From Desulfonatronospira thiodismutans ASO3-1 (lineage in GTDB: Bacteria > Desulfobacterota > Desulfovibrionia > Desulfovibrionales > Desulfonatronovibrionaceae): a stretch of DNA of 64,000 nucleotides. Shown here one piece after another: positions 1-64,000 of the stretch. The stretch is taken from NCBI RefSeq assembly GCF_000174435.1, contig NZ_ACJN02000003.1, positions 698,263-762,262 on the forward strand, written 5' to 3'. The notes under the pieces were generated by a model, which was not told where the DNA came from, ran no database searches, and was given only the letters and a program-made list of their open reading frames with translations. Positions within the stretch are counted from its first letter, which is position 1. Every line of letters starts with the position of its first letter. The position numbers were made by a program, and so were the translations under genes.

Positions 1-485
1 GAATATACCAGGAATACATCCCGGCCGGTCTTGAATCCCGCCGCCTCGATACGCGGCCTTAGTTCTTCATCAGTAGTGCCGGGATATGTGGTGGACTCCA
101 GGGAGACCACTTGCCCGGGTCGCATAGCCGGAAGCACTTCTTCCAGGGAGTTTACAACAAAGGACAGGTCCGGCTCGCGGTGCCTGTCCAGGGGGGTGGG
201 CACACAAAGAATCAGGGCGTCTGCCTCACCGGCCCGGCTAAAATCAGTGGTGGCCTGGAATCGCCCCTGCTGCACTCCCTCCTGCAAAGGCTCTGAAGGA
301 ATATGCCTGATAAAGCTTTCCCCCTTCATGAGCCTGTTCACTTTATGCGGATCAATATCCAGCCCCAGTACGCTGTATCCCACTGCCAGGTAGCGCAGGG
401 CCAGGGGCAGTCCCACATAGCCCAGTCCGATTATTCCTATCCTGGCTTCACCTGAATCAAGCTTATGAACCAAGGTATCCTTCAT
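1..485 (-). CDS. Nucleotide-sugar dehydrogenase, N-terminal part (runs off the window)
   Basis: The minus-strand frame starts with ATG at 485 and stays open to the window edge, giving about 161 residues. The N-terminus carries a Rossmann NAD-binding motif (GLGYVG, residues 20-25), then the LILCVPTP and SLESTTYPGTTDEELR segments typical of the UDP-glucose / UDP-N-acetylhexosamine 6-dehydrogenase family. These enzymes oxidise the C6 hydroxyl of a UDP-sugar to a uronate for surface polysaccharide synthesis. The sequence resembles the WbpA/TuaD-like UDP-GlcNAc 6-dehydrogenase subgroup, but substrate cannot be told from this fragment. The catalytic cysteine lies in the missing C-terminal part. Confidence 0.85.
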   Translation of the reverse strand, partial: MKDTLVHKLDSGEARIGIIGLGYVGLPLALRYLAVGYSVLGLDIDPHKVNRLMKGESFIRHIPSEPLQEGVQQGRFQATTDFSRAGEADALILCVPTPLDRHREPDLSFVVNSLEEVLPAMRPGQVVSLESTTYPGTTDEELRPRIEAAGFKTGRDVFLVY

Positions 486-657
486 ACCGCCCCCTGTAGT
501 CCGCAAAGTTGAAGGTGAACGAAAAAATCAAGGGCAGCAGGAAGATACTGCCCGACATCAGGAGAAGCTACTTAACATGAAGAAGACCAATGCAAAAGAA
601 AAAAATAACGAGCACCCGGCCCGACTTTGCCTACCCCTGTAAGACCTGGCGAAAAAA

Positions 658-692
658 GATACGCCTGCAAAAAGACTTTCTACAGGCGTATC
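658..692 (-). terminator. Rho-independent terminator after the MucR-family gene
   Basis: The arms GATACGCCTG and CAGGCGTATC form a 10-bp perfect stem around a loop of about 15 bases. Read on the minus strand the stem is followed by a TTTTTT run. It lies 30 bases past the stop of the minus-strand MucR-family gene. Confidence 0.8.
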
Positions 693-722
693 AAAGCATG
701 CATTTGAGCATAAGATTTTGCT

Positions 723-1133
723 TTATCTTCCAGGCATCTTGATTTCCCTCTTTTTCCAGAGTTCCATCTCCTGCATTTTTTTTCGCCTTTCCCTGGCCAG
801 GGATTTGGCCACCAGGGACTGATTCTTTTTATAACCCCATTTCTCCTTGTACTCTTCAGGGGTCATGTCGTGCTTGGCAAGATGCTTCTTGGTGATAACC
901 TTGAAAGACTTGCCGCACTCTAAGCAGATAATACTCTTCTCCCGGATGGCCTTCTTGGGATCCACTGCTGGATGCTGTTCTTCGCTTACCTGTTCTTCAG
1001 CAGCACCCTGAGAAGCCTTTTGTATCCCTTCAGATAATGACTTGATCATAGAGTTGATCTCTTCTTCAGTCATGTTCCGCACACTGGCCTGGGCTTTAAC
1101 TATCTCCAGGGCCTGTTTCACATGGTCTTCCAT
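723..1133 (-). CDS. MucR/Ros-family zinc-finger transcriptional regulator
   Basis: 136 residues. The C-terminal half contains CLECGKSFKVITKKHLAKHD (residues 70-89) followed by MTPEEYKEKWGY, the hallmark of the Ros/MucR prokaryotic zinc-finger family; C70, C73, H84 and H88 are the likely zinc ligands. The first 60 residues are acidic and probably mediate oligomerisation. MucR proteins bind AT-rich DNA and act as global regulators of exopolysaccharide, motility and cell-cycle genes; several paralogues are usual in Desulfovibrionales. A strong ribosome-binding site (AAGGAGGG) precedes the ATG. It is a single-gene transcript with its own promoter and terminator. The neighbouring nucleotide-sugar dehydrogenase could be a target, but that is inference. 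Confidence 0.88.
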   Translation of the reverse strand: MEDHVKQALEIVKAQASVRNMTEEEINSMIKSLSEGIQKASQGAAEEQVSEEQHPAVDPKKAIREKSIICLECGKSFKVITKKHLAKHDMTPEEYKEKWGYKKNQSLVAKSLARERRKKMQEMELWKKREIKMPGR

Positions 1134-1185
1134 CTTATTCCCTCCTTGCTGATATCAATATTTTTTCAGTTTATTCTGGAGTAAA

Positions 1186-1213
1186 AATATATAATAACCA
1201 TCCAGAACTTCAA
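1186..1213 (-). promoter_or_regulatory. Candidate sigma70 promoter for the MucR-family gene
   Basis: On the minus strand TTGAAG (1213-1208) is followed after 16 bases by TATATT (1191-1186). It lies about 50 bases upstream of the start codon in an AT-rich stretch. Judged by eye only. Confidence 0.4.
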
Positions 1214-1333
1214 CACATCGTGTCTTTGCTACCAGATCTGACTAAAAACATCAACCCGTCCAGCAATGCTTTGCTGCAAAAAAAACAATCTATTACAATT
1301 TTATATTTCATGCGCAATCAAAAAACAACCCCC

Positions 1334-1500
1334 ATTCACCGGTATCTGTTTAGCGCTTTTAAGGAAAGCAGGGGACAGGCACTCCGGGACCCACTTGAGC
1401 ATCATTTTGTGCTTAAAATATCTCATTTTTTGGGACAAGTGGGTCCCGGAAGAGCCAGTCCCCATGCCACATGCAAAGCGCTAAACAGATACATTCACCG
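1334..1500. mobile_element. MITE-like inverted-repeat element with 8-bp target-site duplication
   Basis: The element spans 1342-1492 (151 bp). Its ends are perfect inverted copies of GTATCTGTTTAGCGCTTT. The arms continue inward imperfectly (GGGGACAGGC against GGGGACTGGC, then TCCGGGACCCACTTG perfectly) around a loop of about 40 bases. The octamer ATTCACCG flanks it directly on both sides (1334-1341 and 1493-1500), as expected of a target-site duplication. There is no transposase, so it would be a non-autonomous element moved in trans. The stretch 1134-1687 holds no supported gene otherwise; an open frame at 1220-1522 is just the palindrome being read through. Confidence 0.75.
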
Positions 1501-1687
1501 CAAGACTGCTCTGGAAAAATAACGCACTGAAATAACCCCTGAATCAGGGTTTAACAGATACTGCCGGATTATTAGCACACGGACATAATTATGCGGATTA
1601 TTGAGTTACGACACCTGTGCCGGAAAAAGGACTTCAGTCTAATGGGAAAAGGCACTGGAAGGAAAAAAGACAGGTCAAAATAAATGG

Positions 1688-1960
1688 TCAGGCATAGGGG
1701 TTATTCTTCAGATCGGTCAGGGTCTCCCTGTATCTTTGCAGTCTGTCCTTTAATTCTTTTTGATCCTGACTGTCTAAGGACTGAAAATAACCAGGGCTGT
1801 TGTACTTTTCCTCAAGTCTTTGGACTTCTTGTTCAAAATAGCTGATATCTTTTCTGTATCTCAGCTTTTTTTTGATATTAAAGTATATCCCGCTTAAGTA
1901 ATAGACAACAAAAAAGGTGATAATCAAAACTATTGAAATATAAAACAGGTAGGTCAGCAT
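1688..1960 (-). CDS. Small single-pass membrane protein with coiled-coil tail, unknown function
   Basis: 90 residues. Residues 3-25 are strongly hydrophobic (one transmembrane helix), followed by a basic stretch (KKKLRYRK), which suggests a cytoplasmic C-terminal side by the positive-inside rule. Residues 40-85 are charged and helical with a heptad-like pattern (FEQEVQRLEEKY, ELKDRLQRYRETL). No family is recognised. There is no convincing Shine-Dalgarno sequence before the ATG at 1960, so the call rests on the ordered TM plus coiled-coil composition. It stands alone between the MITE and the tRNA genes. Confidence 0.5.
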   Translation of the reverse strand: MLTYLFYISIVLIITFFVVYYLSGIYFNIKKKLRYRKDISYFEQEVQRLEEKYNSPGYFQSLDSQDQKELKDRLQRYRETLTDLKNNPYA

Positions 1961-2246
1961 AGAGAACTCTGAACGCGGGCCGTGCTTAGTGATTACGGGT
2001 TATGAATTTAAGGAAGAAGGTTCACGGATCAACCATAAAAATGTGCCGGCATAAACTCGAAACCCAGACAGTTGAAACTTGCTTCCATGACAGTCAACTC
2101 TTTGACTCTTCTATCTGCCAGACCTCCTGCCACGCGCCTCGCGTGGTTCGCGTGGTCCGCGCGACCGGACTGACTTTTTGCAGAGGCATCCATTGAACGT
2201 CCTGCTCACTTCGCATTTCAATCAACTTCAAAAAAAACAAAAAAAA
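1961..2246. other. Intergenic stretch without a supported gene
   Basis: An open frame at 2002-2196 has no ribosome-binding site and biased, low-complexity composition, so it is not called. A GC-rich segment near 2130-2165 (CGCGTGGTTCGCGTGGTCCGCG) is locally repetitive. Nothing else is visible. Confidence 0.4.
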
Positions 2247-2266
2247 GGCCGGGATAAATCCCGGCC
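2247..2266 (-). terminator. Terminator of the tmk-tRNA transcript
   Basis: GGCCGGGA and TCCCGGCC form an 8-bp GC-rich stem around a four-base loop, with flanking A and T runs extending it. Read on the minus strand it is followed by a long T run. It lies 13 bases past the 3' end of tRNA-Asp. Confidence 0.85.
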
Positions 2267-2279
2267 TTTGCTTTTTTGA

Positions 2280-2356
<77 letters not shown>

Positions 2357-2361
2357 GCATA

Positions 2362-2437
2362 TGGTGGGCGGAACAGGGCTCGAACCTGTGACCCCCGGCT
2401 TGTAAGGCCGATGCTCTCCCAACTGAGCTATCCGCCC
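2362..2437 (-). tRNA. tRNA-Val (anticodon TAC)
   Basis: Minus-strand cloverleaf: acceptor GGGCGGA pairs with TCCGCCC, discriminator A, encoded CCA. The anticodon loop TTACAAG gives anticodon TAC (valine), and the T loop has GGTTCGAGCC. It starts 15 bases downstream of the tmk stop codon, so it appears to be co-transcribed with tmk. Confidence 0.96.
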
Positions 2438-2452
2438 CGTGAAGTAAATTAT

Positions 2453-3124
2453 TTAAACTTTGCAGTTTGCGTTGTCAACACATTTTTTATCAATTTTCAT
2501 AATTTCATTTACTTTCCCCACCACCCCCTGAAACACTGTCTCCGGAAGGGCCTGGGCATCAAGGACCACGATTTTCTCCTTTTTCCGGGAAGCCAGTTCC
2601 AGGTAGCCCTGCCTGACTCTCACGTGAAACTCCAGGGCCTCGGCTTCAAAGCGGCCCTCGGAACTGGTGAGGTTTTTCTCCATGTTTCTGCCAAGGGCCC
2701 GGCGCAGACCTGTTTCCGGGGGCAGGTCAAGGAGAAAGGTAATATCGGGTACAGTGCCGTCAACTGCCATAATGTTCATTTCCTGCAGGGCATCCACCCC
2801 CATTTCCCGGCCGTACCCCTGGTAGGCCAGGGTGGAATGGGTAAAACGATCCGAAATGACAATACGGCCGGCTTCCAGTGCGGGACGGATTACCTGGTGC
2901 ACGTGCTGTGCCCTGTCCGCCAGGTAAAGGAAAAGCTCCGCCTCCCTGGTCAGATCATCGCTTTCCAGGGAAAGAAGCATCCTGCGCAGTTCAACACCGA
3001 GCCTGCTTCCACCGGGCTCAAGGGTGACCAGCACACTGTACCCCAGGCCCTCAAGATAATCACGCAGAAACTCTGTCTGAGTGGATTTGCCGCAACCTTC
3101 TATTCCTTCAAAGGTAATAAACAC
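2453..3124 (-). CDS. tmk: Thymidylate kinase
   Basis: 223 residues, normal for bacterial TMP kinase. It phosphorylates dTMP to dTDP with ATP in the cytoplasm. The P-loop GIEGCGKST is at residues 7-15, LEPGGS at 35-40, and the DRF motif of the dTMP site at 92-94, with an arginine-rich LID region around RRALGRNMEKN. The canonical start MFITFEG overlaps the upstream YhaM-like gene by 25 bases, suggesting translational coupling. The two tRNA genes and a terminator follow directly. Confidence 0.97.
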   Translation of the reverse strand: MFITFEGIEGCGKSTQTEFLRDYLEGLGYSVLVTLEPGGSRLGVELRRMLLSLESDDLTREAELFLYLADRAQHVHQVIRPALEAGRIVISDRFTHSTLAYQGYGREMGVDALQEMNIMAVDGTVPDITFLLDLPPETGLRRALGRNMEKNLTSSEGRFEAEALEFHVRVRQGYLELASRKKEKIVVLDAQALPETVFQGVVGKVNEIMKIDKKCVDNANCKV

Positions 3125-4140
3125 TGTCCTTCCTTTTTGCCCCCCTGTTCTCTGGGTGATTCCGGCGGCCTGGGGGTTCTGGCCGGCTGAAACACGAACC
3201 TGCCCAGTGACCTCTGGTAGTCGGACCAGGTCCCTGCTGATTCTTCAGATTCGTCTCCTCCTGCCAGGGCCTGGTCCAGGGTCTTGATCTTGGCGTCAAG
3301 GTTGTCCGCAAAATGCAGCACAAAAGCTTCCCTGGTCTTGGGCCTTTTGGGGGAACCGAACTCCAGTTCTCCATGATGGCTGATGATTATATGCTTGAAG
3401 TGCATGATGAGATCTTCATCCAGTTCCTTTGCCTTGTCCAGAAAAGGATTTATCATGTCCAGTCCCAGAAATATATGTCCCAGAAGCTTGCCCTGATGGG
3501 AGTAATCCCTGCTGGCTCCGGGCAGGATCTCCATAGTCTTGCCCAGGTCGTGCAGCGCTGCAGCGCAGAGCAGGATATCCCGGTCCAGGTCAGGGTAAAG
3601 ATCGCAGATCTGGTTGCAGATACGGCAGACACTCAGGGTATGCTCCAGAAGACCTCCCATGTAGGCATGATGAATGCTTTTGGCTGCCGGGGCCTTTAAA
3701 AGGGGTTCCTTGATTTCTTCCCGGGTCAGAATCTTTTTCACCAGCTTTTTCCACCCCGGATAAGAGACATTCTGCTGCAGAAATAAAATCAGATTCTGGT
3801 GGAGTTCTTCTGGAGGTGTGCATGAAACGGGCAGAAAAAGACCCGGATCGGCTTGATCCTGATCAATAAAGTGCATGTCATCAATATTGAGCTGCAACTG
3901 GTCACCGAAGACCTGTGACGAGGCACGTATGCGCACCAGCTGCTCCTGAGGGATGTCCTGGAACTGCCGGCTCAGGGGGTTCCAGACCCGGGCCTGGATT
4001 TCCCCGGTCCTGTCCTGAAGGGTGAGCTGCCAGTAGGGTCCGTTTCTGGCCTGGGCCTGCCTGGCCCTGATGACCATGAAGGTATCGTCTATCTGCTGGC
4101 CGGCCCGGATATCCTGCACAAAATATTTTTTTGTCTGCAT
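3100..4140 (-). CDS. YhaM-like 3'-5' exoribonuclease (OB fold plus HD domain)
   Basis: 346 residues. Residues 5-95 form an OB-fold nucleic-acid-binding domain (WQLTLQDRTGEIQARVW). Residues about 150-310 form an HD metal-dependent phosphohydrolase domain with HHAYMGGLLEH (157-167), ALHDLGKT (196-202) and HHGELEFG. This OB-HD order is that of YhaM/Cbf1, a Mn-dependent 3'-5' exoribonuclease. The C-terminal 40 residues are proline-rich and probably disordered. It is first in a transcript with tmk. Ribonuclease activity is inferred from the family; a DNA substrate is possible. Confidence 0.8.
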   Translation of the reverse strand: MQTKKYFVQDIRAGQQIDDTFMVIRARQAQARNGPYWQLTLQDRTGEIQARVWNPLSRQFQDIPQEQLVRIRASSQVFGDQLQLNIDDMHFIDQDQADPGLFLPVSCTPPEELHQNLILFLQQNVSYPGWKKLVKKILTREEIKEPLLKAPAAKSIHHAYMGGLLEHTLSVCRICNQICDLYPDLDRDILLCAAALHDLGKTMEILPGASRDYSHQGKLLGHIFLGLDMINPFLDKAKELDEDLIMHFKHIIISHHGELEFGSPKRPKTREAFVLHFADNLDAKIKTLDQALAGGDESEESAGTWSDYQRSLGRFVFQPARTPRPPESPREQGGKKEGQCLLPLKE

Positions 4141-4375
4141 GGTGTTGTCAAATTATTTGCATTGGAGTATGGATTGACGCTCGTTTTTAATGATCCCAGG
4201 GGATATGAGCCGGGAGCATTATTCCGCCGGCTTTTTCTTCGTCGCCCTGCCTGCAGAGCCGGGACTGCCTGCCGCTGCAGTGATTTTTAAAAAACCCCGA
4301 TGGCCGTGCCGGGCTCTCAAACAAGCAAACTGAAAAGATATTACAAGGACAGCACTTGATTAACAAGGATAAACT

Positions 4376-4672
4376 ATGACCAGAAAAAAAGGGGAAAGCA
4401 AGGTCAAGGTCTTTCTGGACTGGTGCAAAGGGTGCGGCATATGTGCAGCCTTTTGCCCGAACAAAGTCCTGAGCGTGGACAAACAGGGAAAGGTCCGTGT
4501 TGACAGGGAAGACGATTGCATCAATTGCGGATTCTGTGAGATCCATTGCCCGGATTTCGCCATTATGGTCTATCCCAAGGATGAACGTACACCCTTTGAG
4601 GCCAACATAGACGATGTAGCCCCGGCTACCCGGGAAGAGCTGCATAGAATAAGAAACAGCAACTCCACGTAA
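4376..4672 (+). CDS. korD: 2-oxoacid:ferredoxin oxidoreductase delta subunit (2[4Fe-4S] ferredoxin)
   Basis: 98 residues with two CxxCxxCxxxC clusters (C17, 20, 23, 27 and C48, 51, 54, 58), each binding a [4Fe-4S] centre. It is the electron-wiring subunit of a four-subunit 2-oxoacid oxidoreductase that oxidatively decarboxylates a 2-oxoacid with CoA and passes electrons to ferredoxin. AAGGAT lies 6 bases before the ATG. It is the first gene of korDABC. The D-A-B-C order and the sequence of the alpha subunit favour 2-oxoglutarate as substrate, but branched-chain 2-oxoacids are not excluded. Confidence 0.9.
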   Translation: MTRKKGESKVKVFLDWCKGCGICAAFCPNKVLSVDKQGKVRVDREDDCINCGFCEIHCPDFAIMVYPKDERTPFEANIDDVAPATREELHRIRNSNST

Positions 4673-4704
4673 ACTCTGCAACATATTATAAAGGCAGGTT
4701 TTAA

Positions 4705-5859
4705 ATGGCCGCCAGATCGCGTAAAAACAAAACCACTGAAATATTCGCCCTGGGCAACGAGGCTGTGGTGGAAGGCGCTTTGATAGCTGGCTGCACCTTT
4801 TATGCAGGCTACCCCATCACCCCTTCCACTGAAATAGCCGAAGAGATGGCCTCCAGGCTGCCTCACCTGCGCGGTGGAGCTTTCATCCAGATGGAGGATG
4901 AGATTGCCGGCCTGGGAGCGGTAATCGGAGCATCCCTGGCCGGACGCAAGGCCATGACCGCAACTTCCGGCCCTGGATTTTCACTGATGCAGGAACATAT
5001 AGGCTATGCATCAATTACCGAGGTCCCCCTGGTCCTGGTCAATGTCATGCGGGCCGGCCCAAGCACCGGGATGCCCACCAACCCGGCCCAGGGGGATGTG
5101 CAGCAGGCCAGGTGGGGCACCCACGGGGATCATCCCATAATTGTTTTGTCCGCAAGTGATGTGCAGGAATGCCTGAGAATGACGGTGACGGCATTTAACT
5201 ATGCTGAAAAATACCGTACCCCGGTGATCCTTCTCCTGGATGAGATCACCGCTCATACCAGGGAAAAGATCAGCCTGCCGGACCCAGAGGATATAAACAT
5301 ATACACCAGGCTTACCCCCAGCATGCCCCCTGAATGGTACATGCCCTACGAAGACAACATGCGAGGGGTTGCTGCCATGCCTCCTCTTGGGGCGGGTTAC
5401 CGCTATCATGTTACCGGACTTATCCACGACGATCACGGCTACCCCACTTCCAATCCCAGAGAGGTGGAGCACATAATGCACCGCCTTTTCCGCAAGATAG
5501 ACCAGTTTTTCTACGACATCCAGATGGTGGATGAGATCCAGTGCCAAGACGCTGAGATTTGCATTATAGCCTACGGGTGCGTGGCCAGATCTGCCGAGCT
5601 TGCAGTGCAACAGGCCCGGGAACGGGGGGTCAGGGCCGGACTGCTCAAGCTCAAGACACTGTTTCCTTTCCCCAGGCCTGCCGTGGAAAAAATGCTGCGG
5701 CAATGCAGCAACGTAGTGGTTCCGGAAATGAACATGGGCCAGATGTCGCGCGAGATCAAGCGCGTCAATGCCACGCAGAGCAAGATCATCACCCTGAACC
5801 GGGTCGACGGGCAGATCATCACACCCGGACAGATCCTGAGCAAAATACTAAAAGGTTGA
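4705..5859 (+). CDS. korA: 2-oxoacid:ferredoxin oxidoreductase alpha subunit
   Basis: 384 residues. The N-terminal pyrimidine-binding domain has GNEAVVEGALIAGC and FYAGYPITPSTEI (about residues 13-38), QMEDEIAG and TSGPGFSLMQEHIGYA; the C-terminal transketolase-like domain ends with RVDGQIITPGQIL. With KorB it forms the thiamine-pyrophosphate site. The length fits KorA/VorB rather than the much larger single-chain pyruvate enzyme. It lies 32 bases after korD and 4 bases before korB. Best guess 2-oxoglutarate synthase, supplying succinyl-CoA or, in reverse, 2-oxoglutarate in an incomplete TCA cycle. Confidence 0.9.
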   Translation: MAARSRKNKTTEIFALGNEAVVEGALIAGCTFYAGYPITPSTEIAEEMASRLPHLRGGAFIQMEDEIAGLGAVIGASLAGRKAMTATSGPGFSLMQEHIGYASITEVPLVLVNVMRAGPSTGMPTNPAQGDVQQARWGTHGDHPIIVLSASDVQECLRMTVTAFNYAEKYRTPVILLLDEITAHTREKISLPDPEDINIYTRLTPSMPPEWYMPYEDNMRGVAAMPPLGAGYRYHVTGLIHDDHGYPTSNPREVEHIMHRLFRKIDQFFYDIQMVDEIQCQDAEICIIAYGCVARSAELAVQQARERGVRAGLLKLKTLFPFPRPAVEKMLRQCSNVVVPEMNMGQMSREIKRVNATQSKIITLNRVDGQIITPGQILSKILKG

Positions 5860-5863
5860 AATC

Positions 5864-6694
5864 ATGGCCAAAGTAACCCAGCTGATTCACAATTATCTCA
5901 GGCATTCCAAGAGATTTCCCCATGTATTCTGCCCCGGCTGCGGGCACGGCATTGTCCTGGGCTCACTTATCCGCTCCATACATTCCATGGGCCTGGCCAA
6001 GGACGACGTGGTCCTGGTGGCCGGAATAGGCTGTTCAGGCAGGATACCTGTTTACGTGGATTTCAACACCATACACACCACCCACGGACGTGCCCTGACC
6101 TTTGCCACCGGCATCAAGCTGGCCAATCCCAGGCTCAAGGTCATAGTGATCATGGGCGACGGAGATGCCCTGTCCATCGGAGGCAATCACCTCATCCACG
6201 CAGCCAGGCGCAACATAGGAGTCACCGCCCTGGTGCTCAACAACCATATATACGGTATGACCGGAGGGCAGAGCTCCTGCACCACACCTATGGGCAGTTT
6301 TTCCACGACCACTCCCTTTGGACAGCTCGAGGACGAATTCGACATATCCCGGGTGACCAAGGTCTGCGGCGCAAGTTTCGTGGCCCGCACTACAGTGATG
6401 CAGGCTTCCGCCATGGACTCCATGATCTCTGAAGCGGTCATGCATCCCGGTTTCGGACTTGTAGAAATATTAAGCCCCTGCCATACTCAGTATGGACGCA
6501 AAAACAGATTCAAGACCTGTGTGGACATGTACAAATGGCTGCAGAAAAGTTCCACTCCACTGGAGAAATACAGGGAACTGTCCCCGGAAAAACAGGAAAA
6601 GGCCATTGCTACAGGCATATTTGAAAAAAGGGACTGCGAAGGGCTGGAAGATAAATACGCCCGCATGCGCAAAAGCCTCAGAGGAGAAAGCTGA
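5864..6694 (+). CDS. korB: 2-oxoacid:ferredoxin oxidoreductase beta subunit (TPP-binding)
   Basis: 276 residues. CPGCGHG (about 23-29) and GIGCSG carry cysteines expected to ligate a [4Fe-4S] cluster. GDGDALSIGGNHLIHAARRN is the GDG-type thiamine-pyrophosphate motif, followed by LNNHIYGMTGGQ, which is diagnostic of the beta subunit. It accepts electrons from the decarboxylated intermediate. Its TGA stop overlaps the ATG of korC by one base, so the two are translationally coupled. Confidence 0.92.
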   Translation: MAKVTQLIHNYLRHSKRFPHVFCPGCGHGIVLGSLIRSIHSMGLAKDDVVLVAGIGCSGRIPVYVDFNTIHTTHGRALTFATGIKLANPRLKVIVIMGDGDALSIGGNHLIHAARRNIGVTALVLNNHIYGMTGGQSSCTTPMGSFSTTTPFGQLEDEFDISRVTKVCGASFVARTTVMQASAMDSMISEAVMHPGFGLVEILSPCHTQYGRKNRFKTCVDMYKWLQKSSTPLEKYRELSPEKQEKAIATGIFEKRDCEGLEDKYARMRKSLRGES

Positions 6695-7275
6695 TGTCAA
6701 ACGATCTGCATCTGGACAGATTTGAGGTCCGCTTATCCGGCCTGGGCGGCCAGGGCATACTCACCCTGGGCCGCATCATGGGGCAGGCCCTGGCCCTGGA
6801 TCACGGTTATGAAGTCACCCAGACCCAGAGCTACGGACCGGAAGCCCGTGGAGGAGCCAGCCGATGCGACCTGGTCATAAGCACCGGCAAGATAAGTTAC
6901 CCCAAGACAATATGCCTGGATCTTCTTGTCTCCCTGAGCCAGGAGGCCTGCAACAAGTATTTCGGAGATCTTAAGACCGAAGGATTTTTGCTGGTGGACA
7001 CTTCCCTGGTGGGACAGACTCCCACCAATATTTTCTGGGGACTGCCCTTCACCACCATGGCTCAGAAAGTGGGCCTGGTGCAGACCACGAACATCGTGGC
7101 CCTGGGCGCTCTGACGCACTTCATCCCATTTATGCGGGCCACTTCTGTACGCAAGAGTCTCAAGGAAATCCTGCCCCAGAAAATCGTGGATATAAATATC
7201 AAGGCCTTCAACTCCGGTTTCAACCGGGCCAAAAAAGAGTATCCAGAGGCTCCGGAAAAATGGAAATTCTCTTAA
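6694..7275 (+). CDS. korC: 2-oxoacid:ferredoxin oxidoreductase gamma subunit
   Basis: 193 residues, the normal size of the CoA-interacting gamma domain. The N-terminal RLSGLGGQGILTLGRIMGQA and SYGPEARGGASRCDLV are the family signatures. It completes the KorDABC complex. Its 3' end overlaps the start of surE by 16 bases, so surE is probably translated by re-initiation from the same mRNA. Confidence 0.92.
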   Translation: MSNDLHLDRFEVRLSGLGGQGILTLGRIMGQALALDHGYEVTQTQSYGPEARGGASRCDLVISTGKISYPKTICLDLLVSLSQEACNKYFGDLKTEGFLLVDTSLVGQTPTNIFWGLPFTTMAQKVGLVQTTNIVALGALTHFIPFMRATSVRKSLKEILPQKIVDINIKAFNSGFNRAKKEYPEAPEKWKFS

Positions 7276-8030
7276 CCAACGACGACGGCATACACGCCCT
7301 GGGATTGAAGGCACTGTTTACTGCCCTTGCCGGGGCAGGACACAAGGTGCACGTTGTTGCCCCCATGACCGAACAAAGCGCTGTGGGCCACTCCCTGACC
7401 ATTTTCTCACCCATAAAAGTAAAAAAAATCCGCGAGAACAATTTCAAGGGACTGGGCATCTCCGGCACCCCGGTGGACTGCGTAAAATGGGCCATGCACT
7501 TTCACCTCCAGAAGAAGCCGGACCTTATCGTCTCGGGCATAAACAACGGGGCCAACGTAGGTATAGATATCCTCTATTCCGGGACGGTATCCGCCGCCAC
7601 CGAGGGAGCCCTGGCCGGCGTACCCTCCCTGGCCGTATCCATCGATGATTTCCGCCCCCTGGACCTTTCACACCAGGCCCACTGGGTGCAGGCCTTTATC
7701 CAGCGTTTTGACTGGACCAGGCTTCCATATCAAAATGTTTTGAATCTGAATTTTCCCGCCTGTGAAGTACACGAAGCCAGGGGAGTCAGGCTGTGTCCGC
7801 AGACCACCGTGGTCTACCGGGATTTTTATCAGCTCCGGGAAGACCCCAGGGGAAATCCTTATTACTGGCTGGGCGGAGAAATTCCCATGCACCGGGTGGA
7901 CCCTGAAGCCGACCGGGCCCTGCTCAGCGAAAACTATATCACCCTGACCCCGCTTCAGTTTGAACTCACCAATCATGAAGTCATGGATGAGTTGCAAGAG
8001 GCCCTCTCATCTGTTAATATACAGCCCTGA
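7260..8030 (+). CDS. surE: 5'/3'-nucleotidase SurE
   Basis: 256 residues. The metal site is visible at LTNDDG (D8, D9), with SAVGHSLT, and with SGINNGANVGIDILYSGTVS, the core of the family. SurE hydrolyses nucleoside 5'- and 3'-monophosphates with Mn or Mg and is linked to stationary-phase survival. The usual MEILLTNDDG start is used, which places it 16 bases inside korC. No separate promoter is apparent. Confidence 0.96.
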   Translation: MEILLTNDDGIHALGLKALFTALAGAGHKVHVVAPMTEQSAVGHSLTIFSPIKVKKIRENNFKGLGISGTPVDCVKWAMHFHLQKKPDLIVSGINNGANVGIDILYSGTVSAATEGALAGVPSLAVSIDDFRPLDLSHQAHWVQAFIQRFDWTRLPYQNVLNLNFPACEVHEARGVRLCPQTTVVYRDFYQLREDPRGNPYYWLGGEIPMHRVDPEADRALLSENYITLTPLQFELTNHEVMDELQEALSSVNIQP

Positions 8031-8146
8031 TTTTCAAATGTAGCTGGATGTTCTGCAGAAGAGCCCCCGGTTTTTTTCCAGAGCCGGCAAATATCCTCTG
8101 CATGCAGTGCTATACCTTTTTTCACCCAAGACCCTAAGGAGGACAT

Positions 8147-9070
8147 ATGCCCCTGACATCACCCAAAGAAATGTTCGACAAGGCTTATCAGGACGGTTAC
8201 GCCATCGGCGCCTTCAACGTCAACAACATGGAGATCATCCAGGGAATAATGAAGGCCGGAGAAGCCGAGCAGTCGCCGCTTATTCTCCAGGTATCCGCAG
8301 GCGCCCGGAAATATGCCGGACAAAACTACATCATGAAGCTCATGGAGGCCGCCCTCAAGGAATCGGACCTGCCCGTGGTCCTGCATCTGGACCATGGTCA
8401 GAACTTCGAGATCTGCCGCGATGTAATAAGCGACGGCTTCACCTCGGTCATGATTGACGGCTCCCATCTGCCCTTTGAGGAAAACATAGCCCTGACAAAG
8501 CAGGTTGTGGAATGCGCCCATGGACAGGGAGTATGGGTGGAAGCCGAGCTGGGCCGCCTGGCCGGTGTGGAGGACGAGGTCAGCTCTGCGGAAAACGTCT
8601 TCACCGACCCGGATGAAGCGGTGGAATTCGTGGAACGTACCGGCTGCGACTCCCTGGCCATTGCCATAGGCACCAGTCACGGGGCCTACAAGTTCAAGGG
8701 CGAACCTACCCTGGACTTTGACCGCCTGGAACAGATCTCATCCAGACTCCCCGGATACCCCCTGGTGCTGCACGGGGCATCCTCGGTACTACCGGAGTTC
8801 ATCGACATGGCCAACCGTTACGGCGGACAGGTCTCCGACGCCAAAGGCGTTCCAGAGGATTTTCTGCGCCGGGCCGCCAAGTCAGGAGTATGCAAAATCA
8901 ATATCGACACCGACATCAGGCTGGCCATGACCGCGGTTATCCGCAAATTCTTTCATGAAAAGCCTCAGGAATTCGATCCCCGCAAGTACCTGGGACCGGC
9001 CAGGGAAGCAGTGCAGGAAATGGTCCAGCACAAGATAAAAAATGTGCTTGGATCTTCCGGCAAGATTTAA
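8147..9070 (+). CDS. fba: Class II fructose-bisphosphate aldolase
   Basis: 307 residues, the size of the shorter class II (Zn-dependent) aldolases. Zinc ligands are H83 (in LHLDHG), H178 (GTSHGAYKFKG) and H209 (LVLHGASS); D82 is the catalytic acid. It interconverts fructose 1,6-bisphosphate with DHAP and glyceraldehyde 3-phosphate. A strong AAGGAGG site precedes the ATG. gapA follows on the same strand after a 283-base gap filled by tandem repeats, so glycolytic steps are clustered. Confidence 0.96.
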   Translation: MPLTSPKEMFDKAYQDGYAIGAFNVNNMEIIQGIMKAGEAEQSPLILQVSAGARKYAGQNYIMKLMEAALKESDLPVVLHLDHGQNFEICRDVISDGFTSVMIDGSHLPFEENIALTKQVVECAHGQGVWVEAELGRLAGVEDEVSSAENVFTDPDEAVEFVERTGCDSLAIAIGTSHGAYKFKGEPTLDFDRLEQISSRLPGYPLVLHGASSVLPEFIDMANRYGGQVSDAKGVPEDFLRRAAKSGVCKINIDTDIRLAMTAVIRKFFHEKPQEFDPRKYLGPAREAVQEMVQHKIKNVLGSSGKI

Positions 9071-9293
9071 CCTCTTCTTCGCGCCTTTTGCGTCTTTGCG
9101 TGGGATACTTCTTTCAAGATAAAAAAAGAGGCATCACGCCAAGGCGCTAAGACGCCAAGGAGTAGAGAGAACCTCTTCTTCGCGACTTTGCGTCTTTGCG
9201 TGGGATACTTCTTTCAAGATAAAAAAAGAGGCATCACGCCAAGGCGCTAAGACGCCAAGGAGTAGAGAGAACCTCTTCTTCGCGACTTTGCGT
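9069..9293. repeat. Tandem direct repeat, about 2.3 copies of a 100-bp unit
   Basis: Unit 1 starts at 9069, unit 2 at 9170 and a partial unit 3 at 9270; each begins AACCTCTTCTTCGCG. Units 1 and 2 are almost identical (unit 1 has one extra base at CGCGCCTTTTGCG). Each unit holds an imperfect palindrome, pairing TTTGCGTCTTTGCGTG with the later CACGCCAAGGCGCTAAGACG, so the RNA could fold into serial hairpins. It fills the fba-gapA gap. The CTTTGCGTCTTTGCGTG motif recurs in intergenic DNA of many unrelated bacteria. Confidence 0.9.
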
Positions 9294-9353
9294 GAGATAA
9301 GATGAGACAAGCTCTTTAAAATTAAAACACTACAAACTTTCAAGGAGAGAAAA

Positions 9354-10352
9354 ATGGCATTCAAAGTAGGAATCAACGGTTTCGGCCGCATCGGCAGATA
9401 CATGACCAGGTTGCTTGCCGGCAACCAGGAACTGCAGCTGGTGGCCATAAACGCCAGGGCAGACAACCAGGACCTGGCACATTTGTTCAAATATGATTCA
9501 GTACACGGTACTTTTCCGGGCGAAGTCCAGGCCAATGACAAGGGCTTCACCGTAGACGGCAATCAGGTCCTGGTCACCAGGCAGGGACCGGGTGAATGGT
9601 CCTGGGGGGATCTGGGCACAGACATGGTCCTGGAGACCACAGGCAAGTTCACTGACCGGGAGAGCAATGAAAAGCACCTTTCCTGCGGGGCCAAAAAAGT
9701 ACTCATAAGCGCCCCGGGCAAAAACCCGGACAATACCATCGTGGTGGGAGTAAACGACAAGGATCTGCGCCCCGAGGACAAGATCATCTCCAACGCCTCC
9801 TGCACCACCAACTGCCTGGCTCCGGCCGCCAGAGTGCTGCATGACAGCTTCGGCATCAAGCACGGTCTCATGACCACAATCCACTCTTATACCATGAGCC
9901 AGAGAATCCTGGACGGCTCCCACAAGGATATCCGCCGGGCCAGGGCCGCGGCCATGTCCATGATTCCCACAACCACCGGGGCGGCCCGCATGGTCACCCA
10001 GGTCATTCCCGAACTCAAGGGCAAACTGGACGGCATGGCGGTCCGTGTACCCACGGCCAATGTATCCTTAGTGGACCTGGTAGTGGAAGTGGAAAAGAAG
10101 ACCACCGCTCAGGAAGTCAACCAGGCCCTGCAGGCAGCATCTCAGGGGGCGCAGAAGGACGCCCTGGGATACACCGAGGTTCCCCTGGTTTCCGTGGATT
10201 ATAACGGCAGCACCTATGGCGGCGTGGTGGATGGACCGCTGACCTCGGTCATGGACGACACTCAGGTCAAGCTGATTATCTGGTATGACAACGAAGCCGG
10301 CTTCTGCAACCAGCTCCTGCGGCTGATGCACAAGGTAAAGGCATACATATAG
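9354..10352 (+). CDS. gapA: Glyceraldehyde-3-phosphate dehydrogenase
   Basis: 332 residues. NAD-binding GINGFGRIGR lies at residues 6-15. The catalytic cysteine C150 is in SNASCTTNCLAP, with the partner histidine in TTIHSYT. It oxidises glyceraldehyde 3-phosphate to 1,3-bisphosphoglycerate with phosphate and NAD(P)+. AAGGAGAG precedes the ATG. The stop codon lies only 4 bases from the convergent hydrolase gene. Confidence 0.97.
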   Translation: MAFKVGINGFGRIGRYMTRLLAGNQELQLVAINARADNQDLAHLFKYDSVHGTFPGEVQANDKGFTVDGNQVLVTRQGPGEWSWGDLGTDMVLETTGKFTDRESNEKHLSCGAKKVLISAPGKNPDNTIVVGVNDKDLRPEDKIISNASCTTNCLAPAARVLHDSFGIKHGLMTTIHSYTMSQRILDGSHKDIRRARAAAMSMIPTTTGAARMVTQVIPELKGKLDGMAVRVPTANVSLVDLVVEVEKKTTAQEVNQALQAASQGAQKDALGYTEVPLVSVDYNGSTYGGVVDGPLTSVMDDTQVKLIIWYDNEAGFCNQLLRLMHKVKAYI

Positions 10353-10356
10353 TTTT

Positions 10357-11196
10357 TCAAAGCCTTACAGCCTGGCCCTGGAACACCCCGAAACATTCCA
10401 GGGCCAGTCCTTTTCCGCTGATTTCCCCGGCACAATCCTGCACCATCTGATCTACACCGTCATCATTTCTGTCCTGGTTGTGATGAAAAAGGCCCAGGCG
10501 CTTGACTCTGGATGCTGCAGCAAGTTCCATGGCCTGCATACAGGTTGAATGTCCCCAGCCCGTTTTTTGCCTGTACTCTTCAGGGGTAAACTCGCTGTCG
10601 TGCACCAGCAGATCAGCGTCCCGGGCAAACCGGACATACTCCTCAAAAGAAGCCCCGCCCCGGTGACAATATCCCAGTTCGTTATCCGTGAGAAAGACAA
10701 ACGTCCTGCCGCTGCTGCTGATCCTGAACCCCTGACCCAGGTTGGGATGGGACAGGGCGATGGTCTCCAGGTAAAACCCCTGCACCTCCACCCCGCCCTG
10801 GAACTCCTGGTAATTAATCTGCGACATAACCCGGCTGTAGGGAACTGGAAAATGCGGCGGTCTGAAAAGATCCTTGAATACCAGCCTGTGTATGTCCCCC
10901 TGCAGCCGGGGCTGACCATACAGATTGATGCTGAACCCCGGCTGATACAGGGGCTGAAAAAACGGCAGCCCCATAATATGATCCCAGTGGGTATGGGTGA
11001 AAAAAAGATCTGTCTTTAAAGCCTGCTCCTTGAGCAAGACGGCCCCCAGCCTTCGAATACCTGTACCGGCATCCAGGATGATCCTGCCGCCCTGGTCATT
11101 TCTGACTTCCACGCAGGTGGTTTCCCCGCCGTACCTGACATATTCAGGCCCGCATACCGGAATGGACCCCCTGGCCCCCCAAAAGACAATCTCCAT
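10357..11196 (-). CDS. Metallo-beta-lactamase-fold hydrolase, cyclic phosphodiesterase/RNase Z-like
   Basis: 279 residues. The metal-binding THTHWDHI motif (H68, H70, D72, H73) follows ILDAGTGIRRLG. Further ligands are seen in LTDNELGY and LLVHDSEF, with GWGHSTCMQA and GLFHHNQDRND towards the end. This pattern belongs to the two-metal MBL subgroup that includes cyclic-nucleotide and phosphoribosyl-cyclic phosphodiesterases. The substrate is unknown. It is convergent with gapA. The start is the ATG at MEIVFWGARGS, with no clear Shine-Dalgarno sequence. Confidence 0.75.
   Translation of the reverse strand: MEIVFWGARGSIPVCGPEYVRYGGETTCVEVRNDQGGRIILDAGTGIRRLGAVLLKEQALKTDLFFTHTHWDHIMGLPFFQPLYQPGFSINLYGQPRLQGDIHRLVFKDLFRPPHFPVPYSRVMSQINYQEFQGGVEVQGFYLETIALSHPNLGQGFRISSSGRTFVFLTDNELGYCHRGGASFEEYVRFARDADLLVHDSEFTPEEYRQKTGWGHSTCMQAMELAAASRVKRLGLFHHNQDRNDDGVDQMVQDCAGEISGKGLALECFGVFQGQAVRL
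10372..10407. terminator. Possible gapA terminator hairpin inside the convergent gene's 3' end
   Basis: CTGGCCCTGGAA and TTCCAGGGCCAG form a perfect 12-bp stem around a 12-base loop. It lies 20 bases past the gapA stop but within the last codons of the minus-strand hydrolase gene. On the plus strand it is followed by TCCTTTTCC, a weak T tract. Confidence 0.4.
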
Positions 11197-11410
11197 GCTG
11201 CACCGTTTTTCCTGGCTGAATCATGTTTCAGTGCCACTGTTTCCCAGAATGGGTACATTATTTTTTTAACGTAGTGAAGCGGGAATCCGCCTGCTGTTTC
11301 CATGTATTTAACTCAAGCCCATGGCTTTTCAAATAAATAAGTTTTTGACATTTTCTGCCTGGCCTGTAGACTTTTTCTCTAATAAAAACCCTTCAGACAA
11401 GGAGTCCATC

Positions 11411-11665
11411 ATGTCCCAGGAAGTAAAAATTTTTGCCCTTAGCACCTGCATCCACTGCAAAAAAGCCAAGGAATACCTGGATCAGTGCAGTGTAAAATAC
11501 ACACCGGTACACGTAGACTGGCTCACCGGTGAAGAACGTAACAACACCCTGGCAGAACTGAAGAAATATAATCCCGCCGCCAGCTTTCCCACCATTCTGG
11601 TGGGAGACAGGGTGATAGTGGGCTTTAGAAAAGACGAGCTGGACCAGGCCCTGGGCATTGCATAG
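11411..11665 (+). CDS. Glutaredoxin-family protein
   Basis: 84 residues from the ATG at 11411, which has AAGGAG 7 bases upstream. A longer in-frame start at 11321 is less likely because it adds a low-complexity extension. The redox motif CIHC is at residues 13-16, and SFPTILVGDRVIVGF supplies the cis-proline and glutathione-binding side of the thioredoxin fold. It probably reduces disulfides or mixed disulfides; the CxxC dithiol form fits an NrdH/glutaredoxin-like role. It stands alone between MBL and valS. Confidence 0.85.
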   Translation: MSQEVKIFALSTCIHCKKAKEYLDQCSVKYTPVHVDWLTGEERNNTLAELKKYNPAASFPTILVGDRVIVGFRKDELDQALGIA

Positions 11666-11883
11666 CCCTGCCGGGCAGATTTTGGGACTTCAAGGCCTGC
11701 ACACAGGACATCCTGGGTAACCTTCAGAGGATGCCGCAATCGTCCTGGGGACAGTAATCACCACCGAGGACCCCCTGAATGTTTACCATCCTGCTATGCC
11801 GCCGGCATGGGTAAAGCTTTTTTGCCCGTCCCAGAAGGTACCGGGTGGTCCCGGTTGTCCCGGGACTGTCTCTTTCTGTGTAT
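11666..11883. other. Intergenic region upstream of the valS promoter
   Basis: There is no supported gene in the whole 11666-11996 gap. It contains short GC-rich palindromes (ATGCCGCCGGCAT near 11795 and CCGGGTGGTCCCGG at about 11841-11854) and a T6 run near 11818, which could end transcripts from the glutaredoxin gene. Confidence 0.4.
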
Positions 11884-11910
11884 TTGACGATGAGCGCCTT
11901 TAAGTATAAT
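11884..11910 (+). promoter_or_regulatory. Candidate sigma70 promoter of valS
   Basis: TTGACG (11884-11889) is followed after 15 bases by a perfect TATAAT (11905-11910). The spacing is short, but both hexamers are close to consensus. The start codon lies 87 bases further on. Confidence 0.55.
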
Positions 11911-11996
11911 AGAGCACTTTTGCATTCAGCAAGCGCTGCAGCCCGCAGATCGTTAATCCCTGTTGGTAAATCCCTGTCAAATATACGGAGTTTGAG

Positions 11997-14651
11997 ATGC
12001 CAGAGAGTCTGCCCAAGGGTTTTGAGCCCCGGGACGTGGAAAAAAAATGGATAGATTACTGGAATGACAACCAGAGCTTCACTCCTTCGGATGAGCCCGG
12101 TGGCAAATCCTACAGCATAGTCATCCCCCCGCCCAATGTCACGGGCACACTGCACATGGGCCATGCCCTGAACCTGACCCTGCAGGATATCCTGTGCCGC
12201 TATCATCGCCAGCAGGGTTATGACGTACTCTGGGTGCCGGGCACCGACCATGCCGGCATCGCCACCCAGAACGTGGTGGAAAAATCACTGGCCGCACAGG
12301 GCACAACCAGGCAGGACCTGGGCCGGGAGGAATTCGTCCGGCAGGTCTGGCAGTGGAAGGAAGAGTACGGCGGCAAAATCCTGAACCAGATAAGCCGTAT
12401 AGGTGCTTCCGTGGACTGGAGCCGGCTTCGCTTCACTATGGACGACGGGCTTTCCCGGGCAGTGCGTGAAGTATTTGTAAAACTTTATGAACAGGGACTT
12501 ATTTACCAGGGGGATTACATCATCAACTGGTGCATCCGCTGCCACACGGCCCTGTCCGATCTGGAAATGGAATACTCCGAGGTTGACGGTGGGCTTTACC
12601 ATCTGCGCTATCCCCTGGAGGACGGCTCCGGACACTTAGTGGTGGCCACCACGCGCCCTGAGACCATGCTGGGGGACACCGCAGTAGCAGTAAACCCGGA
12701 AGACGAGCGCTACAGGCACCTTATCGGCAAAAACGCTGTCCTGCCCTTTTTAAACCGCAGACTGCCCATCATAGGTGACGAATACGTGGACATGGAGTTC
12801 GGCACCGGGTGTCTGAAAATCACTCCCGCCCACGATCCCAACGACTTTGAACTGGGCCGCAAACACGGCCTGGAACTCATCCAGGTCATAGACGATCTGG
12901 GCGCAATGACCCCGGAGGCCGGCGAACAGTTCGCCGGGCTGGACCGCATGGAGTGCCGCAAAAAAATCCTGCAGGAATTAAAGGAAAAAGACCTCCTGGA
13001 AAGCTCTGCAGCTCACAGACACAGCGTGGGGCACTGCTACCGCTGCAGCGCCGTCTTGGAGCCCTATGTATCCAGGCAGTGGTTCGTCAAAGTCGGCCCC
13101 CTGGCCAGCAAGGCCCGGGATGCTGTATCCAGCGGGGATACGCGTATTGTGCCCGGACAGTGGGCCAAGACATATTTTGAATGGATGGACAACATCCGGG
13201 ACTGGTGCATCTCCAGGCAGATCTGGTGGGGACACCGCATTCCGGCCTGGACCTGCCTGGACTGCGGAGAGCTCATGGTCACTAAGGAAGATCCCACCGT
13301 ATGCACCAGGTGTGAAAGCTCCAGGCTGGAGCAGGACCAGGACGTGCTGGACACCTGGTTTTCCTCGGCCCTGTGGCCTTTCTCCACCCTGGGCTGGCCG
13401 GATGACACCAGAGACCTGCAGAAATTCTACCCCACCTCTGTTCTGGTCACCGCCTTTGATATCCTTTTTTTCTGGGTGGCCCGCATGATGATGATGGGTG
13501 TTCACTTCATGGAGCAGGTACCCTTCAGGGACGTATACATCCACGCCCTGGTCCGGGACGCCTCCGGGCAGAAGATGAGCAAGTCCAAGGGCAACGTCAT
13601 CGACCCCCTGCTCATGATGGACAAGTACGGCACCGATGCCTTCCGCTTCACCCTGACCTCCCTGGCGGCCATGGGCCGGGACATCAAGATGAGCGAGGAC
13701 CGGGTGGAAGGTTACCGCCACTTCATCAACAAAATCTGGAACGCGGCCCGCTTCAGCCTCATGCATCTGCAGGAGCCGCCCCGCAGATTCCATGCATCTG
13801 CAGTGGACGGACTGGCTCACCAGTGGATTCTGCACCGCCTGGAAGAGGTCAAGGACCGGGTCCGGGATGCAGTGGAAAACTACCGCTTCAATGACGCGGC
13901 CCAGACCATGTATCAGTTCGTATGGCACTCCTTTTGCGACTGGTACCTGGAACTCATAAAGCCTGAGCTTTACGGGGAGGATGAAGCAGCAAAAGAACAG
14001 GCCAGAAGCAACCTCTCGCAGGTATTATCCGAAATCATCATCCTTTTGCACCCCATGATACCCTTTGCCACCCAGGAAATCTGGAGCAGGCTCCCGGGCA
14101 GGGAAAACCAGGATCTGAGCCGGGAACTCTACCCGGAAAAAAGGCCGCAGTGCAGCTTCCCTGAGGCCGCGGACAACATGGAATTCCTGCAGCAGGTGGT
14201 CACGGCTGTGCGCGGCATCAGAAGCGAGCTCAACATCGCCCCGGGCCTCAAGCTGGAGCTTTTGATGCAGGTGGATGGCCCGGACAGGGATTTTCTGATG
14301 AAACACAGGGATCTTATCCAGGGCCTGGCCGGACTGGGGGACATGCAGACCGGCATGGACCTTGAGCCCCCCAGGGGCTGCGGGGCAGCTGTAGTCAAGG
14401 GGTATGAACTCTTTGTACCTCTAAAAGGTGTGGTGGACATCCAGAGCGAACTGGCCAGACTGCAGAAGGAACTGGGCAAACTGGAAAAAGACCTAAGCGT
14501 GGTGGGCAAAAAACTGGAAAACCCGGGATTTTTAAACAATGCCCCTGCGGATGTGGTGGAAAAGGAGCAGGCCAAGGCAAATCGCATCCGGGAGGAAAAG
14601 GAAAAACTCCAGGCCCTTTACACCCGCCTTGAAGGCATACAGCAGGAGTAA
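11997..14651 (+). CDS. valS: Valyl-tRNA synthetase
   Basis: 884 residues, class I aminoacyl-tRNA synthetase. The HIGH-type motif is HMGH (residues 53-56) after IVIPPPNVTG, and KMSKS is at 526-530. The CP1 editing domain has TTRPETMLGDTAV. The C-terminal 60 residues form the arginine/lysine-rich coiled coil (LARLQKELGKLEKDL) typical of ValRS. It charges tRNA-Val, including the TAC isoacceptor encoded at 2362-2437. GGAG precedes the ATG at 11997. An interspersed repeat begins directly after the stop codon. Confidence 0.98.
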   Translation: MPESLPKGFEPRDVEKKWIDYWNDNQSFTPSDEPGGKSYSIVIPPPNVTGTLHMGHALNLTLQDILCRYHRQQGYDVLWVPGTDHAGIATQNVVEKSLAAQGTTRQDLGREEFVRQVWQWKEEYGGKILNQISRIGASVDWSRLRFTMDDGLSRAVREVFVKLYEQGLIYQGDYIINWCIRCHTALSDLEMEYSEVDGGLYHLRYPLEDGSGHLVVATTRPETMLGDTAVAVNPEDERYRHLIGKNAVLPFLNRRLPIIGDEYVDMEFGTGCLKITPAHDPNDFELGRKHGLELIQVIDDLGAMTPEAGEQFAGLDRMECRKKILQELKEKDLLESSAAHRHSVGHCYRCSAVLEPYVSRQWFVKVGPLASKARDAVSSGDTRIVPGQWAKTYFEWMDNIRDWCISRQIWWGHRIPAWTCLDCGELMVTKEDPTVCTRCESSRLEQDQDVLDTWFSSALWPFSTLGWPDDTRDLQKFYPTSVLVTAFDILFFWVARMMMMGVHFMEQVPFRDVYIHALVRDASGQKMSKSKGNVIDPLLMMDKYGTDAFRFTLTSLAAMGRDIKMSEDRVEGYRHFINKIWNAARFSLMHLQEPPRRFHASAVDGLAHQWILHRLEEVKDRVRDAVENYRFNDAAQTMYQFVWHSFCDWYLELIKPELYGEDEAAKEQARSNLSQVLSEIIILLHPMIPFATQEIWSRLPGRENQDLSRELYPEKRPQCSFPEAADNMEFLQQVVTAVRGIRSELNIAPGLKLELLMQVDGPDRDFLMKHRDLIQGLAGLGDMQTGMDLEPPRGCGAAVVKGYELFVPLKGVVDIQSELARLQKELGKLEKDLSVVGKKLENPGFLNNAPADVVEKEQAKANRIREEKEKLQALYTRLEGIQQE

Positions 14652-14652
14652 G

Positions 14653-14997
14653 TAAAAATTCATCACCGGATACAGTCCGGTCACCCCCTACATATTTGGG
14701 TGAAGAGTCAGGGTCCGGGGGTTCGGCAAACAGGGTCCCGCACTTACTTTTTCTACGTCTGCCCAGTTTTCAAATCAAAATTTGCCAGAAAGTAAGTGCG
14801 GGATCTGAGCGACGTAGGCAGCGTTGATCAAAACCGTAAAACACCGATTTTGATTCAAAGCATTATATAGAAAATTTTAAAGTTTAGAAAAACTTGCAGA
14901 GGTTTTGATTTACGCTGCCTTGGAGCGAGTTTTTACGTCCTGTTTGCCGAATCCCCGGACCGCTGGAGCACATATCGATATGGCTGTGAACAGTTAC
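14653..14997 (+). repeat. Interspersed palindromic repeat, copy A (with hairpin module 1)
   Basis: This is one of four copies of the same non-coding repeat. The core runs from GGGTCCGGGG (14711) to CCCCGGACCGCTG (14965); outer ends resemble TAACTATTCACCA (here ATTCATCACC and GTGAACAGTTAC). The interior pairs GTAGGCAGCGTTGATCAAAACC with GGTTTTGATTTACGCTGCC. Module 1, a 66-bp hairpin with arms CCCGCACTTACTTT and AAAGTAAGTGCGGG, occupies 14737-14802. Module 2 is absent. It fills the valS to cobA-hemD gap and ends next to the latter's ribosome-binding site. Confidence 0.85.
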
Positions 14998-15014
14998 AGG
15001 AGAAAGAACAATAT

Positions 15015-16547
15015 ATGGGCAAAGTATATCTCATAGGTGCCGGCCCAGGTGATCCCGGGCTTTTGACATTGAGGGCCAGGGACCTTTTGTCCATGGCCGA
15101 CGTGGTGGTCTACGACTATTTGGCCAACGAGGACTTTCTGAAATTCTGCAGAAAGGATGCAGAACTTATTTACGTGGGCAAGAAAGGCGGCGATCATACC
15201 CTGAGCCAGGAAGGCATCAACCAGCTCCTGGTGGACCGGGCCGGCAGCGGCAACCATGTAGCCCGGCTCAAAGGCGGCGACCCTTATGTATTCGGGCGCG
15301 GGGCCGAAGAAGCCCAGGAACTCCTTCAGGCGGGCATAGACTTTGAGATCATCCCCGGAGTGACCTCGGCCGTGGCTGCCCCGGCCTACGCCGGAATCCC
15401 CCTGACTCACCGCAGGTACGCTTCTTCTGTCTCTTTTATCACCGGACACGAAGACCCGGACAAGCCTGAAAGCGCCCACAACTGGGCCAGCCTGGCCACC
15501 GGCACCAGCACCCTGGTCTTTTTCATGGGGGTCAAGAATCTGCAGCACATCAGCCACAGCCTCATCCAGGCCGGCATGGACCCGCAAACCCCTGCAGCCC
15601 TGGTTCGCTGGGGCACCACATGCATGCACAGGTCCATGGTCTCCACCATACAGGACATCCCCGGCCAGGCCGTGGATCAGGGCTTCAAGCCCCCGTCCCT
15701 CCTGGTGGTGGGACATGTGGTCCGCTTAAGAGATGAGCTCAACTGGTTTGAAAAACTGCCCCTCTTAGGCAGAGGCGTGGTGGTCACCCGGGCCAGGGAG
15801 CAGGCCAGCGGTCTGCTGGAACAGCTCCGGGAACTGGGGGCCTGCTGCTATGAGTTTCCCACCATAGAGATCCAGTCCCTGCCGGATTATTCAGATGTAC
15901 AACAGGCCATATCCCATCTGTCCGGTTATGACTGGCTGGTGTTCACCTCGGTCAATGGAGTGCTTTATTTCTGGGCGGAACTGGAGCGGGCCGGCTTAGA
16001 TTCCCGGGCCCTGGGAGGCAGGAAGGTGGCGGCCATTGGCCCGGCCACAGCCCAGGCCCTGGAACATCGGGGCATCCGCCCTGATTTTGTTCCGGACAAG
16101 TATGTGGCCGAATCCGTGGTTCAGGGACTTTTAGACCTTGGAGTGCAGGGTAAAAAAGTACTCATCCCCCGGGCGAAAGTAGCCAGGGAGGTCCTGCCTC
16201 AGGAACTGGAAAAGGCAGGTGCGGATGTGCATGTCCTGCCGGTTTACCAGACCGGACTGGCCCAGGAAAGCGGCCAGAGCATCCTGGAAGCCATGCAGGA
16301 AGGCAGTATCAGCTACATCACCTTTACCAGTTCCTCCACAGTGGAAAACTTCTTTTCCCTGGTTCAGCCCGGTGAGGTGGCCAGGCACCAGGATCAGGGC
16401 CTGAGGCTGGTGTGCATCGGCCCGGTAACAGCCGGGACCTTGAATGGTTTCGGTCTGGAAGCAGACATTGTCCCTGAAGATTATACCATTCCCGGGCTGG
16501 TGAATGTCCTGCTGGAAGATGCAGGCAAAAGGGGGGATAATTCTTAG
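15015..16547 (+). CDS. cobA-hemD: Fused uroporphyrinogen-III C-methyltransferase / uroporphyrinogen-III synthase
   Basis: 510 residues. Residues 1 to about 245 are CobA/SUMT (VYLIGAGPGDPGLLT, RLKGGDPYVFGRGAEE, IIPGVTSAVAAPAYAGIPLTHR), which methylates uroporphyrinogen III twice to precorrin-2. Residues about 250-510 are HemD (RGVVVTRAREQASGL, FTSVNGVLYFW, ITFTSSSTVENFF), which cyclises hydroxymethylbilane to uroporphyrinogen III. The fusion channels intermediate into sirohaem, haem d1/b by the alternative route, and B12, and is common in Desulfovibrionales and clostridia. AGGAGAAAG precedes the ATG. Confidence 0.96.
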   Translation: MGKVYLIGAGPGDPGLLTLRARDLLSMADVVVYDYLANEDFLKFCRKDAELIYVGKKGGDHTLSQEGINQLLVDRAGSGNHVARLKGGDPYVFGRGAEEAQELLQAGIDFEIIPGVTSAVAAPAYAGIPLTHRRYASSVSFITGHEDPDKPESAHNWASLATGTSTLVFFMGVKNLQHISHSLIQAGMDPQTPAALVRWGTTCMHRSMVSTIQDIPGQAVDQGFKPPSLLVVGHVVRLRDELNWFEKLPLLGRGVVVTRAREQASGLLEQLRELGACCYEFPTIEIQSLPDYSDVQQAISHLSGYDWLVFTSVNGVLYFWAELERAGLDSRALGGRKVAAIGPATAQALEHRGIRPDFVPDKYVAESVVQGLLDLGVQGKKVLIPRAKVAREVLPQELEKAGADVHVLPVYQTGLAQESGQSILEAMQEGSISYITFTSSSTVENFFSLVQPGEVARHQDQGLRLVCIGPVTAGTLNGFGLEADIVPEDYTIPGLVNVLLEDAGKRGDNS

Positions 16548-16623
16548 TTTCTGCAAAGTCCGTTGACAGACAGATCCGGGCGGGGTAATCCTGTACTTAT
16601 AAAATCCAGCATGGAGGGCAGGT

Positions 16624-17226
16624 ATGGGAATGGCGCAACCCAGACATGAACAGGAATTTTTTACTTACCGGGACTATCTGCACTGGCCCCCGGACAAGCG
16701 CCTGGAGATCATTTACGGCACTGTTTACGACATGACTCCGGCCCCGCTGATAATTCACCAGCAGATCCTTCTGGGACTGGCCCGGCAGATTGATGAAGTT
16801 CTCGAAGACTCCTCCTGCCGGGTGCTGCCGGCACCTGTGGACGTACTTCTGCCCCGCGGTCTGGAAGCCGACGAGGAAACCGACACTGTGGTCCAGCCCG
16901 ACCTGGTCATCGTCTGCGATCCGGACAAAATCCGGGAAAAAAACATCCGCGGAGCACCGGAATGGATAATCGAAATCGTCTCCCCGTCCACTGCCGGGCA
17001 TGACCAGATACGCAAACGCGAGCTCTACGAAAAAAGCGGGGTCAGTGAATACTGGATAGTTCACCCCACTGACGGACTGGTCATGGTTTACAGGCTGGAA
17101 GACAATGCATACGGCAAGCCGGAAGTAATGGAACTCAAGGACACCACCCGCTGCATGGCCGTACCTGAGGTTTCAGTGGACTGGGATCGCGTAATGCGCC
17201 GCTTGCGTGAAGCGGAAAACCAATAA
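16624..17226 (+). CDS. Uma2-family (DUF820) putative PD-(D/E)xK nuclease-like protein
   Basis: 200 residues. The Uma2 hallmarks are present: PDLVIVCDPDKI (D93), EWIIEIVSPST (E117) and KRELYEKSGVSEYWIV, with the downstream lysines completing the PD-(D/E)xK-type site. Members of this family are abundant in cyanobacteria, actinobacteria and some Desulfobacterota; their biological role is not established. GGAGG precedes the ATG. It sits between cobA-hemD and purN and its 3' end overlaps an alternative GTG start of purN, so it may be an inserted cargo gene. Confidence 0.82.
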   Translation: MGMAQPRHEQEFFTYRDYLHWPPDKRLEIIYGTVYDMTPAPLIIHQQILLGLARQIDEVLEDSSCRVLPAPVDVLLPRGLEADEETDTVVQPDLVIVCDPDKIREKNIRGAPEWIIEIVSPSTAGHDQIRKRELYEKSGVSEYWIVHPTDGLVMVYRLEDNAYGKPEVMELKDTTRCMAVPEVSVDWDRVMRRLREAENQ

Positions 17227-17242
17227 AAGCCTGGAATACAAT

Positions 17243-17923
17243 ATGCCATACAAAATAGCAGTTCTCATATCCGGTTCAGGGTCCAACCTGCAGGCCATCA
17301 TTGACCGCATAGAGCAAAACGTTCTGGATGCCCGCATTACCCGGGTCATAAGCAATAAACCAGGAGTCTCTGGTCTGGAGCGGGCCGAAAGGCACGGCCT
17401 GTCCACTACGGTTATTGAGCACAAAGACTACCCTTCCAGGGAAGACTTCGACGCCGCCCTGGTGCGGGTGATCCAGGACAGCGGAGCCGACGGCGTAATC
17501 CTGGCCGGATTCATGCGCATCATCACCCCGGTCTTGATAAACGCCTTTCCCGGCAACATATTAAACATCCATCCCAGCATCCAGCCGGCCTTTCCCGGAG
17601 TCCATGCCCAGAAGCAGGCTGCAGAATACGCAGTCAAGCTTTCCGGGTGCAGCATCCATTTTGTGGATGAAAAAATGGATCACGGTCCCATCATTATCCA
17701 GGCCGCGGTTCCGGCCCTGGCCGGGGACGATGAAAAATCCCTGGGCTCGCGCATCCTGGCCCTGGAGCACAGGATCTTCCCCCAGGCCGTACAATGGCTG
17801 GCCCAGAACCGCCTGGAGATAAACGGCCGCACCGTAAACGTACTCAACGCCCCCTCGCCTGCCGTAGTGGAAGCGGATACTTATCCCGCCCTGGTCAGCC
17901 CCGGACTGGAAGACGGGTTTTAG
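17243..17923 (+). CDS. purN: Phosphoribosylglycinamide formyltransferase
   Basis: 226 residues from the ATG at 17243 (MPYKIAVLISGSGSNLQ). A GTG at 17207 would add 12 residues not found in the family and overlap the Uma2 gene. GAR binding GSGSNLQ is near the N-terminus; catalytic residues lie in NIHPSIQPAFPG (N, H) and DEKMDHGPIIIQ (D). It transfers the formyl group of 10-formyl-THF to GAR, the third step of purine synthesis. Downstream genes on the same strand encode a radical-SAM protein. Confidence 0.95.
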   Translation: MPYKIAVLISGSGSNLQAIIDRIEQNVLDARITRVISNKPGVSGLERAERHGLSTTVIEHKDYPSREDFDAALVRVIQDSGADGVILAGFMRIITPVLINAFPGNILNIHPSIQPAFPGVHAQKQAAEYAVKLSGCSIHFVDEKMDHGPIIIQAAVPALAGDDEKSLGSRILALEHRIFPQAVQWLAQNRLEINGRTVNVLNAPSPAVVEADTYPALVSPGLEDGF

Positions 17924-17954
17924 ATTAATCAAACCCCAAACACCAAGCATAAGA

Positions 17955-20492
17955 TTGAAAGAACTTCTCCCTTTTCTACCCAGACCCAGTCACTATCTTG
18001 GCCAGGAAGTCAACAGCGTGCACAAGAACAGGCGCAGTGCATCTGTGCATATGGGCCTGGCCTTCCCCGATGTTTACGAGGTGGGCATGTCCTACCTGGG
18101 CCAGAAGATACTTTATCACCGTATCAATGACCAGGATGAGTACTACGCCGAAAGGGTCTTCTCCCCGTCCCTGGAAGCGGCCGGAATCATGCGGGAGCAG
18201 AACACCCCACTTTGCACCCTGGAATCCGACACCCCCCTGGGGGAACTGGATATTCTGGCCTTCAGCCTGACCCACGAACTCTGCTATACCAACATCCTGT
18301 ATATGCTGGACCTGGCCGGACTGCCTTTCAAGGCTCACGAGCGAAGCGGGGCTCATCCCCTGGTTATTGCCGGTGGCGGAGCCACCTTCAATGCCGAGCC
18401 AGTGGCTGACTATTTTGACCTCATGGTCCTGGGCGACGGCGAAGAAGTCATCCTGGACCTACTGCAGAAGGTCAAAATTGCCCGGCAGCAGGGCATGTCC
18501 AGGCAGGACCTGCTGCAGACCCTAAAAAAACTCCCCGGGGTGTACGTGCCCGGATTCTTTAAAGGTCCCGGGCTGCCCCTGACCCCGCTGCGAGAGGATT
18601 ACAGGCAGGTTACTAAAAGCCTGGTAACTGATCTCAACCAGGTCCCCTTTCCCACCCGGCAGATTGTGCCCTACGGCAAGGTCATCCACGACCGATTGAG
18701 CATTGAAATCGCCCGGGGCTGCACCCGGGGGTGCCGCTTCTGCCAGGCCGGAAGCATATACCGGCCGGTGCGCGAAAGAAGCATCTCCCGCATCCTGGAG
18801 GATGTCCAGCAGGGGCTTCTGGCCACAGGCCTGGAAGAGCTTTCATTTCTGTCTCTAAGCAGCGGTGACTTCTCCGCCCTGGAGGAACTTTTCACCAGGA
18901 GCTTTGCCCGCTGCCAGCAGCAACAGGTGGCCATGGCCCTGCCTTCCCTGCGGGTAGGTTCAGTCAATGAAAGGCTTATGCAGCTCATGTCGCGCATACG
19001 CAGAACCCAGGCCACCCTGGCCCCGGAAGCCGGAACCAGCCGCCTGCGCCAGGTCATCAACAAGGGCATCACGGAAGAACAGCTACTCAAGCACACTGGT
19101 CATCTCTTTGACCTGGGCTGGAAAGGGGTCAAGCTCTACTTCATGGTGGGGCTGCCCACTGAGGCTGATGATGATTTAAAAGGCATAAGGGATCTCTGCC
19201 AGAAAGTCCTGGAAACCGGGCGTTCCCGGAAGATAAAGCCCCAGGTCACCGCCTCGGTGGCCCCGTTTGTGCCCAAGCCCCACACCCCTTTTCAATGGGA
19301 GCGCCAGGCTGGGCTGTCTGAAATACGTGAAAAGATCTTCCGCTTAAAAGACCTGTTCAAGACCAGCAGAACTCTGAACCTCAAGTGGCACGATCCGGAG
19401 ATGAGTCTTCTGGAAGGGATATTTTCCAGGGGAGGCCGCGAACTCTCGCAGGTGGTGGCCGGGGCCTACGCCCGGGGTGAGACATTTACCAGCTGGAGCG
19501 ACTGTTTTCGCCTTGAGCCCTGGCTGGACATCATGGATAAAAGCGGTCTCTCCCCGGATACTTATCTGCGGGCCAGGGACACTGATGAACCACTGCCCTG
19601 GGACCACCTGCAAAGCGGCATGGAGCGAAGATACCTTTTGACCGAAGCCAGAAGGGGCCGTCAGGCCCGGACCAGCAAGGACTGTCGCTATCACGCCTGC
19701 CGCATGTGCGGTGTCTGCGACAAAAAATCCAGGCCTTCCAGCCTGCGCAAAGTAAGCCAGACCCCATCCATTTCCAATGTCTTGAACCGGGATTTCCGGG
19801 ATCAGGAACATGATACTGAAGATATTGACTCTAACCTCCTGGAACAGAAAGACTTAAGCCCCAAAACCGCCCACCTGCGCATCTGGTATAAAAAGACCGG
19901 GCTGTGCATCTACCTGAGCCAGTTAGAGCTGCAGTCTCTGCTGGAGAGGGCCATGCGCCGGGCGGGCTGGCCTCTCAGCTTTTCCACTGGCTTCAGGCCC
20001 GCCCCGGTAATAGCCTTCGGCCGGGCCCTGCCCGTAGGGGTGTCCAGCCTGGAGGAATGGTACAATATTTACCTGAGAAAACACTTAGACAGCAGCCACC
20101 TCCTGAACAGCCTCAACAATGAACTGCCCCGGGGCATGCACGCCTTTGCCTTAGAACACCTGAGCCAGGGCCGCAGGCAGCCCCAGTCCATCCAGGAAGA
20201 ATTCCAGGTGGAACTGGACCTGTCAGGGGAAGACCTGCAAAAAGCAATGACCACCTGGGAAAATTACAGGTCCGCGCCTGAATTCCTGGTTCAAAAACAG
20301 ACCAAAAAAGGACTCTCCACAAAAGACCTGTGCTCATACCACAAACATTCCCACTGGGAGAAAAGCAGCCTGAAAGTGGTTTTTACCTGGGAAAAGGACT
20401 ATTTAAGCCCACTTTTTATCCTGCAAAGCATTTTTTCAGACCTGGGCCGGGAAAAAATGCACATCACCAAGACCCGTCAGATTATGGACTGA
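17955..20492 (+). CDS. B12-binding radical-SAM protein fused to a DUF2344 (TIGR03936) domain
   Basis: 845 residues. The N-terminal part matches the TIGR03960 family: a B12-binding-like region (residues about 30-200, VLGDGEEVI) and a radical-SAM core with CTRGCRFCQAG (C256, C260, C263). A cysteine-rich link (CRYHACRMCGVC) follows at about residue 580. The C-terminal 200 residues (LRIWYKKTGLCIYLSQLELQ, GFRPAPVIAFGRALPVG) match TIGR03936/DUF2344, often a separate downstream gene. The fused product is known in many bacteria; function is unproven, with tRNA or rRNA modification a common guess. The start is a TTG with no clear Shine-Dalgarno sequence. Confidence 0.85.
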   Translation: MKELLPFLPRPSHYLGQEVNSVHKNRRSASVHMGLAFPDVYEVGMSYLGQKILYHRINDQDEYYAERVFSPSLEAAGIMREQNTPLCTLESDTPLGELDILAFSLTHELCYTNILYMLDLAGLPFKAHERSGAHPLVIAGGGATFNAEPVADYFDLMVLGDGEEVILDLLQKVKIARQQGMSRQDLLQTLKKLPGVYVPGFFKGPGLPLTPLREDYRQVTKSLVTDLNQVPFPTRQIVPYGKVIHDRLSIEIARGCTRGCRFCQAGSIYRPVRERSISRILEDVQQGLLATGLEELSFLSLSSGDFSALEELFTRSFARCQQQQVAMALPSLRVGSVNERLMQLMSRIRRTQATLAPEAGTSRLRQVINKGITEEQLLKHTGHLFDLGWKGVKLYFMVGLPTEADDDLKGIRDLCQKVLETGRSRKIKPQVTASVAPFVPKPHTPFQWERQAGLSEIREKIFRLKDLFKTSRTLNLKWHDPEMSLLEGIFSRGGRELSQVVAGAYARGETFTSWSDCFRLEPWLDIMDKSGLSPDTYLRARDTDEPLPWDHLQSGMERRYLLTEARRGRQARTSKDCRYHACRMCGVCDKKSRPSSLRKVSQTPSISNVLNRDFRDQEHDTEDIDSNLLEQKDLSPKTAHLRIWYKKTGLCIYLSQLELQSLLERAMRRAGWPLSFSTGFRPAPVIAFGRALPVGVSSLEEWYNIYLRKHLDSSHLLNSLNNELPRGMHAFALEHLSQGRRQPQSIQEEFQVELDLSGEDLQKAMTTWENYRSAPEFLVQKQTKKGLSTKDLCSYHKHSHWEKSSLKVVFTWEKDYLSPLFILQSIFSDLGREKMHITKTRQIMD

Positions 20493-20538
20493 TTCCGGGC
20501 CAATAAACTTTTTGAACAGGGCAATTCGCATATTCCCA

Positions 20539-20567
20539 TTGCCTTTCACACCCGCATGAGCTAATAT
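20539..20567 (+). promoter_or_regulatory. Candidate promoter for the glycine-zipper lipoprotein gene
   Basis: TTGCCT (20539-20544) is followed after 17 bases by TAATAT (20562-20567), 74 bases upstream of the start codon. A small palindrome, CTTGTTT with AAACAAG, lies downstream in the leader. Confidence 0.4.
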
Positions 20568-20641
20568 AAACTTTAAAGCGATACTTGTTTTTTTAAACAA
20601 GAGGCCTGTTATCAACTTTAAGACCCCTGGAGGATATTATC

Positions 20642-21100
20642 ATGCGTTATCTTGTTGTCTTGACCCTGGCAGCCATGCTGCTGGCGGGCTGCACCACCCA
20701 GAAACATACTGTGGGCGGGGCGGCTCTGGGCGGAATCGGCGGGGGAGTAATCGGCTCCCAGATCGGCAAGGGCACCGGTCAGACCGCGGCCATCATCGGA
20801 GGAACCCTTCTGGGCGCTGCCCTGGGAGGATATGTGGGCAGCTACATGGACCGCATGGATGAGATGGACCGGCGTAACATGAACCAAACCCTGGAGACCA
20901 AGCCCACAGGGACCACTTCCCAGTGGCACAACCCCGATACACAGACCGCTTACGCCGTGACCCCCACTGAGACCTATCAGAGGGATGACGGGCGGTACTG
21001 CCGGGAATACACCACTGAAGTGCAGATCGGAGGGGAAACCGAGAAGGCCTACGGCACAGCCTGCCGCAGGGACGACGGGGCCTGGGAAATAATCAACTGA
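20642..21100 (+). CDS. Glycine-zipper outer-membrane lipoprotein (17-kDa surface-antigen-like)
   Basis: 152 residues. A lipoprotein signal peptide ends in the lipobox LLAGC (C17). Residues 24-67 are a glycine-zipper 2TM segment (GGAALGGIGGGVIGSQIG, GGTLLGAALGGYVGSY). The C-terminal half has the DDGRYCREYTTEVQIGG and ACRRDDGAWEI pattern of the Rickettsia 17-kDa antigen / RT0821 family. It is probably anchored in the outer membrane, with an envelope-integrity role inferred from the family. It is monocistronic and convergent with the diguanylate-cyclase gene. Confidence 0.85.
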   Translation: MRYLVVLTLAAMLLAGCTTQKHTVGGAALGGIGGGVIGSQIGKGTGQTAAIIGGTLLGAALGGYVGSYMDRMDEMDRRNMNQTLETKPTGTTSQWHNPDTQTAYAVTPTETYQRDDGRYCREYTTEVQIGGETEKAYGTACRRDDGAWEIIN

Positions 21101-21152
21101 TTTCTCTCTATAGCTTGAATGCAGCGGATAAGGTTCCGCCAGTTCTGGATCC

Positions 21153-22811
21153 TCATCCGCTGCAGAAGGCATAACATGATTTTGGATCTTTCTTGGCCCG
21201 GTACATGCTTTGGTCCGCCAGGCGCAGCAGTTCCTGAGGGTCAGCGGCATCATCGGGATATATACTGATCCCCATACTGAAATCCTGGTGAATCTCCATC
21301 CCCTCCAGCACAAAAGGCCTGCTCATCTCGCTTGATATTTTCCGGGCCACCCGCAGGACATCCTGACTGCTGCTGATACTTCCAAGAACTGCTACAAACT
21401 CATCCCCTCCATAACGGGCCACTGTATCGCTTTTGCGTACACACTTCTGCAGGCGCTGTCCCACCTGGTAAAGAAGCTTGTCCCCGGCCATATGACCGTA
21501 AAGATCATTGACCGGCTTGAATGAGTTGAGATCAAAAAAGACAACCCCCACTTTGTGCCCGTAGCGCGAAGCCATGGCAAAAGCCCTCTCCAGCCGGTCC
21601 AGCAGAAGCTCCCGGTTGGGCAGTTCCGTAAGATAGTCATGCATGGCCCTGTACGCCATCTCTTCCTGGGCCTTCTTCAACAGGGTAATATCCGAAATCA
21701 TGGCGTACCACATTTTCTCCCGGACATCGCTGTAGGGAACGGTACTTATGCGCAGCCACTTATAGGAGTTGTCCCGGTCCAGCACCCGGAACTCGCCATG
21801 AAATGGTTCATTTCTGTTCAGACTGTCGCCCATGCTTGAGCTCACCTGCTCTGAGTCATCCGGGTGAACATTGTCCCACAGCCTGACCGGATCCTGCAGG
21901 ATATCTTCCGGGGTGACCCCCAGAAGCTCAGTTACTCCCCGGCTCACAAACAGAGGCAAAAGCCCTTTTTCTTCCTGGACCTGGTACTGAATCACGGCTC
22001 CGGGCATATTTGCGGTTACTTCCTTGAGCAGCTTTTCGCTTCTCTCCAGTGCCTGCCGGCTTTTCTGCATATCGGTTATGTCCTGGGCAACCTCAACTAT
22101 GCTCAGCATCCTGTCATGCTCGTCCTTAACCGGATAAGCCCGCACTTCCCATATCCTGCCGTCCGGAGTATCCACGATGGAATGATCCGGGCTCTTGCTT
22201 TCCAGAGACCTGGTGACCGGACACTTGCGGCAGGGCTTATCATTTTCGTTCCACAGATGGTAGCATTTGCGGCCGATGAGTTCTTCGGCCCTCATGTCGA
22301 GACTGTCCGCCGCCGCCTGATTGGCCCAGAGTATGGTCAGTTCATGGTCCATGCACAGAACCAGCTCCCGGATGCTGTTCAGGACCATTTCATACCACCT
22401 TCTGTCTTCATCCAGCCTCATCTCGGCATACCTTATGCGCAGCATGGCCTCGATCTGAGCCAGAAGCTCCCTTGTCCTGACCGGCTTCACCAGGTATCCG
22501 TCAGCTCCGGACTCCAGTCCCTGGGCCCTGTCATCGGATTCGGTCTGAACACCGGAAAACATTATCACATAAGTTCCCTGCAGCCGGGAGTCTGATTTGA
22601 TTTTTCTGCATATCTCCAGGCCTCCCATGTCCGGCAGCATCACATCCAGCAAAACCAGGGCAGGCCTTCTGTTATAGACCATTTCCATGGCCTTTTCTCC
22701 GGTGGGGGCCTTCAAGACGTTGTATCCGGCCTCCTGCAGCACTCTGGAGGTCTGCATCATGGTCACGGGATCATCCTCTACAACCATGATCTCTTTTGCA
22801 TTGGCGTTCAT
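21153..22811 (-). CDS. Response regulator with two PAS domains and a GGDEF diguanylate cyclase
   Basis: 552 residues. Receiver domain at 1-125, with phospho-acceptor D56 (LVLLDVMLPDMGG). PAS 1 at about 140-255 contains C-x9-C-x2-C (CYHLWNENDKPCRKC). PAS 2 at about 265-380 is of the PAS_3 type. The GGDEF domain at about 385-548 has an intact active site GGDEF (468-472) and the inhibitory RxxD site five residues earlier (RKSD), so it should be an active, product-inhibited c-di-GMP synthase. GGAGG precedes the ATG. It is last in a three-gene operon 43 bases after the hybrid kinase, the likely phosphodonor. Confidence 0.92.
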   Translation of the reverse strand: MNANAKEIMVVEDDPVTMMQTSRVLQEAGYNVLKAPTGEKAMEMVYNRRPALVLLDVMLPDMGGLEICRKIKSDSRLQGTYVIMFSGVQTESDDRAQGLESGADGYLVKPVRTRELLAQIEAMLRIRYAEMRLDEDRRWYEMVLNSIRELVLCMDHELTILWANQAAADSLDMRAEELIGRKCYHLWNENDKPCRKCPVTRSLESKSPDHSIVDTPDGRIWEVRAYPVKDEHDRMLSIVEVAQDITDMQKSRQALERSEKLLKEVTANMPGAVIQYQVQEEKGLLPLFVSRGVTELLGVTPEDILQDPVRLWDNVHPDDSEQVSSSMGDSLNRNEPFHGEFRVLDRDNSYKWLRISTVPYSDVREKMWYAMISDITLLKKAQEEMAYRAMHDYLTELPNRELLLDRLERAFAMASRYGHKVGVVFFDLNSFKPVNDLYGHMAGDKLLYQVGQRLQKCVRKSDTVARYGGDEFVAVLGSISSSQDVLRVARKISSEMSRPFVLEGMEIHQDFSMGISIYPDDAADPQELLRLADQSMYRAKKDPKSCYAFCSG

Positions 22812-22854
22812 ATTAACTTTTTTCCTCCTGCATCAGGAGTGCCCCCCAAAAAAC

Positions 22855-24495
22855 CTAACCAGCTTCAGGGCTTAAAATTGACCCGAGAACCCGCTGTAAC
22901 CGCTGGAAATTAAAAGGCTTGGGCAGCAGATCATCCGCCCCCGCCTGCAGAAAATTTTCCTGTTCCTCATGATCCAGGGCACTCATGACCACCACCGGCA
23001 GCTTTTCCCTGCCCTGTTCCTTCTCAATGGTGCGAAGCCTCTGCAGTACTTCCACGCCGCTCATTTCAGGCATGACAATGTCCAGTAGAATCAGGTCAAA
23101 GCTGTCTTCCTGCAGGGCCTGAAGCACCTTTTGCCCATTGTCCACAAGTTTGTATTCCACACCCATCTTATCCAGGTATCTGGCCAGTATGGTCTGGTTC
23201 ATGGGCTCATCTTCCGCCACCAGGATCCTGCCGGAAAAATTCAGTGGTTTCTGCTCGATGGTCTTCTTTTCTTTGTGCAGGGCATCATGCCCGGACTTGA
23301 GGTGCATGGGCAGAGTTATGGTGAATGTAGTTCCTGCCCCCTGACTGCTCTGCACTTCTATTGTGCCGTCATGCGCTTCCACAAGTCTTCTGGCGATGGC
23401 CAGACCAAGGCCCACGCTCCCCTCTCCCTGGGTAGGCCTGGAACTGGTGGTCTGATATTCTGCAAAGAGCCTGTCCATTTCTTCACCGGGTATACCCTGT
23501 CCGTAGTCGGACACATCCAGCACCAGGTAGCCGTCTCTGGTATACAGCCTGACATCCACGGTACTGCCTGAAGGGGAGTACTTTATGGCATTGGTCAAAA
23601 GGTTGGTCACCATCTGGGTAAACTTGGCCACGTCCAGGTTGACTTGGGGCAGATCCTCCAGAACATGACAATTAAGAGAAATATCCTTTTCCCTTGCCAG
23701 CATCCGCAGAGGATCAAGGGCGTCCTGCACTACCCGGCCGGGGCGGACATTTTCCAGCTGCAGATTTATCTGACCGCTGTCGATCTTGGTCACGTCCAGA
23801 AGGTCTTCCACCATCCCCAGCATGAACCTGCTCAGGCTTTGAATCTTATCCAGCATGCCGGCACCGGTCTCGCTCAACTGGTGCTTCATGTCTTCCTGGA
23901 GCAGTTCTGCGTAAAGTTTTATGGACCCCAGAGGATTTCGCAGGTCGTGAGCAGCCATGCCCAGGAAAAAATTTTTCTGAGAATTGAGTTTTTCCAGGCG
24001 CACGATTTGCCGGGCAAGCTCGCGCTGGGCATTTGTCAGTTCATTGTTCAGGCTGGTCATTTCCTGAAGAACGGTGTTTCCCTCTTCCATGAACTGCTGC
24101 TCTCTGGCCTGGGTGGAATACTTCTTGTAAGCCTCCCGGATAAGATTGGTCTGCTCGTTATTGACCTTCAACAGCTCCTGGTAAAGATCGTTTAGAATGT
24201 CCCTGCTGTCTCCGGCCGTGATGACCATGTTATCCTGCACCCTGACCCCGGTAAAGTCTAAGGTACAGATCTCACCATTGACCTGCACGTTGAGCTCCCA
24301 GTTTAAGGCCAGTCCCTGTTCGTCCAGCTGCTTCCAGAAATTTTCAGCCTTCTGCATGGAATCCTGATGAAGGATATCATGAAAAAACAAGTCACCTGCA
24401 GCGTTTTCCATGTCCTTGAGGCCGTTGTACAGGACTTCCCGTATTCTGCCCGAGGCTTCACAGACTATGGCCAGGCAGTTAAGTGAGTTCTGCAT
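22855..24495 (-). CDS. Hybrid sensor histidine kinase with C-terminal receiver
   Basis: 546 residues, with no transmembrane segment, so cytoplasmic. Residues 1-105 are an unassigned, possibly PAS-like sensor region. Residues 105-180 are a long coiled coil. HisKA has H183 (MAAHDLRNPLGSIK). The HATPase has LLTNAIKYSPSG, DYGQGIPGEEM and GLGLAIARRLVEAHDG. The receiver at 423-545 has D472 (LILLDIVMPEMSG). It lies between the B12-binding sensor gene and the diguanylate-cyclase gene with 43-base gaps on both sides, so it is the probable link between them. Confidence 0.92.
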   Translation of the reverse strand: MQNSLNCLAIVCEASGRIREVLYNGLKDMENAAGDLFFHDILHQDSMQKAENFWKQLDEQGLALNWELNVQVNGEICTLDFTGVRVQDNMVITAGDSRDILNDLYQELLKVNNEQTNLIREAYKKYSTQAREQQFMEEGNTVLQEMTSLNNELTNAQRELARQIVRLEKLNSQKNFFLGMAAHDLRNPLGSIKLYAELLQEDMKHQLSETGAGMLDKIQSLSRFMLGMVEDLLDVTKIDSGQINLQLENVRPGRVVQDALDPLRMLAREKDISLNCHVLEDLPQVNLDVAKFTQMVTNLLTNAIKYSPSGSTVDVRLYTRDGYLVLDVSDYGQGIPGEEMDRLFAEYQTTSSRPTQGEGSVGLGLAIARRLVEAHDGTIEVQSSQGAGTTFTITLPMHLKSGHDALHKEKKTIEQKPLNFSGRILVAEDEPMNQTILARYLDKMGVEYKLVDNGQKVLQALQEDSFDLILLDIVMPEMSGVEVLQRLRTIEKEQGREKLPVVVMSALDHEEQENFLQAGADDLLPKPFNFQRLQRVLGSILSPEAG

Positions 24496-24538
24496 AGCTT
24501 ATCATCCTGATTCAAATCCTGATCTACATCTGGCTGGT

Positions 24539-25216
24539 TCAGGAGCACAGACTGAAGGCCAGTTCAACAGCCTGCACAGCATCCATTGCGCTTCCGTCTG
24601 CTCCGATTTTCTCCCATCCTCCGGGCTCCTGCAGGAATGCATGGCCTCCCACCATAATTTTCACGCCTTCCAGTCCCGGAGTCTGCCTTACTTCCTTTAT
24701 AATGGCCTCCACCCTCGGCCTGTTGGAAGTCAGTGTGGCTGATACAGCCAGAAGATGGACATTCTGATCCTTAACAGACCTGACCACTTCTTTTTCGGGC
24801 ATGTTGGCCCCCAGGTAATAAGTATCCCAGCCCTTCATCTCCAGAAGATCCGTGACCATGCGGATGCCCAGTTCGTGCAGCTCCCCGCCCACACAGCAGG
24901 CCACCATGGACAGTCCGTTTTTTTCAAAAGTCATGATCCTGGGGTACAAATGAGACATGATGAGCTGGGTTACAGCGGTGCAGTAATGCTCCTGGGCAAT
25001 GCTTATCTGGTTGGCAAGCCACAACCGGCCCATTTCATACTGAACCGGCTGAAAAACATACATGTATATATCCTGGATATCCACTCCCCGGTTCACTGCG
25101 TCCAGGATCAGGCGGACAGCTTCATTGCGACTGGACCCGCGTATGCAGTCCAGATAGGACTGGGCAAGTTCACAGTAAGGATTCTCTTTGCTGATACAGG
25201 AGGCTTGCTTGTTCAT
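24539..25216 (-). CDS. B12-binding sensor protein of the CarH/AerR type, without a DNA-binding domain
   Basis: 225 residues from the ATG at 25216; upstream in-frame starts at 25228 (GTG) and 25345 (TTG) are possible. Residues 15-90 form the helical cap with W66-x9-E76-H77 (WLANQISIAQEH), the motif that contacts the upper face of adenosylcobalamin in CarH-type photoreceptors. Residues 103-225 are the Rossmann-like B12 domain, with E112-x-H114-x-x-G (GELHELG), H114 being the expected lower axial ligand, then KGWDTYYLGANMP and VSATLTSNRP. There is no MerR-type HTH, as in AerR-like short proteins. First gene of an operon with the hybrid kinase and the diguanylate cyclase. B12-based light or cobalamin sensing is inferred. 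Confidence 0.8.
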   Translation of the reverse strand: MNKQASCISKENPYCELAQSYLDCIRGSSRNEAVRLILDAVNRGVDIQDIYMYVFQPVQYEMGRLWLANQISIAQEHYCTAVTQLIMSHLYPRIMTFEKNGLSMVACCVGGELHELGIRMVTDLLEMKGWDTYYLGANMPEKEVVRSVKDQNVHLLAVSATLTSNRPRVEAIIKEVRQTPGLEGVKIMVGGHAFLQEPGGWEKIGADGSAMDAVQAVELAFSLCS

Positions 25217-25755
25217 GGACTCATCCACAGTTTTGATATATTTATCGGTTCTACATCGTCTCCGGCCGGGACCGGCCTGTTTACAAGCAACTACAAAATT
25301 CAGTTCAGTTATATTGACACTCGACTCCCCGCCTGCCCCGGACAAGACAGCAGAGATTTTCCCTGCGCCTTTGCTTCATGGCGATTATATAAATAATGTC
25401 AAAAAAAGCCAGTAAAAGCAATCCGCTGAACAGACCGGAATACATACGGACTGAAAAAAAACCCGAGATATCAAGTGGAAAGACATAATCCTTTTATCTT
25501 ACGATACCCTGTCCTCTGTTACCTGTCCTGCAGACCGGCACGGCGTCAGTTTGCTGATTAATTCTGGACAGATAAATCTCCAGTAAATGACTGTGAATAT
25601 TTTTTAAAATAAAACCAGAGGTTTGAGTGACGTTTTCTCAGCAGATTCCTTTTCTTGACTTCACCTGCAGTTCAAGATATCAGGATAAATCACTTGAAGC
25701 AGGTACCGGCAAAGGCAGCTTCCAGCTGCTGATGCACGCTCACCTGACGGAGAAG
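25217..25755. other. Divergent intergenic region between the B12-sensor operon and the cobalamin riboswitch
   Basis: There is no supported gene here. A candidate plus-strand promoter for the riboswitch transcript is TTGACT (25655-25660), 17 bases, then TATCAG (25678-25683), the second hexamer being weak. No convincing minus-strand promoter for the sensor operon could be picked by eye. Confidence 0.4.
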
Positions 25756-25965
25756 AAGGTTCGGGTGCGCTTTGCGCCTAACAGGGAACCCTGTGCAAGT
25801 CAGGGACGGACCCACCGCTGTAACCGGGGACCAAAGCCGCATTCAGGCCACTGCCCCGCACTTACTTTTCTATGGGTGTTTTTTCCTTGAAGAAAAAAGT
25901 AAGTGCGGGGCGGGAAGGCGCGGCAAGTAGAAAGATCCGGAAGTCAGAAGACCTGCCTGAACCTC
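25756..25965 (+). promoter_or_regulatory. Cobalamin (AdoCbl) riboswitch with a long repeat-derived stem
   Basis: The conserved boxes occur in order: AGGGAACCCTGTGCAAGTC, GGACCCACCGCTGTAACCGG, AAAGCCGC ... GCCACTG, GGGAAGGCGCGGCAAGTAG and CCGGAAGTCAGAAGACCTGCC. The ends AAGGTTC (25756-25762) and GAACCTC (25959-25965) pair as P1. Between GCCACTG and GGGAAGG the variable stem (25854-25910) is a 57-bp hairpin with arms CCCCGCACTTACTTTT and AAAAGTAAGTGCGGGG. It precedes btuCD and the cob genes, so it should turn down cobamide uptake and synthesis when B12 is plentiful. Confidence 0.95.
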
Positions 25966-26032
25966 TTGAAGAATTGCCGGGCCGGACAATCGGCAAAAAA
26001 AGATCATGATGCCGCGGATGAAAATGGGACAT

Positions 26033-26068
26033 CCCCGGGTCGACAGCAATCGGCCCGGGGTTTTTTTT
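26033..26068 (+). terminator. Intrinsic terminator of the cobalamin riboswitch expression platform
   Basis: CCCCGGG and CCCGGGG form a stem, extended by TCGA/TCGG pairing, followed by eight T residues (26061-26068). It lies about 70 bases after the aptamer and 350 bases before btuC, so regulation is likely by premature termination. Confidence 0.85.
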
Positions 26069-26110
26069 GTTTCAGAAGACTGAACAGAGAAAAGAAGGCT
26101 GGTTATCTTG

Positions 26111-26400
26111 TAATTATTCACCACATGTGGGCAAAGAGCAAGGGTCCGGGGGCTTTGCAAGCTGGGCGTAAACTGTCTGAACGACGTAGGAAGAGTTAAT
26201 CAAAACCGTAACACACCGAACTTGGCTTCAAATATGTTATAGGAAACATCCCGGTTATCAAAGCTGTGTGTAGGTTTTGATTTACGCTTCCTTGGAACTC
26301 GCCCTGTTAAACACCGCATAGCGGTCCTGCTTCGCAGGGTTTAACAGGGTGAAGTCTTTACGTCCTGTTTGCAAAGTCTCCGGACCTTGGTGAATAGTTA
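26111..26400 (+). repeat. Interspersed palindromic repeat, copy B (with hairpin module 2)
   Basis: The ends are TAATTATTCACCA (26111) and TGGTGAATAGTTA (ending 26400), near-perfect inverted repeats. The core starts at GGGTCCGGGG (26142) and ends at CTCCGGACC. Module 1 is absent and replaced by GGGCGTAAACTG, as in copy D. Module 2 is a 48-bp hairpin (26302-26349) with arms CCCTGTTAAAC and GTTTAACAGGG. The copy lies between the riboswitch terminator and btuC. Confidence 0.88.
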
Positions 26401-26418
26401 CGTTATCTTTTATATTTT

Positions 26419-27444
26419 ATGCGCATAAGGACATCCATACTCCTCGTTACCCTGGCATTCATGCTTCTGGGCATGATCATCGCCTCGGTAAGCATGGGCT
26501 ACGTCCAGGTACCTCTGTCCACCACTTTCCAGATGCTCTTTTACAAGATCACCGGGCAGCAGGAGCTTTTGCTCCAGGCAGACCCGCTGGTTTACACCGT
26601 GATTTTCGAGGTCAGGCTGCCCAGAGTACTCACCGCAGCCATTGTTGGCGCGGGCCTGGCCCTGGCCGGAGTCATATTCCAGGGTCTTCTGCTGAACCCC
26701 CTGGCCGACCCGTATACTTTGGGGGTATCATCCGGAGCGGCTTTCGGGGCCTCCCTGGTGCTGCTTTTCAACCTGCAGTTCCTTGGGCTTTACACCCTGC
26801 CCCTGTTCGCCTTTATCGCCGGATGCCTGACCCTTCTCTTTGTGGTCTACCTTTCGGCCACGGCCGGTGGATTGTCTTCCAACAATCTTATTTTGTCCGG
26901 AGTGATAGTCAGCGCCATTCTTTCCGCCGGCATAAGCCTGTTCAAGTACCTGGCCCAGGAAAGGGTCTCGGTGATAATATTCTGGCTCATGGGCAGCTTT
27001 GCCTCCAGCACCTGGCCGGAGCTTATCCTGACTTCGTCCATGGTGTTTCTGGGATTCATGGTCTTCATGTTTTATTCCAGGGATATAAATCTCATCTGCC
27101 TGGGCAGCCGGGCCGCGGCGTCTCTCGGCGTGGACACCACTAAGCTCAGGATTATCCTCCTGATAACCGCTTCCCTGGTGGCTGCGGTCTGCGTATCCAT
27201 CTCCGGGATAATCGGATTTGTAGGCCTACTGGTACCGCACATGATGCGCTCTCTAACCGGACCTGAGCACAGAAGCCTTTTGCCGGTGAGCCTTTTGTGC
27301 GGGGCGGTGCTTCTTCTGGCCGCGGACACTTTGACCAGGACCATGCTTCCGGCGGAAGTGCCCATTGGGGTGCTTACAGCCCTCATTGGCGGGCCTTTTT
27401 TCTGCTATATCTTCCGCAAACGCCAGATGCAGTTCAGGGTGTAG
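26419..27444 (+). CDS. btuC: FecCD-type ABC transporter permease, probably cobalamin/cobamide import
   Basis: 341 residues, about ten hydrophobic segments, with the family signatures LPRVLTAAIVGAGLALAGVIFQ, NPLADPYTLGVSSGAAFGA and GIIGFVGLLVPHMMR. It forms the inner-membrane channel of a B12 or siderophore importer. Placement directly behind a cobalamin riboswitch and with btuD and cob genes makes cobamide the likely substrate. No Shine-Dalgarno sequence is seen before the ATG: the preceding 18 bases are T-rich and the repeat copy B ends there. Confidence 0.88.
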   Translation: MRIRTSILLVTLAFMLLGMIIASVSMGYVQVPLSTTFQMLFYKITGQQELLLQADPLVYTVIFEVRLPRVLTAAIVGAGLALAGVIFQGLLLNPLADPYTLGVSSGAAFGASLVLLFNLQFLGLYTLPLFAFIAGCLTLLFVVYLSATAGGLSSNNLILSGVIVSAILSAGISLFKYLAQERVSVIIFWLMGSFASSTWPELILTSSMVFLGFMVFMFYSRDINLICLGSRAAASLGVDTTKLRIILLITASLVAAVCVSISGIIGFVGLLVPHMMRSLTGPEHRSLLPVSLLCGAVLLLAADTLTRTMLPAEVPIGVLTALIGGPFFCYIFRKRQMQFRV

Positions 27445-27447
27445 AGT

Positions 27448-28221
27448 ATGGCCTTTTCCATGAAAGATGTACATTTCGCCCTGGGAGAAACCAGCATCCT
27501 GGAAGATATAAACATTGACCTGCCTCCGGGCAGAATATACGGCATCCTGGGTCCCAACGGCAGTGGCAAGTCCACCTGGCTGGACCTGCTCATCCGGCAC
27601 AGGGTGCCGCAGCAGGGCATGGTAGAGTATAACGGCCACCCCCTGGGATCATACTCCAGGAAACAGATCTCCAAGGAAATGGCCTTAGTTCCCCAGGACT
27701 ACCGCCTGAACTTTCCCTTCCAGGTCCTGGAGGTGCTGCTCATGGGCAGATATCCTTTTCTGCCGCGTTTTGCATCTCCTGGCAGCCGGGACCTGGATAT
27801 CGTCCGGGAGGTTATGCAGAAGACCGGCCTGGAAAAATTTCAGGACAGGATGGTTACTGAGCTGAGCGGTGGTGAGCGCCAGCGGGTGGTTTTCGCCAGG
27901 GCCCTGGTTCAGGATACGCCGGTGCTCATTCTGGATGAAGCCACGGCCAGCTTAGATATCAAGCACGGCCTGCACCTTCTGTCCTTAGTGCGGCAAAAAA
28001 ACCAGCAGGCCCGGACCACGGTCTTTTCCGTATTTCAGGACATCAACCTGGCTGCAGCCTTCTGCAGCCATATTATCTTTTTCAAGCAGGGACGAATCCT
28101 GCTGCACGGCCCGACTACAGAAGTGCTCACCCCGCAAAACCTGGAGCGCGTCTTTGACGTCCGGGCCAAGGTCTATTTCGACGATTATGCACAGTCCACC
28201 CAGGTGGTGTTCAAGGTTTAA
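27448..28221 (+). CDS. btuD: ABC transporter ATP-binding protein of the cobamide importer
   Basis: 257 residues. Walker A GPNGSGKST (35-43), signature LSGGERQRVVFARAL, Walker B PVLILDEATASLD, and a switch histidine region in VFSVFQDINLAAAFCSHI. It energises the BtuC channel and lies 3 bases after btuC. FecE/BtuD-type proteins for haem or iron siderophores look alike; assignment to B12 is from the riboswitch and neighbours. Confidence 0.88.
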   Translation: MAFSMKDVHFALGETSILEDINIDLPPGRIYGILGPNGSGKSTWLDLLIRHRVPQQGMVEYNGHPLGSYSRKQISKEMALVPQDYRLNFPFQVLEVLLMGRYPFLPRFASPGSRDLDIVREVMQKTGLEKFQDRMVTELSGGERQRVVFARALVQDTPVLILDEATASLDIKHGLHLLSLVRQKNQQARTTVFSVFQDINLAAAFCSHIIFFKQGRILLHGPTTEVLTPQNLERVFDVRAKVYFDDYAQSTQVVFKV

Positions 28222-28241
28222 CATCTCTGTGCGCGCATCTT

Positions 28242-28299
28242 AGTTATCTGTTAATTGTTATCTGTTATCTGTTAATTGTTAATTGTTAATTGTTAATTG
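28242..28299. repeat. AT-rich degenerate tandem repeat (GTTAATT / GTTATCT units)
   Basis: About eight 7-9-base units alternate between GTTATCT and GTTAATT. It lies just after btuD and before the first 115-bp inverted-repeat element. Confidence 0.85.
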
Positions 28300-28305
28300 G
28301 GGTAA

Positions 28306-28420
28306 GGCAACTCCCGGAAAATAGAATTATTAACCTGGGTGGGCGGCGACCTTTTAATTTCCCGCATGTTGCCCAGAACTCCCCACCCTGAAACTGTTAC
28401 GTTATTTTCAGGTAGTTGCC
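28306..28420. repeat. 115-bp inverted-repeat element, copy 1
   Basis: The ends GGCAACTCCCGGAAAATA and, inverted, GGCAACTACCTGAAAATAA are related terminal inverted repeats. The interior (ACCTGGGTGGGCGGCGACC ... CCCCACCCTGAAACT) has no open frame. It differs from copy 2 at five of 115 positions. It could be a non-autonomous mobile element or a structured RNA repeat. Confidence 0.85.
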
Positions 28421-28615
28421 ATAATCAAGCTCCAGTAGGAGTATTTATACAGATGCATGCGACAGAGTGTTGCCACGCCTCGATCTGCTCCCCTCCTTGG
28501 CTAAGGAGGGGTTGGGGGTGGTTCGATATTTAGCTCCCTTCCTTAACCGGCTTCTTTTCAGGCTAAGCAGGGGAGCTACACCGTGCCCTGGATTTATTTG
28601 TGTGGTGGAAGCTTA
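28421..28615. other. Spacer between the two 115-bp elements
   Basis: There is no open frame with a start signal. It holds a perfect hairpin CCCCTCCTT / AAGGAGGGG (28490-28511) followed by GTTGGGGGTGG, a motif common in bacterial intergenic repeats, and a second GC stretch AGGGGAGCTACACC. It may be part of a composite repeat with the flanking elements. Confidence 0.4.
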
Positions 28616-28730
28616 GGCAACTCCCGGAAAATAGAATTATAAACCTGGGTGGGCGGCGACCTCTTAATTTTCCGCATGATGCCCAGAACTCCCCACCCTG
28701 AAACTATTACGTTATTTTCAGGTAGTTGCC
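28616..28730. repeat. 115-bp inverted-repeat element, copy 2
   Basis: It is in the same orientation as copy 1 with five substitutions. Its terminal inverted repeats extend outward as CTTAGGCAACT and AGTTGCCTAAG, so the flanks include a TA on each side, compatible with a TA target duplication. From 28731 to the next gene at 28926 only AT-rich leader is seen. Confidence 0.85.
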
Positions 28731-28925
28731 TAAGGTAGTTAATTCAAGCTGTTGTTCTTCAACCATAAACAATAACGGACAGTCAAAAGTTCTAGCGCAA
28801 CACGCTGGAATAGTTATAGTTTTTTAATCCCAGCTGTCTAATTACATTTAAAACATAACCACCTGAAATCAAAAGCTTTTTTCTTTAACTATTAACTGAT
28901 AATTTTTATCTCTCAAATACTAAAC

Positions 28926-29927
28926 ATGAAGATTAAAACCACCTTTACCATATTCTGCGTTTTTCTGGCCCTAATCTACTCTGGTTGCCAGGCCCTGGCC
29001 TCGGAAATGAAAATCCTGGATCAGCAAACCATCCAGGATCAGGGGGGCAGAACCATCCAGGTGGATGAGCCCTTTGAGCGCATCATCTCCCTTTATGGGG
29101 CTCATACGGAAAACCTTTTTTCTCTGGGCCTGAACCAGGAAGTTATCGGAGTGGGCATGAACGAGTGTTACCCTCCCCAGGCCCTGGAAAGACCGTCTTT
29201 TTCCTACCAGGAAGGCCCGGAAAAAATCCTGGCCCACAGGCCGGACCTGGTGCTGGTGAGACCCATGATTGACTGGGCCTATCCCCGGCTCATGGATACC
29301 CTGGAGCGCTCCGGAATTACCATAGTTTCCCTGCAGCCCGGCAGCAAAGATGAAATGTTCAAGTACTGGAAGATACTTGGCATTCTTACCGGAAAAGAGG
29401 AGCAGGCCCTGCAGATGCAGGAGAACTTCAAGGCCGGACTGGAATACGCCCGGAGCCTGACCGCTCATGTGGAGGATAAAAAAGGCGTGTTCTTTGAATC
29501 CATACATGAACAACTCAAGACCTTCTCCCCGGATTCCATGCCCATGCTTGTACTGGAAGCAGCAGGAGGCGAAAACGCTGCATTAGATGCACGTCAGGTG
29601 CGCGGCACCAACATTGCCGATTTCGGGCAGGAAAAACTTTTGTCCAGGGCGGATAAAGTCCAGGTTTATCTTTCCCAGCAGGGCCCCATGAACCAGGCCA
29701 GCCCTGAAAACATTAAAAAACGCCCCGGTTTGCACCTGCTTAAGGCAGTACAGCAGAACCGGGTTTACGCTATTGACGAAGTCCTGGTCTCCAGGCCCAC
29801 CATGCGCCTTCTGCAGGGGATATACGTGGTGGGGGAACACCTTTACCCGGATATATTCCACGAAGACACCCGGGAAAAACTCGACAACTACCGCAAAATG
29901 CAAGGCAGTGAATCTGAAGACTCCTGA
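28926..29927 (+). CDS. btuF: Periplasmic substrate-binding protein of the cobamide ABC importer
   Basis: 333 residues. A Sec signal peptide spans residues 1 to about 25 (cleavage likely after ALA; the SGC at 19-21 is a poor lipobox). The mature part is a FecB/BtuF-type type III binding protein (RIISLYGAHTENLFSLGL, VIGVGM, PDLVLVRPMIDWAYPRLMDTLERSGI). It captures the ligand in the periplasm for BtuCD. It is separated from btuD by 700 bases of repeats, but the three form one importer. A cobinamide, cobamide or siderophore ligand cannot be told apart from sequence. Confidence 0.85.
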   Translation: MKIKTTFTIFCVFLALIYSGCQALASEMKILDQQTIQDQGGRTIQVDEPFERIISLYGAHTENLFSLGLNQEVIGVGMNECYPPQALERPSFSYQEGPEKILAHRPDLVLVRPMIDWAYPRLMDTLERSGITIVSLQPGSKDEMFKYWKILGILTGKEEQALQMQENFKAGLEYARSLTAHVEDKKGVFFESIHEQLKTFSPDSMPMLVLEAAGGENAALDARQVRGTNIADFGQEKLLSRADKVQVYLSQQGPMNQASPENIKKRPGLHLLKAVQQNRVYAIDEVLVSRPTMRLLQGIYVVGEHLYPDIFHEDTREKLDNYRKMQGSESEDS

Positions 29928-29952
29928 TAGCTTGACTCCCAAAGGAAAACCA

Positions 29953-30675
29953 ATGAACAACAGACAAGGAAAACTCTACGGCATAGGAGTGGGGCCGGGC
30001 GACCCGGAACTGATACCCCTCAAGTCAATCAACATTCTCAAAAAAGTAGACGTGGTCTTCTGCGCCTCTTCCAGCAAAAACAACCACAGCCTGGCCGTAA
30101 ACATCGCCAGGGAATATCTTCCAAAGGATACCCTGATTCACAGGCTGCCCTTTCCCATGACCATGGACAAGGAAGTGGCCTCTAAGGCCTGGTCTGAGCA
30201 CGTTGACACCATCCTGGCTGAGCTGAACCAGGGCAAGGACGCTGCCTTTCTCACCCTGGGAGATCCCCTGACCTATTCCACTTTCGGCTACCTCATGCAG
30301 TGCCTGCAATCCAACGCCCCGGAAATCCGCATCGAAACCGTCCCCGGCATCACATCCTTTCAGGCTGCAGCAGCCGCCACCAACACCACCCTGGTGGAGG
30401 GCGAGGAAAGCCTGCTCCTGCTTTCAGGGGTCCAGGGCGGAGACAAGCTCCGGGAGATGTCCTCCAGGGTGGACAACGTGGTCTTTCTCAAGGCCTACAA
30501 AAATATTACGGATATCTGCGAGGCCTTGGATGAAAGCGGGCGGATGAAGACGGCGGTGGGCGTGGTTCGCTGTGGCTTCCCGGACCAGGAAGTATTTCAG
30601 GATGTAAAAGAGCTCTGCAGCCAGGAACCTAAGTACTGGACCCTGATTATATCCAAGCCGGGGCAGGAAGAATGA
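29953..30675 (+). CDS. cobI: Precorrin-2/cobalt-factor II C20-methyltransferase
   Basis: 240 residues from the ATG at 29953, preceded by AAAGGAAA; a longer frame to 29773 overlaps btuF and is rejected. LYGIGVGPGDPELIPLKSINIL is the CobI/CbiL N-terminus, with LTLGDPLTYSTFGYL and VPGITSFQAAAAATNTTLVEG. It methylates C20 of the corrin ring with SAM. The oxygen-independent route (CbiL name) is likely in this anaerobe. Its stop codon overlaps the cobS start (ATGA). Confidence 0.92.
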   Translation: MNNRQGKLYGIGVGPGDPELIPLKSINILKKVDVVFCASSSKNNHSLAVNIAREYLPKDTLIHRLPFPMTMDKEVASKAWSEHVDTILAELNQGKDAAFLTLGDPLTYSTFGYLMQCLQSNAPEIRIETVPGITSFQAAAAATNTTLVEGEESLLLLSGVQGGDKLREMSSRVDNVVFLKAYKNITDICEALDESGRMKTAVGVVRCGFPDQEVFQDVKELCSQEPKYWTLIISKPGQEE

Positions 30676-31415
30676 GGTTTTTGCAGCCGTTTCTGGCCGC
30701 GCTGCAGTTTTTGACCATAATACCTGTCGGCGGCCAGATACCGCAGACGGCCCTAGGGAGGGCCATGCCCTGGTTTCCTGTGGCCGGACTGGTCATCGGT
30801 GTGGGTGCCGGGCTGGCATACACTCTGACCCTGCTCCTGGGACTGCCGCCCATGGCCGCCTCATTAGTGGGGGTTTTGGTTTTGTCCGGCCTGAGCGGTT
30901 TTCTGCACCTGGACGGAGTGGCTGATACAGCTGACGGTTTTTTCAGTGCCAGGTCCAGGGAGAAAATCCTGGACATCATGCGCGACAGCCATGTGGGGAC
31001 CATGGGCGTTGTAGGCCTTTTTGCTGTTCTGGGTCTAAAGTGGGCCGCTCTGACCTCCATGCCCCCGGTGGCCGCCTGGAAGGCCCTGGTCCTGGCCCCG
31101 GTACTGGGACGCGCGGCCCAGGTGTGCAGTATGGCTCTGCTGCCCTACGCCCGCTCCACCGGCGGACTGGCTTCCATCTTTATAAACAGTCGCCGCAGGT
31201 CCGACATATACTGGACCCTTGGTATTGCAGGCATCGCATCCCTGCTGGCAGGAGGTGCCGGCGTGGCCGCCCTGATCCTGGGTGCTGTGGCAGCATATCT
31301 TTTCAGCCTGTGGTGTTTGAAAAAAATAGGCGGCATCACCGGAGATACAGTGGGAGCAGCCACAGAGGTTGTGGAAACAGCCGCTCTGTGCGCCATCTGC
31401 GCCATAGTGGTTTGA
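30672..31415 (+). CDS. cobS: Adenosylcobinamide-GDP ribazoletransferase (cobalamin synthase)
   Basis: 247 residues, polytopic membrane protein. LQFLTIIPVGG, FLHLDGVADTADGFFS, SREKILDIMRDSHVGTMGV and GGITGDTVGAATEVVE are the family signatures, including the acidic metal-binding DGVADTADG. It joins alpha-ribazole (phosphate) to adenosylcobinamide-GDP in the inner membrane, the last step of nucleotide-loop assembly. It overlaps cobI by four bases. Confidence 0.95.
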   Translation: MRFLQPFLAALQFLTIIPVGGQIPQTALGRAMPWFPVAGLVIGVGAGLAYTLTLLLGLPPMAASLVGVLVLSGLSGFLHLDGVADTADGFFSARSREKILDIMRDSHVGTMGVVGLFAVLGLKWAALTSMPPVAAWKALVLAPVLGRAAQVCSMALLPYARSTGGLASIFINSRRRSDIYWTLGIAGIASLLAGGAGVAALILGAVAAYLFSLWCLKKIGGITGDTVGAATEVVETAALCAICAIVV

Positions 31416-31452
31416 TAATCCTGCGTATATCCGGAACATAAGGAGTTACTCA

Positions 31453-32229
31453 TTGACTTTAAAATCCAATTCCACATGGCGGCTGGGGACTACATCCTAC
31501 ATCATCCCGGACCACATCCTGCCCAACCTGTATTATCTTCAGGACAAGGTGGATGATGTGGAACTGATACTTTTTGAGTCCGGAGAACAGTCCAGCATCC
31601 CGGATGCATCCCAGGTACGCCTGATGCAGTCTCTGGCTAAGGACTCCGGCCTGAGCTACACCGTGCACCTGCCCCTGGACCTGTATCCCGGAGCCCGGGA
31701 TGAAGCCTTACGCCGCACCTGTACAGAAACCTGGAAACGCATTGTCGGGCTCATGCAGCCAGTGGACCCAGTGGGCTGGGTGGTGCACCTGAACGATCCT
31801 CCCCGGGACGAAGACTTCCTGCCCGCCTGGCAGGAGCAGTGCCGCAAAAGTCTGGAAGAACTTTCCCGGGAAGTTGAACCCGGGCTGTTATGCATTGAAA
31901 ACTTAGATTACGACCATGAACTCATCTGGCCCTGGGTGCTGGAGATGGGCTTTTCCCTGTGCATGGACCTGGGCCACCTCCAGGTCCGGGGAGAAGACCT
32001 GCCGGCATGCCTGGACAGATGGCTGGACCATGTCCGGATAATTCACCTGCATGCCCTCAACAGTGAGGGCCGGGACCACACAGGGCTGCAGCACATGGAC
32101 AGAGACCTGCTGGCCTGGCTTTTATCGAGCTTTGACAGCAAGACACGGCCCTTGGTGGTCACCCTGGAAATCTTCTCCAGCAAACATTTTCAGGGCTCTC
32201 TAAAGGCCATACAGGAGGCCAGGCAGTGA
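31453..32229 (+). CDS. cbiR: Cobamide-remodelling phosphodiesterase CbiR-like (AP-endonuclease-fold TIM barrel)
   Basis: 258 residues. The start is a TTG at 31453 with AAGGAG 7 bases upstream. Metal-binding residues of an AP-endonuclease/xylose-isomerase TIM barrel are visible: YTVHLPLDL (H), GWVVHLNDP (H), LLCIENLDYDHE (E), LCMDLGHL (D, H), RIIHLHAL (H) and VTLEIFS (E). CbiR hydrolyses the phosphodiester of cobamides so that the lower ligand can be replaced. Position between cobS and cobU strongly supports a cobamide role. It overlaps cobU by 4 bases. Confidence 0.78.
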   Translation: MTLKSNSTWRLGTTSYIIPDHILPNLYYLQDKVDDVELILFESGEQSSIPDASQVRLMQSLAKDSGLSYTVHLPLDLYPGARDEALRRTCTETWKRIVGLMQPVDPVGWVVHLNDPPRDEDFLPAWQEQCRKSLEELSREVEPGLLCIENLDYDHELIWPWVLEMGFSLCMDLGHLQVRGEDLPACLDRWLDHVRIIHLHALNSEGRDHTGLQHMDRDLLAWLLSSFDSKTRPLVVTLEIFSSKHFQGSLKAIQEARQ

Positions 32230-32741
32230 ACCGGGTGACGTATATCTGCGGCGGATGCAGAAGCGGCAAAAGCTCCTTTGCCCTGCAGCTGATGCAGACC
32301 TTTGAGCGAAAAGCGTTTATAGCCACGGCCGAGGCCCTGGATGAAGAAATGCACCAGAGAATCCAGAGACACCAGCAGGAACGCGGACAGTCCTTTTTTA
32401 CTGTTGAAGAACCCCTGGACCCGGCACAAGCCCTGTCCAGACTCCCCGGGGACACCCAGGCCGCAGTCCTGGACTGCCTCACCGTATGGCTGGGCAATCT
32501 CATGCACCAGGAGCTTGTGCAGGAAGACACCTGCCCGCAACTGGAAAATTTCTTTGCCCTGCTTGCAGCCCCGCCCTGCCATGTATTCGTGGTCAGTAAC
32601 GAACTGGGCATGGGCCTGGTCCCCGGTGACTCACTTTCGCGCAGGTACCGGGACATGATGGGCCGCATCAACCAGCGGACCGCATCCCTGGCCCATGAGG
32701 CCTATTTTGTAGTCAGCGGGATGCCTCTCAGATTGAAATAA
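32226..32741 (+). CDS. cobU: Adenosylcobinamide kinase / adenosylcobinamide-phosphate guanylyltransferase
   Basis: 171 residues starting with GTG at 32226 within the cbiR stop (GTGA). P-loop GGCRSGKSS (9-17); the guanylylation histidine region is HQRIQRHQQERG; DCLTVWLGNL and VSNELGMGLVPGDSLSRRYRD follow. It phosphorylates adenosylcobinamide, then transfers GMP to give adenosylcobinamide-GDP, the CobS substrate. Confidence 0.95.
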   Translation: MNRVTYICGGCRSGKSSFALQLMQTFERKAFIATAEALDEEMHQRIQRHQQERGQSFFTVEEPLDPAQALSRLPGDTQAAVLDCLTVWLGNLMHQELVQEDTCPQLENFFALLAAPPCHVFVVSNELGMGLVPGDSLSRRYRDMMGRINQRTASLAHEAYFVVSGMPLRLK

Positions 32742-32767
32742 CCACCTGCAAACCAAAGGAACAGCCA

Positions 32768-33832
32768 ATGACTCTACTGGAGCAATCCATCCAGCACATA
32801 ACCCAGCCGGACCAGGAAATAAAATCAGCTGCCCTGAAGCGTCTGGCGAACCAGGCCAGGCCGCGGGGAAGTCTGGGCCGGCTGGAACCGGCAGCGGCCC
32901 GTCTGGCCTCCATCTGCGGCCGGCTGGATGTAAAGCTTGACCGGAAAACAATAGTCACCTGTGCCGGTGATCACGGGGTGGTTGAAGAAGGGGTCAGCCT
33001 CTTTCCAAGCGAAGTCACGGCCCAGATGGTCTACAATTTCGTCCAGGGCGGGGCATCCATAAATGTCCTGGCTGCCCACGCCGGGGCCAGGGTCAGGGTG
33101 GCCGACCTGGGAGTAAGCCACGATTTTGATCCAGGACTTGATATCCTGCACAAAAAAATCCGCAAAGGCACTGCCAACATGGCCACAGGCCCGGCCATGA
33201 CCCGGGAGGAGGCAGCTGCATCCGTCGAGGCCGGTATTGGCATTGCAAACCAACTGGCTGATAGCCCGGGCCTGGATCTTCTGGGCACCGGGGACATGGG
33301 CATAGGCAATACCACTGCCTCTTCCGCCATTATAGCGGTTTATTCCGGGCTGCCCCTCAAAGAACTGGTAGGACCGGGCACGGGACTGGACGAGCAGGGG
33401 CTTGACCTCAAGGCCAGGGTCATAAAAAGGGCTCTGGATCTTAACCGCCCGGACCCTGCCGACCCCATGGGTGTTCTGGCCAGGGTAGGCGGACTGGAGA
33501 TCGGGGGACTGGCCGGACTGGTCATAGGCGCGGCAGCAAGACAGATTCCGGTGGTCTGCGACGGACTCATCTCCACCGCCGGGGCCCTGATAGCCTGCGA
33601 ACTATGCCCTGCAGCCGGGCAGTATATCTTTGCCGGGCACCGCTCCCGAGAAACAGGACACGAGTACATGCTCAGGCACTTAGGCCTGACCCCCCTGCTG
33701 GATCTGGAGATGCGCCTGGGCGAAGGCACAGGTGCAGCCCTGGCCATGCACATCCTGGATGCCTGTACCAGAATCCTGGCGGATATTAAAACCTTTGAAG
33801 AAGTAGGCATTGAAAATGCCCATGAAGGCTAA
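32768..33832 (+). CDS. cobT: Nicotinate-nucleotide:dimethylbenzimidazole phosphoribosyltransferase
   Basis: 354 residues. LANQARPRGSLGRLE near residue 28, CAGDHGVVEEGVS, VQGGASINVLA, LLGTGDMGIGNTTASSA and AGHRSRETGHEYML are the diagnostic segments; the catalytic glutamate lies near the C-terminus. It activates the lower-ligand base by transfer of ribose phosphate from nicotinate mononucleotide. The downstream fused gene starts 3 bases later. Confidence 0.95.
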   Translation: MTLLEQSIQHITQPDQEIKSAALKRLANQARPRGSLGRLEPAAARLASICGRLDVKLDRKTIVTCAGDHGVVEEGVSLFPSEVTAQMVYNFVQGGASINVLAAHAGARVRVADLGVSHDFDPGLDILHKKIRKGTANMATGPAMTREEAAASVEAGIGIANQLADSPGLDLLGTGDMGIGNTTASSAIIAVYSGLPLKELVGPGTGLDEQGLDLKARVIKRALDLNRPDPADPMGVLARVGGLEIGGLAGLVIGAAARQIPVVCDGLISTAGALIACELCPAAGQYIFAGHRSRETGHEYMLRHLGLTPLLDLEMRLGEGTGAALAMHILDACTRILADIKTFEEVGIENAHEG

Positions 33833-33835
33833 GAC

Positions 33836-36421
33836 ATGAGCACCTCCCCCCAGCAGCCCCACGGCGGGGACATCTCTGCCCTGGCCCGCAAGTCCGGGCT
33901 TAGCCCTGATGCAATTGTGGACTTTTCCGCCAGCATCAATCCGCTGGGATTTCCGGAATGGCTGCGCCCGCTGATAAGCACAACCCTGGAAAAGGCGGCC
34001 CATTACCCCGACCCCGGGGCCTGCGACCTGGTCCAGGCCGCCTGCCGGCGCTACAATACCCGGCCGCAAGAAGTCCTGGCAGGCAATGGTACAGCCGAGA
34101 TTATTTCTCTGCTTCCGCTGGCCATGAATTTTAAGCGGGCCGTGATACCCGCCCCCACCTACGCTGATTACGCCCGGGCCTGCCTTGCTGCAGGACTTAA
34201 GGTGCATCGAGTCAATCTGGACCAGGCCCTGGATTTCGCCCTGGATCCGGCTGAGCTTGCACCCCATCTGCAGGGCCGGGATCTGGTCTTTATCTGCCGT
34301 CCCAACAACCCCACCGGCTTAGACGTGGATGCAGCCGGGATACGCAGGCTGGCCGCGGACTTTCCGGACAGCCTTTTTGTAGTGGATGAGGCCTTCGGCG
34401 ACTTTGTGCCTGATTTTGACAGCCTGGTGCAAAACCGTCCCGTCAATGTCACGGTCCTTTTGTCCATGACCAAGATGTTCGCCCTGCCCGGTCTGCGCCT
34501 GGGCCTGGCCCTGGCAGACCCGGAGGTGGTCCGGGCCGTATCCGGCATCCAGCCCTTCTGGTCGGTGAACGTCCTGGCCCAGGCCGCCGGGGTGCAGGCC
34601 CTGCAGGACCATGAGTTTGTGCTTAAAACCAGAGAGTACGTCGCCCGGAAGCGCAACAGCCTGTCTCAAAGCCTGGGTGAGATTCCAGGCATAAAGATCT
34701 ACCCCGGACAGGCCAACTTTCTGCTCCTGGGGCTGGATGAGCGCCTGCCCGAAGCTTCAGAACTCACAGTCCTACTCCTTGAAAAGCACGGCCTGGCTGT
34801 ACGGGACTGCTCCAATTTTCACGGTCTGGACCACAGGCACGTGCGGGTGGCGGTGCGCTCTTCCCGTGAAAACCAGATGCTAGTGCGGGCCATGCACAGC
34901 GTTCTCACTGCAAAACCACCCAGGCCGGCCCAGTCAAAACCGCCGGCCATCATGTTTCAGGGCACCAGCTCCAATGCCGGCAAAAGCATCCTGGCCGCTG
35001 CCATGTGCCGCATACTGCTCCAGGATGGATACCGGCCTGCGCCCTTTAAATCCCAGAACATGTCTCTTAATTCCTTTGTCACCAGCCAGGGCGGTGAAAT
35101 GGGCCGGGCCCAGGTGGTCCAGGCCCAGGCCGCCCGGTTGGAGCCGGACGTGCGCATGAACCCGGTGCTTCTAAAGCCCAGCAGCCAGACCGGGTGCCAG
35201 GTGATAATCAACGGTCAGGCAGTGGGCAACATGGGTGCAACAGGTTACGTGGATTACAAGCCCAAGGCATTCCAGGCCGCCAGGCAAGCCTATGACAGCC
35301 TGGGCCGGGAATTCGACGTCCTGGTCCTGGAAGGGGCCGGCAGTCCAGCTGAAATCAATCTCAAGAGCCACGACATAGTCAACATGGCCATGGCCGAATA
35401 CGCCCGCTCTCCGGTCCTCATCGTGGGGGACATCGACCGCGGCGGGGTGTTCGCTTCCTTTGCCGGGACCATGGAGGTCCTGGCCGAGTGGGAGCGAAAA
35501 CTCATCCGAGGCTTTGTGGTCAACAAGTTCCGGGGGGATGCCTCCCTGCTGGGAAACGCCTTTGAACTGACCCTGCAGCACACCGGCAGGCCGGTGGTGG
35601 GAGTGGTGCCCTACATGCAGAACCTGGATCTGCCGGACGAGGATTCAGTGGGCTGGAAGGAGGGCATTAAGGACCAGAATGGCCACGCAGAAGACTGTGT
35701 CCGGGTGGGCGTAGCGGATCTGCCCCACATAAGCAATTTCACCGATTTTGACGCCCTGCGCCTGGAACCGGACGTAAGCCTGGAAACAGTCCGTTCCCCT
35801 AATGACCTGCAGGGACTGGATGCAGTTATTATTCCCGGCAGCAAAAACGTATTCCAGGACCTGGCCTGGCTGGACCAAACCGGGCTCAAGGCTGCCATTT
35901 CCAGACTTGGCTCTGAGCAGAAGGTGGAAATAATCGGCATCTGCGGAGGGCTGCAGATGCTTGGTAATGAAATAAGCGACCCCTTTGAGCTGGAATCCCC
36001 GGGACAGAAAGTGCAGGCCGCCGCCCTTCTGGATATTTATACGGAAATGGCCCACCAGAAAACCCTGACCCGGGTGGAGGCCACCCATATACAGTCCGGA
36101 CTCAATGTCCTGGGCTATGAAATCCATCATGGAGTCAGCCGTCTCGGGGGCCGGCCGCTCTTGCGGCTTCCTGACGGGAAAAATGAGGGGGTTCTCTCTG
36201 AAAGCGGGCTGGTATGGGGTACTTACTTGCACGGAATTTTCGATGCCGACGAATTCCGCCGCTGGGTCATCGACCAATTGCGCAGCCGCAGGGGAATGGA
36301 GCCCAAGAACCAGGTCATGTGCATCTACAACCCGGACCAGGCCCTGGACCGCCTGGCTGAGCAGGTCCGCTCAAGCCTGGACCTGGAACTTATCTATAAA
36401 TGGATGGGGCTAAAGGAATAA
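33836..36421 (+). CDS. cobD-cobQ: Fused threonine-phosphate decarboxylase (CobD) and cobyric acid synthase (CobQ/CbiP)
   Basis: 861 residues. Residues 1 to about 355 are a fold-type I PLP enzyme resembling CobD/HisC: VDFSASINPLG, AGNGTAEIISLLP, RPNNPTGL, VDEAFGDF, Schiff-base K213 in SMTKMFALPGLRLG. It would make (R)-1-amino-2-propanol phosphate from L-threonine phosphate. Residues about 370-861 are CobQ: FQGTSSNAGKSILAAAMCR, PFKSQNMSLNSFVT, a type I amidotransferase with C703 (GICGGLQMLG) and H799 (YLHGIFD). It amidates cobyrinic acid diamide to cobyric acid. The linker is proline-rich (KPPRPAQSKPP). The frame is continuous with no internal stop or shift. Confidence 0.93.
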   Translation: MSTSPQQPHGGDISALARKSGLSPDAIVDFSASINPLGFPEWLRPLISTTLEKAAHYPDPGACDLVQAACRRYNTRPQEVLAGNGTAEIISLLPLAMNFKRAVIPAPTYADYARACLAAGLKVHRVNLDQALDFALDPAELAPHLQGRDLVFICRPNNPTGLDVDAAGIRRLAADFPDSLFVVDEAFGDFVPDFDSLVQNRPVNVTVLLSMTKMFALPGLRLGLALADPEVVRAVSGIQPFWSVNVLAQAAGVQALQDHEFVLKTREYVARKRNSLSQSLGEIPGIKIYPGQANFLLLGLDERLPEASELTVLLLEKHGLAVRDCSNFHGLDHRHVRVAVRSSRENQMLVRAMHSVLTAKPPRPAQSKPPAIMFQGTSSNAGKSILAAAMCRILLQDGYRPAPFKSQNMSLNSFVTSQGGEMGRAQVVQAQAARLEPDVRMNPVLLKPSSQTGCQVIINGQAVGNMGATGYVDYKPKAFQAARQAYDSLGREFDVLVLEGAGSPAEINLKSHDIVNMAMAEYARSPVLIVGDIDRGGVFASFAGTMEVLAEWERKLIRGFVVNKFRGDASLLGNAFELTLQHTGRPVVGVVPYMQNLDLPDEDSVGWKEGIKDQNGHAEDCVRVGVADLPHISNFTDFDALRLEPDVSLETVRSPNDLQGLDAVIIPGSKNVFQDLAWLDQTGLKAAISRLGSEQKVEIIGICGGLQMLGNEISDPFELESPGQKVQAAALLDIYTEMAHQKTLTRVEATHIQSGLNVLGYEIHHGVSRLGGRPLLRLPDGKNEGVLSESGLVWGTYLHGIFDADEFRRWVIDQLRSRRGMEPKNQVMCIYNPDQALDRLAEQVRSSLDLELIYKWMGLKE

Positions 36422-36460
36422 GAAGTCAGCTGCGGGAGTGTCTCATTTCGAAGAAGCCAG

Positions 36461-36865
36461 CTAAAGAAATTTGATCAGACCCACGACAATTCCGCCTACA
36501 GCCACTGTGGTGCTGAAAAACCAGATAATCAAGCGATCTATTCTTTTGGTCATGACTTCAAAGCGCTGATCCATCTGTTCGAAACGTCTTTCCATCTGTT
36601 CGAAACGTCTTTCCATCTGTTCGAAACGTTTGTCCATCTGTTCGAAACGTTTGTCCACCTGATCAAAACGTTTGTCCATCTGATCAATGATGTGCTGAAT
36701 CATGTCCCGCTGGTGCTTAAGCTCTTCCTCCACCCGGACCATGCGCTCGCGCAGTTCTATTTCATACACCTGCGGCGGCTTGCCAAGACTTTGCTCGGCC
36801 AGCCACTGGGCCATATGCTCTTTCAAAAAATCTATCTGTTCTTTGCTGAATGGTGCTGAAGACAT
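36461..36865 (-). CDS. Coiled-coil heptad-repeat protein with C-terminal membrane anchor
   Basis: 134 residues from the ATG at 36865 (MSSAPFSKEQ); a longer start at 36934 is less likely. After an N-terminal EQIDFLKEHMAQWLAE segment, residues about 68-115 consist of repeated heptads (DKRFEQM, ERRFEQM) encoded by near-identical 21-bp repeats (about 36555-36680). One transmembrane helix (IWFFSTTVAVGGIVVGLI) ends the protein. The family resembles DUF1640-like or phage-tail-fibre-like coiled coils; function unknown. It often accompanies nuclease or Uma2 genes in other genomes, but here it stands alone. Confidence 0.65.
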   Translation of the reverse strand: MSSAPFSKEQIDFLKEHMAQWLAEQSLGKPPQVYEIELRERMVRVEEELKHQRDMIQHIIDQMDKRFDQVDKRFEQMDKRFEQMERRFEQMERRFEQMDQRFEVMTKRIDRLIIWFFSTTVAVGGIVVGLIKFL

Positions 36866-37122
36866 AACAACCGTCCTGAAGAATAAGGAACACAAATAAG
36901 TGCCGGAGGGCCTGTCCCTGATTTTACAAGTCACCCATTGTCTAAATGTCGTTGCAGAATTATTTTCCAGCCATATTTATTTATTCTTTAATGCAGGCAG
37001 TGGAAAAAAGCAAGAAGCAGGAGCAATCTTGACTTTTTCCGTCACTCTCTTTTTAAAAGCGCCCGGAAGGTGCATATTTAATCCTGAAAAAGGCCTGCAA
37101 ACCAGAAAAGCAGTTATGAGGC

Positions 37123-37797
37123 TCAAGGGGCATCTTTTCTGCAGGTCCTGATTCTGGCCAGTTCCTCGGCGTAGCCGTAAATATGCAGGCCTTTGGATGA
37201 AGCAAGAATAGGACCTGGGCTTACACCTTCAATACTGTCCGCCATATATTTCTGAAGCACGGCAATCCCGGCCAGGTTTGCCGGGAAACCTCCCCACAGA
37301 TCCCAGGACCGGAAATATGGATAAAAAATCAACCGACCGTCACGAATGCGCATATCAATGTGGCGCAGGCATGGAGGATCGTTTAGAAGGTGATCTTCCG
37401 GCCGGCCCACCTGCAGTATTGCCTGGTTGGTGGCCCAGGTCTGGTTGAATTTTCCAATCCAGTACAGTACCTGCTGGTATATACGCTCCCCGTAGGTATA
37501 ATCCTCTCCGGGTTCCTTGTGGGGGGACATGAGATAAGGCATGTACTGTTCCACGTAACCATTCTCCACTGGATTTGGAATCCCCAGATGAGGCGGCACC
37601 TGGGGCAGCATCCGGTCCCACGGCTCCATGTATGGATTTTCAATGAGCACGCTGACATAGTCGAACTCCTGCCTTTCTTCGCCCACCATGGATCCGTGCT
37701 GGATGGTATATTTGCAGCCATGATCAATAATGGCATAAAGAGCCTGAAACCAGGCGTCCGGAATGTCTGTGGCGGTAATACTGATGTGTTGAACCAT
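37123..37797 (-). CDS. Divergent thymidylate synthase (ThyA superfamily, archaeal-like)
   Basis: 224 residues, shorter than E. coli ThyA (264) and close to methanogen-type thymidylate synthases. The catalytic set is present: C143 (NDPPCLRHIDM), R163-S164-x-D166 (YFRSWDLWGGFP), N174 and H205-x-Y207 (LHIYGYAEE), spaced as in ThyA. It should methylate dUMP, or hydroxymethylate a pyrimidine nucleotide; the cofactor may be an unusual folate or pterin. It is a single gene divergent from the glycosyltransferase. The stop lies on the far side of a 190-base spacer from the coiled-coil gene. Confidence 0.75.
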   Translation of the reverse strand: MVQHISITATDIPDAWFQALYAIIDHGCKYTIQHGSMVGEERQEFDYVSVLIENPYMEPWDRMLPQVPPHLGIPNPVENGYVEQYMPYLMSPHKEPGEDYTYGERIYQQVLYWIGKFNQTWATNQAILQVGRPEDHLLNDPPCLRHIDMRIRDGRLIFYPYFRSWDLWGGFPANLAGIAVLQKYMADSIEGVSPGPILASSKGLHIYGYAEELARIRTCRKDAP

Positions 37798-37854
37798 AAA
37801 TAAGCAGCCCCGGGAATAATTTTTTATCAGTTAGTTACAGCCCGGGACCATGTC

Positions 37855-38619
37855 ATGTTATGGCCCAAAAATCAAATGCTCCTGAGTGGCAGACAGGACA
37901 ACCCATTGGAAACTTTACCTGGAAAAGCTGTGAACAAACCTGATATTTCCGTGATAATTCCTGTATACCGGGAAGAACAGATCATTAATGACTTTGTCCA
38001 GCGGCTGACAGAAATCTTCCCCGCTGAGAGGCACGAAATTATAATTATTGACGGCGATCCCGTCCGGACAACGCTGTCTGCCCTGCATGTCCCTGGAGTA
38101 TCCGGGTCTGCCTCGGGCAGTGGACGGGGAAATCAGATGAATGCCGGGGCAGCAAAGGCCCGGGGCAAAATTCTGCTTTTTCTTCACGCTGACACCACCC
38201 TGCCGGAGAGTGCTCCGGACCTTATCCAGACTGCGCTCAGGGACCAGGACCTGGCCGGCGGAGCATTTTCCCTGGGTATTGACTCTTCCAGATGGTCCTT
38301 AAAGCTCGTTGAAGCTGCAGCCAACCTGCGTTCAGCAGCAACCCGCGTTCCATACGGAGATCAGGCTATATTCATCACAAAAGAAAAATTTTCTGAAAGC
38401 GGCGGGTTCAGAGATATACCCATCATGGAGGACTTAGAACTGATGACCAGGCTGAAAAAAATGGGGGAAAAAATCATAATCCTGCCGGACAAAGCCATGA
38501 CCTCGGCCAGGAGATGGAAATGTGAAGGAGTTGCCCGGGGTACCCTCAGGAACTGGCTGATACGCATACTCTACCACCTGGGAGTTTCACCGCAGAAATT
38601 ATGCAGGATGTACAGGTAG
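37855..38619 (+). CDS. Glycosyltransferase family 2 (TIGR04283-like)
   Basis: 254 residues from the ATG at 37855; an internal GTG (37930, VNKPDISVIIPVYRE) is a plausible true start because the first 25 residues are not family-like. The GT-A fold is indicated by ISVIIPVYREEQ, GRGNQMNAGAAKARG, LFLHADTTLP (DxD-like HAD) and GGFRDIPIMEDLEL. It matches the TIGR04283 group of soluble glycosyltransferases, some of which neighbour arsenosugar genes. The sugar donor and acceptor are unknown. Confidence 0.8.
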   Translation: MLWPKNQMLLSGRQDNPLETLPGKAVNKPDISVIIPVYREEQIINDFVQRLTEIFPAERHEIIIIDGDPVRTTLSALHVPGVSGSASGSGRGNQMNAGAAKARGKILLFLHADTTLPESAPDLIQTALRDQDLAGGAFSLGIDSSRWSLKLVEAAANLRSAATRVPYGDQAIFITKEKFSESGGFRDIPIMEDLELMTRLKKMGEKIIILPDKAMTSARRWKCEGVARGTLRNWLIRILYHLGVSPQKLCRMYR

Positions 38620-38761
38620 TTTTCTACTTCCGATAAAAAACCACCTGATTTTCAAAAAGTCAAAGCTTGACGTCTTCTTCCTTGTAATACATTCTTATAA
38701 CCACAGTGTTGCATCATTCAACTGACAGAATTATAATCCACCCTTAAAGAAGAGGACCGAT

Positions 38762-38980
38762 ATGCACATTTTTGCAGATGGAATCAGTAAAGTCACCCTT
38801 TCCAGCGGCAACCTGCGCATAAAGCTTACCCAGCAGGGAACAGACAACGAGCAGATCCAGGCCGGCACCCTGATCATTCCCGCCTCCCAGGCCAGCAGTT
38901 TCTTAAACGGCCTGGCCGGCAGCCTCAGGGAACTGGACGAAAAGTTAAAAGCCCAGAAACAGGAACAGGAGCAGCAGTAA
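38762..38980 (+). CDS. Small unknown protein, first of a conserved-looking pair
   Basis: 72 residues, with AAGAGGA upstream of the ATG. The body reads as beta strands (VTLSSGNLRIKLTQQG, AGTLIIPASQ) then a helix (ASSFLNGLAGSLRELDEKLKAQKQ). No family is recognised with confidence; the shape recalls DUF3467-like proteins. It lies 6 bases before the next gene, so the two form an operon. Soluble, with no signal or TM segment. Confidence 0.65.
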   Translation: MHIFADGISKVTLSSGNLRIKLTQQGTDNEQIQAGTLIIPASQASSFLNGLAGSLRELDEKLKAQKQEQEQQ

Positions 38981-38986
38981 AGGCTT

Positions 38987-39505
38987 ATGTCCACCACCTA
39001 TCCCAAGGCCCAGAGGCTGTCCATAGGCTACGACCCCAGGGAGGACAGGCTGATCCTCACCGGACACCTGCAAACCGGAGAAGACCGCGAAGCCATGATT
39101 ACGCGCAGGCTGCTTTCCAGGCTCCTGGACAAAATGAGCAGCGAACTTTCTTCAACGCATCCCGCAGCCGAGAGATCCCCTGATCCTGACGAAGTCCTTC
39201 AGATGGAGCACATCGCGGCCGTCACCCAGGGCAGATCAGAGCAATCCAGCAGCGAGGCTTCTCAGGAAAAGGCTGCAGTCAAGAAATACCTGGCAGTGGA
39301 AGCCCAGGTGGAAACCCAGGATGAACACCTGATACTCGGCCTGATTGCAGAGGATAAAACTCCCATAACCGGCATCAAGCTTTCCAGGGCCAAAGCTCAC
39401 CAGGTTCTAAGGATGCTCATGGAACAGGCCGGAAAGGCAGAATGGGAACTGGAACAAAAGGCTGCCTGGATGCAGCCTATGAAGTACGGCAAGGGAGCAG
39501 GTTAA
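38987..39505 (+). CDS. Unknown protein with two internal modules resembling the upstream gene
   Basis: 172 residues. The N-terminal module (RLSIGYDPREDRLILTGHLQ ... RRLLSRLLDKM) and C-terminal module (VEAQVETQDEHLILGLIAED ... LSRAKAHQVLRMLMEQ) each have a beta-hairpin followed by an amphipathic helix, the same plan as the 72-residue upstream protein. The middle (residues 55-100) is polar and probably disordered. No transmembrane segment. Function unknown; the repeat copy C follows 31 bases later. Confidence 0.65.
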   Translation: MSTTYPKAQRLSIGYDPREDRLILTGHLQTGEDREAMITRRLLSRLLDKMSSELSSTHPAAERSPDPDEVLQMEHIAAVTQGRSEQSSSEASQEKAAVKKYLAVEAQVETQDEHLILGLIAEDKTPITGIKLSRAKAHQVLRMLMEQAGKAEWELEQKAAWMQPMKYGKGAG

Positions 39506-39536
39506 TTTAGAGTAGAGGTTTAAGCTTCAGCCCTTG

Positions 39537-39906
39537 TAACTATTCACCAACTGATAAAACTGGTAAATCTATGCCCACCGCAGCTATCCAGGGTCCGGGG
39601 GCTTTGCAAGCTGGGTCCCGCACTTACTTTCTTAAGTCTGCCCAACTTTCAAAACAAGATTTGCCAGAAAGTAAGTGCGGGATCTGAACGACGTAGGAAG
39701 CGTTAATCAAAACCGTAAAACACCGAACTTGATTTGAAGCATGATATAGAAGTTATTCCAGCTTAAAAATTCATGTATAGGTTTTGATTTACGCTTCCTT
39801 GGAGCTCGCCCTGTTAAACACCGCATAGCGGTCCTGCTTCGCAGGGTTTAACAGGGTGAAGTTTTTACGTCCTGCTTGCAAAGTCCCCGGACCCTGTAAA
39901 TAGTTA
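39537..39906 (+). repeat. Interspersed palindromic repeat, copy C (both hairpin modules)
   Basis: It is the largest copy, 370 bp, from TAACTATTCACCA (39537) to AATAGTTA (ending 39906). The core is GGGTCCGGGG (39594) to CCCCGGACCC. Module 1 is at 39617-39681, module 2 at 39809-39856. Its right end overlaps the last codon position of nadE: the TAA stop of that gene is the first triplet of the terminal inverted repeat. The gap 39506-39903 holds no gene. Confidence 0.9.
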
Positions 39907-41556
39907 CCAGCCCTTTATTAAACACCTGGAGGCCAGAGGCATGCGCCGGCCGGGCCCGAAAGCCACGTCGGTTATCTTGATCCCGGGTGGAGCCTGGTAG
40001 CGCTTGAATTCAGACCTGTTCACCATATCCAGGACCTTTTGCACCACATCCGCCTCGAATCCCCGGGTACAGATCTCTTGCATTGAAGCCCCCTTTTCAA
40101 CATAAAGGCGAAGAATTTCATCCAGTATGTCGTATTCAGGCAGACTGTCCCGGTCTTTCTGGCCCGGGCGCAGTTCTGCGGATGGCGGCTTATTGATTAT
40201 GGCTTCAGGAATAATGGGCCCTCCCTTAGTGCTCAGCCATCTGGCAATGTCATAAACCAGGGTCTTGGGCACATCAGCCAGAACAGCCAGACTGCCGGCC
40301 ATGTCACCATATATGGTACAATAGCCCACAGCCAGTTCAGACTTGTTGCCGGTATTTAAAAGCATGTCCCCCCATTTGTTGGACATGGCCATAAGCAGGT
40401 TGCCCCTGATCCTGGACTGGATGTTCTCTTCTGTTACGTCAGGGTGCATTCCGGAAAAAACATCTTCCAGGGCCTGGTCAAACCCCTGCATCAGGGAAGA
40501 GATGGGCAGTGTAACAGTCTTTATACCCAGGCTTTCAGCCAGTTTCATGGAGTCGTCTATACTGCCCGGACTGGAATGCGGTGAAGGCATGAGCACTCCC
40601 GTGACATTCTCCGGTCCCAGGGCAGATGCTGCCACAGCCGCGGTCAATGCCGAGTCCATGCCTCCTGAAAGACCCAGGAGCACCCTGCTGAACCCGCTTT
40701 TGCGCACGTAATCCCGTGTGCCCAGCACCAGTGCCCGCCAGGCCTCTGCCGGAACGTCAAGGTCATGCTCATGGCTGTCGCTTTTTGCGGGGTTACTGGT
40801 ATCAAAAACAAATACGTCCCTTTCAAATTCCCTGCCTCTGCCCATGATGCTACCATCCGGGCCGAACACCATGCTTCTTCCCGGAAAAACCAGGTCATCA
40901 AATCCCCCCACCTGGTTGCAGAATATGAAAAAAACCCTGTGCTTGACCGCCAGGGAACCCATCATGGCCTGCCTGATCCCGTGCTTGCCAAGACCGAAGG
41001 GAGAGGCGGACATGTTTATGATAATATCGGCCCCCTGCCGGGCCAGTTCCTGCATGGGATTCACCCCGCCCCTGGGCCTGTCCCAGAAATCCTCGTCATT
41101 CCAGGCGTCTTCGCAGATGCTTACCCCCACTACTTTTCCCTTGTACTCAAAAACACCGGGAGCCTCGGCAGCGCAAAAATAGCGCTTTTCATCAAAGACG
41201 TCGTATTCAGGCAGAAGCACCTTGCTGAAGACCTTGATCACCCGGCCTTTATCCAACAGGCAGGCCGAATTGTAGACCTCTCCGGTCCGGCCTGGAAAAC
41301 ACCATGGACTCCCCAGAAGCAAAGGGCCCACACCTGAAGTCTCCCGGGCAATAAAGCGTACGCTCTGCATACACTTCTCCAGGATATCCTCTCTTAATAG
41401 AAGGTCCCGGGCCGGATATCCGATAACTGCCAGTTCCGGGGTCACGCAAATGTCAGCGCCCTGTCCGGAGGCTTCCATGCAGGCCTGGACAATCCCCCGG
41501 GCATTGCCCTCAAAATCGCAGACAACGGGATTCAGCTGCAAAAGCCCGATTTTCAT
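39904..41556 (-). CDS. nadE: Glutamine-dependent NAD+ synthetase
   Basis: 550 residues. Residues 1 to about 265 are a nitrilase-type glutaminase domain (VTPELAVIGYPARDLLL with the catalytic Glu, and VGVSICEDAWND with the catalytic Cys). Residues about 275-550 are the synthetase domain with the PP-loop LSGGMDSALTA. It amidates deamido-NAD+ using ammonia from glutamine. The last residues KGW end at a TAA supplied by the repeat copy C, so the C-terminus may have been trimmed or extended by that insertion. Confidence 0.96.
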   Translation of the reverse strand: MKIGLLQLNPVVCDFEGNARGIVQACMEASGQGADICVTPELAVIGYPARDLLLREDILEKCMQSVRFIARETSGVGPLLLGSPWCFPGRTGEVYNSACLLDKGRVIKVFSKVLLPEYDVFDEKRYFCAAEAPGVFEYKGKVVGVSICEDAWNDEDFWDRPRGGVNPMQELARQGADIIINMSASPFGLGKHGIRQAMMGSLAVKHRVFFIFCNQVGGFDDLVFPGRSMVFGPDGSIMGRGREFERDVFVFDTSNPAKSDSHEHDLDVPAEAWRALVLGTRDYVRKSGFSRVLLGLSGGMDSALTAAVAASALGPENVTGVLMPSPHSSPGSIDDSMKLAESLGIKTVTLPISSLMQGFDQALEDVFSGMHPDVTEENIQSRIRGNLLMAMSNKWGDMLLNTGNKSELAVGYCTIYGDMAGSLAVLADVPKTLVYDIARWLSTKGGPIIPEAIINKPPSAELRPGQKDRDSLPEYDILDEILRLYVEKGASMQEICTRGFEADVVQKVLDMVNRSEFKRYQAPPGIKITDVAFGPGRRMPLASRCLIKGW

Positions 41557-41658
41557 TCCCTGTTTTCTCCCTGTTATTTCCAGACAATCCTGTTTACGGT
41601 ATGCTGAACAGCCTTGTGGTCACAGATTCTGTCTGCCGTACAGGCGGTTCGATTATTG

Positions 41659-41687
41659 TTGACCTGCAGCATATTTGCAAGTAAATA
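41659..41687 (+). promoter_or_regulatory. Candidate sigma70 promoter of the carB-purF operon
   Basis: TTGACC (41659-41664), a 17-base spacer, then TAAATA (41682-41687). It lies 40 bases before the start of the small gene that precedes carB. Confidence 0.6.
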
Positions 41688-41726
41688 TCACATCTTCATT
41701 AAACAGGCCGATAGCATCAGGTGGCC

Positions 41727-42029
41727 ATGAGCATCAAAGACTTTTTTGACCGGGAAAAGATATCCCCTCTGCTTAAACTGCCCGACGAAATGCGGGAAAA
41801 GCTTTTTTCCGGCACGCATCTGTCCAGGCGCGAAAAATACGTTATGGCCAACCTTTACTACCTGGATTCCTGGAACAAACTTGATGAATATCAGAATCTT
41901 TTGCCCGCCATGGCTGACCTTGAGCTATCCGAATGCCTTGAAAGCATTGACATTCTGGAGGAAGAAGGATTCATTTCCAGGAAAGGGCAGAAAATCATAC
42001 TCAGGATCAAACCCATAACCTACAAGTAA
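41727..42029 (+). CDS. Small unknown protein preceding carB
   Basis: 100 residues from the ATG at 41727, which has AGGTGG upstream; a GTG at 41721 is an alternative. The sequence is all-helical in character (FFDREKISPLLKLPDEMREKL, SRREKYVMANLYYLDSWNKL, LEECIDILEEEGFI-like C-terminus ending with basic strands), which could be a winged-helix-like fold. No family is recognised. It shares a promoter with carB and lies 6 bases before it, so a link with pyrimidine/arginine precursor synthesis or its control is possible but unproven. Confidence 0.7.
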   Translation: MSIKDFFDREKISPLLKLPDEMREKLFSGTHLSRREKYVMANLYYLDSWNKLDEYQNLLPAMADLELSECLESIDILEEEGFISRKGQKIILRIKPITYK

Positions 42030-42035
42030 TCACCC

Positions 42036-45000
42036 ATGCCCAAAAGAACCGACATCAAAAAAATCATGCTCATTGGTTCCGGACCCATCATCATCGGACA
42101 GGCCTGCGAGTTCGACTACTCCGGGACACAGGCCCTCAAGGCCCTCAAGGAAGAAGGCTACCAGGTGGTCCTGGTCAACTCCAATCCGGCCACTATCATG
42201 ACCGACCCGGATCTGGCCGACCAGACCTATATCGAACCCATAGAACCCGATACAGTGGCCCGCATCATCGCCAGGGAAAAACCCGATGCCCTTTTACCCA
42301 CCCTGGGAGGACAGACCGGGCTTAATACTGCAGTGGCCCTGTCCGAAAACGGAGTACTGGAAAAATACGGCGTAGAACTCATCGGGGCTTCCCTGCCGGT
42401 CATCCAGAAAGCTGAAAGCAGGGAGCAGTTCCGCAGGGCCATGGAAAACATAGGCCTCAAAGTCCCCAAAAGCGGCATAGCCCGCAACATGGACGAGGCC
42501 AGGCAGTGGACCAGTACCATTGCCTTTCCCATCATCATCCGCCCTGCCTATACCCTGGGTGGAACCGGGGGCGGCATCGCCTACAACCTGGAGGACCTGG
42601 AGGAAAAGGCTGCCTACGGCCTGTCCTGCAGCATGACCCATGAGATCATGCTTGAAGAATCTGTCCTGGGCTGGAAAGAGTTCGAACTGGAGGTCATGCG
42701 GGACAAGAACGACAATTGCGTTATAATCTGTTCCATTGAAAACCTGGATCCCATGGGTGTGCATACCGGGGACTCCATTACCGTAGCCCCGTCCCAGACC
42801 CTCACCGACAGGGAATACCAGGTCATGCGCAACGCCTCCCTGGATATAATGCGCGAAATAGGCGTTGAAACCGGAGGGTCCAATGTCCAGTTCGCGGTGA
42901 ATCCGGACGACGGAGACCTGGTGGTCATTGAAATGAACCCCAGGGTGTCCAGGTCTTCGGCCCTGGCCTCAAAGGCCACAGGCTTTCCCATTGCCAAGAT
43001 TGCGGCCAAGCTGGCCGTGGGCTATACCCTGGACGAAATCCCCAACGACATCACCCGGGAAACCATGGCTTCCTTCGAGCCCACAATAGATTACTGCGTG
43101 GTCAAGATTCCCAGGTTCACCTTTGAAAAATTTCCCGGCAGCCAGGACATGCTCGGCACCTCCATGAAAAGCGTGGGAGAAACCATGGCCATAGGGCGCA
43201 CCTGCAAGGAAGCCCTGCAAAAGGGCCTGCGCTCTCTGGAAACAGGCCATATAGGTCTGACCACTGACCTGCCCTCTGGAGAACCCGACCTGGAAGGCAT
43301 CCGCTCCAGACTGCGTTTTCCCCATTCCCTGCGCCTTTTTGCCCTTTACGAGGCTTTCATGGCCGACATGGATATCCAGGAACTTTATGATCTTACCAGC
43401 ATAGACCCATGGTTTCTGCGACAGATCCAGGAACTGGTGCAGATGGAGAAAAAACTGCGCAATTTCAGCCTGGAACAAAGTCTTTCCCTGGACAACCCGT
43501 ACCTCAAGCCCGTATTGACTGAGGCCAAGACACTGGGTTTCGGCGACAGGCACCTGGCCCGGCTCTGGAAGAAAGATGAGATTTTCGTTCGCACCCTGCG
43601 CTGCGAACTGGGCATTGAGCCCACCTACTACCTGGTGGACACCTGTGCCGGCGAATTCGAGGCTTACACCCCATACTTTTATTCCACCTACGAAAAGGGA
43701 CGTGAGGTATTTCCCAAAAATACCCGCAAGATCATGATCCTGGGCGGAGGACCCAACCGAATAGGCCAGGGTATAGAGTTCGACTACTGCTGCGTGCATG
43801 CGGCTTATTCCCTCAAAGAAATGGGGCTTGGCTCCATCATGGTCAACTCCAACCCGGAAACCGTGAGTACAGACTACGACACTTCGGATTTCCTGTATTT
43901 CGAGCCTTTGACCTTTGAAGATGTCATGAACATCATCGAATTTGAAAAACCTGAAGGTGTCATAGTTCAGTTCGGCGGGCAGACTCCTTTGAACCTGGCT
44001 GTACCTCTGCTGCAGGCGGGGGTCCCCATAATTGGAACCTCCCCGGACAGCATAGACCGGGCCGAGGATCGTGAACGCTTTCAGGCCCTCATAGCCAAGC
44101 TTGGACTCATGCAGCCGGCCAACGGCACCGCCAGATCCATAGAAGAGGCCCGGATCATTGCCGCGGACATAGGCTATCCGGTTGTGGTCCGGCCTTCATA
44201 TGTACTGGGTGGACGGGCCATGGAAATAGTCTACGACGAAGAACATCTCATCACCTACTTCAAGAATCATGTCGTGGTGGCCCCGGAACACCCCATTCTC
44301 CTGGACAAGTTCCTGGAAGGAGCCATCGAGGTGGACGTGGACGCCCTGAGCGACGGACAGGACACGTATGTGGCCGGCATAATGGAGCATATTGAAGAGG
44401 CTGGAGTACATTCCGGAGACTCTGCCTGCGTTATACCGCCGCACACCATAGAACAGGATCTCCTGCGGGAAATCGAGGCCGAAACCATCAGCCTGGCCCG
44501 GGAACTGAGCGTGGTGGGTCTTATAAACATCCAGTTCGCCATCAAGGAAGGCCGGGTGTACATCCTGGAGGTCAACCCCAGGGCATCCCGGACCGTGCCC
44601 TTTGTCAGCAAGGCCACCAGCGTGCCCCTGGCCAAACTGGCCACCAGAGTCATGCTCGGGGAAAAACTCAAGGATCTGGATCCCTGGTCCATGCGCAAAC
44701 AGGGTTATTATTCCGTCAAGGAAGCCGTGCTTCCCTTTGGACGCTACCCCGGGGTGGACGTACTCCTTGGGCCTGAAATGCGTTCCACCGGAGAGGTAAT
44801 GGGGATCGACAAAGGTATGGGACTGGCCTTTATGAAGGGCCAGATGGGTGCCGGGCAGATGCTACCGGAAAAGGGATGCGTCTGCATCTCAGTCACAGAA
44901 AGGGACAAAAAGGATTGCATGGAACCGGCACGGATTTTTCATGAAATGGGTTTCAGCATAAAGGCCACCCGGGGAACCGCCGCGTTTTTGCAGGACAACG

Positions 45001-45275
45001 GCATCCCGGCCCAGGTGGTAAACAAGGTCTACGAAGGACGTCCCAACATAATAGATCATATCAAAAACAAGGAAATCGATCTGCTCATCAACACTTCTTC
45101 CGGCAAAAAGACCAAGCACGACTCCTCTTCCTTGAGACAGGCCGCGGTTTTGTACCGTATCCCGTACACCACCACCATGGCTGCAGCCAGGGCCATGGCC
45201 TCGGCCATCAAGGAACGTGCCGGTGAGGGCCTGCAGGTTCAGAGCATGCAGGAATACTACCGCAATGCCGGATAA
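42036..45275 (+). CDS. carB: Carbamoyl-phosphate synthase large subunit
   Basis: 1079 residues, the full length of the family. Two homologous ATP-grasp halves are visible: half 1 with [20 protein letters not shown] and [16 protein letters not shown], half 2 with [20 protein letters not shown] and [16 protein letters not shown]. The C-terminal MGS-like allosteric domain (about 940-1079, with [14 protein letters not shown]) binds UMP/IMP in relatives. It makes carbamoyl phosphate for pyrimidines and arginine. The small subunit carA is not in the window. purF follows on the same strand. Confidence 0.98.
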
Positions 45276-45311
45276 GTACAAAAACAGTCTGATACAGGCG
45301 GGTTGTCCTTG

Positions 45312-46727
45312 ATGGCAGCCCTGCCTCACGGCAAAAAAGTCATGAAAAAGGAATACTGCGGATTATTCGGCATCCATGATCATCCCGAGGCGGCCAGGAT
45401 GACCTACTTCGGACTTTACGCCCTGCAGCACCGGGGCCAGGAAAGCGCCGGCATCGTCACCTGGGACGGCAGCAGAATCCGGGAACAGAAAGGCATGGGG
45501 CTGGTCGGGGATATTTTCAGTGAAAAGCACCTGGGGCACCAGCTCAAGGGAACCATAGCCTCGGGACACCTGCGCTACTCCACCACCGGGGCCTCCCTTC
45601 TGCGCAATGCCCAGCCATTCCTGGTAAGGTTCAAGGATATATCCATAGCCATCTCCCACAACGGCAACCTGGTGAATACCACTGAAATCCGCCAGGAGCT
45701 GGAACAGCAGGGTTCCATTTTTCAGACCACCATGGACAGTGAGATTATAGTTCACCTGCTCTCCAGGAACATGAACGGCAACTCCCTGGAAGACGCCCTG
45801 AAGAAGGCCCTGCAGAAAGTAAAAGGGGCCTACACCCTGCTCATCATGGCCAATGACAAGCTGATCGCCGTTCGCGACCCCAATGGATTCAGGCCCATGT
45901 CCATAGGACGTCTGGGCGACTCCTATGTATTCGCCTCGGAAACCTGCGCCTTTGATCTCCTGGAAGCCGAATACCTGCGATGTGTCCAGCCCGGGGAAAT
46001 GGTGGTGGTGGAAAACGGCCGTCTGGAGAGCACTCAGTTTGCAGAAGTAAGTGAACCTTCTCCCTGTGTTTTTGAGCTCATCTACTTTGCCCGTCCTGAT
46101 TCCATTGTTTTCGACGACGAGGTCTACCATGCCCGCAAGGAAATGGGCCGGGCCCTGGCCAGGGAAGCCCCTGTGGAGGCGGATTACGTAATGCCCTTCC
46201 CTGACTCCGGGGTTTACGCAGCTGTAGGTTATGCCCGGGAATCAGGGATTCCCTTTGAGATGGCCATGATCCGCAATCACTACGTGGGCCGGACTTTCAT
46301 CCAGCCCTCCCAGGATATGCGCGATTTCGGCGTCCGGGTAAAGCTCAATCCCGCCCGGAGCATGATCCGGGACAAAAAAATCCTTATCGTGGAGGACTCC
46401 ATAGTCCGGGGTACAACCATCCGCACCCGGGTGAAAAAACTGCGCGAACTGGGGGCCAAAGAGATACACATGCGGGTGAGCTGTCCGCCTATAAAGCACC
46501 CCTGCTACTACGGCATAGACTTTTCCTCCAAGGGAGAACTTATAGCCGCCAATCAAAGCGTGGAAGACATCGCCGAGTTCATAGGACTGGACTCGCTGCA
46601 TTACCTGAGCGTTGACGGTCTTCTGGCTTCTCTTAACAGCAATAGATCATTCTGCCTGGCCTGCTTCAATGGAACTTACCCGGTACCCCCTTCTCCCAAC
46701 TGCGACAAACTATGCCTGGAGTGGTAG
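45312..46727 (+). CDS. purF: Amidophosphoribosyltransferase
   Basis: 471 residues from the ATG at 45312, chosen because AGGCGGG lies 9 bases upstream. An ATG at 45342 would give a shorter propeptide. The mature N-terminal nucleophile is the Cys of KKEYCGLFGIHDH, exposed after propeptide cleavage. LQHRGQESAGIV is the glutaminase motif and LIVEDSIVRGTTIRTR the PRPP-binding loop. C-terminal cysteines (SFCLACFNGTYP) resemble the [4Fe-4S] ligands of the Bacillus-type enzyme. It commits PRPP to purine synthesis. Confidence 0.96.
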   Translation: MAALPHGKKVMKKEYCGLFGIHDHPEAARMTYFGLYALQHRGQESAGIVTWDGSRIREQKGMGLVGDIFSEKHLGHQLKGTIASGHLRYSTTGASLLRNAQPFLVRFKDISIAISHNGNLVNTTEIRQELEQQGSIFQTTMDSEIIVHLLSRNMNGNSLEDALKKALQKVKGAYTLLIMANDKLIAVRDPNGFRPMSIGRLGDSYVFASETCAFDLLEAEYLRCVQPGEMVVVENGRLESTQFAEVSEPSPCVFELIYFARPDSIVFDDEVYHARKEMGRALAREAPVEADYVMPFPDSGVYAAVGYARESGIPFEMAMIRNHYVGRTFIQPSQDMRDFGVRVKLNPARSMIRDKKILIVEDSIVRGTTIRTRVKKLRELGAKEIHMRVSCPPIKHPCYYGIDFSSKGELIAANQSVEDIAEFIGLDSLHYLSVDGLLASLNSNRSFCLACFNGTYPVPPSPNCDKLCLEW

Positions 46728-46797
46728 GAGGCCTCTGTTCAGCGCTTTAAATGCGGCACGTAGAATATTCCCCTGCTTTACTGTGACAATGCTTTTG

Positions 46798-46888
46798 TCG
46801 GGGTCGGAATCGGTATCGAAAATACTGGGGAACTTCCCTAATGACCTGGCCTTTGGATTTTGATTCCCATACCGACCCCGACACCGAT
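46798..46888. repeat. GTCGGG/ATCGGT hexamer-type inverted repeat
   Basis: GTCGGGGTCGGAATCGGTAT (46798-46817) and, inverted, ATCGGTGTCGGGGTCGGTAT (46888-46869) form a long imperfect hairpin between purF and kdsD. Such ATCGG hexamer tracts are widespread in bacterial intergenic DNA. Just upstream (46735-46760) the stretch CTGTTCAGCGCTTTAAATG resembles the end of the MITE at 1342-1492. Confidence 0.65.
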
Positions 46889-46972
46889 TAACAGAGTAAG
46901 AGCAAAGAGAAAGCATGCTGAATAAATACCAGAAACGTTCAAATTCTGAATGTAAAACCACCTGCAATACCT

Positions 46973-47956
46973 ATGTCTGAGAACAACGACTGGCTGAAAA
47001 AGGCCCGCGAGGTCCTGGATATAGAACTGGAAGCCATCCGCGCGGTGCGCGACGACCTGGACGAAGCCTTTTCTTCTGCCATGGAGGAAATGTCCGCCTG
47101 CTCCGGGCGTATAGTGCTTACCGGAGTGGGCAAATCCGGGCTCATCGGCCGCAAAATGGCCGCTACCTTCAGCAGCACCGGAAGCCCGGCCTTTTTTCTG
47201 CATCCAGTGGAAGGTGCCCACGGGGATATGGGTATGCTCAGAAGTGAAGATCTGGTGGTAGCCATCTCCAACAGCGGGGAAACCGAAGAGGTAAACTCCA
47301 TCCTGCAGAGCATCAGTTCCCTGGGAATAAGGATTGTGGCCCTGACCGCCGATACCGGATCCACCATGGCCCGCCTGGCGGACGTGGTCGTCAGGGTCAA
47401 GGTTCCAAGGGAGGCCTGCTCTCTGGGTCTTGCCCCCACCAGCAGCACCACAGCAGTTCTGGCGGTGGGCGATGCCATGGCCATAGCTCTGATGCAGAGC
47501 AAGCACTTCGGCAAAAAGGATTTTCAGAGATACCATCCCGGGGGATTTCTGGGGCAAAGGCTCAGGCAGGGCATTCACAGGCTTATGCACACCAGCGCCC
47601 TGCCCCTGGCCCGGGAAGATGAAAGCCTGGAAAACGCCCTGGAAGTAATGAACCAGGGAGGTTTCGGAGTGGTCTTTATCACTTCCGGAGATAACAGGCT
47701 GGCCGGAGTTATAACCGACGGCGATGTGCGCCGCATGGTCTGCGGCAATAACTGGCGGTTGAGCGACCCGGCAGGGCTGCACATGATTTCTTCTCCTGTT
47801 CATGCAAATCCCGGCCAGTCAGCAGCCTCTGTTCTGGACGTCATGGAGGAAAAAGCCATAACCGTTCTGCCCATCGTGGACCATGAAAACCGCATCAAAG
47901 GCCTGGTGCACCTGCATGACCTGCTGGGCAAGGGCAAACTCAAGTTCTCCTCATGA
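46973..47956 (+). CDS. kdsD: Arabinose-5-phosphate isomerase (KpsF/GutQ family)
   Basis: 327 residues. The SIS domain (about 35-175) has GVGKSGLIGRKMAATFSSTG, HPVEGAHGDMGM and ISNSGETEEVN. Two CBS domains follow (about 205-325: MNQGGFGVVFIT ... GVITDGDVRRMV; VMEEKAITVLPIVD). It converts ribulose 5-phosphate to arabinose 5-phosphate, the first step of Kdo synthesis for lipopolysaccharide. It overlaps the next gene by four bases (ATGA). Confidence 0.95.
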   Translation: MSENNDWLKKAREVLDIELEAIRAVRDDLDEAFSSAMEEMSACSGRIVLTGVGKSGLIGRKMAATFSSTGSPAFFLHPVEGAHGDMGMLRSEDLVVAISNSGETEEVNSILQSISSLGIRIVALTADTGSTMARLADVVVRVKVPREACSLGLAPTSSTTAVLAVGDAMAIALMQSKHFGKKDFQRYHPGGFLGQRLRQGIHRLMHTSALPLAREDESLENALEVMNQGGFGVVFITSGDNRLAGVITDGDVRRMVCGNNWRLSDPAGLHMISSPVHANPGQSAASVLDVMEEKAITVLPIVDHENRIKGLVHLHDLLGKGKLKFSS

Positions 47957-48471
47957 GCACGCAGGAATACGTATGCCTCAGGTGCAGTCGGGTTTTTCCC
48001 ACCTGTTGCCGCCTGAGCCCCGGCCTGGAAGAGCTGTGCTTTCCTTTGTCCACCCAGGAAAAAGAAGGCATCCAGAATCATCTGCAGCATTCAGACTTTT
48101 TCGTTGAGCAGCCGAATACAGCAGACTTCATCGCCTCAGTGAGCAGACTTCTGCCGGATCACCAACACAAAACCAGATCAATTTTTGCCCTTGATACTTG
48201 TCATTTGCGTCTGAAAACGTTATCAGATGGTAAATGTATACTGCTCCAGGACGATGGCTGCCTTTTGCCCCGGGAGTTGCGGCCCTTTTACTGCCGTCTT
48301 TTTCCCTTCTGGTTTTTGCGGGGCAAGCTTGTATTCATGACAAACAGCAAGTGCCTGGCCCAGCATGAATCCAGTGAAGTGAAAAATCTGCTCAAGCTTT
48401 TCAGGGCGGAAGTATCAGCCCTGCAGAAAGATTTTAATTCCATGCTCCGGAACCTGGGGCTTATTGACTGA
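47953..48471 (+). CDS. YkgJ-family cysteine-cluster protein
   Basis: 172 residues. Cysteines in CLRCSRVFPTCCR (8-20), then TCHLRL, KCILLQDDGCLLPRELRPFYCRLFPFW (C-x-D-x-x-C ... R-P-x-x-C) and NSKCLAQ. These match the UPF0153/YkgJ family, thought to bind Zn or an Fe-S cluster; function is unknown. It is coupled to kdsD by a 4-base overlap. Confidence 0.82.
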   Translation: MSTQEYVCLRCSRVFPTCCRLSPGLEELCFPLSTQEKEGIQNHLQHSDFFVEQPNTADFIASVSRLLPDHQHKTRSIFALDTCHLRLKTLSDGKCILLQDDGCLLPRELRPFYCRLFPFWFLRGKLVFMTNSKCLAQHESSEVKNLLKLFRAEVSALQKDFNSMLRNLGLID

Positions 48472-48598
48472 TATTTCAACTTTACACTCTGGTTTATCCT
48501 GAATCCGTGAAGTATACTTTTTTCGACATATATCCTTGCAGGCTTCATGTTCAACTATTAACTGATAACTTTTAACCCTCCAGTTTATTATTAACAAA

Positions 48599-50983
48599 AT
48601 GAAATACCTGAAAATATTCTCCGTATTACTTCTGGTGCTGATCCTTGCAGCAACTGCCGTGGGCATCGGACTCTACAAGTGGGCGGCACAGGATCTGCCC
48701 GATTACAGAACCATTTCCGACTATGACCCGCCATTGGTGACCAAGGTCTTCACCCGGGACGGTGATGTCCTGGGGCAGTTTTACCGTGAAAAGCGCTACC
48801 TGGTTTCCCTGGATGAGATTGCCCCGGTGGCGGTCAAGGCCTTCCTGGCCTCAGAAGACGCCCGGTTCTACGAACACGAGGGAGTATCCATGCTGGGCGT
48901 GGCCAGGGCCGCAATCCAGAATTTCAAGGCCGGGGAAATAGTCCAGGGTGGCAGCACCATCACCCAGCAGGTGATAAAGTCTTTGCTTCTAACCCCGGAG
49001 CGCAGCTACACCCGCAAACTCAAGGAAGCCATTTTGGCTTACAGGCTGGAAAACCACCTGACCAAGGATGAAATCCTGACCATTTACATGAATCAGATCT
49101 TCCTGGGCTCCAGGGCTTATGGCATAGAAGCCGCATCCAGGGAGTACTTCGGCAAGCACGCAGGCGAACTGAACCTGGCTGAAGCCTCGCTTCTGGCGGC
49201 CCTGCCCAAGGCCCCGTCCAGGCTCAACCCCTACCGCAATCCTGAGGGCGCCAGGCACCGGCAGATGTATGTACTTTCACGCATGCTGAACCTGGGCTGG
49301 ATAGATGAACAGGAGTACCAGGAAGCCGTGTCCCAGCCTCTGGAACTGAAACGCATGCCGGATCCATCCTGGCAAAAAGGGCCCTACTACCTGGAAGAAG
49401 TCCGCCGCCGACTGATCCACATGTTTGGCGAGGAAAAGGTCTATGAGGGCGGGCTGGTGGTGCAGACCCCCACCAGCTTAAAGCACCTCGATGCCGCCCA
49501 GAAATCCCTGCGCCAGGGCCTGGAAGACTCCACCAAAAGAAGAGGCTGGAGAGGCCCCCTGGACAATATCGAGCCGGAAATGCAGCAGGGTTTTTTGATG
49601 CAGCAGGTTCTGGATCCTGAAGAACTGGAAAAAGGTCAGTGGACTCAAGTCCTGGTAACCGACGTTGAGGCCTCTGGAGCTGATGTACGCTTTGGAGACT
49701 TCCATGGCCGCATAGATGTATCCACCATGGAATGGGGCAGAACACCCGATCCCTCAAGAGCTCCGGAAGAGGTACGGGCAATAAGGGACGCCACCCGGAT
49801 TCTTGAACCGGGGGACATTGTCTGGGCCTCTTTACAGCACAAGCCCGAACCGGATGAACTGATGGATGAAAGCCGCATGGAACCCATTGTATTTGAGATG
49901 GCCCTGGAACAGGAGCCCGAGGTACAGGGAGCCATCTATTCATTGGATCCGCGCACCGGAGATGTCATGGCCCTGGCCGGAGGATATGATTTTCACCAGA
50001 GCCATTTCAACCGGGCCACCCAGGCCAGAAGGCAGACCGGTTCGGCTTTCAAGCCCATAGTTTACTCCGCAGCCCTGGACAATGGCTATACACCGGCCTC
50101 CATTGTCCTGGATGCCCCTTTTGTCTACGATGACCACGAGACCCTGACCAGCTGGAGACCGCGCAATTTCGAAGGCGTATTCCACGGGCCGACCCTCATA
50201 AGAGATGCCCTGGTCAAATCCAGAAACCTGGTCACCATAAGAGTGGCCCAGAACCTGGGCATTGATGAACTCATACACAGAGCCCGCAGCCTGGGCATCC
50301 AGGAGGAGTTTCCCAGGGATCTGTCCATAAGCCTCGGCTCAGTGCCGGTCACCTTAGAGGATATGTGTCAGGCTTTCAGCGCCTTTGCCCGTGACGGGTC
50401 TTACGTGGTTCCCAGGCTGATCACTTCTGTCTCGGACTCCTGGGGCCAGCTCATTTATGAAAACGATACAGAGCCGGTTGAGGCCATCAGCCACGAGAAC
50501 TCCTACATCATCACCAGCCTGCTGCAGGAAGTGGTTGCAGACGGCACCGGATGGAGGGCCAGGGCCCTGGGCAGGCCCGTGGCCGGCAAAACCGGAACCA
50601 CAAACCAGCAGAAAGACGCCTGGTACCTGGGATATTCGCCTTATCTTCTCACCGGAGTATACGTTGGATTTGACCAGCCCCGGCCCATGGGGCGTTTTGA
50701 GACCGGTGCCAGGGCGGCATCTCCCATCTGGGTAGACTACCGAAAAGAGGTAGAAGAAGAGTACCCTGTCCAGGATTTCCAGCGTCCTCCGGGAATAGTC
50801 ACGGCCAGGATAGACGCTGAATCCGGACTCCTGGCTCCTTCGGGCATGGACAACACCTATTTCCTGCCTTTCAAGGCTGGAACCGAGCCCACCCGCAAAA
50901 GCGCCAGGGCTGAATCCGACCGGGAGGAAGGCTCCGGAAGCAGTGGAGCCACAGAAGAAGACCTGTTAAAACAGATGTATTAA
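48599..50983 (+). CDS. Class A penicillin-binding protein 1A
   Basis: 794 residues. N-terminal TM anchor at about residues 5-25. The GT51 transglycosylase domain (about 50-230) has ASEDARFYEHEGVS and GGSTITQQVIKSLLL. The transpeptidase domain (about 430-720) has S482-x-x-K485 (TGSAFKP), SRN and KTG at 664-666 (GKTGTTNQQ). It polymerises and crosslinks peptidoglycan at the periplasmic face. An OB-like insertion lies between (about 320-400). The C-terminal tail is polar and low complexity. Confidence 0.95.
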   Translation: MKYLKIFSVLLLVLILAATAVGIGLYKWAAQDLPDYRTISDYDPPLVTKVFTRDGDVLGQFYREKRYLVSLDEIAPVAVKAFLASEDARFYEHEGVSMLGVARAAIQNFKAGEIVQGGSTITQQVIKSLLLTPERSYTRKLKEAILAYRLENHLTKDEILTIYMNQIFLGSRAYGIEAASREYFGKHAGELNLAEASLLAALPKAPSRLNPYRNPEGARHRQMYVLSRMLNLGWIDEQEYQEAVSQPLELKRMPDPSWQKGPYYLEEVRRRLIHMFGEEKVYEGGLVVQTPTSLKHLDAAQKSLRQGLEDSTKRRGWRGPLDNIEPEMQQGFLMQQVLDPEELEKGQWTQVLVTDVEASGADVRFGDFHGRIDVSTMEWGRTPDPSRAPEEVRAIRDATRILEPGDIVWASLQHKPEPDELMDESRMEPIVFEMALEQEPEVQGAIYSLDPRTGDVMALAGGYDFHQSHFNRATQARRQTGSAFKPIVYSAALDNGYTPASIVLDAPFVYDDHETLTSWRPRNFEGVFHGPTLIRDALVKSRNLVTIRVAQNLGIDELIHRARSLGIQEEFPRDLSISLGSVPVTLEDMCQAFSAFARDGSYVVPRLITSVSDSWGQLIYENDTEPVEAISHENSYIITSLLQEVVADGTGWRARALGRPVAGKTGTTNQQKDAWYLGYSPYLLTGVYVGFDQPRPMGRFETGARAASPIWVDYRKEVEEEYPVQDFQRPPGIVTARIDAESGLLAPSGMDNTYFLPFKAGTEPTRKSARAESDREEGSGSSGATEEDLLKQMY

Positions 50984-50984
50984 T

Positions 50985-51974
50985 GTGAAAAACCTGTCCG
51001 CAGGTATCCTCTCCTCCTTTGCCGGGATCATCAGGGAGGCAACCGTCCTTTTTCTAAGGCTGTTGAAAATAATGGTCCCTGTAATCATCCTGGTAAAGAT
51101 AATTACCGAACTGGATCTCTTACCCTATCTGGCAGATCTGCTGGAACCGGTCATGCACCTCATGGGCCTGCCGGGCAGTATGGGCCTGGTCTGGGCCACG
51201 GCCATTCTCAACAATGTCTACAGCGCCATGATAGTCTTTGTCTCCCTTCCAGGGAGCTTTGAATTGAGCGTGGCCCAGGTGACTATTTTATCCACTGCCG
51301 TCTTAATGGCCCACGCCCTGCCCATTGAGCTGCGCATCGCCCAGAAATGTGGTGCCAGGCTGATTTTCCAGGCCCTGTTCAGAATTATCTGCGCCATCAT
51401 CCTGGGCATTATTTTAAATTTTGTTTATGAGTGGGGTGGCTGGCTGCAGGGACAAAACACCGTAGTCTGGCGTCCAGATCCGCAGCCAGAGGGGCTTATG
51501 GGATGGTTTGCGGCCCAGCTGCGCAATCTTGGGGTCATCTACCTGATAATAATGGCCCTTGTAGCTGTAATCCGTTTCCTGGATTACATACAGGTCACCA
51601 GAATACTTATCTGGATGCTAAACCCCCTTTTCAGACTGCTTGGAATCGGCAGGGAAGCAGCATCCATCACCATAGTAGGCCTGACCATGGGCCTGGCCTA
51701 CGGCGGGGCCCTCATCATCAGGGAAGTGCGCACCAGGCGGATTCCGCAAAGGGATGTATTCTTCTCCCTGACCCTCATGGGCATAGCCCACAGCCTCATT
51801 GAAGACACCCTGCTCATGCTGTTGCTGGGTGCCGATCTTTCAGGCATTCTCCTGGCCAGGTTGGTTTTCTCCCTGGTGTGTGTCTTTTTGCTGTACAAGA
51901 TCTGGGCGTATCTGCCCTCCAAATATGTTCACCGCTATCTGCATCCCCTGGATGCTTCGGAGGTAAAAACATGA
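50985..51974 (+). CDS. Nucleoside-recognition (GATE) domain membrane protein, SpmA/B-like
   Basis: 329 residues beginning with GTG at 50985, one base after the PBP stop. About eight hydrophobic helices; two GATE-type halves with LKIMVPVIILVKIITEL and GLVWATAILNNVYSAMIV. Family members include spore-maturation proteins and ion or nucleoside transporters; here the substrate is unknown. Tight linkage to PBP1A may hint at an envelope role. Its TGA overlaps the start of the Trm112-like gene. Confidence 0.8.
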   Translation: MKNLSAGILSSFAGIIREATVLFLRLLKIMVPVIILVKIITELDLLPYLADLLEPVMHLMGLPGSMGLVWATAILNNVYSAMIVFVSLPGSFELSVAQVTILSTAVLMAHALPIELRIAQKCGARLIFQALFRIICAIILGIILNFVYEWGGWLQGQNTVVWRPDPQPEGLMGWFAAQLRNLGVIYLIIMALVAVIRFLDYIQVTRILIWMLNPLFRLLGIGREAASITIVGLTMGLAYGGALIIREVRTRRIPQRDVFFSLTLMGIAHSLIEDTLLMLLLGADLSGILLARLVFSLVCVFLLYKIWAYLPSKYVHRYLHPLDASEVKT

Positions 51975-52171
51975 GTCTGAACAAAGAAATTCTGCAGATT
52001 CTGGCCTGTCCCAAATGCAAGTCAGACCTGACTCTCACAGGCCAGGAGGAGGGCCTTAAATGCTCTGAGTGCGCTCTGGTCTATCCCATCAGGGAGGAAA
52101 TACCAGTCATGTTAATTGACGAAGCCATACCAGTGCAGGACTGGGAAAATGGCGTACGCGCACAGGACTGA
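51971..52171 (+). CDS. Trm112-family zinc-ribbon-like protein (YcaR type)
   Basis: 66 residues from the ATG at 51971, which overlaps the preceding stop (ATGA). LACPKCKSDL and LKCSECALVYPIREEIPVMLIDEA give the CPxC ... CxxC pairs and the IPxMLxDEA motif of Trm112/YcaR proteins. Eukaryal Trm112 activates several methyltransferases; the bacterial role is not settled. Confidence 0.9.
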   Translation: MSLNKEILQILACPKCKSDLTLTGQEEGLKCSECALVYPIREEIPVMLIDEAIPVQDWENGVRAQD

Positions 52172-52174
52172 TGC

Positions 52175-52999
52175 ATGGGCAAAAATAAGAACAGGCCCCT
52201 TCCCCAGGAAATGGCCCTGCCCCCCGGTGGCGCAGACAGCCACGCGCATCTGGACTTTAAAACCCTGGCCGGCAACCTGGACCAGGTCCTGGACAGGGCA
52301 AAAAAGTGCGGGATAACTACTCTGGGTCAGGTATTTCTTGGACCCGATGCCTACCTGAAGGGAAGGGAACTCTTCTCATCGCAGCCCGGTATTTTTTACA
52401 TCCTGGGAGTACATCCCCACGAGGCCTCCACACTGGACACAGAAACATCCGGACGTCTTTACTCCCTTGCCCGTGATGATAAGCGTATAAAGGCCGTGGG
52501 CGAGACCGGCCTGGACTTTTTCTACAATAAGAGCAGTCCGCAGGAGCAGAGGCAGGCCTTCAGGACCCAGCTGGAGCTGGCCAGGGATCTGGATCTTCCC
52601 GCAGTCATCCATTCCAGGGACGCTGCGGAAGAGACCCTTGAGATACTTAAACAAATGGGGTTCAGAGACAGGAAGGTGCTGTGGCACTGTTTCGGCCAGG
52701 ACCTGGAAACCGCCCGGCAGATCCTGGATCACGGATGGTTCATTTCCATACCCGGCAGCATCACTTTCGCAAAAAACACCCGGCTAAGAGAGATTGTAAG
52801 AGAAATCCCCGTGGACAGGCTAATGCTGGAAACCGATTGCCCCTTTATCGCACCTGAGCCCTACCGGGGCAAGCAGAACGAGCCAGCCCTGATGGTGTTT
52901 ACGGCCCTGGAAGCGGCCCGGTCAAAGGATATGGATGCCGGGGAACTGTGGATGACATGCGGGGATAATTGCCGTAGTTTTTTCGGGGTCAAAAGTTAA
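52175..52999 (+). CDS. TatD-family metal-dependent hydrolase
   Basis: 274 residues. The ligand set of the amidohydrolase-like TIM barrel is seen: GGADSHAHLDF (HxH), GVHPHE, VGETGLDFFY (E), VIHSRDA (H), LWHCFGQ (H) and LMLETDCPFIAPEPYRGK (D). TatD proteins are Mg-dependent 3'-5' DNA exonucleases acting in repair. It lies 3 bases after the Trm112-like gene. Confidence 0.93.
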   Translation: MGKNKNRPLPQEMALPPGGADSHAHLDFKTLAGNLDQVLDRAKKCGITTLGQVFLGPDAYLKGRELFSSQPGIFYILGVHPHEASTLDTETSGRLYSLARDDKRIKAVGETGLDFFYNKSSPQEQRQAFRTQLELARDLDLPAVIHSRDAAEETLEILKQMGFRDRKVLWHCFGQDLETARQILDHGWFISIPGSITFAKNTRLREIVREIPVDRLMLETDCPFIAPEPYRGKQNEPALMVFTALEAARSKDMDAGELWMTCGDNCRSFFGVKS

Positions 53000-53010
53000 A
53001 CCCAATGTAA

Positions 53011-53265
53011 AGTTCACCAGGGTCCGGGGGCTTTGCAAACAGGACGTAAAAACTCACTCCAAGGAAGCGTAAATCAAAACCTATACACGAGTTTTTAAAC
53101 CAGAATAACTTCTATAACATGCTTTGAATCAAATTCGGTGTTGAACGGTTTTGATTAACGCTTCCTACGTTGTTCAGACAGTTTACGCCCTGTTTGCAAA
53201 GCCCCCGGACCCTGGATTGCAGCGGTGCGCTTAGATTGACCAGTTTTATCAGATGATGAATCTTA
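53011..53265 (-). repeat. Interspersed palindromic repeat, copy D (inverted orientation, no modules)
   Basis: It is the simplest copy. Plus-strand ends are TTCACCAGGGTCC (53014) and TTTTATCAGATGATGAATC (to about 53262). Read on the minus strand, the outer arm ACTGGTCAATCTA and the core GGGTCCGGGGGC match copy C. Neither hairpin module is present, so it probably shows the ancestral layout. It lies between tatD and the convergent cNMP gene; the gap 53000-53362 holds no gene. Confidence 0.88.
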
Positions 53266-53362
53266 AAACCCAATTTAAATGACAGAACGACACCCCTTCT
53301 TCACATGGCAGGATAACAAACACAGCAGGCAACAGGCGGGAAAACAGGAATTGCTCCTGTTC

Positions 53363-54121
53363 TCAACTGTCCTGGGAGTCGCAGGCCAGCTCTCTGGAAG
53401 TACTGGCCAGGCGCTGGGCCAGATTGCTTATAATGCGCGCCGACATGCCCGGATAGTCTGCAATCATCTGGTTCAGCCGGTCACCGGGGTATACCTCAAG
53501 GACGGATTCGCCTACGGATCTCACTCCGGCGGTCCTGGCCTCTCCCAGGATGGCGGCCATCTCCCCGAAAAAATCCCCCGGCTCTCTTAAAAGAGCCAGC
53601 ACTTTATCCTGCTTGACCACCTCCAGGCCCTGGTCGGAAGACACTATGCGGTATATCGCATCATCCCGGTCGCCTTCCCGGATCACCCACTCCCCCGGGG
53701 CACAGGACTTGATGCCCCCGGGAAAATAATAATCCTGATTTTCCTTGAATGCAGCATCCATACGCAGCCAGAGCTCTTCAATCTCCCTTATATGCGTATC
53801 CAGCACCCGGCGCAGGAGACGCGGTCCGGACATGGCCTGGTCCAGAAATTCCTGGTAGCCATGTCTGGCCACCCTTGCCTCTCCCCTGGTGCGGGCGGTG
53901 TAAAGATAACCCTTGTCCGGCCTGAAAAGGGTTTCCGTTCCCAGGACAGTACCGGAACCAAGCTGCATAACCTTTTGTTCACCGCGCAAAAGATCGGCCT
54001 GTCCCGAAAGAAGCACATAAAAGCAGTCTGCAGCTTCCCCCTGGACAAAGATATCCGTATCCCCGCCCAGGTTTAGAACACTGGGCTTTTGTGTATTGAA
54101 AAATTCCCCGTCCCGCATCAC
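53363..54121 (-). CDS. Protein with two cyclic-nucleotide-binding domains
   Basis: 252 residues. Domain 1 (about 5-100; DIFVQGEAADCFYVLLSGQADLL) and domain 2 (about 135-240; EWVIREGDRDDAIYRIVSSD, PGDFFGEMAAILGEARTAGVRS). The FGEMAAILGEARTA loop fits the phosphate-binding cassette, while domain 1 is degenerate. There is no HTH, so it is not a CRP-type regulator. It is last in a four-gene overlapping operon and overlaps the secreted-protein gene by four bases. Confidence 0.85.
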   Translation of the reverse strand: MMRDGEFFNTQKPSVLNLGGDTDIFVQGEAADCFYVLLSGQADLLRGEQKVMQLGSGTVLGTETLFRPDKGYLYTARTRGEARVARHGYQEFLDQAMSGPRLLRRVLDTHIREIEELWLRMDAAFKENQDYYFPGGIKSCAPGEWVIREGDRDDAIYRIVSSDQGLEVVKQDKVLALLREPGDFFGEMAAILGEARTAGVRSVGESVLEVYPGDRLNQMIADYPGMSARIISNLAQRLASTSRELACDSQDS

Positions 54122-54582
54122 TTAAAGCTTATTTCCTTGATTTCGTCCGCCCTGAAGGAAATACTGCCCCAGTCAGTCTTTCCTTGAAAGGTAGTCTGGG
54201 GCTGAATATAAAAATCCATCTCTTCCTGGTTGACCATGGTCACCCTGGCCAGAACCCTGTCATCCTGAACATAGAAACGGGCACTTTCAATCTTGCCGAA
54301 ATCCACTTCGGCCTCGGCGGAGCCGGTACGGGCCGGAAGATAAGTGGAACCCTGGACAAAAATGCCCTGCACTTCATGGCTTTTGTCGGAACGATCTTTA
54401 ATCTCAGCCCTGAAAAACCGGTCCTTTTCTGCAGCAGGCCCGAAAGTGCCGCTGGTACCCCCCATACCGAGACAGAAAAAGGCCAGCATGAACAAGGTAA
54501 GCATGGCCCGGCCTGCATTTTTTCCACCGGCCCAGTGTCTGGAGCCTGCAGTAAACCTGTTGTGCTCAAAAATTCTTTTCAT
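54118..54582 (-). CDS. Secreted or membrane-anchored protein of unknown function
   Basis: 154 residues. A basic N-terminus is followed by a hydrophobic segment (MLTLFMLAFFCLGMG, about 27-41), a signal anchor or long signal peptide. The mature part is predicted to be beta-rich (FRAEIKDRSDKSHEVQGIFVQ, SARFYVQDDRVLARVTMVNQ, ISFRADEIKEISF). No family is recognised. It overlaps the upstream DUF4911 gene by 17 bases and the downstream cNMP gene by 4. Confidence 0.65.
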   Translation of the reverse strand: MKRIFEHNRFTAGSRHWAGGKNAGRAMLTLFMLAFFCLGMGGTSGTFGPAAEKDRFFRAEIKDRSDKSHEVQGIFVQGSTYLPARTGSAEAEVDFGKIESARFYVQDDRVLARVTMVNQEEMDFYIQPQTTFQGKTDWGSISFRADEIKEISFK

Positions 54583-54823
54583 TTTTCAATGCACCTCTGT
54601 AGACTACTTTCAAATTGATCTCCCGGCCGGCAGCAGCCAGAAAATTATCCAGGTCATCCTCCGAGCCAGGGGCGTATACCAGTTGCACTACCGCCCTGTA
54701 TTTGTCCACAACGCTCATATAAGCCAGATTGTCCATGGACTCAAGCAAAAACTTGAAAAGGGCTATGTCTTTGCGCTCAAGCTCCACGTACACCCGTCTG
54801 GAAAAAAGAGGTGTAAAGCTCAA
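54566..54823 (-). CDS. DUF4911-family small protein
   Basis: 85 residues. The sequence YVELERKDIALFKFLLESMD followed by NLAYMSVVDKYRAVVQLVYAPG fits DUF4911, a small family confined mainly to Deltaproteobacteria. It looks like an alpha-beta fold related to ligand-binding ACT/MTH-type sheets, but function is unknown. It overlaps the M24 peptidase gene by four bases, an arrangement that suggests coupled translation. Confidence 0.75.
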   Translation of the reverse strand: MSFTPLFSRRVYVELERKDIALFKFLLESMDNLAYMSVVDKYRAVVQLVYAPGSEDDLDNFLAAAGREINLKVVYRGALKNEKNF

Positions 54824-55884
54824 AGGATCTCCACCCCGCTTCTGGTAACCAGGACCATGTATTCCCAGCGAACTCCACCCCAGCCTGCATAATAAAGTCC
54901 CGGCTCCACTGTGACCACCATGCCGGGTATAAACTCCCCTTTTGCATTGGGGCCGAGGCTTGGGGCCTCATGGGTCTCCAGACCGATGCCATGCCCCAGA
55001 GAATGGGTGAAATGCCTGTCCACTCCGTGTTCAGCAAAAAAAGAGCTTACTATCTGGTAGGCCTCGCTGATGGACCTGCCCGGAGCCATCCACTCTATCA
55101 CCAGGTCCTGGGCCTTGCGCACCAGGTCCCTGGTCTGCCTGAAAAAAACATCCTCTTTGGAACCTATCCAGAATGTACGGGACTGGTCCGAACAGTAGTC
55201 CTGATACCTGCCCCCCATATCCACCAGCAGGGGCATTCCATCCCTTAGCTCCCTGTCGCCGGGAGAGGCGTGCGGCAGAGCGGAGCGCTCGCCTGCGGCC
55301 ACTATGGTGGAAAAGCTCATTTCGCTGGCACCTTCCTCCTTGAACATTTTTTCCGCTTCCCAGGCAATGTCCTTTTCCCGCAGACCGGGACGAAGTATCT
55401 GCTCCAGACGGGTAAAGACCTTGTGATTGAGGGCGCAGGACTTTTTAACCAGATCCAGCTCACGTTTATCCTTGACAAAGCGCAGGTCCTCCACCAGCCC
55501 TTTGAGCGGCACCATCTCAAATTCCTGACTGATTGCTGCATAAAACTCGTAATTCATCCACTGCGGTTCAAAGCCCAGTCTGTATATGCCCGTCTTGTTC
55601 AGATAGCTCTTTATCTGCTTGTACTTGTCCCTGGTGTAAACAAATATGTCCTCTTCAGGAAAATAAGCCTTGCCCTCTTCCAGGTATCTGGGATCTGTGA
55701 GCAGGTAGTCCTTTTCCCGGGTAACCAGAAGACACCCTGCACTTTCATTACACTGGGGATCATGCAGTTCAAAACCGCTTAGATAGTAGCGGTTGGCCGG
55801 GCTGGTGATAAGATGTGCATGGACATCCTTTTCCGCCAGGTTCTTTTTCAGTTTTTTCCTGCGCACAGCGCGGGTTTCTTGCAT
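54820..55884 (-). CDS. M24-family metallopeptidase (Xaa-Pro aminopeptidase-like)
   Basis: 354 residues. The N-terminal creatinase-like domain (1-125) precedes a pita-bread domain with the metal ligands in PLLVDMGGRYQDYCSD (D, D), HSLGHGIGLETHEAP (H), VVTVEPGLYY (E) and GVRWEYMVLVT (E; the usual R-x-E-D is W-E here). It cleaves N-terminal residues before proline. First gene of a four-gene overlapping operon. Confidence 0.9.
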   Translation of the reverse strand: MQETRAVRRKKLKKNLAEKDVHAHLITSPANRYYLSGFELHDPQCNESAGCLLVTREKDYLLTDPRYLEEGKAYFPEEDIFVYTRDKYKQIKSYLNKTGIYRLGFEPQWMNYEFYAAISQEFEMVPLKGLVEDLRFVKDKRELDLVKKSCALNHKVFTRLEQILRPGLREKDIAWEAEKMFKEEGASEMSFSTIVAAGERSALPHASPGDRELRDGMPLLVDMGGRYQDYCSDQSRTFWIGSKEDVFFRQTRDLVRKAQDLVIEWMAPGRSISEAYQIVSSFFAEHGVDRHFTHSLGHGIGLETHEAPSLGPNAKGEFIPGMVVTVEPGLYYAGWGGVRWEYMVLVTRSGVEIL

Positions 55885-55936
55885 AGTATCTCCATTTCAT
55901 AAGGAATAAATCAACAATAAGCCGCCTCCCTGACCT

Positions 55937-55973
55937 CCAGAAGTCAGATGTCAGAGGCCAGAGGTCAGAAGTC
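55937..55973. repeat. Short degenerate tandem repeat (CAGAAGT / CAGAGGC units)
   Basis: About four 8-10-base units of the type CAGAAGTCAGATGTCAGAGG lie between era and the M24 peptidase gene. Confidence 0.75.
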
Positions 55974-55978
55974 TCATC

Positions 55979-56890
55979 CTATATCCCAAGGGATCTGAGA
56001 AACCCCGGGTTTTCGTCCCATCCAGGCCTGACCTTTACATGTGTTTCCAGGTACACCCTTTTCCCGCTCAAAGCTTCTGCTTCCAGCCTGGCCTGCATGC
56101 CCACCTTTTTGAGCACCTCTCCACCCCTGCCGATGACCATTGACTTGTGGGCGTCCCGCAGGACATAGATTACGGCACTGATATGCAGAAGGTCTTCCTG
56201 TTCTTTCCAGTATTCTATTTCCACGGCCAGACCGTAAGGCACTTCCTGGCGCATAGCCAGAAACAGCTTCTCCCGGATTATTTCCGCCACCATAAACCGC
56301 ATGGGCAGGGTGGACAGCTGGTCCTCCGGGTACAGGGCCGGACCGGGGTGCATATGCTCCAGGATCCTTTCCAGGAGTATCTCTGTTCCCTCCCCGGTGG
56401 ATGCAGATACCGGCAGGATCTCCCTTTCCGGAAACATTCGGCTCAGCTCCTGCCATACCGGCAAAACTTTCTTTTTGTCCCTTACCTTGTCTATCTTATT
56501 GGACACTACAACCACCCCGGAGAGCCCTGAGACTCTTTTTTTGAAGGGCTGAAAGTCCTTTTTCAGAAAATGGGGTTTTCTTACGTAAAGCTCTGTATCC
56601 ACCACCAGCAGAACTACATCTGCGGAATTAAGCCCTTCCATGGCAGAGCGGTTCAAAAGCTCGCCCAGTTTGCCCCTGGCCTTGTTTACCCCCGGTGTAT
56701 CCATAAATACCACCTGGTACCTGTCAGTACTCAAGATCCCGCTGATGCGGTTCCTGGTGGTCTGGGCCTTTGGAGTGACAATGGCCACCTTCTCCCCCAC
56801 CAGAGTGTTCATCAGGGTGGATTTTCCGGCATTGGGCGGCCCCACCAGGGCAGCAGTTCCGAAAAGATGTGTGTCCTTGTTTTCCGTCAT
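55979..56890 (-). CDS. era: GTPase Era
   Basis: 303 residues. G1 GPPNAGKST (17-25), G3 MDTPGVNKARGKLGELLNR, G4 SNKID, G5 SAST, then a C-terminal KH domain with GRGGEVLKKVGMQAR. Era binds the 3' end of 16S rRNA and couples 30S assembly to growth. It lies 138 bases downstream of rsmG on the same strand, so two rRNA-maturation genes are neighbours. Confidence 0.97.
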   Translation of the reverse strand: MTENKDTHLFGTAALVGPPNAGKSTLMNTLVGEKVAIVTPKAQTTRNRISGILSTDRYQVVFMDTPGVNKARGKLGELLNRSAMEGLNSADVVLLVVDTELYVRKPHFLKKDFQPFKKRVSGLSGVVVVSNKIDKVRDKKKVLPVWQELSRMFPEREILPVSASTGEGTEILLERILEHMHPGPALYPEDQLSTLPMRFMVAEIIREKLFLAMRQEVPYGLAVEIEYWKEQEDLLHISAVIYVLRDAHKSMVIGRGGEVLKKVGMQARLEAEALSGKRVYLETHVKVRPGWDENPGFLRSLGI

Positions 56891-57028
56891 TTCACATTGC
56901 CTGTGTTTCCCTGTTTGTAACTAATCATGTGACTATTCAGAATGCCTTGTGTCTACTTCTTATTCTGGCAAATGTCGCACGGGGGCTGTCTACTCCTACC
57001 AAATCTGCCTTTGTTTAGTCGGGATTCT

Positions 57029-57667
57029 CTACCCTCCGTCATCCATCTTCTGCAAGGCCCAGAAAAAGCGCCTTTTGCCCTGGACCTGGTAACAAAACTG
57101 CTCCTTTAGAACAAAACCCTGCAGATCCTTGCCCTCGGCCTCCTGACTGCTCAGCACAATCAGACTTCCCCTGACATCGAGCATGGAGACTGTCAGTGCA
57201 AGAAGCTTTTTCCAGGGCATAAAGGCCCGGCTTACAATCAGGTCTGCAGGCAGAATATCCCGGGGCAGATCCTCGACCCTGCCATTAATCACGTATGTAT
57301 TTTGGATACCCATGGCAGAAATGGCCTGGCGCATAAAAGCGCATCTTTTAAACCGGCTTTCCACGAGGTAGTAGCTGCCCTTATCCCAGAGCAGACGCAG
57401 GGGGAGCCCCGGCAGTCCAGCCCCGGCCCCCAGGTCCAGGCTGCGGATATCTTCCTGATGCGCTATCCGCGATAAAAAACCTGAAAGGTACAAACTGTCC
57501 ACCACCAGGCTGTGCAGGATCTCCCTCCAGTGGGACGGCCCAACCAGGTTTACACTCCTGTTCCATTTTTCCAGGGTGCTCAGATATGCCTGTAGACCCT
57601 GCACCTGCTGCGGGTTCAATTCAAAACCCAGGGCTGCTGTTTCCTCTCTTAACTCCTCAAGCTGCAT
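57029..57667 (-). CDS. rsmG: 16S rRNA (guanine527-N7)-methyltransferase
   Basis: 212 residues. LEKWNRSVNLVGP, the SAM-binding SLDLGAGAGLPGLPLRL and RAFMPWKKLLAL are characteristic of RsmG/GidB. It methylates G527 of 16S rRNA; loss gives low-level streptomycin resistance in other bacteria. It is divergent from fabD. Confidence 0.95.
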   Translation of the reverse strand: MQLEELREETAALGFELNPQQVQGLQAYLSTLEKWNRSVNLVGPSHWREILHSLVVDSLYLSGFLSRIAHQEDIRSLDLGAGAGLPGLPLRLLWDKGSYYLVESRFKRCAFMRQAISAMGIQNTYVINGRVEDLPRDILPADLIVSRAFMPWKKLLALTVSMLDVRGSLIVLSSQEAEGKDLQGFVLKEQFCYQVQGKRRFFWALQKMDDGG

Positions 57668-57748
57668 GCAAAAAACCCGTGTTTAACCCCTCGACTTTTA
57701 AACCCAAAAAAGTAAGTGTTGAGGTTTGCTGAATTTTGGAGGTCAAAA

Positions 57749-58684
57749 ATGTCAAAGCAGCTTACTGGGGTGCTCTTCCCCGGTCAAGGCTCCCAGGAGG
57801 CCAACATGGGCCGGGACCTGGCCGAAAGCGACACCGCCGCCATGGAAATATGGAAAATGGCCGAACAGGCTTGTGGCCATCCCCTGCGCGAAATTTTCTG
57901 GGATCAGGGCTGCGGGGAGATGGACGCAACCCGCTATGTACAGCCGGCTCTTACCGCAGTCAACCTGACCCTGTGGATGCGCCTTGAATCGAGGCTGGAT
58001 GTTTCCTGCAGCGCCGGACACAGCCTGGGCGAATTTTGTGCTCTTTGCGCCGCACAGGTACTGGAACCACGGTCAGTTCTGGAACTCACCTCTCTCAGGG
58101 GCAGGCTCATGGACGAGGCCGACCCCCATTCCCGGGGAGGCATGGCAGCCATACTAAAGTTGAAAAAGGACCAGGTGGAAGATATGGTCAGCCGGGTGGC
58201 CACTGATACAGACAAGGAGATTCTGGTGGCCAATTACAATACACCCACCCAGACTGTGGTTTCCGGGGACAAAGAGGCCCTGCAGCGCCTGGAAAGCCTG
58301 GTTCAGGAAGCAAAGGGCCGGCTTTTTCACCTGCCAGTAAGCGGGGCGTTTCACAGCCCCATGATGCAGGAGGCTGCCGAAGAACTTTCAGACGTCATGC
58401 GCAAGCTGGACTGGAAAACGCCGGCCTTTCCAGTATTTTTCAATGCCACAGCCGATATGGAACAGGACCCGGAAAAAATCAGGAGGATTATGTCCACCCA
58501 GATGACTTCCCCGGTATACTTTGCCCAGCTTATAGAAAACATGCATGAACATGGCGCAAAACAGTTCGTGGAACTGGGACCCAAGGGCGTCCTGACCAGA
58601 ATGATCCCCCAGATCCTGGGCCGTGATGCAGGTATTGAGGCCAGAAACCTGTCCTGTCTCAAAGACATTGAGCCTGAGAACTAA
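57749..58684 (+). CDS. fabD: Malonyl-CoA:ACP transacylase
   Basis: 311 residues from the ATG at 57749, which has TTGGAGG upstream; a start at 57716 would add 11 non-family residues. GVLFPGQGSQE at the N-terminus, nucleophile S92 in GHSLGEFCAL, and GAFHSPMM with the partner histidine. It loads malonate onto ACP for fatty-acid synthesis. argS follows after 28 bases. An imperfect GACTT/AAGTAAGT stretch before it (57690-57725) faintly recalls repeat module 1. Confidence 0.95.
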   Translation: MSKQLTGVLFPGQGSQEANMGRDLAESDTAAMEIWKMAEQACGHPLREIFWDQGCGEMDATRYVQPALTAVNLTLWMRLESRLDVSCSAGHSLGEFCALCAAQVLEPRSVLELTSLRGRLMDEADPHSRGGMAAILKLKKDQVEDMVSRVATDTDKEILVANYNTPTQTVVSGDKEALQRLESLVQEAKGRLFHLPVSGAFHSPMMQEAAEELSDVMRKLDWKTPAFPVFFNATADMEQDPEKIRRIMSTQMTSPVYFAQLIENMHEHGAKQFVELGPKGVLTRMIPQILGRDAGIEARNLSCLKDIEPEN

Positions 58685-58712
58685 AAGATTGAGAACCAAA
58701 AGAAGAAAATAG

Positions 58713-60368
58713 ATGTTTGCCAGAGAATATGTCGAAAAACACCTGCGGGAAGTGGTCCATGAGCTGGGCCTGAAGTGGCCGGACAAGGCCTCTATAGAAA
58801 CTCCCCGGGAAAAGAGTTTCGGAGACTTGGCCTGCAACCTGGCCATGCTCCTGGCCGGACAGGCCGGGGAAAAACCCAGGGACCTGGCTGCAAGGTTCAA
58901 AGACATGATGCTGGGCCGGGCTGAAAAGCTGCAAAGTATAGAAATCGCCGGGCCAGGTTTTTTGAACTTCACTTTCAAGCCCTCGTTCTGGCAGTCAATC
59001 ATCCCCGTCATCCAGAAGGAACAGGAAGGATTCGGATCTTCTGATCTGGGACGCAAACACAAAATACAGGTTGAGTACGTCTCAGCCAATCCCACAGGAC
59101 CTCTGCATATCGGGCACGGTCGCGGCGCGGCCCTGGGGGATTCCCTGGCCAGGATCCTGCGCTTTGCAGGTTTTGAAGCAAGCACTGAATATTACCTCAA
59201 TGATGCCGGCAGGCAGATGTATGTCCTGGGGGATTCGGTTCTAATCAGGTACGAGCAGCTCTGCGGGCTGGAGGCGGAGCTTTCCCCTGATCATTATCAG
59301 GGCGAATACCTGCAGGATGACGCCCGGGCACTTTATCAAGAACACGGCCGGGACCTTTTAAAGCAGGACCGGGAAAGCGCCATTGCCCTGTGCCGGGAAA
59401 AGGCTGTCCAGAGCATTCTGGCCGGCATCAAAGAAGACCTGGAGCATTTCGGTGTCGAGCATCAGGTATGGTTTTCAGAACAGGGTCTGTTTGACCGGGG
59501 CGAGGTCCAGAAGACCCTGGAGTGGCTGCAGGAAAAAGATATGGCCTACATCCATGACGGGGCCCTGTGGTTCAGGTCCACCTCCTTCGGGGACGACAAG
59601 GACCGGGTACTGCAAAAATCCGACGGGGCTCTGACTTATTTTGCTTCGGACATTGCTTATCACCACAACAAGTTCAACCGCGGCTTTGAAACAGTTGTAG
59701 ATATATGGGGGGCCGATCATCACGGCTACGCACCCAGGATGCAGGCTGCTGTCCAGGCCCTGGGCAGGCCCGCCGGGAGCCTGCGGGTCATCCTGGTTCA
59801 GCTGGTCAATCTTTTGCGGGCCGGTCAGCAGGTGAGCATGTCCACCCGCTCCGGAGAGTTCGTCACCCTGCGCCAGGTCATGGAAGAAGTGGGTGTGGAC
59901 GCCTGCAGGTTTATATTCCTTAGCCGCAAAAGTGACAGTCACCTGGATTTTGACCTTGAAGAGGTCAAGAAAAAGAGCATGGACAACCCGGTCTTTTATG
60001 TCCAGTACGCCCATGCCAGGATATGCTCGGTCTTTGCAAAGGCCGCTGAAAGAGGGATAGACACAGGCCCTGAGCCTCAAAGCCTTTTGCACCTTCTGGA
60101 ATCCCAGGAAGACCTGGATCTTCTGAAACAGCTGGAAATGTTTCCGGATATGGTCCAGGCTGCGGCCAGAAACTTAAGCCCGCACCACATCAGTTTCTAC
60201 CTGCGCGAACTGGCCGGACTGCTGCATCGCTACTACACAGTACATTCAGTGCTAAACGCTGATAGCCGGGAACTCATCCACGCACGCATGCTGCTATTAC
60301 AGGCCACGGCCAGGGTACTTTCCAACGGGCTGAAGCTCCTGGGAGTCCATGCCCCGGAAAAGATGTAA
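58713..60368 (+). CDS. argS: Arginyl-tRNA synthetase
   Basis: 551 residues. N-terminal additional domain, then VEYVSANPTGPLHIGHGRG with HIGH at 132-135. The KMSKS loop is the usual ArgRS variant VSMSTRSG. The C-terminal all-helical anticodon domain has HARICSVF and LLLQATARVLSNGLKLLGV. It lies 2 bases before the SPOR-protein gene. Confidence 0.97.
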   Translation: MFAREYVEKHLREVVHELGLKWPDKASIETPREKSFGDLACNLAMLLAGQAGEKPRDLAARFKDMMLGRAEKLQSIEIAGPGFLNFTFKPSFWQSIIPVIQKEQEGFGSSDLGRKHKIQVEYVSANPTGPLHIGHGRGAALGDSLARILRFAGFEASTEYYLNDAGRQMYVLGDSVLIRYEQLCGLEAELSPDHYQGEYLQDDARALYQEHGRDLLKQDRESAIALCREKAVQSILAGIKEDLEHFGVEHQVWFSEQGLFDRGEVQKTLEWLQEKDMAYIHDGALWFRSTSFGDDKDRVLQKSDGALTYFASDIAYHHNKFNRGFETVVDIWGADHHGYAPRMQAAVQALGRPAGSLRVILVQLVNLLRAGQQVSMSTRSGEFVTLRQVMEEVGVDACRFIFLSRKSDSHLDFDLEEVKKKSMDNPVFYVQYAHARICSVFAKAAERGIDTGPEPQSLLHLLESQEDLDLLKQLEMFPDMVQAAARNLSPHHISFYLRELAGLLHRYYTVHSVLNADSRELIHARMLLLQATARVLSNGLKLLGVHAPEKM

Positions 60369-60370
60369 CA

Positions 60371-61021
60371 ATGGCTGCCAGAAACACCAAGAACAAAAAA
60401 AAGCAGGAGTCCAGGCTGAGCCTGCAGCTGACCCCGGGCAGGACGCTTACTCTGGGCGGATTTGCCCTGCTGGCCATTGTCTGGGCTTTTATCCTGGGTG
60501 TTTTCGTAGGGCGCGGCTACAATCCCGAAGACGTAATGCCGGATATCTCCAGGATCATGCCCCAGGAAGAGAAAAAACAGGAAGAGGCCAGGATTCTACG
60601 TCCTGAAGAACTGGAGTTTCACGAACGCCTGCGCTCAGAGCCTGCCAGAGATCCATCCCCGCAGGAACAGCCGGCTGCCCCTGTGACTGAATCCCCTCAG
60701 GAACAGCCCCTGGAAACCGCTGCCCTGCCGCCTGAACCGGAACCGGCACCGGAACCAGAAACAGAGGCAGAAGCCGAGTCTTTCGTATACACCTTTCAGG
60801 TGGGCTCCTTTCAGAGTATGGAACGTGCCGGGGGCCTGCAGCAGCGCCTTTATCAGGAAGGGTTTTCCGCCTCCATCAACAGAACCTTTTCAGGAGAAGA
60901 ACCCTGGTACAGGGTCATTATCGAGGTGGAAACCACCCCCTCGAACATTGACAGCTTCAAACAGAAGCTCGGCGAACAGGGCATTGACCAGCCCCTGCTG
61001 CGAAATAAAAGGCCGTCCTGA
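60371..61021 (+). CDS. Membrane-anchored SPOR-domain protein
   Basis: 216 residues. A cytoplasmic basic N-terminus, one TM helix at about 28-48 (GGFALLAIVWAFILGVFVG), a proline/glutamate-rich periplasmic linker (about 65-135), and a C-terminal SPOR domain (YTFQVGSFQSMERAGGLQQ ... WYRVIIEVETTP). SPOR domains bind denuded septal peptidoglycan, so a divisome role like FtsN/DedD is likely. It is translated directly after argS. Confidence 0.88.
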   Translation: MAARNTKNKKKQESRLSLQLTPGRTLTLGGFALLAIVWAFILGVFVGRGYNPEDVMPDISRIMPQEEKKQEEARILRPEELEFHERLRSEPARDPSPQEQPAAPVTESPQEQPLETAALPPEPEPAPEPETEAEAESFVYTFQVGSFQSMERAGGLQQRLYQEGFSASINRTFSGEEPWYRVIIEVETTPSNIDSFKQKLGEQGIDQPLLRNKRPS

Positions 61022-61030
61022 GATCAAGCC

Positions 61031-62293
61031 ATGCCCTCATCAAAAACTCCACACCTGATCTACGCTGATGCCAGGGGACAGATATACGATGAACCGGGGC
61101 TTCTAATGCTTGTACGCCGGGGCAGAGAGCTAGCACTGCCACGCCCCGACGAGATGATGCCCCTGCCGGAGTCAAGCGATCTTTTTTTGCTTCCCGGCAG
61201 AAAGGCCCTGGGCCTGGACCCGGAAACCGGGAACGTGGAGGTCATGGAAGGGCTGGCCCTGGCCGGATTCGCCAGTCCCGGGCACACCCTTTGTGCCACG
61301 GCCGCTTATGCAAAGGAAGACAGTGCTCCCAGGCTGCCTCTTTACGCTTACGGTGCGGTGGGATATTTCCGGGACAGATTCTGGATATCCGCCATGCAGG
61401 TGGACAAGGACCAGAGGCAGAACTTCTGCGACATCCCCCAGGACAAAATCACCCGCGGGGCAAGGGAATTGCTTCGCAAATACCCGGAAAACAGGCTCAT
61501 CAGCCACCTGGCCGGATGTGCCCTGAACTACTGCTGCCCAGCCGCCAGGAATCTGGCCCTGGGACGCTTTGAAGCCCCGCTGCCCACAGCCCGTGAGTGC
61601 AACGCCGCCTGCATTGGATGCATTTCATATCAGCCAGACGATTCCGGCATGCAGGCCACACAGGCCCGCATTGACTTCACTCCATCTCCCGGGGAGATAA
61701 AAGAAGTCATGCTGGAACACTGCAGAAAGGAAAAGCGACCCATCCTGTCCTTCGGCCAGGGCTGCGAAGGCGAGCCCCTGACCCGGGCCAGAACAATTAT
61801 CCAGGCTTTGCAGAAGGCCAGACAGGAAATTCCGGCTGCAACCATAAACATCAATACCAACGCTTCCCTGCCGGAATTTATCCCCCCTCTGGCCCGGGCC
61901 GGTATGGATTCCATGCGGGTCAGCCTCAACAGCGCAGAACCGGAATTCTACCATATGTACTACCGCCCCAGGGGATACGGGTTTGAAGACGTAATCCGGA
62001 GCATATCCCTGGCCAGGGAGCACAATATGTTCATCTCCCTTAACCTTCTTTTTTTTCCAGGGGTTACAGATACAGAGGACCAGATGGAGAGAATCGCCGG
62101 TCTCGTCCAGGACCACAGAATAGATTTCATCCAGATGCGCAACATGAACCTGGATCCGGATATATATCTGGAACTGGCCGGGGACAGGGCCCTTGGACCG
62201 GGGATGGGACTTAAAAACTTCATGACCAGGCTGAAAAAAGAATGCCCCTGGATTGATTTCGGTTATTTCAACCCCTGCCTGAATCAGGATTAA
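61031..62293 (+). CDS. Radical-SAM protein of unknown substrate
   Basis: 420 residues. The [4Fe-4S] motif is ECNAACIGCIS (C190, C194, C197), unusually far from the N-terminus. Residues 1-185 form a separate N-terminal region with its own cysteines (C163, C168, C169 in AGCALNYCCP). The TIM barrel has ILSFGQGCEGEPLTR, NINTNASLPEF and MRVSLNSAEPEFYHMYYRP. The family is conserved in Desulfovibrionales next to argS-like genes as far as recalled, but the reaction is unknown. It lies 9 bases after the SPOR gene. Confidence 0.82.
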   Translation: MPSSKTPHLIYADARGQIYDEPGLLMLVRRGRELALPRPDEMMPLPESSDLFLLPGRKALGLDPETGNVEVMEGLALAGFASPGHTLCATAAYAKEDSAPRLPLYAYGAVGYFRDRFWISAMQVDKDQRQNFCDIPQDKITRGARELLRKYPENRLISHLAGCALNYCCPAARNLALGRFEAPLPTARECNAACIGCISYQPDDSGMQATQARIDFTPSPGEIKEVMLEHCRKEKRPILSFGQGCEGEPLTRARTIIQALQKARQEIPAATININTNASLPEFIPPLARAGMDSMRVSLNSAEPEFYHMYYRPRGYGFEDVIRSISLAREHNMFISLNLLFFPGVTDTEDQMERIAGLVQDHRIDFIQMRNMNLDPDIYLELAGDRALGPGMGLKNFMTRLKKECPWIDFGYFNPCLNQD

Positions 62294-62458
62294 GGCACCC
62301 ATCGCCACCCGGACTGGTACGCAGTCACTTTCATACTTCCTGCCTCCCTGTACCTGGGAAAGGGCTGTCTCAATTTTTCGCCATAACGTAAACTTTTCGA
62401 GAAAAACATTGCAGTTTACGCTATGACCAGATATTGTCATTCTTACGAGGTGATGAGA

Positions 62459-63682
62459 ATGATTAAACGAGAAACCTACATAAACAGGGTCAGGCCCTTT
62501 ATCAACAAGGACATGGTAAAGGTCTTCACCGGTATTCGCCGTTCAGGCAAGTCAACCCTGTTGAAACTTGTTCAGCAGGAATTAATCGCTGACGGAGTTT
62601 CGGAAAATCAAATCATTATGATCAATTTCGAGAGCATGGCGTATGCTAATCGGGATTTCATGAGTATCTATCAGGAACTCAGGCATCTTAGCGGGAACCA
62701 CGGCGAAAAGGCTTATATATTTCTCGATGAAATCCAGGAACTGGCCGGCTGGGAAAAAATGGTCAACTCTTTGAGAGTCGATCTGTATTGTGATCTCTAC
62801 ATTACAGGGTCGAACTCAAAACTGCTGTCCGGAGAGCTGGCCACATATCTTGCCGGCAGATATATCGAGGTTGCAGTCTATCCCTTTTCTTTCCAGGAAA
62901 TAATGAAAATAAAGAAAGAAAAACAGACGGAACTGCCTGTGGAAGAAGCATTTAATCTCTACCTGAGGTTTGGAGGCATGCCCTTTCTTTATGAAAACAA
63001 CCTTGATGCAACCGCTGCACTTGACTATCTCAAGGATATCTACAACTCCATCATGTTGAAAGATATTATCGGCAGGCATGCCATTCGTGATGTTGAGCTT
63101 TTTGAGCGAATCCTCTCCTATCTTCTCGCCAATGTTGCAAACCCGTTTTCAGGCTCAAATATCATGAAATATCTAAAAAACGAAAAAAGAGCGATCTCCC
63201 TGGAGACATTGTACAATTACATATCTTATTCCCAGGAAGCATGCCTTCTTTACCTGACACCGCGCGAAAACGTACAGGGCAAAAGGATATTGAAATTCCA
63301 GGAAAAAATCTTCCTGGCCGACCACGGTCTCCGTGAAGCCATCTACGGAAACAACCAGAGAGATATCAACCAGATTCTGGAAAACATTGTTTTTCTTGAG
63401 CTTCTAAGAAGAGGATACACCGTGCGTATCGGGAAGTCCGATGCAAAAGAGATAAACTTTATCGCGGAAAAAATGTCGCAAAGGATATATATCCAGGTTG
63501 CATACCTGATTCCTGATCAGAATGTCGCAGAACGGGAATTTTCAGCACTCCTGGGGATCAAGGACAATTACCCTAAAATGGTATTGAGTCTTGATAAGTT
63601 CGATTTAAGCCGGAAAGGTATCGTCCACAAAAACCTTATCAACTTTCTGCTGGAACAGGATTGGCGCATAAATACGTACTGA
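62459..63682 (+). CDS. AAA-family ATPase with DUF4143 domain
   Basis: 407 residues from the ATG at 62459, which has GAGGTG 6 bases upstream. Walker A GIRRSGKST (25-33), Walker B IFLDEIQEL, then ITGSNSKLLSGELATYLAGRY (arginine-finger region). The C-terminal DUF4143 region includes ILENIVFLELLRRGYTV and INFIAE, a PD-(D/E)xK-like fragment. Such proteins are common, patchily distributed and often strain-specific; function is unknown. Base composition looks more AT-rich than in the neighbours, consistent with acquisition. Confidence 0.88.
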   Translation: MIKRETYINRVRPFINKDMVKVFTGIRRSGKSTLLKLVQQELIADGVSENQIIMINFESMAYANRDFMSIYQELRHLSGNHGEKAYIFLDEIQELAGWEKMVNSLRVDLYCDLYITGSNSKLLSGELATYLAGRYIEVAVYPFSFQEIMKIKKEKQTELPVEEAFNLYLRFGGMPFLYENNLDATAALDYLKDIYNSIMLKDIIGRHAIRDVELFERILSYLLANVANPFSGSNIMKYLKNEKRAISLETLYNYISYSQEACLLYLTPRENVQGKRILKFQEKIFLADHGLREAIYGNNQRDINQILENIVFLELLRRGYTVRIGKSDAKEINFIAEKMSQRIYIQVAYLIPDQNVAEREFSALLGIKDNYPKMVLSLDKFDLSRKGIVHKNLINFLLEQDWRINTY

Positions 63683-63740
63683 ATGGTTACGATATTATGG
63701 TGAGTTATTACCCAGGAAAGATCAACTCTAAGAGTTGGTA

Positions 63741-63806
63741 ACCCCCAATCCCCCAATCCCCGAATCCCCCAATTCCTCAATCCCCGAATCCCCCAATCCC
63801 CGAATT
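63741..63806. repeat. C-rich degenerate tandem repeat (CCCCAATCC / CCCCGAATC units)
   Basis: About seven units of 8-9 bases alternate between CCCCAAT and CCCCGAAT. It lies between the ATPase gene and the convergent regulator gene. Confidence 0.9.
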
Positions 63807-63807
63807 C

Positions 63808-64000
63808 TTAATAAACAACATCGCGCTGCAGATCTATGCCGTACTTGCGCATGCGGTTCAGGACCGTAACTCTATTTATCCCCAGCAGCCTGGCCGCCTG
63901 GGACTTGTTTCCGCTGCTTTGCTTCAGAGCCTCAATGAGTTCCTGTTTCTGGCGCTGTTGCAGATTTTCTGCAGGCGCAGGGGGCAGGTCTACGGCCTGG
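63808..64000 (-). CDS. C-terminal end of a sigma54-type (NtrC-like) response regulator or activator
   Basis: The last 63 residues are visible on the minus strand, ending at TAA (63810-63808). QELIEALKQSSGNKSQAARLLGIN followed by RVTVLNRMRKYGID is a Fis-type helix-turn-helix, the usual C-terminal DNA-binding domain of sigma54-dependent activators. The AAA+ and receiver parts lie outside the window, so the exact class is open. Confidence 0.8.
   Translation of the reverse strand, partial: QAVDLPPAPAENLQQRQKQELIEALKQSSGNKSQAARLLGINRVTVLNRMRKYGIDLQRDVVY

Follow-up and report, generated by a model that had tools for sequence, protein, structure and literature searches.

A stand-alone cobalamin-binding protein and its probable partner kinase beside a diguanylate cyclase gene of Desulfonatronospira thiodismutans

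Three neighbouring genes of Desulfonatronospira thiodismutans ASO3-1 raise the question of whether a cobalamin-binding protein could control a histidine kinase and, through it, the level of cyclic di-GMP (c-di-GMP), as had been proposed in a preliminary description of this DNA. The window, i.e. the whole stretch of 64,000 nucleotides analysed, was re-read for this purpose, and the coordinates, gaps and motifs given in that description were all found to be correct. The three genes are located on the minus strand. A stand-alone cobalamin-binding domain (CBD) protein of 225 aa with a W66/E76/H77/H114 signature (P0001) is encoded at 24539-25216, followed by a hybrid histidine kinase of 546 aa (P0002, 22855-24495) and a diguanylate cyclase of 552 aa (P0003, 21153-22811). 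Both intergenic gaps, 24496-24538 and 22812-22854, measure 43 nt. No sigma-70 promoters were found in a scan of positions 20950-25800, where the count was below that in shuffled sequences. Pfam searches confirmed P0002 as a soluble hybrid kinase (HisKA, HATPase and REC, preceded by a PAS-like part and a linker helix), and Pfam and motif analysis confirmed P0003 as a REC-PAS-PAS-GGDEF protein with intact GGDEF and RxxD inhibitory sites.

For P0001, the Pfam search returned B12-binding_2 (PF02607) at residues 18-90 and B12-binding (PF02310) at 105-217, with no MerR-type or other DNA-binding domain. Both hallmarks reported earlier, W-x9-EH and E-x-H-x-x-G, are present within the motifs G63-x2-W66-x9-E76-H77, E112-x-H114-x2-G117 and G136-x3-P140. 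The published signature of light-responsive CBDs, the SignatureFinder class (GxxW, EH, GxxH and GxxxP; PMC11796333), is complete (G63-W66, E76-H77, G111-H114, G136-P140). Among the relatives, W66, E76/H77, E112 and H114 vary little or not at all, and GxxW-x9-EH and ExHxxG are each kept in 63 of 64 distinct CBDs, which places their conservation beyond chance. The tryptophan is followed by Leu67 in P0001, and nearly all relatives have Gln or Glu there. The closest PDB chains by sequence are the photocobilins 8j2w/8j2x (80.5 bits) and 8j2y (72.4 bits), then CtMerR 8jbs (71.3 bits), while methyltransferase-type corrinoid proteins reach at most 47 bits and CarH about 26 bits. An AlphaFold model of P0001 (pLDDT 91, pTM 0.86) also placed photocobilins and CtMerR on top in Foldseek. 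By VIA-align the model matched 8j2w with Z 25.0 (rmsd 2.2 over 207), CtMerR 8jbt/8jbs with Z of about 22, AerR 7te2 with Z 20.8, the AppA SCHIC domain 4heh with Z 19.9 and CarH with Z of about 19-20. AdoCbl binding and a green-light response have been demonstrated for photocobilins and CtMerR (PMC10979010, PMC11796333). The grouping of P0001 with the light-responsive CBDs is thus supported by sequence and by the predicted fold, and the ligand of the protein is almost certainly a corrinoid, with AdoCbl the most likely one. Roughly one in three CBD relatives (e.g. L037, L044, L045, L046, L052, L109) carry an extra helical N-terminal domain of 130-170 aa that has no Pfam match and is absent from P0001; its profile showed weak matches to the biliverdin-binding domain of 8j2w (E 0.046) and to a globin (E 0.3).

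The kinase P0002 has its own REC domain and lacks an HPt domain. No Pfam family could be assigned to its first approximately 110 aa, which were modelled by AlphaFold as a PAS-like fold (residues 6-97, window 24205-24480, minus strand) with low confidence (pLDDT 65-78), and which aligned to PAS-B domains with a Z of about 7. In the model this domain is followed by a 90-residue helix running into HisKA. A profile of the first approximately 180 residues, comprising the PAS-like part and linker (alignment A3), was searched separately from the CBD. Among 297 genomes of the order, 22 have a member of the main CBD clade (E below 1e-80) and 21 match the A3 profile, as do three more in the phylum sample. 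All 21 belong to the CBD set of 22, and the remaining genomes of the 297 are without A3. The A3-bearing gene lies directly downstream of a CBD gene in 24 of 24 loci, which include related genomes and are not independent events, with -1 to 92 nt between the end of the CBD frame and the start of its domain. Among the 64 distinct CBDs, 57 have a partner with the linker helix described below, a rate that is biased since loci fetched via the helix search are adjacent by construction; the unbiased figure is 21 of 22 in the order. Such pairs were also found in SAR324, on Azospirillum plasmids including those of A. brasilense Sp7, and in Ilyobacter polytropus (CBD ILYOP_RS12675, GGDEF protein ILYOP_RS15340). 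It is very probable from this gene pairing that the CBD protein acts on P0002. A second, diverged pair is encoded in the same genome (L047; CBD at G000:C1:226598-227134, kinase helix at 226054-226167); its CBD is 35% identical and its kinase carries the same helix.

Diverged partners matched A3 over about 45 residues only, immediately before HisKA or GGDEF. An alignment of this helix (A5; 39 columns, 16 rows) follows the pattern LNNELxNxQRELxKKNxEL with three invariant columns, N150, E152 and R158 in P0002, where the helix spans residues 139-177 (window 23965-24081, minus strand). Searches with A5 covered 150 order-level and 390 phylum-level genomes and yielded 32 genes and 13 further ones. 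Of these 45 helix-bearing genes, 44 adjoin a CBD gene, which is located upstream in 43 cases and downstream in one (G183); without the 12 genes used for building A5, the count is 32 of 33. The genome containing the window has only two helix matches, namely its two CBD-paired kinases. The exception, a 692-aa PAS-hybrid kinase (L156, G008:C25:7450-7563), lacks a CBD gene in the 16 kb of sequence read; a CBD pair is found on another contig of the same genome, and the kinase might share that CBD. The partners in L146, L148, L149 and L161 start at the helix and miss the PAS-like domain, which makes the helix the common denominator of CBD partners.

The output enzymes joined to the helix, assigned by motif and for a subset also by Pfam, are exchangeable. 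A kinase is the partner of 39 of the 64 CBDs, a GGDEF protein of 15, a short PAS-helix protein with a CHC/CPEC tail of two and a SpoIIE phosphatase followed by a kinase of one, while seven have no recognised helix partner. The helix is retained across kinase, GGDEF and SpoIIE outputs, and at least six changes between kinase and GGDEF are needed on the CBD tree, a quick tree with several weak forks. Because the helix tracks the CBD through these changes and even where the PAS-like domain has been lost, the simplest reading, and a probable one, is that the CBD docks on residues 139-177 of P0002. That CBD and kinase form a cognate pair working in trans through this helix is reasonably likely on the same comparison of sequences. 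Adjacency and a common helix indicate partnership, but neither binding nor the direction of control.

Several known systems resemble this arrangement. P0001 is a stand-alone protein with its partner gene alongside, as regards the trans-acting CBDs of the AerR/PpaA type. The AerR/PpaA-CrtJ/PpsR and AppA SCHIC-PpsR systems of purple bacteria share the fold (Z of about 20), the lower-ligand His and the Trp, and their CBD acts in trans on a partner with PAS and a long helix, the same order as in P0002. In the AppA-PpsR complex, SCHIC, a relative of the CBD, sits on the long Q-linker helix after PAS, and AerR has been modelled likewise (PMC9144470). They differ in that their partner is the HTH repressor CrtJ/PpsR and here a kinase, cyclase or phosphatase; photosynthesis genes are absent here, sequence identity is only about 15%, and an N-terminal His such as His10 of LAerR is missing. 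No match to profile A3 was obtained for PpsR in the PDB sequences, and the two may still be distantly related. Photocobilins (SasPcob, AbDPcob) have the nearest CBD by sequence and fold, and in AbDPcob a light-type CBD is likewise linked to c-di-GMP by fusion to a diguanylate cyclase; P0001, in contrast, consists of the CBD only, has no biliverdin-binding globin domain, and is encoded separately from the output. CarH/LitR and CtMerR have the W, EH and lower-ligand His of P0001 but also a MerR DNA-binding domain, and the His after the Trp in CarH (H132, bis-His light state) is replaced by Leu67.

In the preferred reading, the first two genes would encode a split sensor kinase. P0001 would hold a corrinoid, most likely AdoCbl, between a helical cap (W66, E76, H77) and the Rossmann domain, with H114 as the lower cobalt ligand. 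Some change of the bound cobalamin, with light-driven Co-C photolysis the most likely one, would alter the docking of the CBD in trans on the linker helix between the PAS-like domain and HisKA, and this would switch the kinase. The working analogy is the action of AerR or AppA SCHIC on the CrtJ/PpsR Q-linker helix, except that a kinase output would take the place of DNA binding. The phosphoryl signal may then pass to the REC domain of P0003, directly or through an HPt encoded elsewhere, and set c-di-GMP. One of these two routes would be needed, given that P0002, as a hybrid kinase, includes a REC domain but no HPt.

P0003 carries REC (PF00072) at residues 8-120 and GGDEF (PF00990) at 389-544, with RKSD five residues before GGDEF (RKSD-TVARY-GGDEF), and is predicted by domains and motifs to be a Rec-GGDEF diguanylate cyclase. 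At the cut-off used, orthologues were found in four other genomes of 150 (G004, 70% identity; G007, G008 and G010, 47-48%), and none of them has a CBD or a kinase of the pair type alongside, as far as the contigs reach. In G004, which belongs to the same genus, a radical-SAM gene and the next gene are 93% identical to the window and the cyclase comes next; the similarity ends at the cyclase start (window 22813), and no kinase is present in the 500 bases before it. The preliminary description had named joint conservation of the three genes as a check, and these orthologues, one of them syntenic, do not bear it out. The trio as a conserved unit was discarded on the same four genomes; the conserved unit is the CBD-partner pair. 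Either the pair entered before a resident cyclase in the lineage of the window, or G004 lost it, and entry is favoured by the three genomes that are more distant. P0003 thus appears to be a separate, resident and lineage-specific third gene, which co-transcription may have put under the CBD-kinase pair. In G007 and G008 the orthologues (L177, L178) have a receiver-domain gene and a CheA-like gene in their vicinity, possibly a sign of an older regulatory partner.

On the other side of the CBD gene, a cobalamin riboswitch (Rfam RF00174, 103 bits; 25746-25974) and B12 transport and synthesis genes (26419-36421) are encoded on the plus strand. NCBIfam identified BtuC- and BtuD-like proteins, CbiL, CobS, CbiR, CobU, CobT and CobD-CobQ. 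The B12 operon mentioned in the preliminary description is therefore real and has a riboswitch, but it is divergent from the trio, so that the riboswitch does not precede the three genes, and linkage was found in one relative only. This is L042, the only examined relative with B12-synthesis genes nearby, in which a 46% identical CobD-CobQ lies 1.5 kb from the CBD pair. As a conserved feature the linkage was dropped on this basis. The operon also includes the cobamide-remodelling CbiR (31453-32226) and an 861-aa CobD-CobQ fusion (33836-36421). The host genome carries dsrA, as in an anaerobic-type, sulfate/sulfite-reducing bacterium, and a BtuR/CobO adenosyltransferase for AdoCbl; a PduO-type adenosyltransferase was not found in it.

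Two alternatives concern the parts of the sensor itself. P0001 could be a methyltransferase corrinoid protein and no sensor, as its NCBIfam scores for MtgC and MtbC (58 bits) exceed that for CarH (38.7 bits, cut-off 400), and the monomethylamine corrinoid protein 3ezx is among the top folds (Z 22.6). These three scores fall well short of cut-offs that start at 350, the methyltransferase families (MtbC, MtgC and MtaC) reach at most 58 bits with cut-offs of 215 to 450, photocobilins and CtMerR rank first among PDB sequences, and the CBD genes are near-universally paired with signalling proteins. This identity was dropped on the sub-cut-off scores and is most improbable. The helix, in turn, could be a generic coiled-coil linker whose link to the CBD reflects common descent of one gene pair, and many of the loci are indeed related by descent. 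The partner helix is similar in length, position and attached outputs to S-helices, which span about 40 residues and precede a kinase, cyclase or PP2C output (PMC1592074). S-helices are defined by an ERT signature in the central heptad (PMC1592074), which none of the 16 rows of A5 contains; the partner helix occurs almost exclusively beside CBD genes, though the genomes are rich in kinases and cyclases, its sensor is a separate protein, and helix and CBD stay together even as the outputs change or the PAS-like domain disappears. A generic linker is accordingly regarded as unlikely, although far less so than a methyltransferase protein.

For a helix-docked sensor, the nature of the signal and the output have to be weighed next. 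The main rival to light, on account of the anaerobic-type (dsrA) host, is that the same split module reports cobamide or redox status to the kinase, the signal being corrinoid supply or the ligand and redox state of cobalt (AdoCbl, MeCbl, cob(II)alamin). The CBD gene beside B12 synthesis and CbiR remodelling genes fits this, as do the missing bis-His light-state residue and a PpaA/AerR-like protein of R. rubrum that has lost the B12 motif and for which redox action was reported (PMC10734443). The anaerobic-type host, in which light sensing would be only putative, counts against the mechanism. The B12 neighbourhood is not conserved, however, and 63 of 64 relatives retain the W and EH, known from CarH-type CBDs as adenosyl contacts; CtMerR also lacks the light-state His, with Arg at that position, and responds to light nonetheless (PMC11796333). 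Two points tip the balance slightly towards light: nearly all members retain Trp and EH, and every characterised close relative is light-responsive (PMC10979010, PMC11796333). The sequence is compatible with either signal; light is likely, and corrinoid or redox sensing appears rather doubtful. As to output, the light-type CBD is tied to the kinase by gene pairing, and this half of the proposed phosphorelay stood; the proposed step to c-di-GMP draws on the operon-like gene layout, and the trio is not co-conserved. CBD and kinase could form the sensor while the cyclase is an independent neighbour with a kinase of its own and no c-di-GMP output follows. The pair-free orthologues and the P0002 domain composition agree with this; the tight same-strand layout and the recurrence of GGDEF as direct partner in 15 of 64 CBD relatives oppose it and make a c-di-GMP link plausible for the trio. 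The chances that P0003 is the output of the sensor are about even, and an independent cyclase falls just short of that.

Photoreceptors built on a CBD, trans-acting stand-alone CBDs and a CBD-cyclase fusion are already known. In the literature searched, with partial coverage, no stand-alone CBD matched by a dedicated helix to exchangeable outputs was found, and earlier mention of CBD-kinase gene pairs is possible. We tentatively propose, at somewhat less than an even chance, a widespread split B12 photosensor in which a stand-alone AdoCbl CBD plugs in trans into any helix-bearing output enzyme (kinase, diguanylate cyclase or PP2C phosphatase), regardless of whether a PAS-like domain is present, with light sensed even in anaerobic sulfur-metabolising bacteria. 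If true, B12 photoreception would reach beyond one-protein regulators and include a portable plug made of two proteins on kinases, cyclases and phosphatases. It would also make the communication between a stand-alone CBD and its partner directly testable, offer a short transferable helix for green-light tools, and raise the question why bacteria of anoxic habitats retain the AdoCbl light signature. The pairs of the tractable A. brasilense Sp7 make this testable in vivo. Among the short CBD partners, L151, L154 and L155 (G185, G523) carry a cysteine-rich CHC...CPEC tail after the helix.

Follow-up and report, generated by a model that had tools for sequence, protein, structure and literature searches.

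Slow drift is the usual explanation for variable outer stems in riboswitches, RNase P RNA and rRNA. Palindromic or extra hairpins are known from several systems, among them the REPIN/RAYT systems, in which palindromic doublets go together with Y1 transposases, and the IVS of 23S rRNA, in which some of the rRNA copies have an additional hairpin on a 23S stem tip. In the passages of a review considered here (PMC2229807), Rickettsia palindromic elements (RPE) are described within M1 RNA and tmRNA (Ogata 2002, via that review), as elements of 105-146 bp that contain reading frames and occur mainly as insertions in protein genes. The part of PMC2858038 on which we draw places STRR repeats in the RNase P RNA of cyanobacteria that form heterocysts (Vioque 1997, as cited there) and states that P12 is sometimes dispensable in cyanobacteria.

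The hairpin of this study spans positions 25854-25910 (57 bp, + strand) of the window, by which we mean the whole 64,000-nucleotide stretch of Desulfonatronospira thiodismutans ASO3-1 DNA that was analysed. Like the RPE of the review passages, it is a dispersed palindromic stem-loop repeat with terminal inverted repeats, found both in intergenic DNA and within RNase P RNA. It differs from them, as far as the same passages go, in its size (43-120 bp) and its arms, a distinction that is drawn by description, and also in that most of its alpha-type copies outside a larger repeat reside in RNAs, among them riboswitches and 23S rRNA, hosts absent from those passages. By analogy, our best reading is that the hairpin would work like an RPE, yet be far more concentrated in RNA. 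The cyanobacterial STRR, as presented in the cited part, are short tandem repeats, whereas the hairpin is dispersed. With MITEs, as outlined in the passages of PMC2229807, it shares small size, terminal inverted repeats, a non-autonomous nature, many copies and a variable interior; unlike them, it replaces native bases, and candidate target-site duplications are limited to one repeat family except for two pairs. The resemblance to REPIN/RAYT lies in the palindrome and in the Y1 transposases of the genome, although no Y1 gene stands beside these arms in 30 loci, and the resemblance to 23S IVS lies in an extra hairpin on a 23S stem tip in some copies, although this element also occupies riboswitches, RNase P RNA and repeats. 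No earlier description of the hairpin was found among the open-licence papers listed, and as far as these show, what is new is that the alpha type is concentrated in structured RNAs, that riboswitches and an SRP terminator serve as hosts, that hairpins are exchanged from stem to stem and that they are nested in layers.

The host of the window hairpin is a match to the cobalamin riboswitch aptamer RF00174 at 25746-25974 (+), here called RS-A, which covers model positions 1-189 of 189 with a cmscan score of 103 bits (E 1.2e-24) against a curated gathering score of 31.5; the cobalamin riboswitch of the original prediction is thus confirmed over the full model. The whole aptamer folds with a z of -3.4. 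Downstream, on the same strand, Pfam identifies a FecCD-family, BtuC-like permease (26419-27444; PF01032, 310.7 bits), an ABC transporter ATPase (27448-28221; PF00005, 114.7 bits), a periplasmic binding protein (28926-29927; PF01497, 57.7 bits) and a tetrapyrrole methylase (29950-30675; PF00590, 173.1 bits), the domain of the last being scored from 29950 and its listed open reading frame starting at 29773. A pattern scan placed a terminator-like stem, a possible expression platform, at 26033-26060 (+), which is not evidence by itself because the scan count of 1 compares with 1.1 expected in shuffles.

Within the riboswitch, the hairpin lies between the GCCACTG and GGGAAGG boxes and is its variable stem. 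The arm CCCCGCACTTACTTTT occurs exactly at 25854-25869 (+) and 25895-25910 (-), giving perfect arms of 16 bp around a loop at 25870-25894; with up to three mismatches allowed, the window contains it 7 times, where 0.53 are expected and 0 of 100 shuffles reached that number. The segment folds with 18 contiguous outer base pairs at -37.4 kcal/mol (z -6.2), none of 200 shuffles being equally stable, and the hairpin is predicted to fold atop the native riboswitch stem. The original prediction had described just such a stem, made of an arm and its complement between the two boxes, and had also reported that the same arms form module 1 of two copies, A and C, of a repeat; both statements hold, the arm search placing alpha-type hairpins at 14736-14803 (+) in copy A and 39616-39682 (+) in copy C. 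Its description of the loops as unrelated is correct with respect to copies A and C, but by eye the window loop resembles those of the RNase P P3 hairpin and of another riboswitch, RS-B, of this genome.

In the genome of the window (G000; 4.1 Mb in five contigs), arms with at most one mismatch number 72 + 73, compared with 1 + 2 for a reversed control, and exact hairpins that follow the pattern CCMGCACTYAYTT..AARTRAGTGCKGG number 131, the reversed pattern giving 0. The stem had been said to consist of a mobile-repeat hairpin, and these numbers bear this out; a MITE, too, is expected to be short, present in many copies and bounded by terminal inverted repeats. The hairpins have arms built around GCAC-YY-A-Y-TT and variable loops, and measure from ~43 to 120 bp, being longer where nested. 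Three arm types can be distinguished, alpha (CCCGCACTTACTTT, the type of the window riboswitch hairpin), beta (CCCGCACTTATTTT) and gamma (CCAGCACTCACTTT), and the differences between them are paired, the left and right arms changing together. Beta hairpins are mostly flanked by GGGGAC and GTCCC boxes, while the 41 gamma hairpins that were read, all from contig 1 short of its end, sit in a few intergenic repeats, except for two with their own flanks. Consequently, most copies of the family are not in RNA, because the beta hairpins and these 41 gamma hairpins are found in larger repeats or in unique non-RNA flanks. In the repeat family that hosts beta, GGGGACWGTCCCC box pairs about 85 bp apart were also seen to flank a different insert (L088, L102, L135, L192).

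The alpha hairpin is module 1 of a large modular repeat, for which 30 loci were given and 25 copies parsed (five were left out); the hairpin is present in 11 of these and absent from 14, in each case as one block. Copy B of the window (26141-26399, +; G000:C3:724403-724661, L036) is among the hairpin-free copies and represents an empty site. This repeat, a modular nested palindrome, occupies four places in the window (14709-14961, 26141-26399, 39580-39905 and 53018-53223), with the hairpin module in two of the four, and about 40 places in the genome. The original prediction had left two options, namely that the large repeat had inserted into the riboswitch or that the shared hairpin was a separate mobile unit. 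The first was discarded, given that only the module is common to both. The second is favoured because the hairpin occurs on its own in further riboswitches, in RNase P RNA, in 23S rRNA and in the SRP RNA terminator, and because it comes and goes block-wise within the repeat.

Outside the modular repeat, 11 alpha-type hairpins with both arms were identified, and nine of them lie in a structured RNA or its terminator, the other two (C1:301990 and C3:56422) being outside any Rfam RNA. A rough p of ~1e-10 is obtained for 10 of ~20 insertion contexts in RNA, where both the contexts and the 3% share of RNA in non-coding DNA are estimates. Four of the six cobalamin riboswitches of the genome, RS-A, RS-B (C1:302119), RS-C (C1:285401) and RS-D (C1:261167), carry the alpha hairpin in one common stem, the variable one, whereas RS-E has a gamma-like hairpin at a different place, between CAAG repeats, and RS-F has none. 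The RF00174 scores of the four range from 90 to 112 bits, compared with 114 for the one that has no hairpin at all, so the aptamer sequence is kept within this one genome, and the hairpin-bearing riboswitches presumably stay functional. In the RNase P RNA, an alpha hairpin is found in P3 and a hairpin nested inside a hairpin in P12, the arms falling on the first and fifth hairpin regions of the RF00010 alignment; as in RPE, a palindromic repeat thus resides inside RNase P RNA. A further alpha hairpin lies in the terminator directly 3' of the SRP RNA.

The 23S rRNA provides an empty site within the same cell. Two places in the genome match the 23S flank, of which one (C1:53604) carries an alpha hairpin and the other reads GATGTTATTTTACTTCGGTGGGAGAAGC in the rRNA sense, with flanks that have 100% identity for 250 bp to one side and two mismatches in the first 499 compared bases to the other. 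The hairpin has replaced the native UUCG tip of the stem, presumably that of helix 68 to judge from the E. coli sequence, and has not just interrupted it. An extra 23S stem is therefore absent from one of the two copies in the genome, as is typical of IVS. In G017, both of the rrn copies seen carry a hairpin, at another place in the 23S.

We read all 36 RF00174 matches in 18 genomes of the family, 15 of which have a match. In the genus Desulfonatronospira, to which the window genome belongs, the hairpin lies in the variable stem of 15 of 21 riboswitches, elsewhere in two, and is missing from four. Both arms are exact in 11 of these 15 and a single arm in one, while the altered arms of the other three (L269, L277 and L292) were judged by eye, L277 being the least certain. 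The stem arms of L277 (G069), CCTGCGCCTGCTTTTT and its complement, resemble an alpha arm whose changes on the two sides compensate each other. In the other genera, the hairpin is in the variable stem of three of five riboswitches in g2 (Desulfonatronovibrio, which includes G046; both arms are exact in one), none of four in g3 and none of six in g4. The variable stem is again the site in two riboswitches of G047, from family f2 (L367). Across the order, the exact-hairpin pattern occurs in 10 of 199 genomes, six of them among the seven of the genus, two in g2 and two in f4. The original prediction held that the same stem in riboswitches of unrelated species would speak for shared ancestry and against insertion. 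Formally, this situation exists, as the hairpin is carried by the RS-A orthologs of sister species (G022 and G042) and by the two riboswitches of another family; its presence in orthologs is nonetheless not evidence against mobility, because these same hairpins occupy unrelated RNAs and exchange places. In L293 (G007), the variable riboswitch stem holds a long insert that lacks these arms, which suggests that the site may be open to other elements as well.

The hairpin was also followed through RNase P RNA. RF00010 was found in 14 of the 18 family genomes; both arms of P12 are recognisable in 10 of the 14 and the left arm in G032, with short, other or altered stems in G050, G012 and G017, and the P3 arms are recognisable in nine family genomes. 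A P12-anchored pattern matched 37 of 348 class genomes (f1 13/18, f4 6/8, f2 9/11, f3 0/22, f6 0/1 and f5 9/288). Seven of the nine f2 matches are RNase P on inspection, neither of the two checked in f5 (L346, L347) is, and single f5 matches are expected by chance because the reversed control also matches some f3 and f5 genomes. A free hairpin pattern matched 26 of the 348 genomes (f1 15, f4 4, f2 6 and f5 1) with a control of 0; the hairpin lies in an Rfam RNA at 10 of 27 such loci (L348-L374), which were chosen by the tool and are not a random sample. Related hairpins are thus present in the RNase P P12 of three families of the order. The sole f5 genome with the free pattern, G200, has 10 forward and nine reverse matches.

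We give a probability of about 0.78 to the reading in which the window stem is one copy of a non-autonomous family of mobile palindromes that settle on the peripheral stem tips of structured RNAs and within other palindromic repeats. Sequence comparison shows the size of the family, presence and absence at the same site, the unrelated hosts, shared loops, nesting, stem exchange and compensatory changes in the arms. The element would fold atop the host stem in RNA and so lengthen only the outer stem, while the core, be it that of a riboswitch, of RNase P RNA or of 23S rRNA, would stay in place. We infer that the movement takes place at the DNA level through an enzyme acting in trans, for which the arms would be the recognition ends, that stem tips are tolerated and perhaps preferred as sites beyond what mere survival would yield, and that the host RNAs continue to function. 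Over time, copies would be replaced, inverted and nested while the pairing of the arms is kept. Our best reading is therefore that a mobile hairpin of soda-lake sulfate reducers probably lengthens outer stems in vitamin B12 riboswitches, in RNase P RNA and in 23S rRNA with the core in place. If so, one mobile hairpin family builds outer stems in several RNA classes, a stem of an RNA family that looks conserved can be a repeat, and the process of stem building can be dated and tested, because there are empty sites in this genome and its relatives. The question that follows is by what agent a hairpin reaches the tip of a stem.

It is possible, and we propose it tentatively, that the system targets stem-loop structure itself, recognising tips and moving whole hairpins between stems, RNA classes and its own loops; such a system, if real, would make conserved RNAs vary in stem length, with structured RNA genes as its natural sites. 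Past the arms, the host flanks show only a weak enrichment of pairing (p 0.018 across 31 clusters, 6 of which lie outside the 5% tail of the control), which slightly lowers the odds of this proposal, and contiguous continuation of at least three pairs past the arms occurs at 19 of 192 hairpins, compared with 11.9 in shuffles, the largest shuffled value being 21. The idea that hosts are generally palindromes was dropped on the same p value. Direct repeats of at least 4 in the flanks were found in 22 of 192 pairs (control mean 2.8, largest 11), 20 of the 22 belonging to one repeat family in which they can alternatively be read as two flanking boxes. Simple target-site duplication was consequently dropped, the signal lying in that one family bar two and the boxes also flanking a different insert. 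A clean transposition model is further weakened by the replacement of native bases in the 23S rRNA and the modular repeat, by the weakly palindromic host flanks and by the 30 Y1 loci, in which no mover was found. Reading by eye six stretches between neighbouring hairpins about 1.5-3 kb apart, we saw no transposase-like open reading frame, and an autonomous element between such hairpins was set aside for this reason.

The history of the loops bears on a further explanation, in which gene conversion or template switching uses the arms as short homologies and overwrites palindromes, with no transposase needed after the first arrival. For most P12 and P3 loops no other genome offers a strong match, yet those of P3 and P12 match each other within G007, G046 and G066. 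The nested P12 unit of G000 recurs in the P3 of G057 (score 166), the P3 loop of G000 resembles the P12 loop of G022, and recombined hairpin types were recognised by eye among G013, G023 and G038. In the sister genomes G015 and G035, orthologous loops are kept, consistent with plain descent. Among the riboswitches, by eye, the loop of RS-A is inverted in G042 and RS-B shows an inversion in G057, while RS-D has a second palindrome within the hairpin loop in G000 and G042, a different repeat, itself containing a beta hairpin, in the loop of G022, and a bare decayed hairpin in G057. Judged from these sequences, copying from stem to stem yields such loop patterns and vertical descent alone does not; several comparisons in this study draw on metagenome-assembled genomes, where repeated arms could give rise to chimeric joins. 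Conversion would account for the loops shared by P3 and P12, the recombined types and the inverted loops, and also for the native bases that the hairpin displaces in 23S rRNA and in the modular repeat, where it is not a pure addition. Alone, however, it brings no hairpin to a site free of arms, such as the 23S site with its native UUCG or RS-E with its CAAG repeats, and we regard it as rather unlikely as a full explanation. Under the reading of a mobile palindrome family, hairpin-to-hairpin conversion may still explain much of the later turnover.

A mover of the REPIN/RAYT type, with the Y1 transposase of the genome carrying the hairpins as REP-like doublets, appears unlikely. G000 has 31 Y1_Tnp (IS200/RAYT-type) matches, several of them in tandem; the beta hairpins lie between GGGGAC and GTCCC boxes, and 10 of the 30 Y1 loci contain GGGGACWG boxes, which overlap in some cases; this is what such a mover would lead one to expect. 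However, a hairpin with these arms was found in 0 of the 30 Y1 loci, so that the Y1 gene flanked by its repeat, which defines REPIN/RAYT, was not seen there, and the alpha hairpins in RNAs lack flanking GGGGAC boxes. The Y1 transposase was consequently dropped as the evident mover.

The arms could instead be a functional motif of the RNA, conserved as a site of protein binding or processing, retained by selection in several RNAs and spread along with them, with mobility playing a minor part. GCACYYACTT-like arms are kept in the RNase P of three families while the loops diverge, and the pairing of the arms is maintained through compensation: in 23 P12 hairpins, each of 15 arm positions is at least 91% paired, and eight of the 15 show two or more standard pair types. 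This set comprises 23 of 26 rows (G042, G057 and G032 were left out because of a contig end or the pattern), and since its left arms were selected by the search pattern, their constancy is partly by construction, the right arms being independent of it. A motif under selection is difficult to reconcile with presence and absence that differ between orthologs and between the two rRNA copies of one cell, with the many copies in intergenic repeats and with the copies nested in loops, and we consider it improbable. Finally, that the window stem is a chance resemblance or an ordinary riboswitch stem unrelated to the repeats, as its sharing by the sister-species orthologs L285 and L291 might suggest, is next to impossible, given that the reversed control yields 0 hairpins where the genome has 131, and that the unit recurs in unrelated RNAs.

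Some further loci deserve mention. Family hairpins at L340, L375, L376 and L377 (G002 and G033) lie within palindrome-like flanks that have no Rfam match and are possibly unknown RNAs or terminators. Among the matches listed on contigs of other phyla, L097, L151 and L153 have no Rfam RNA; L151, whose contig is labelled Clostridia, has the beta repeat of Desulfonatronospira, possibly through mis-binning of that contig.
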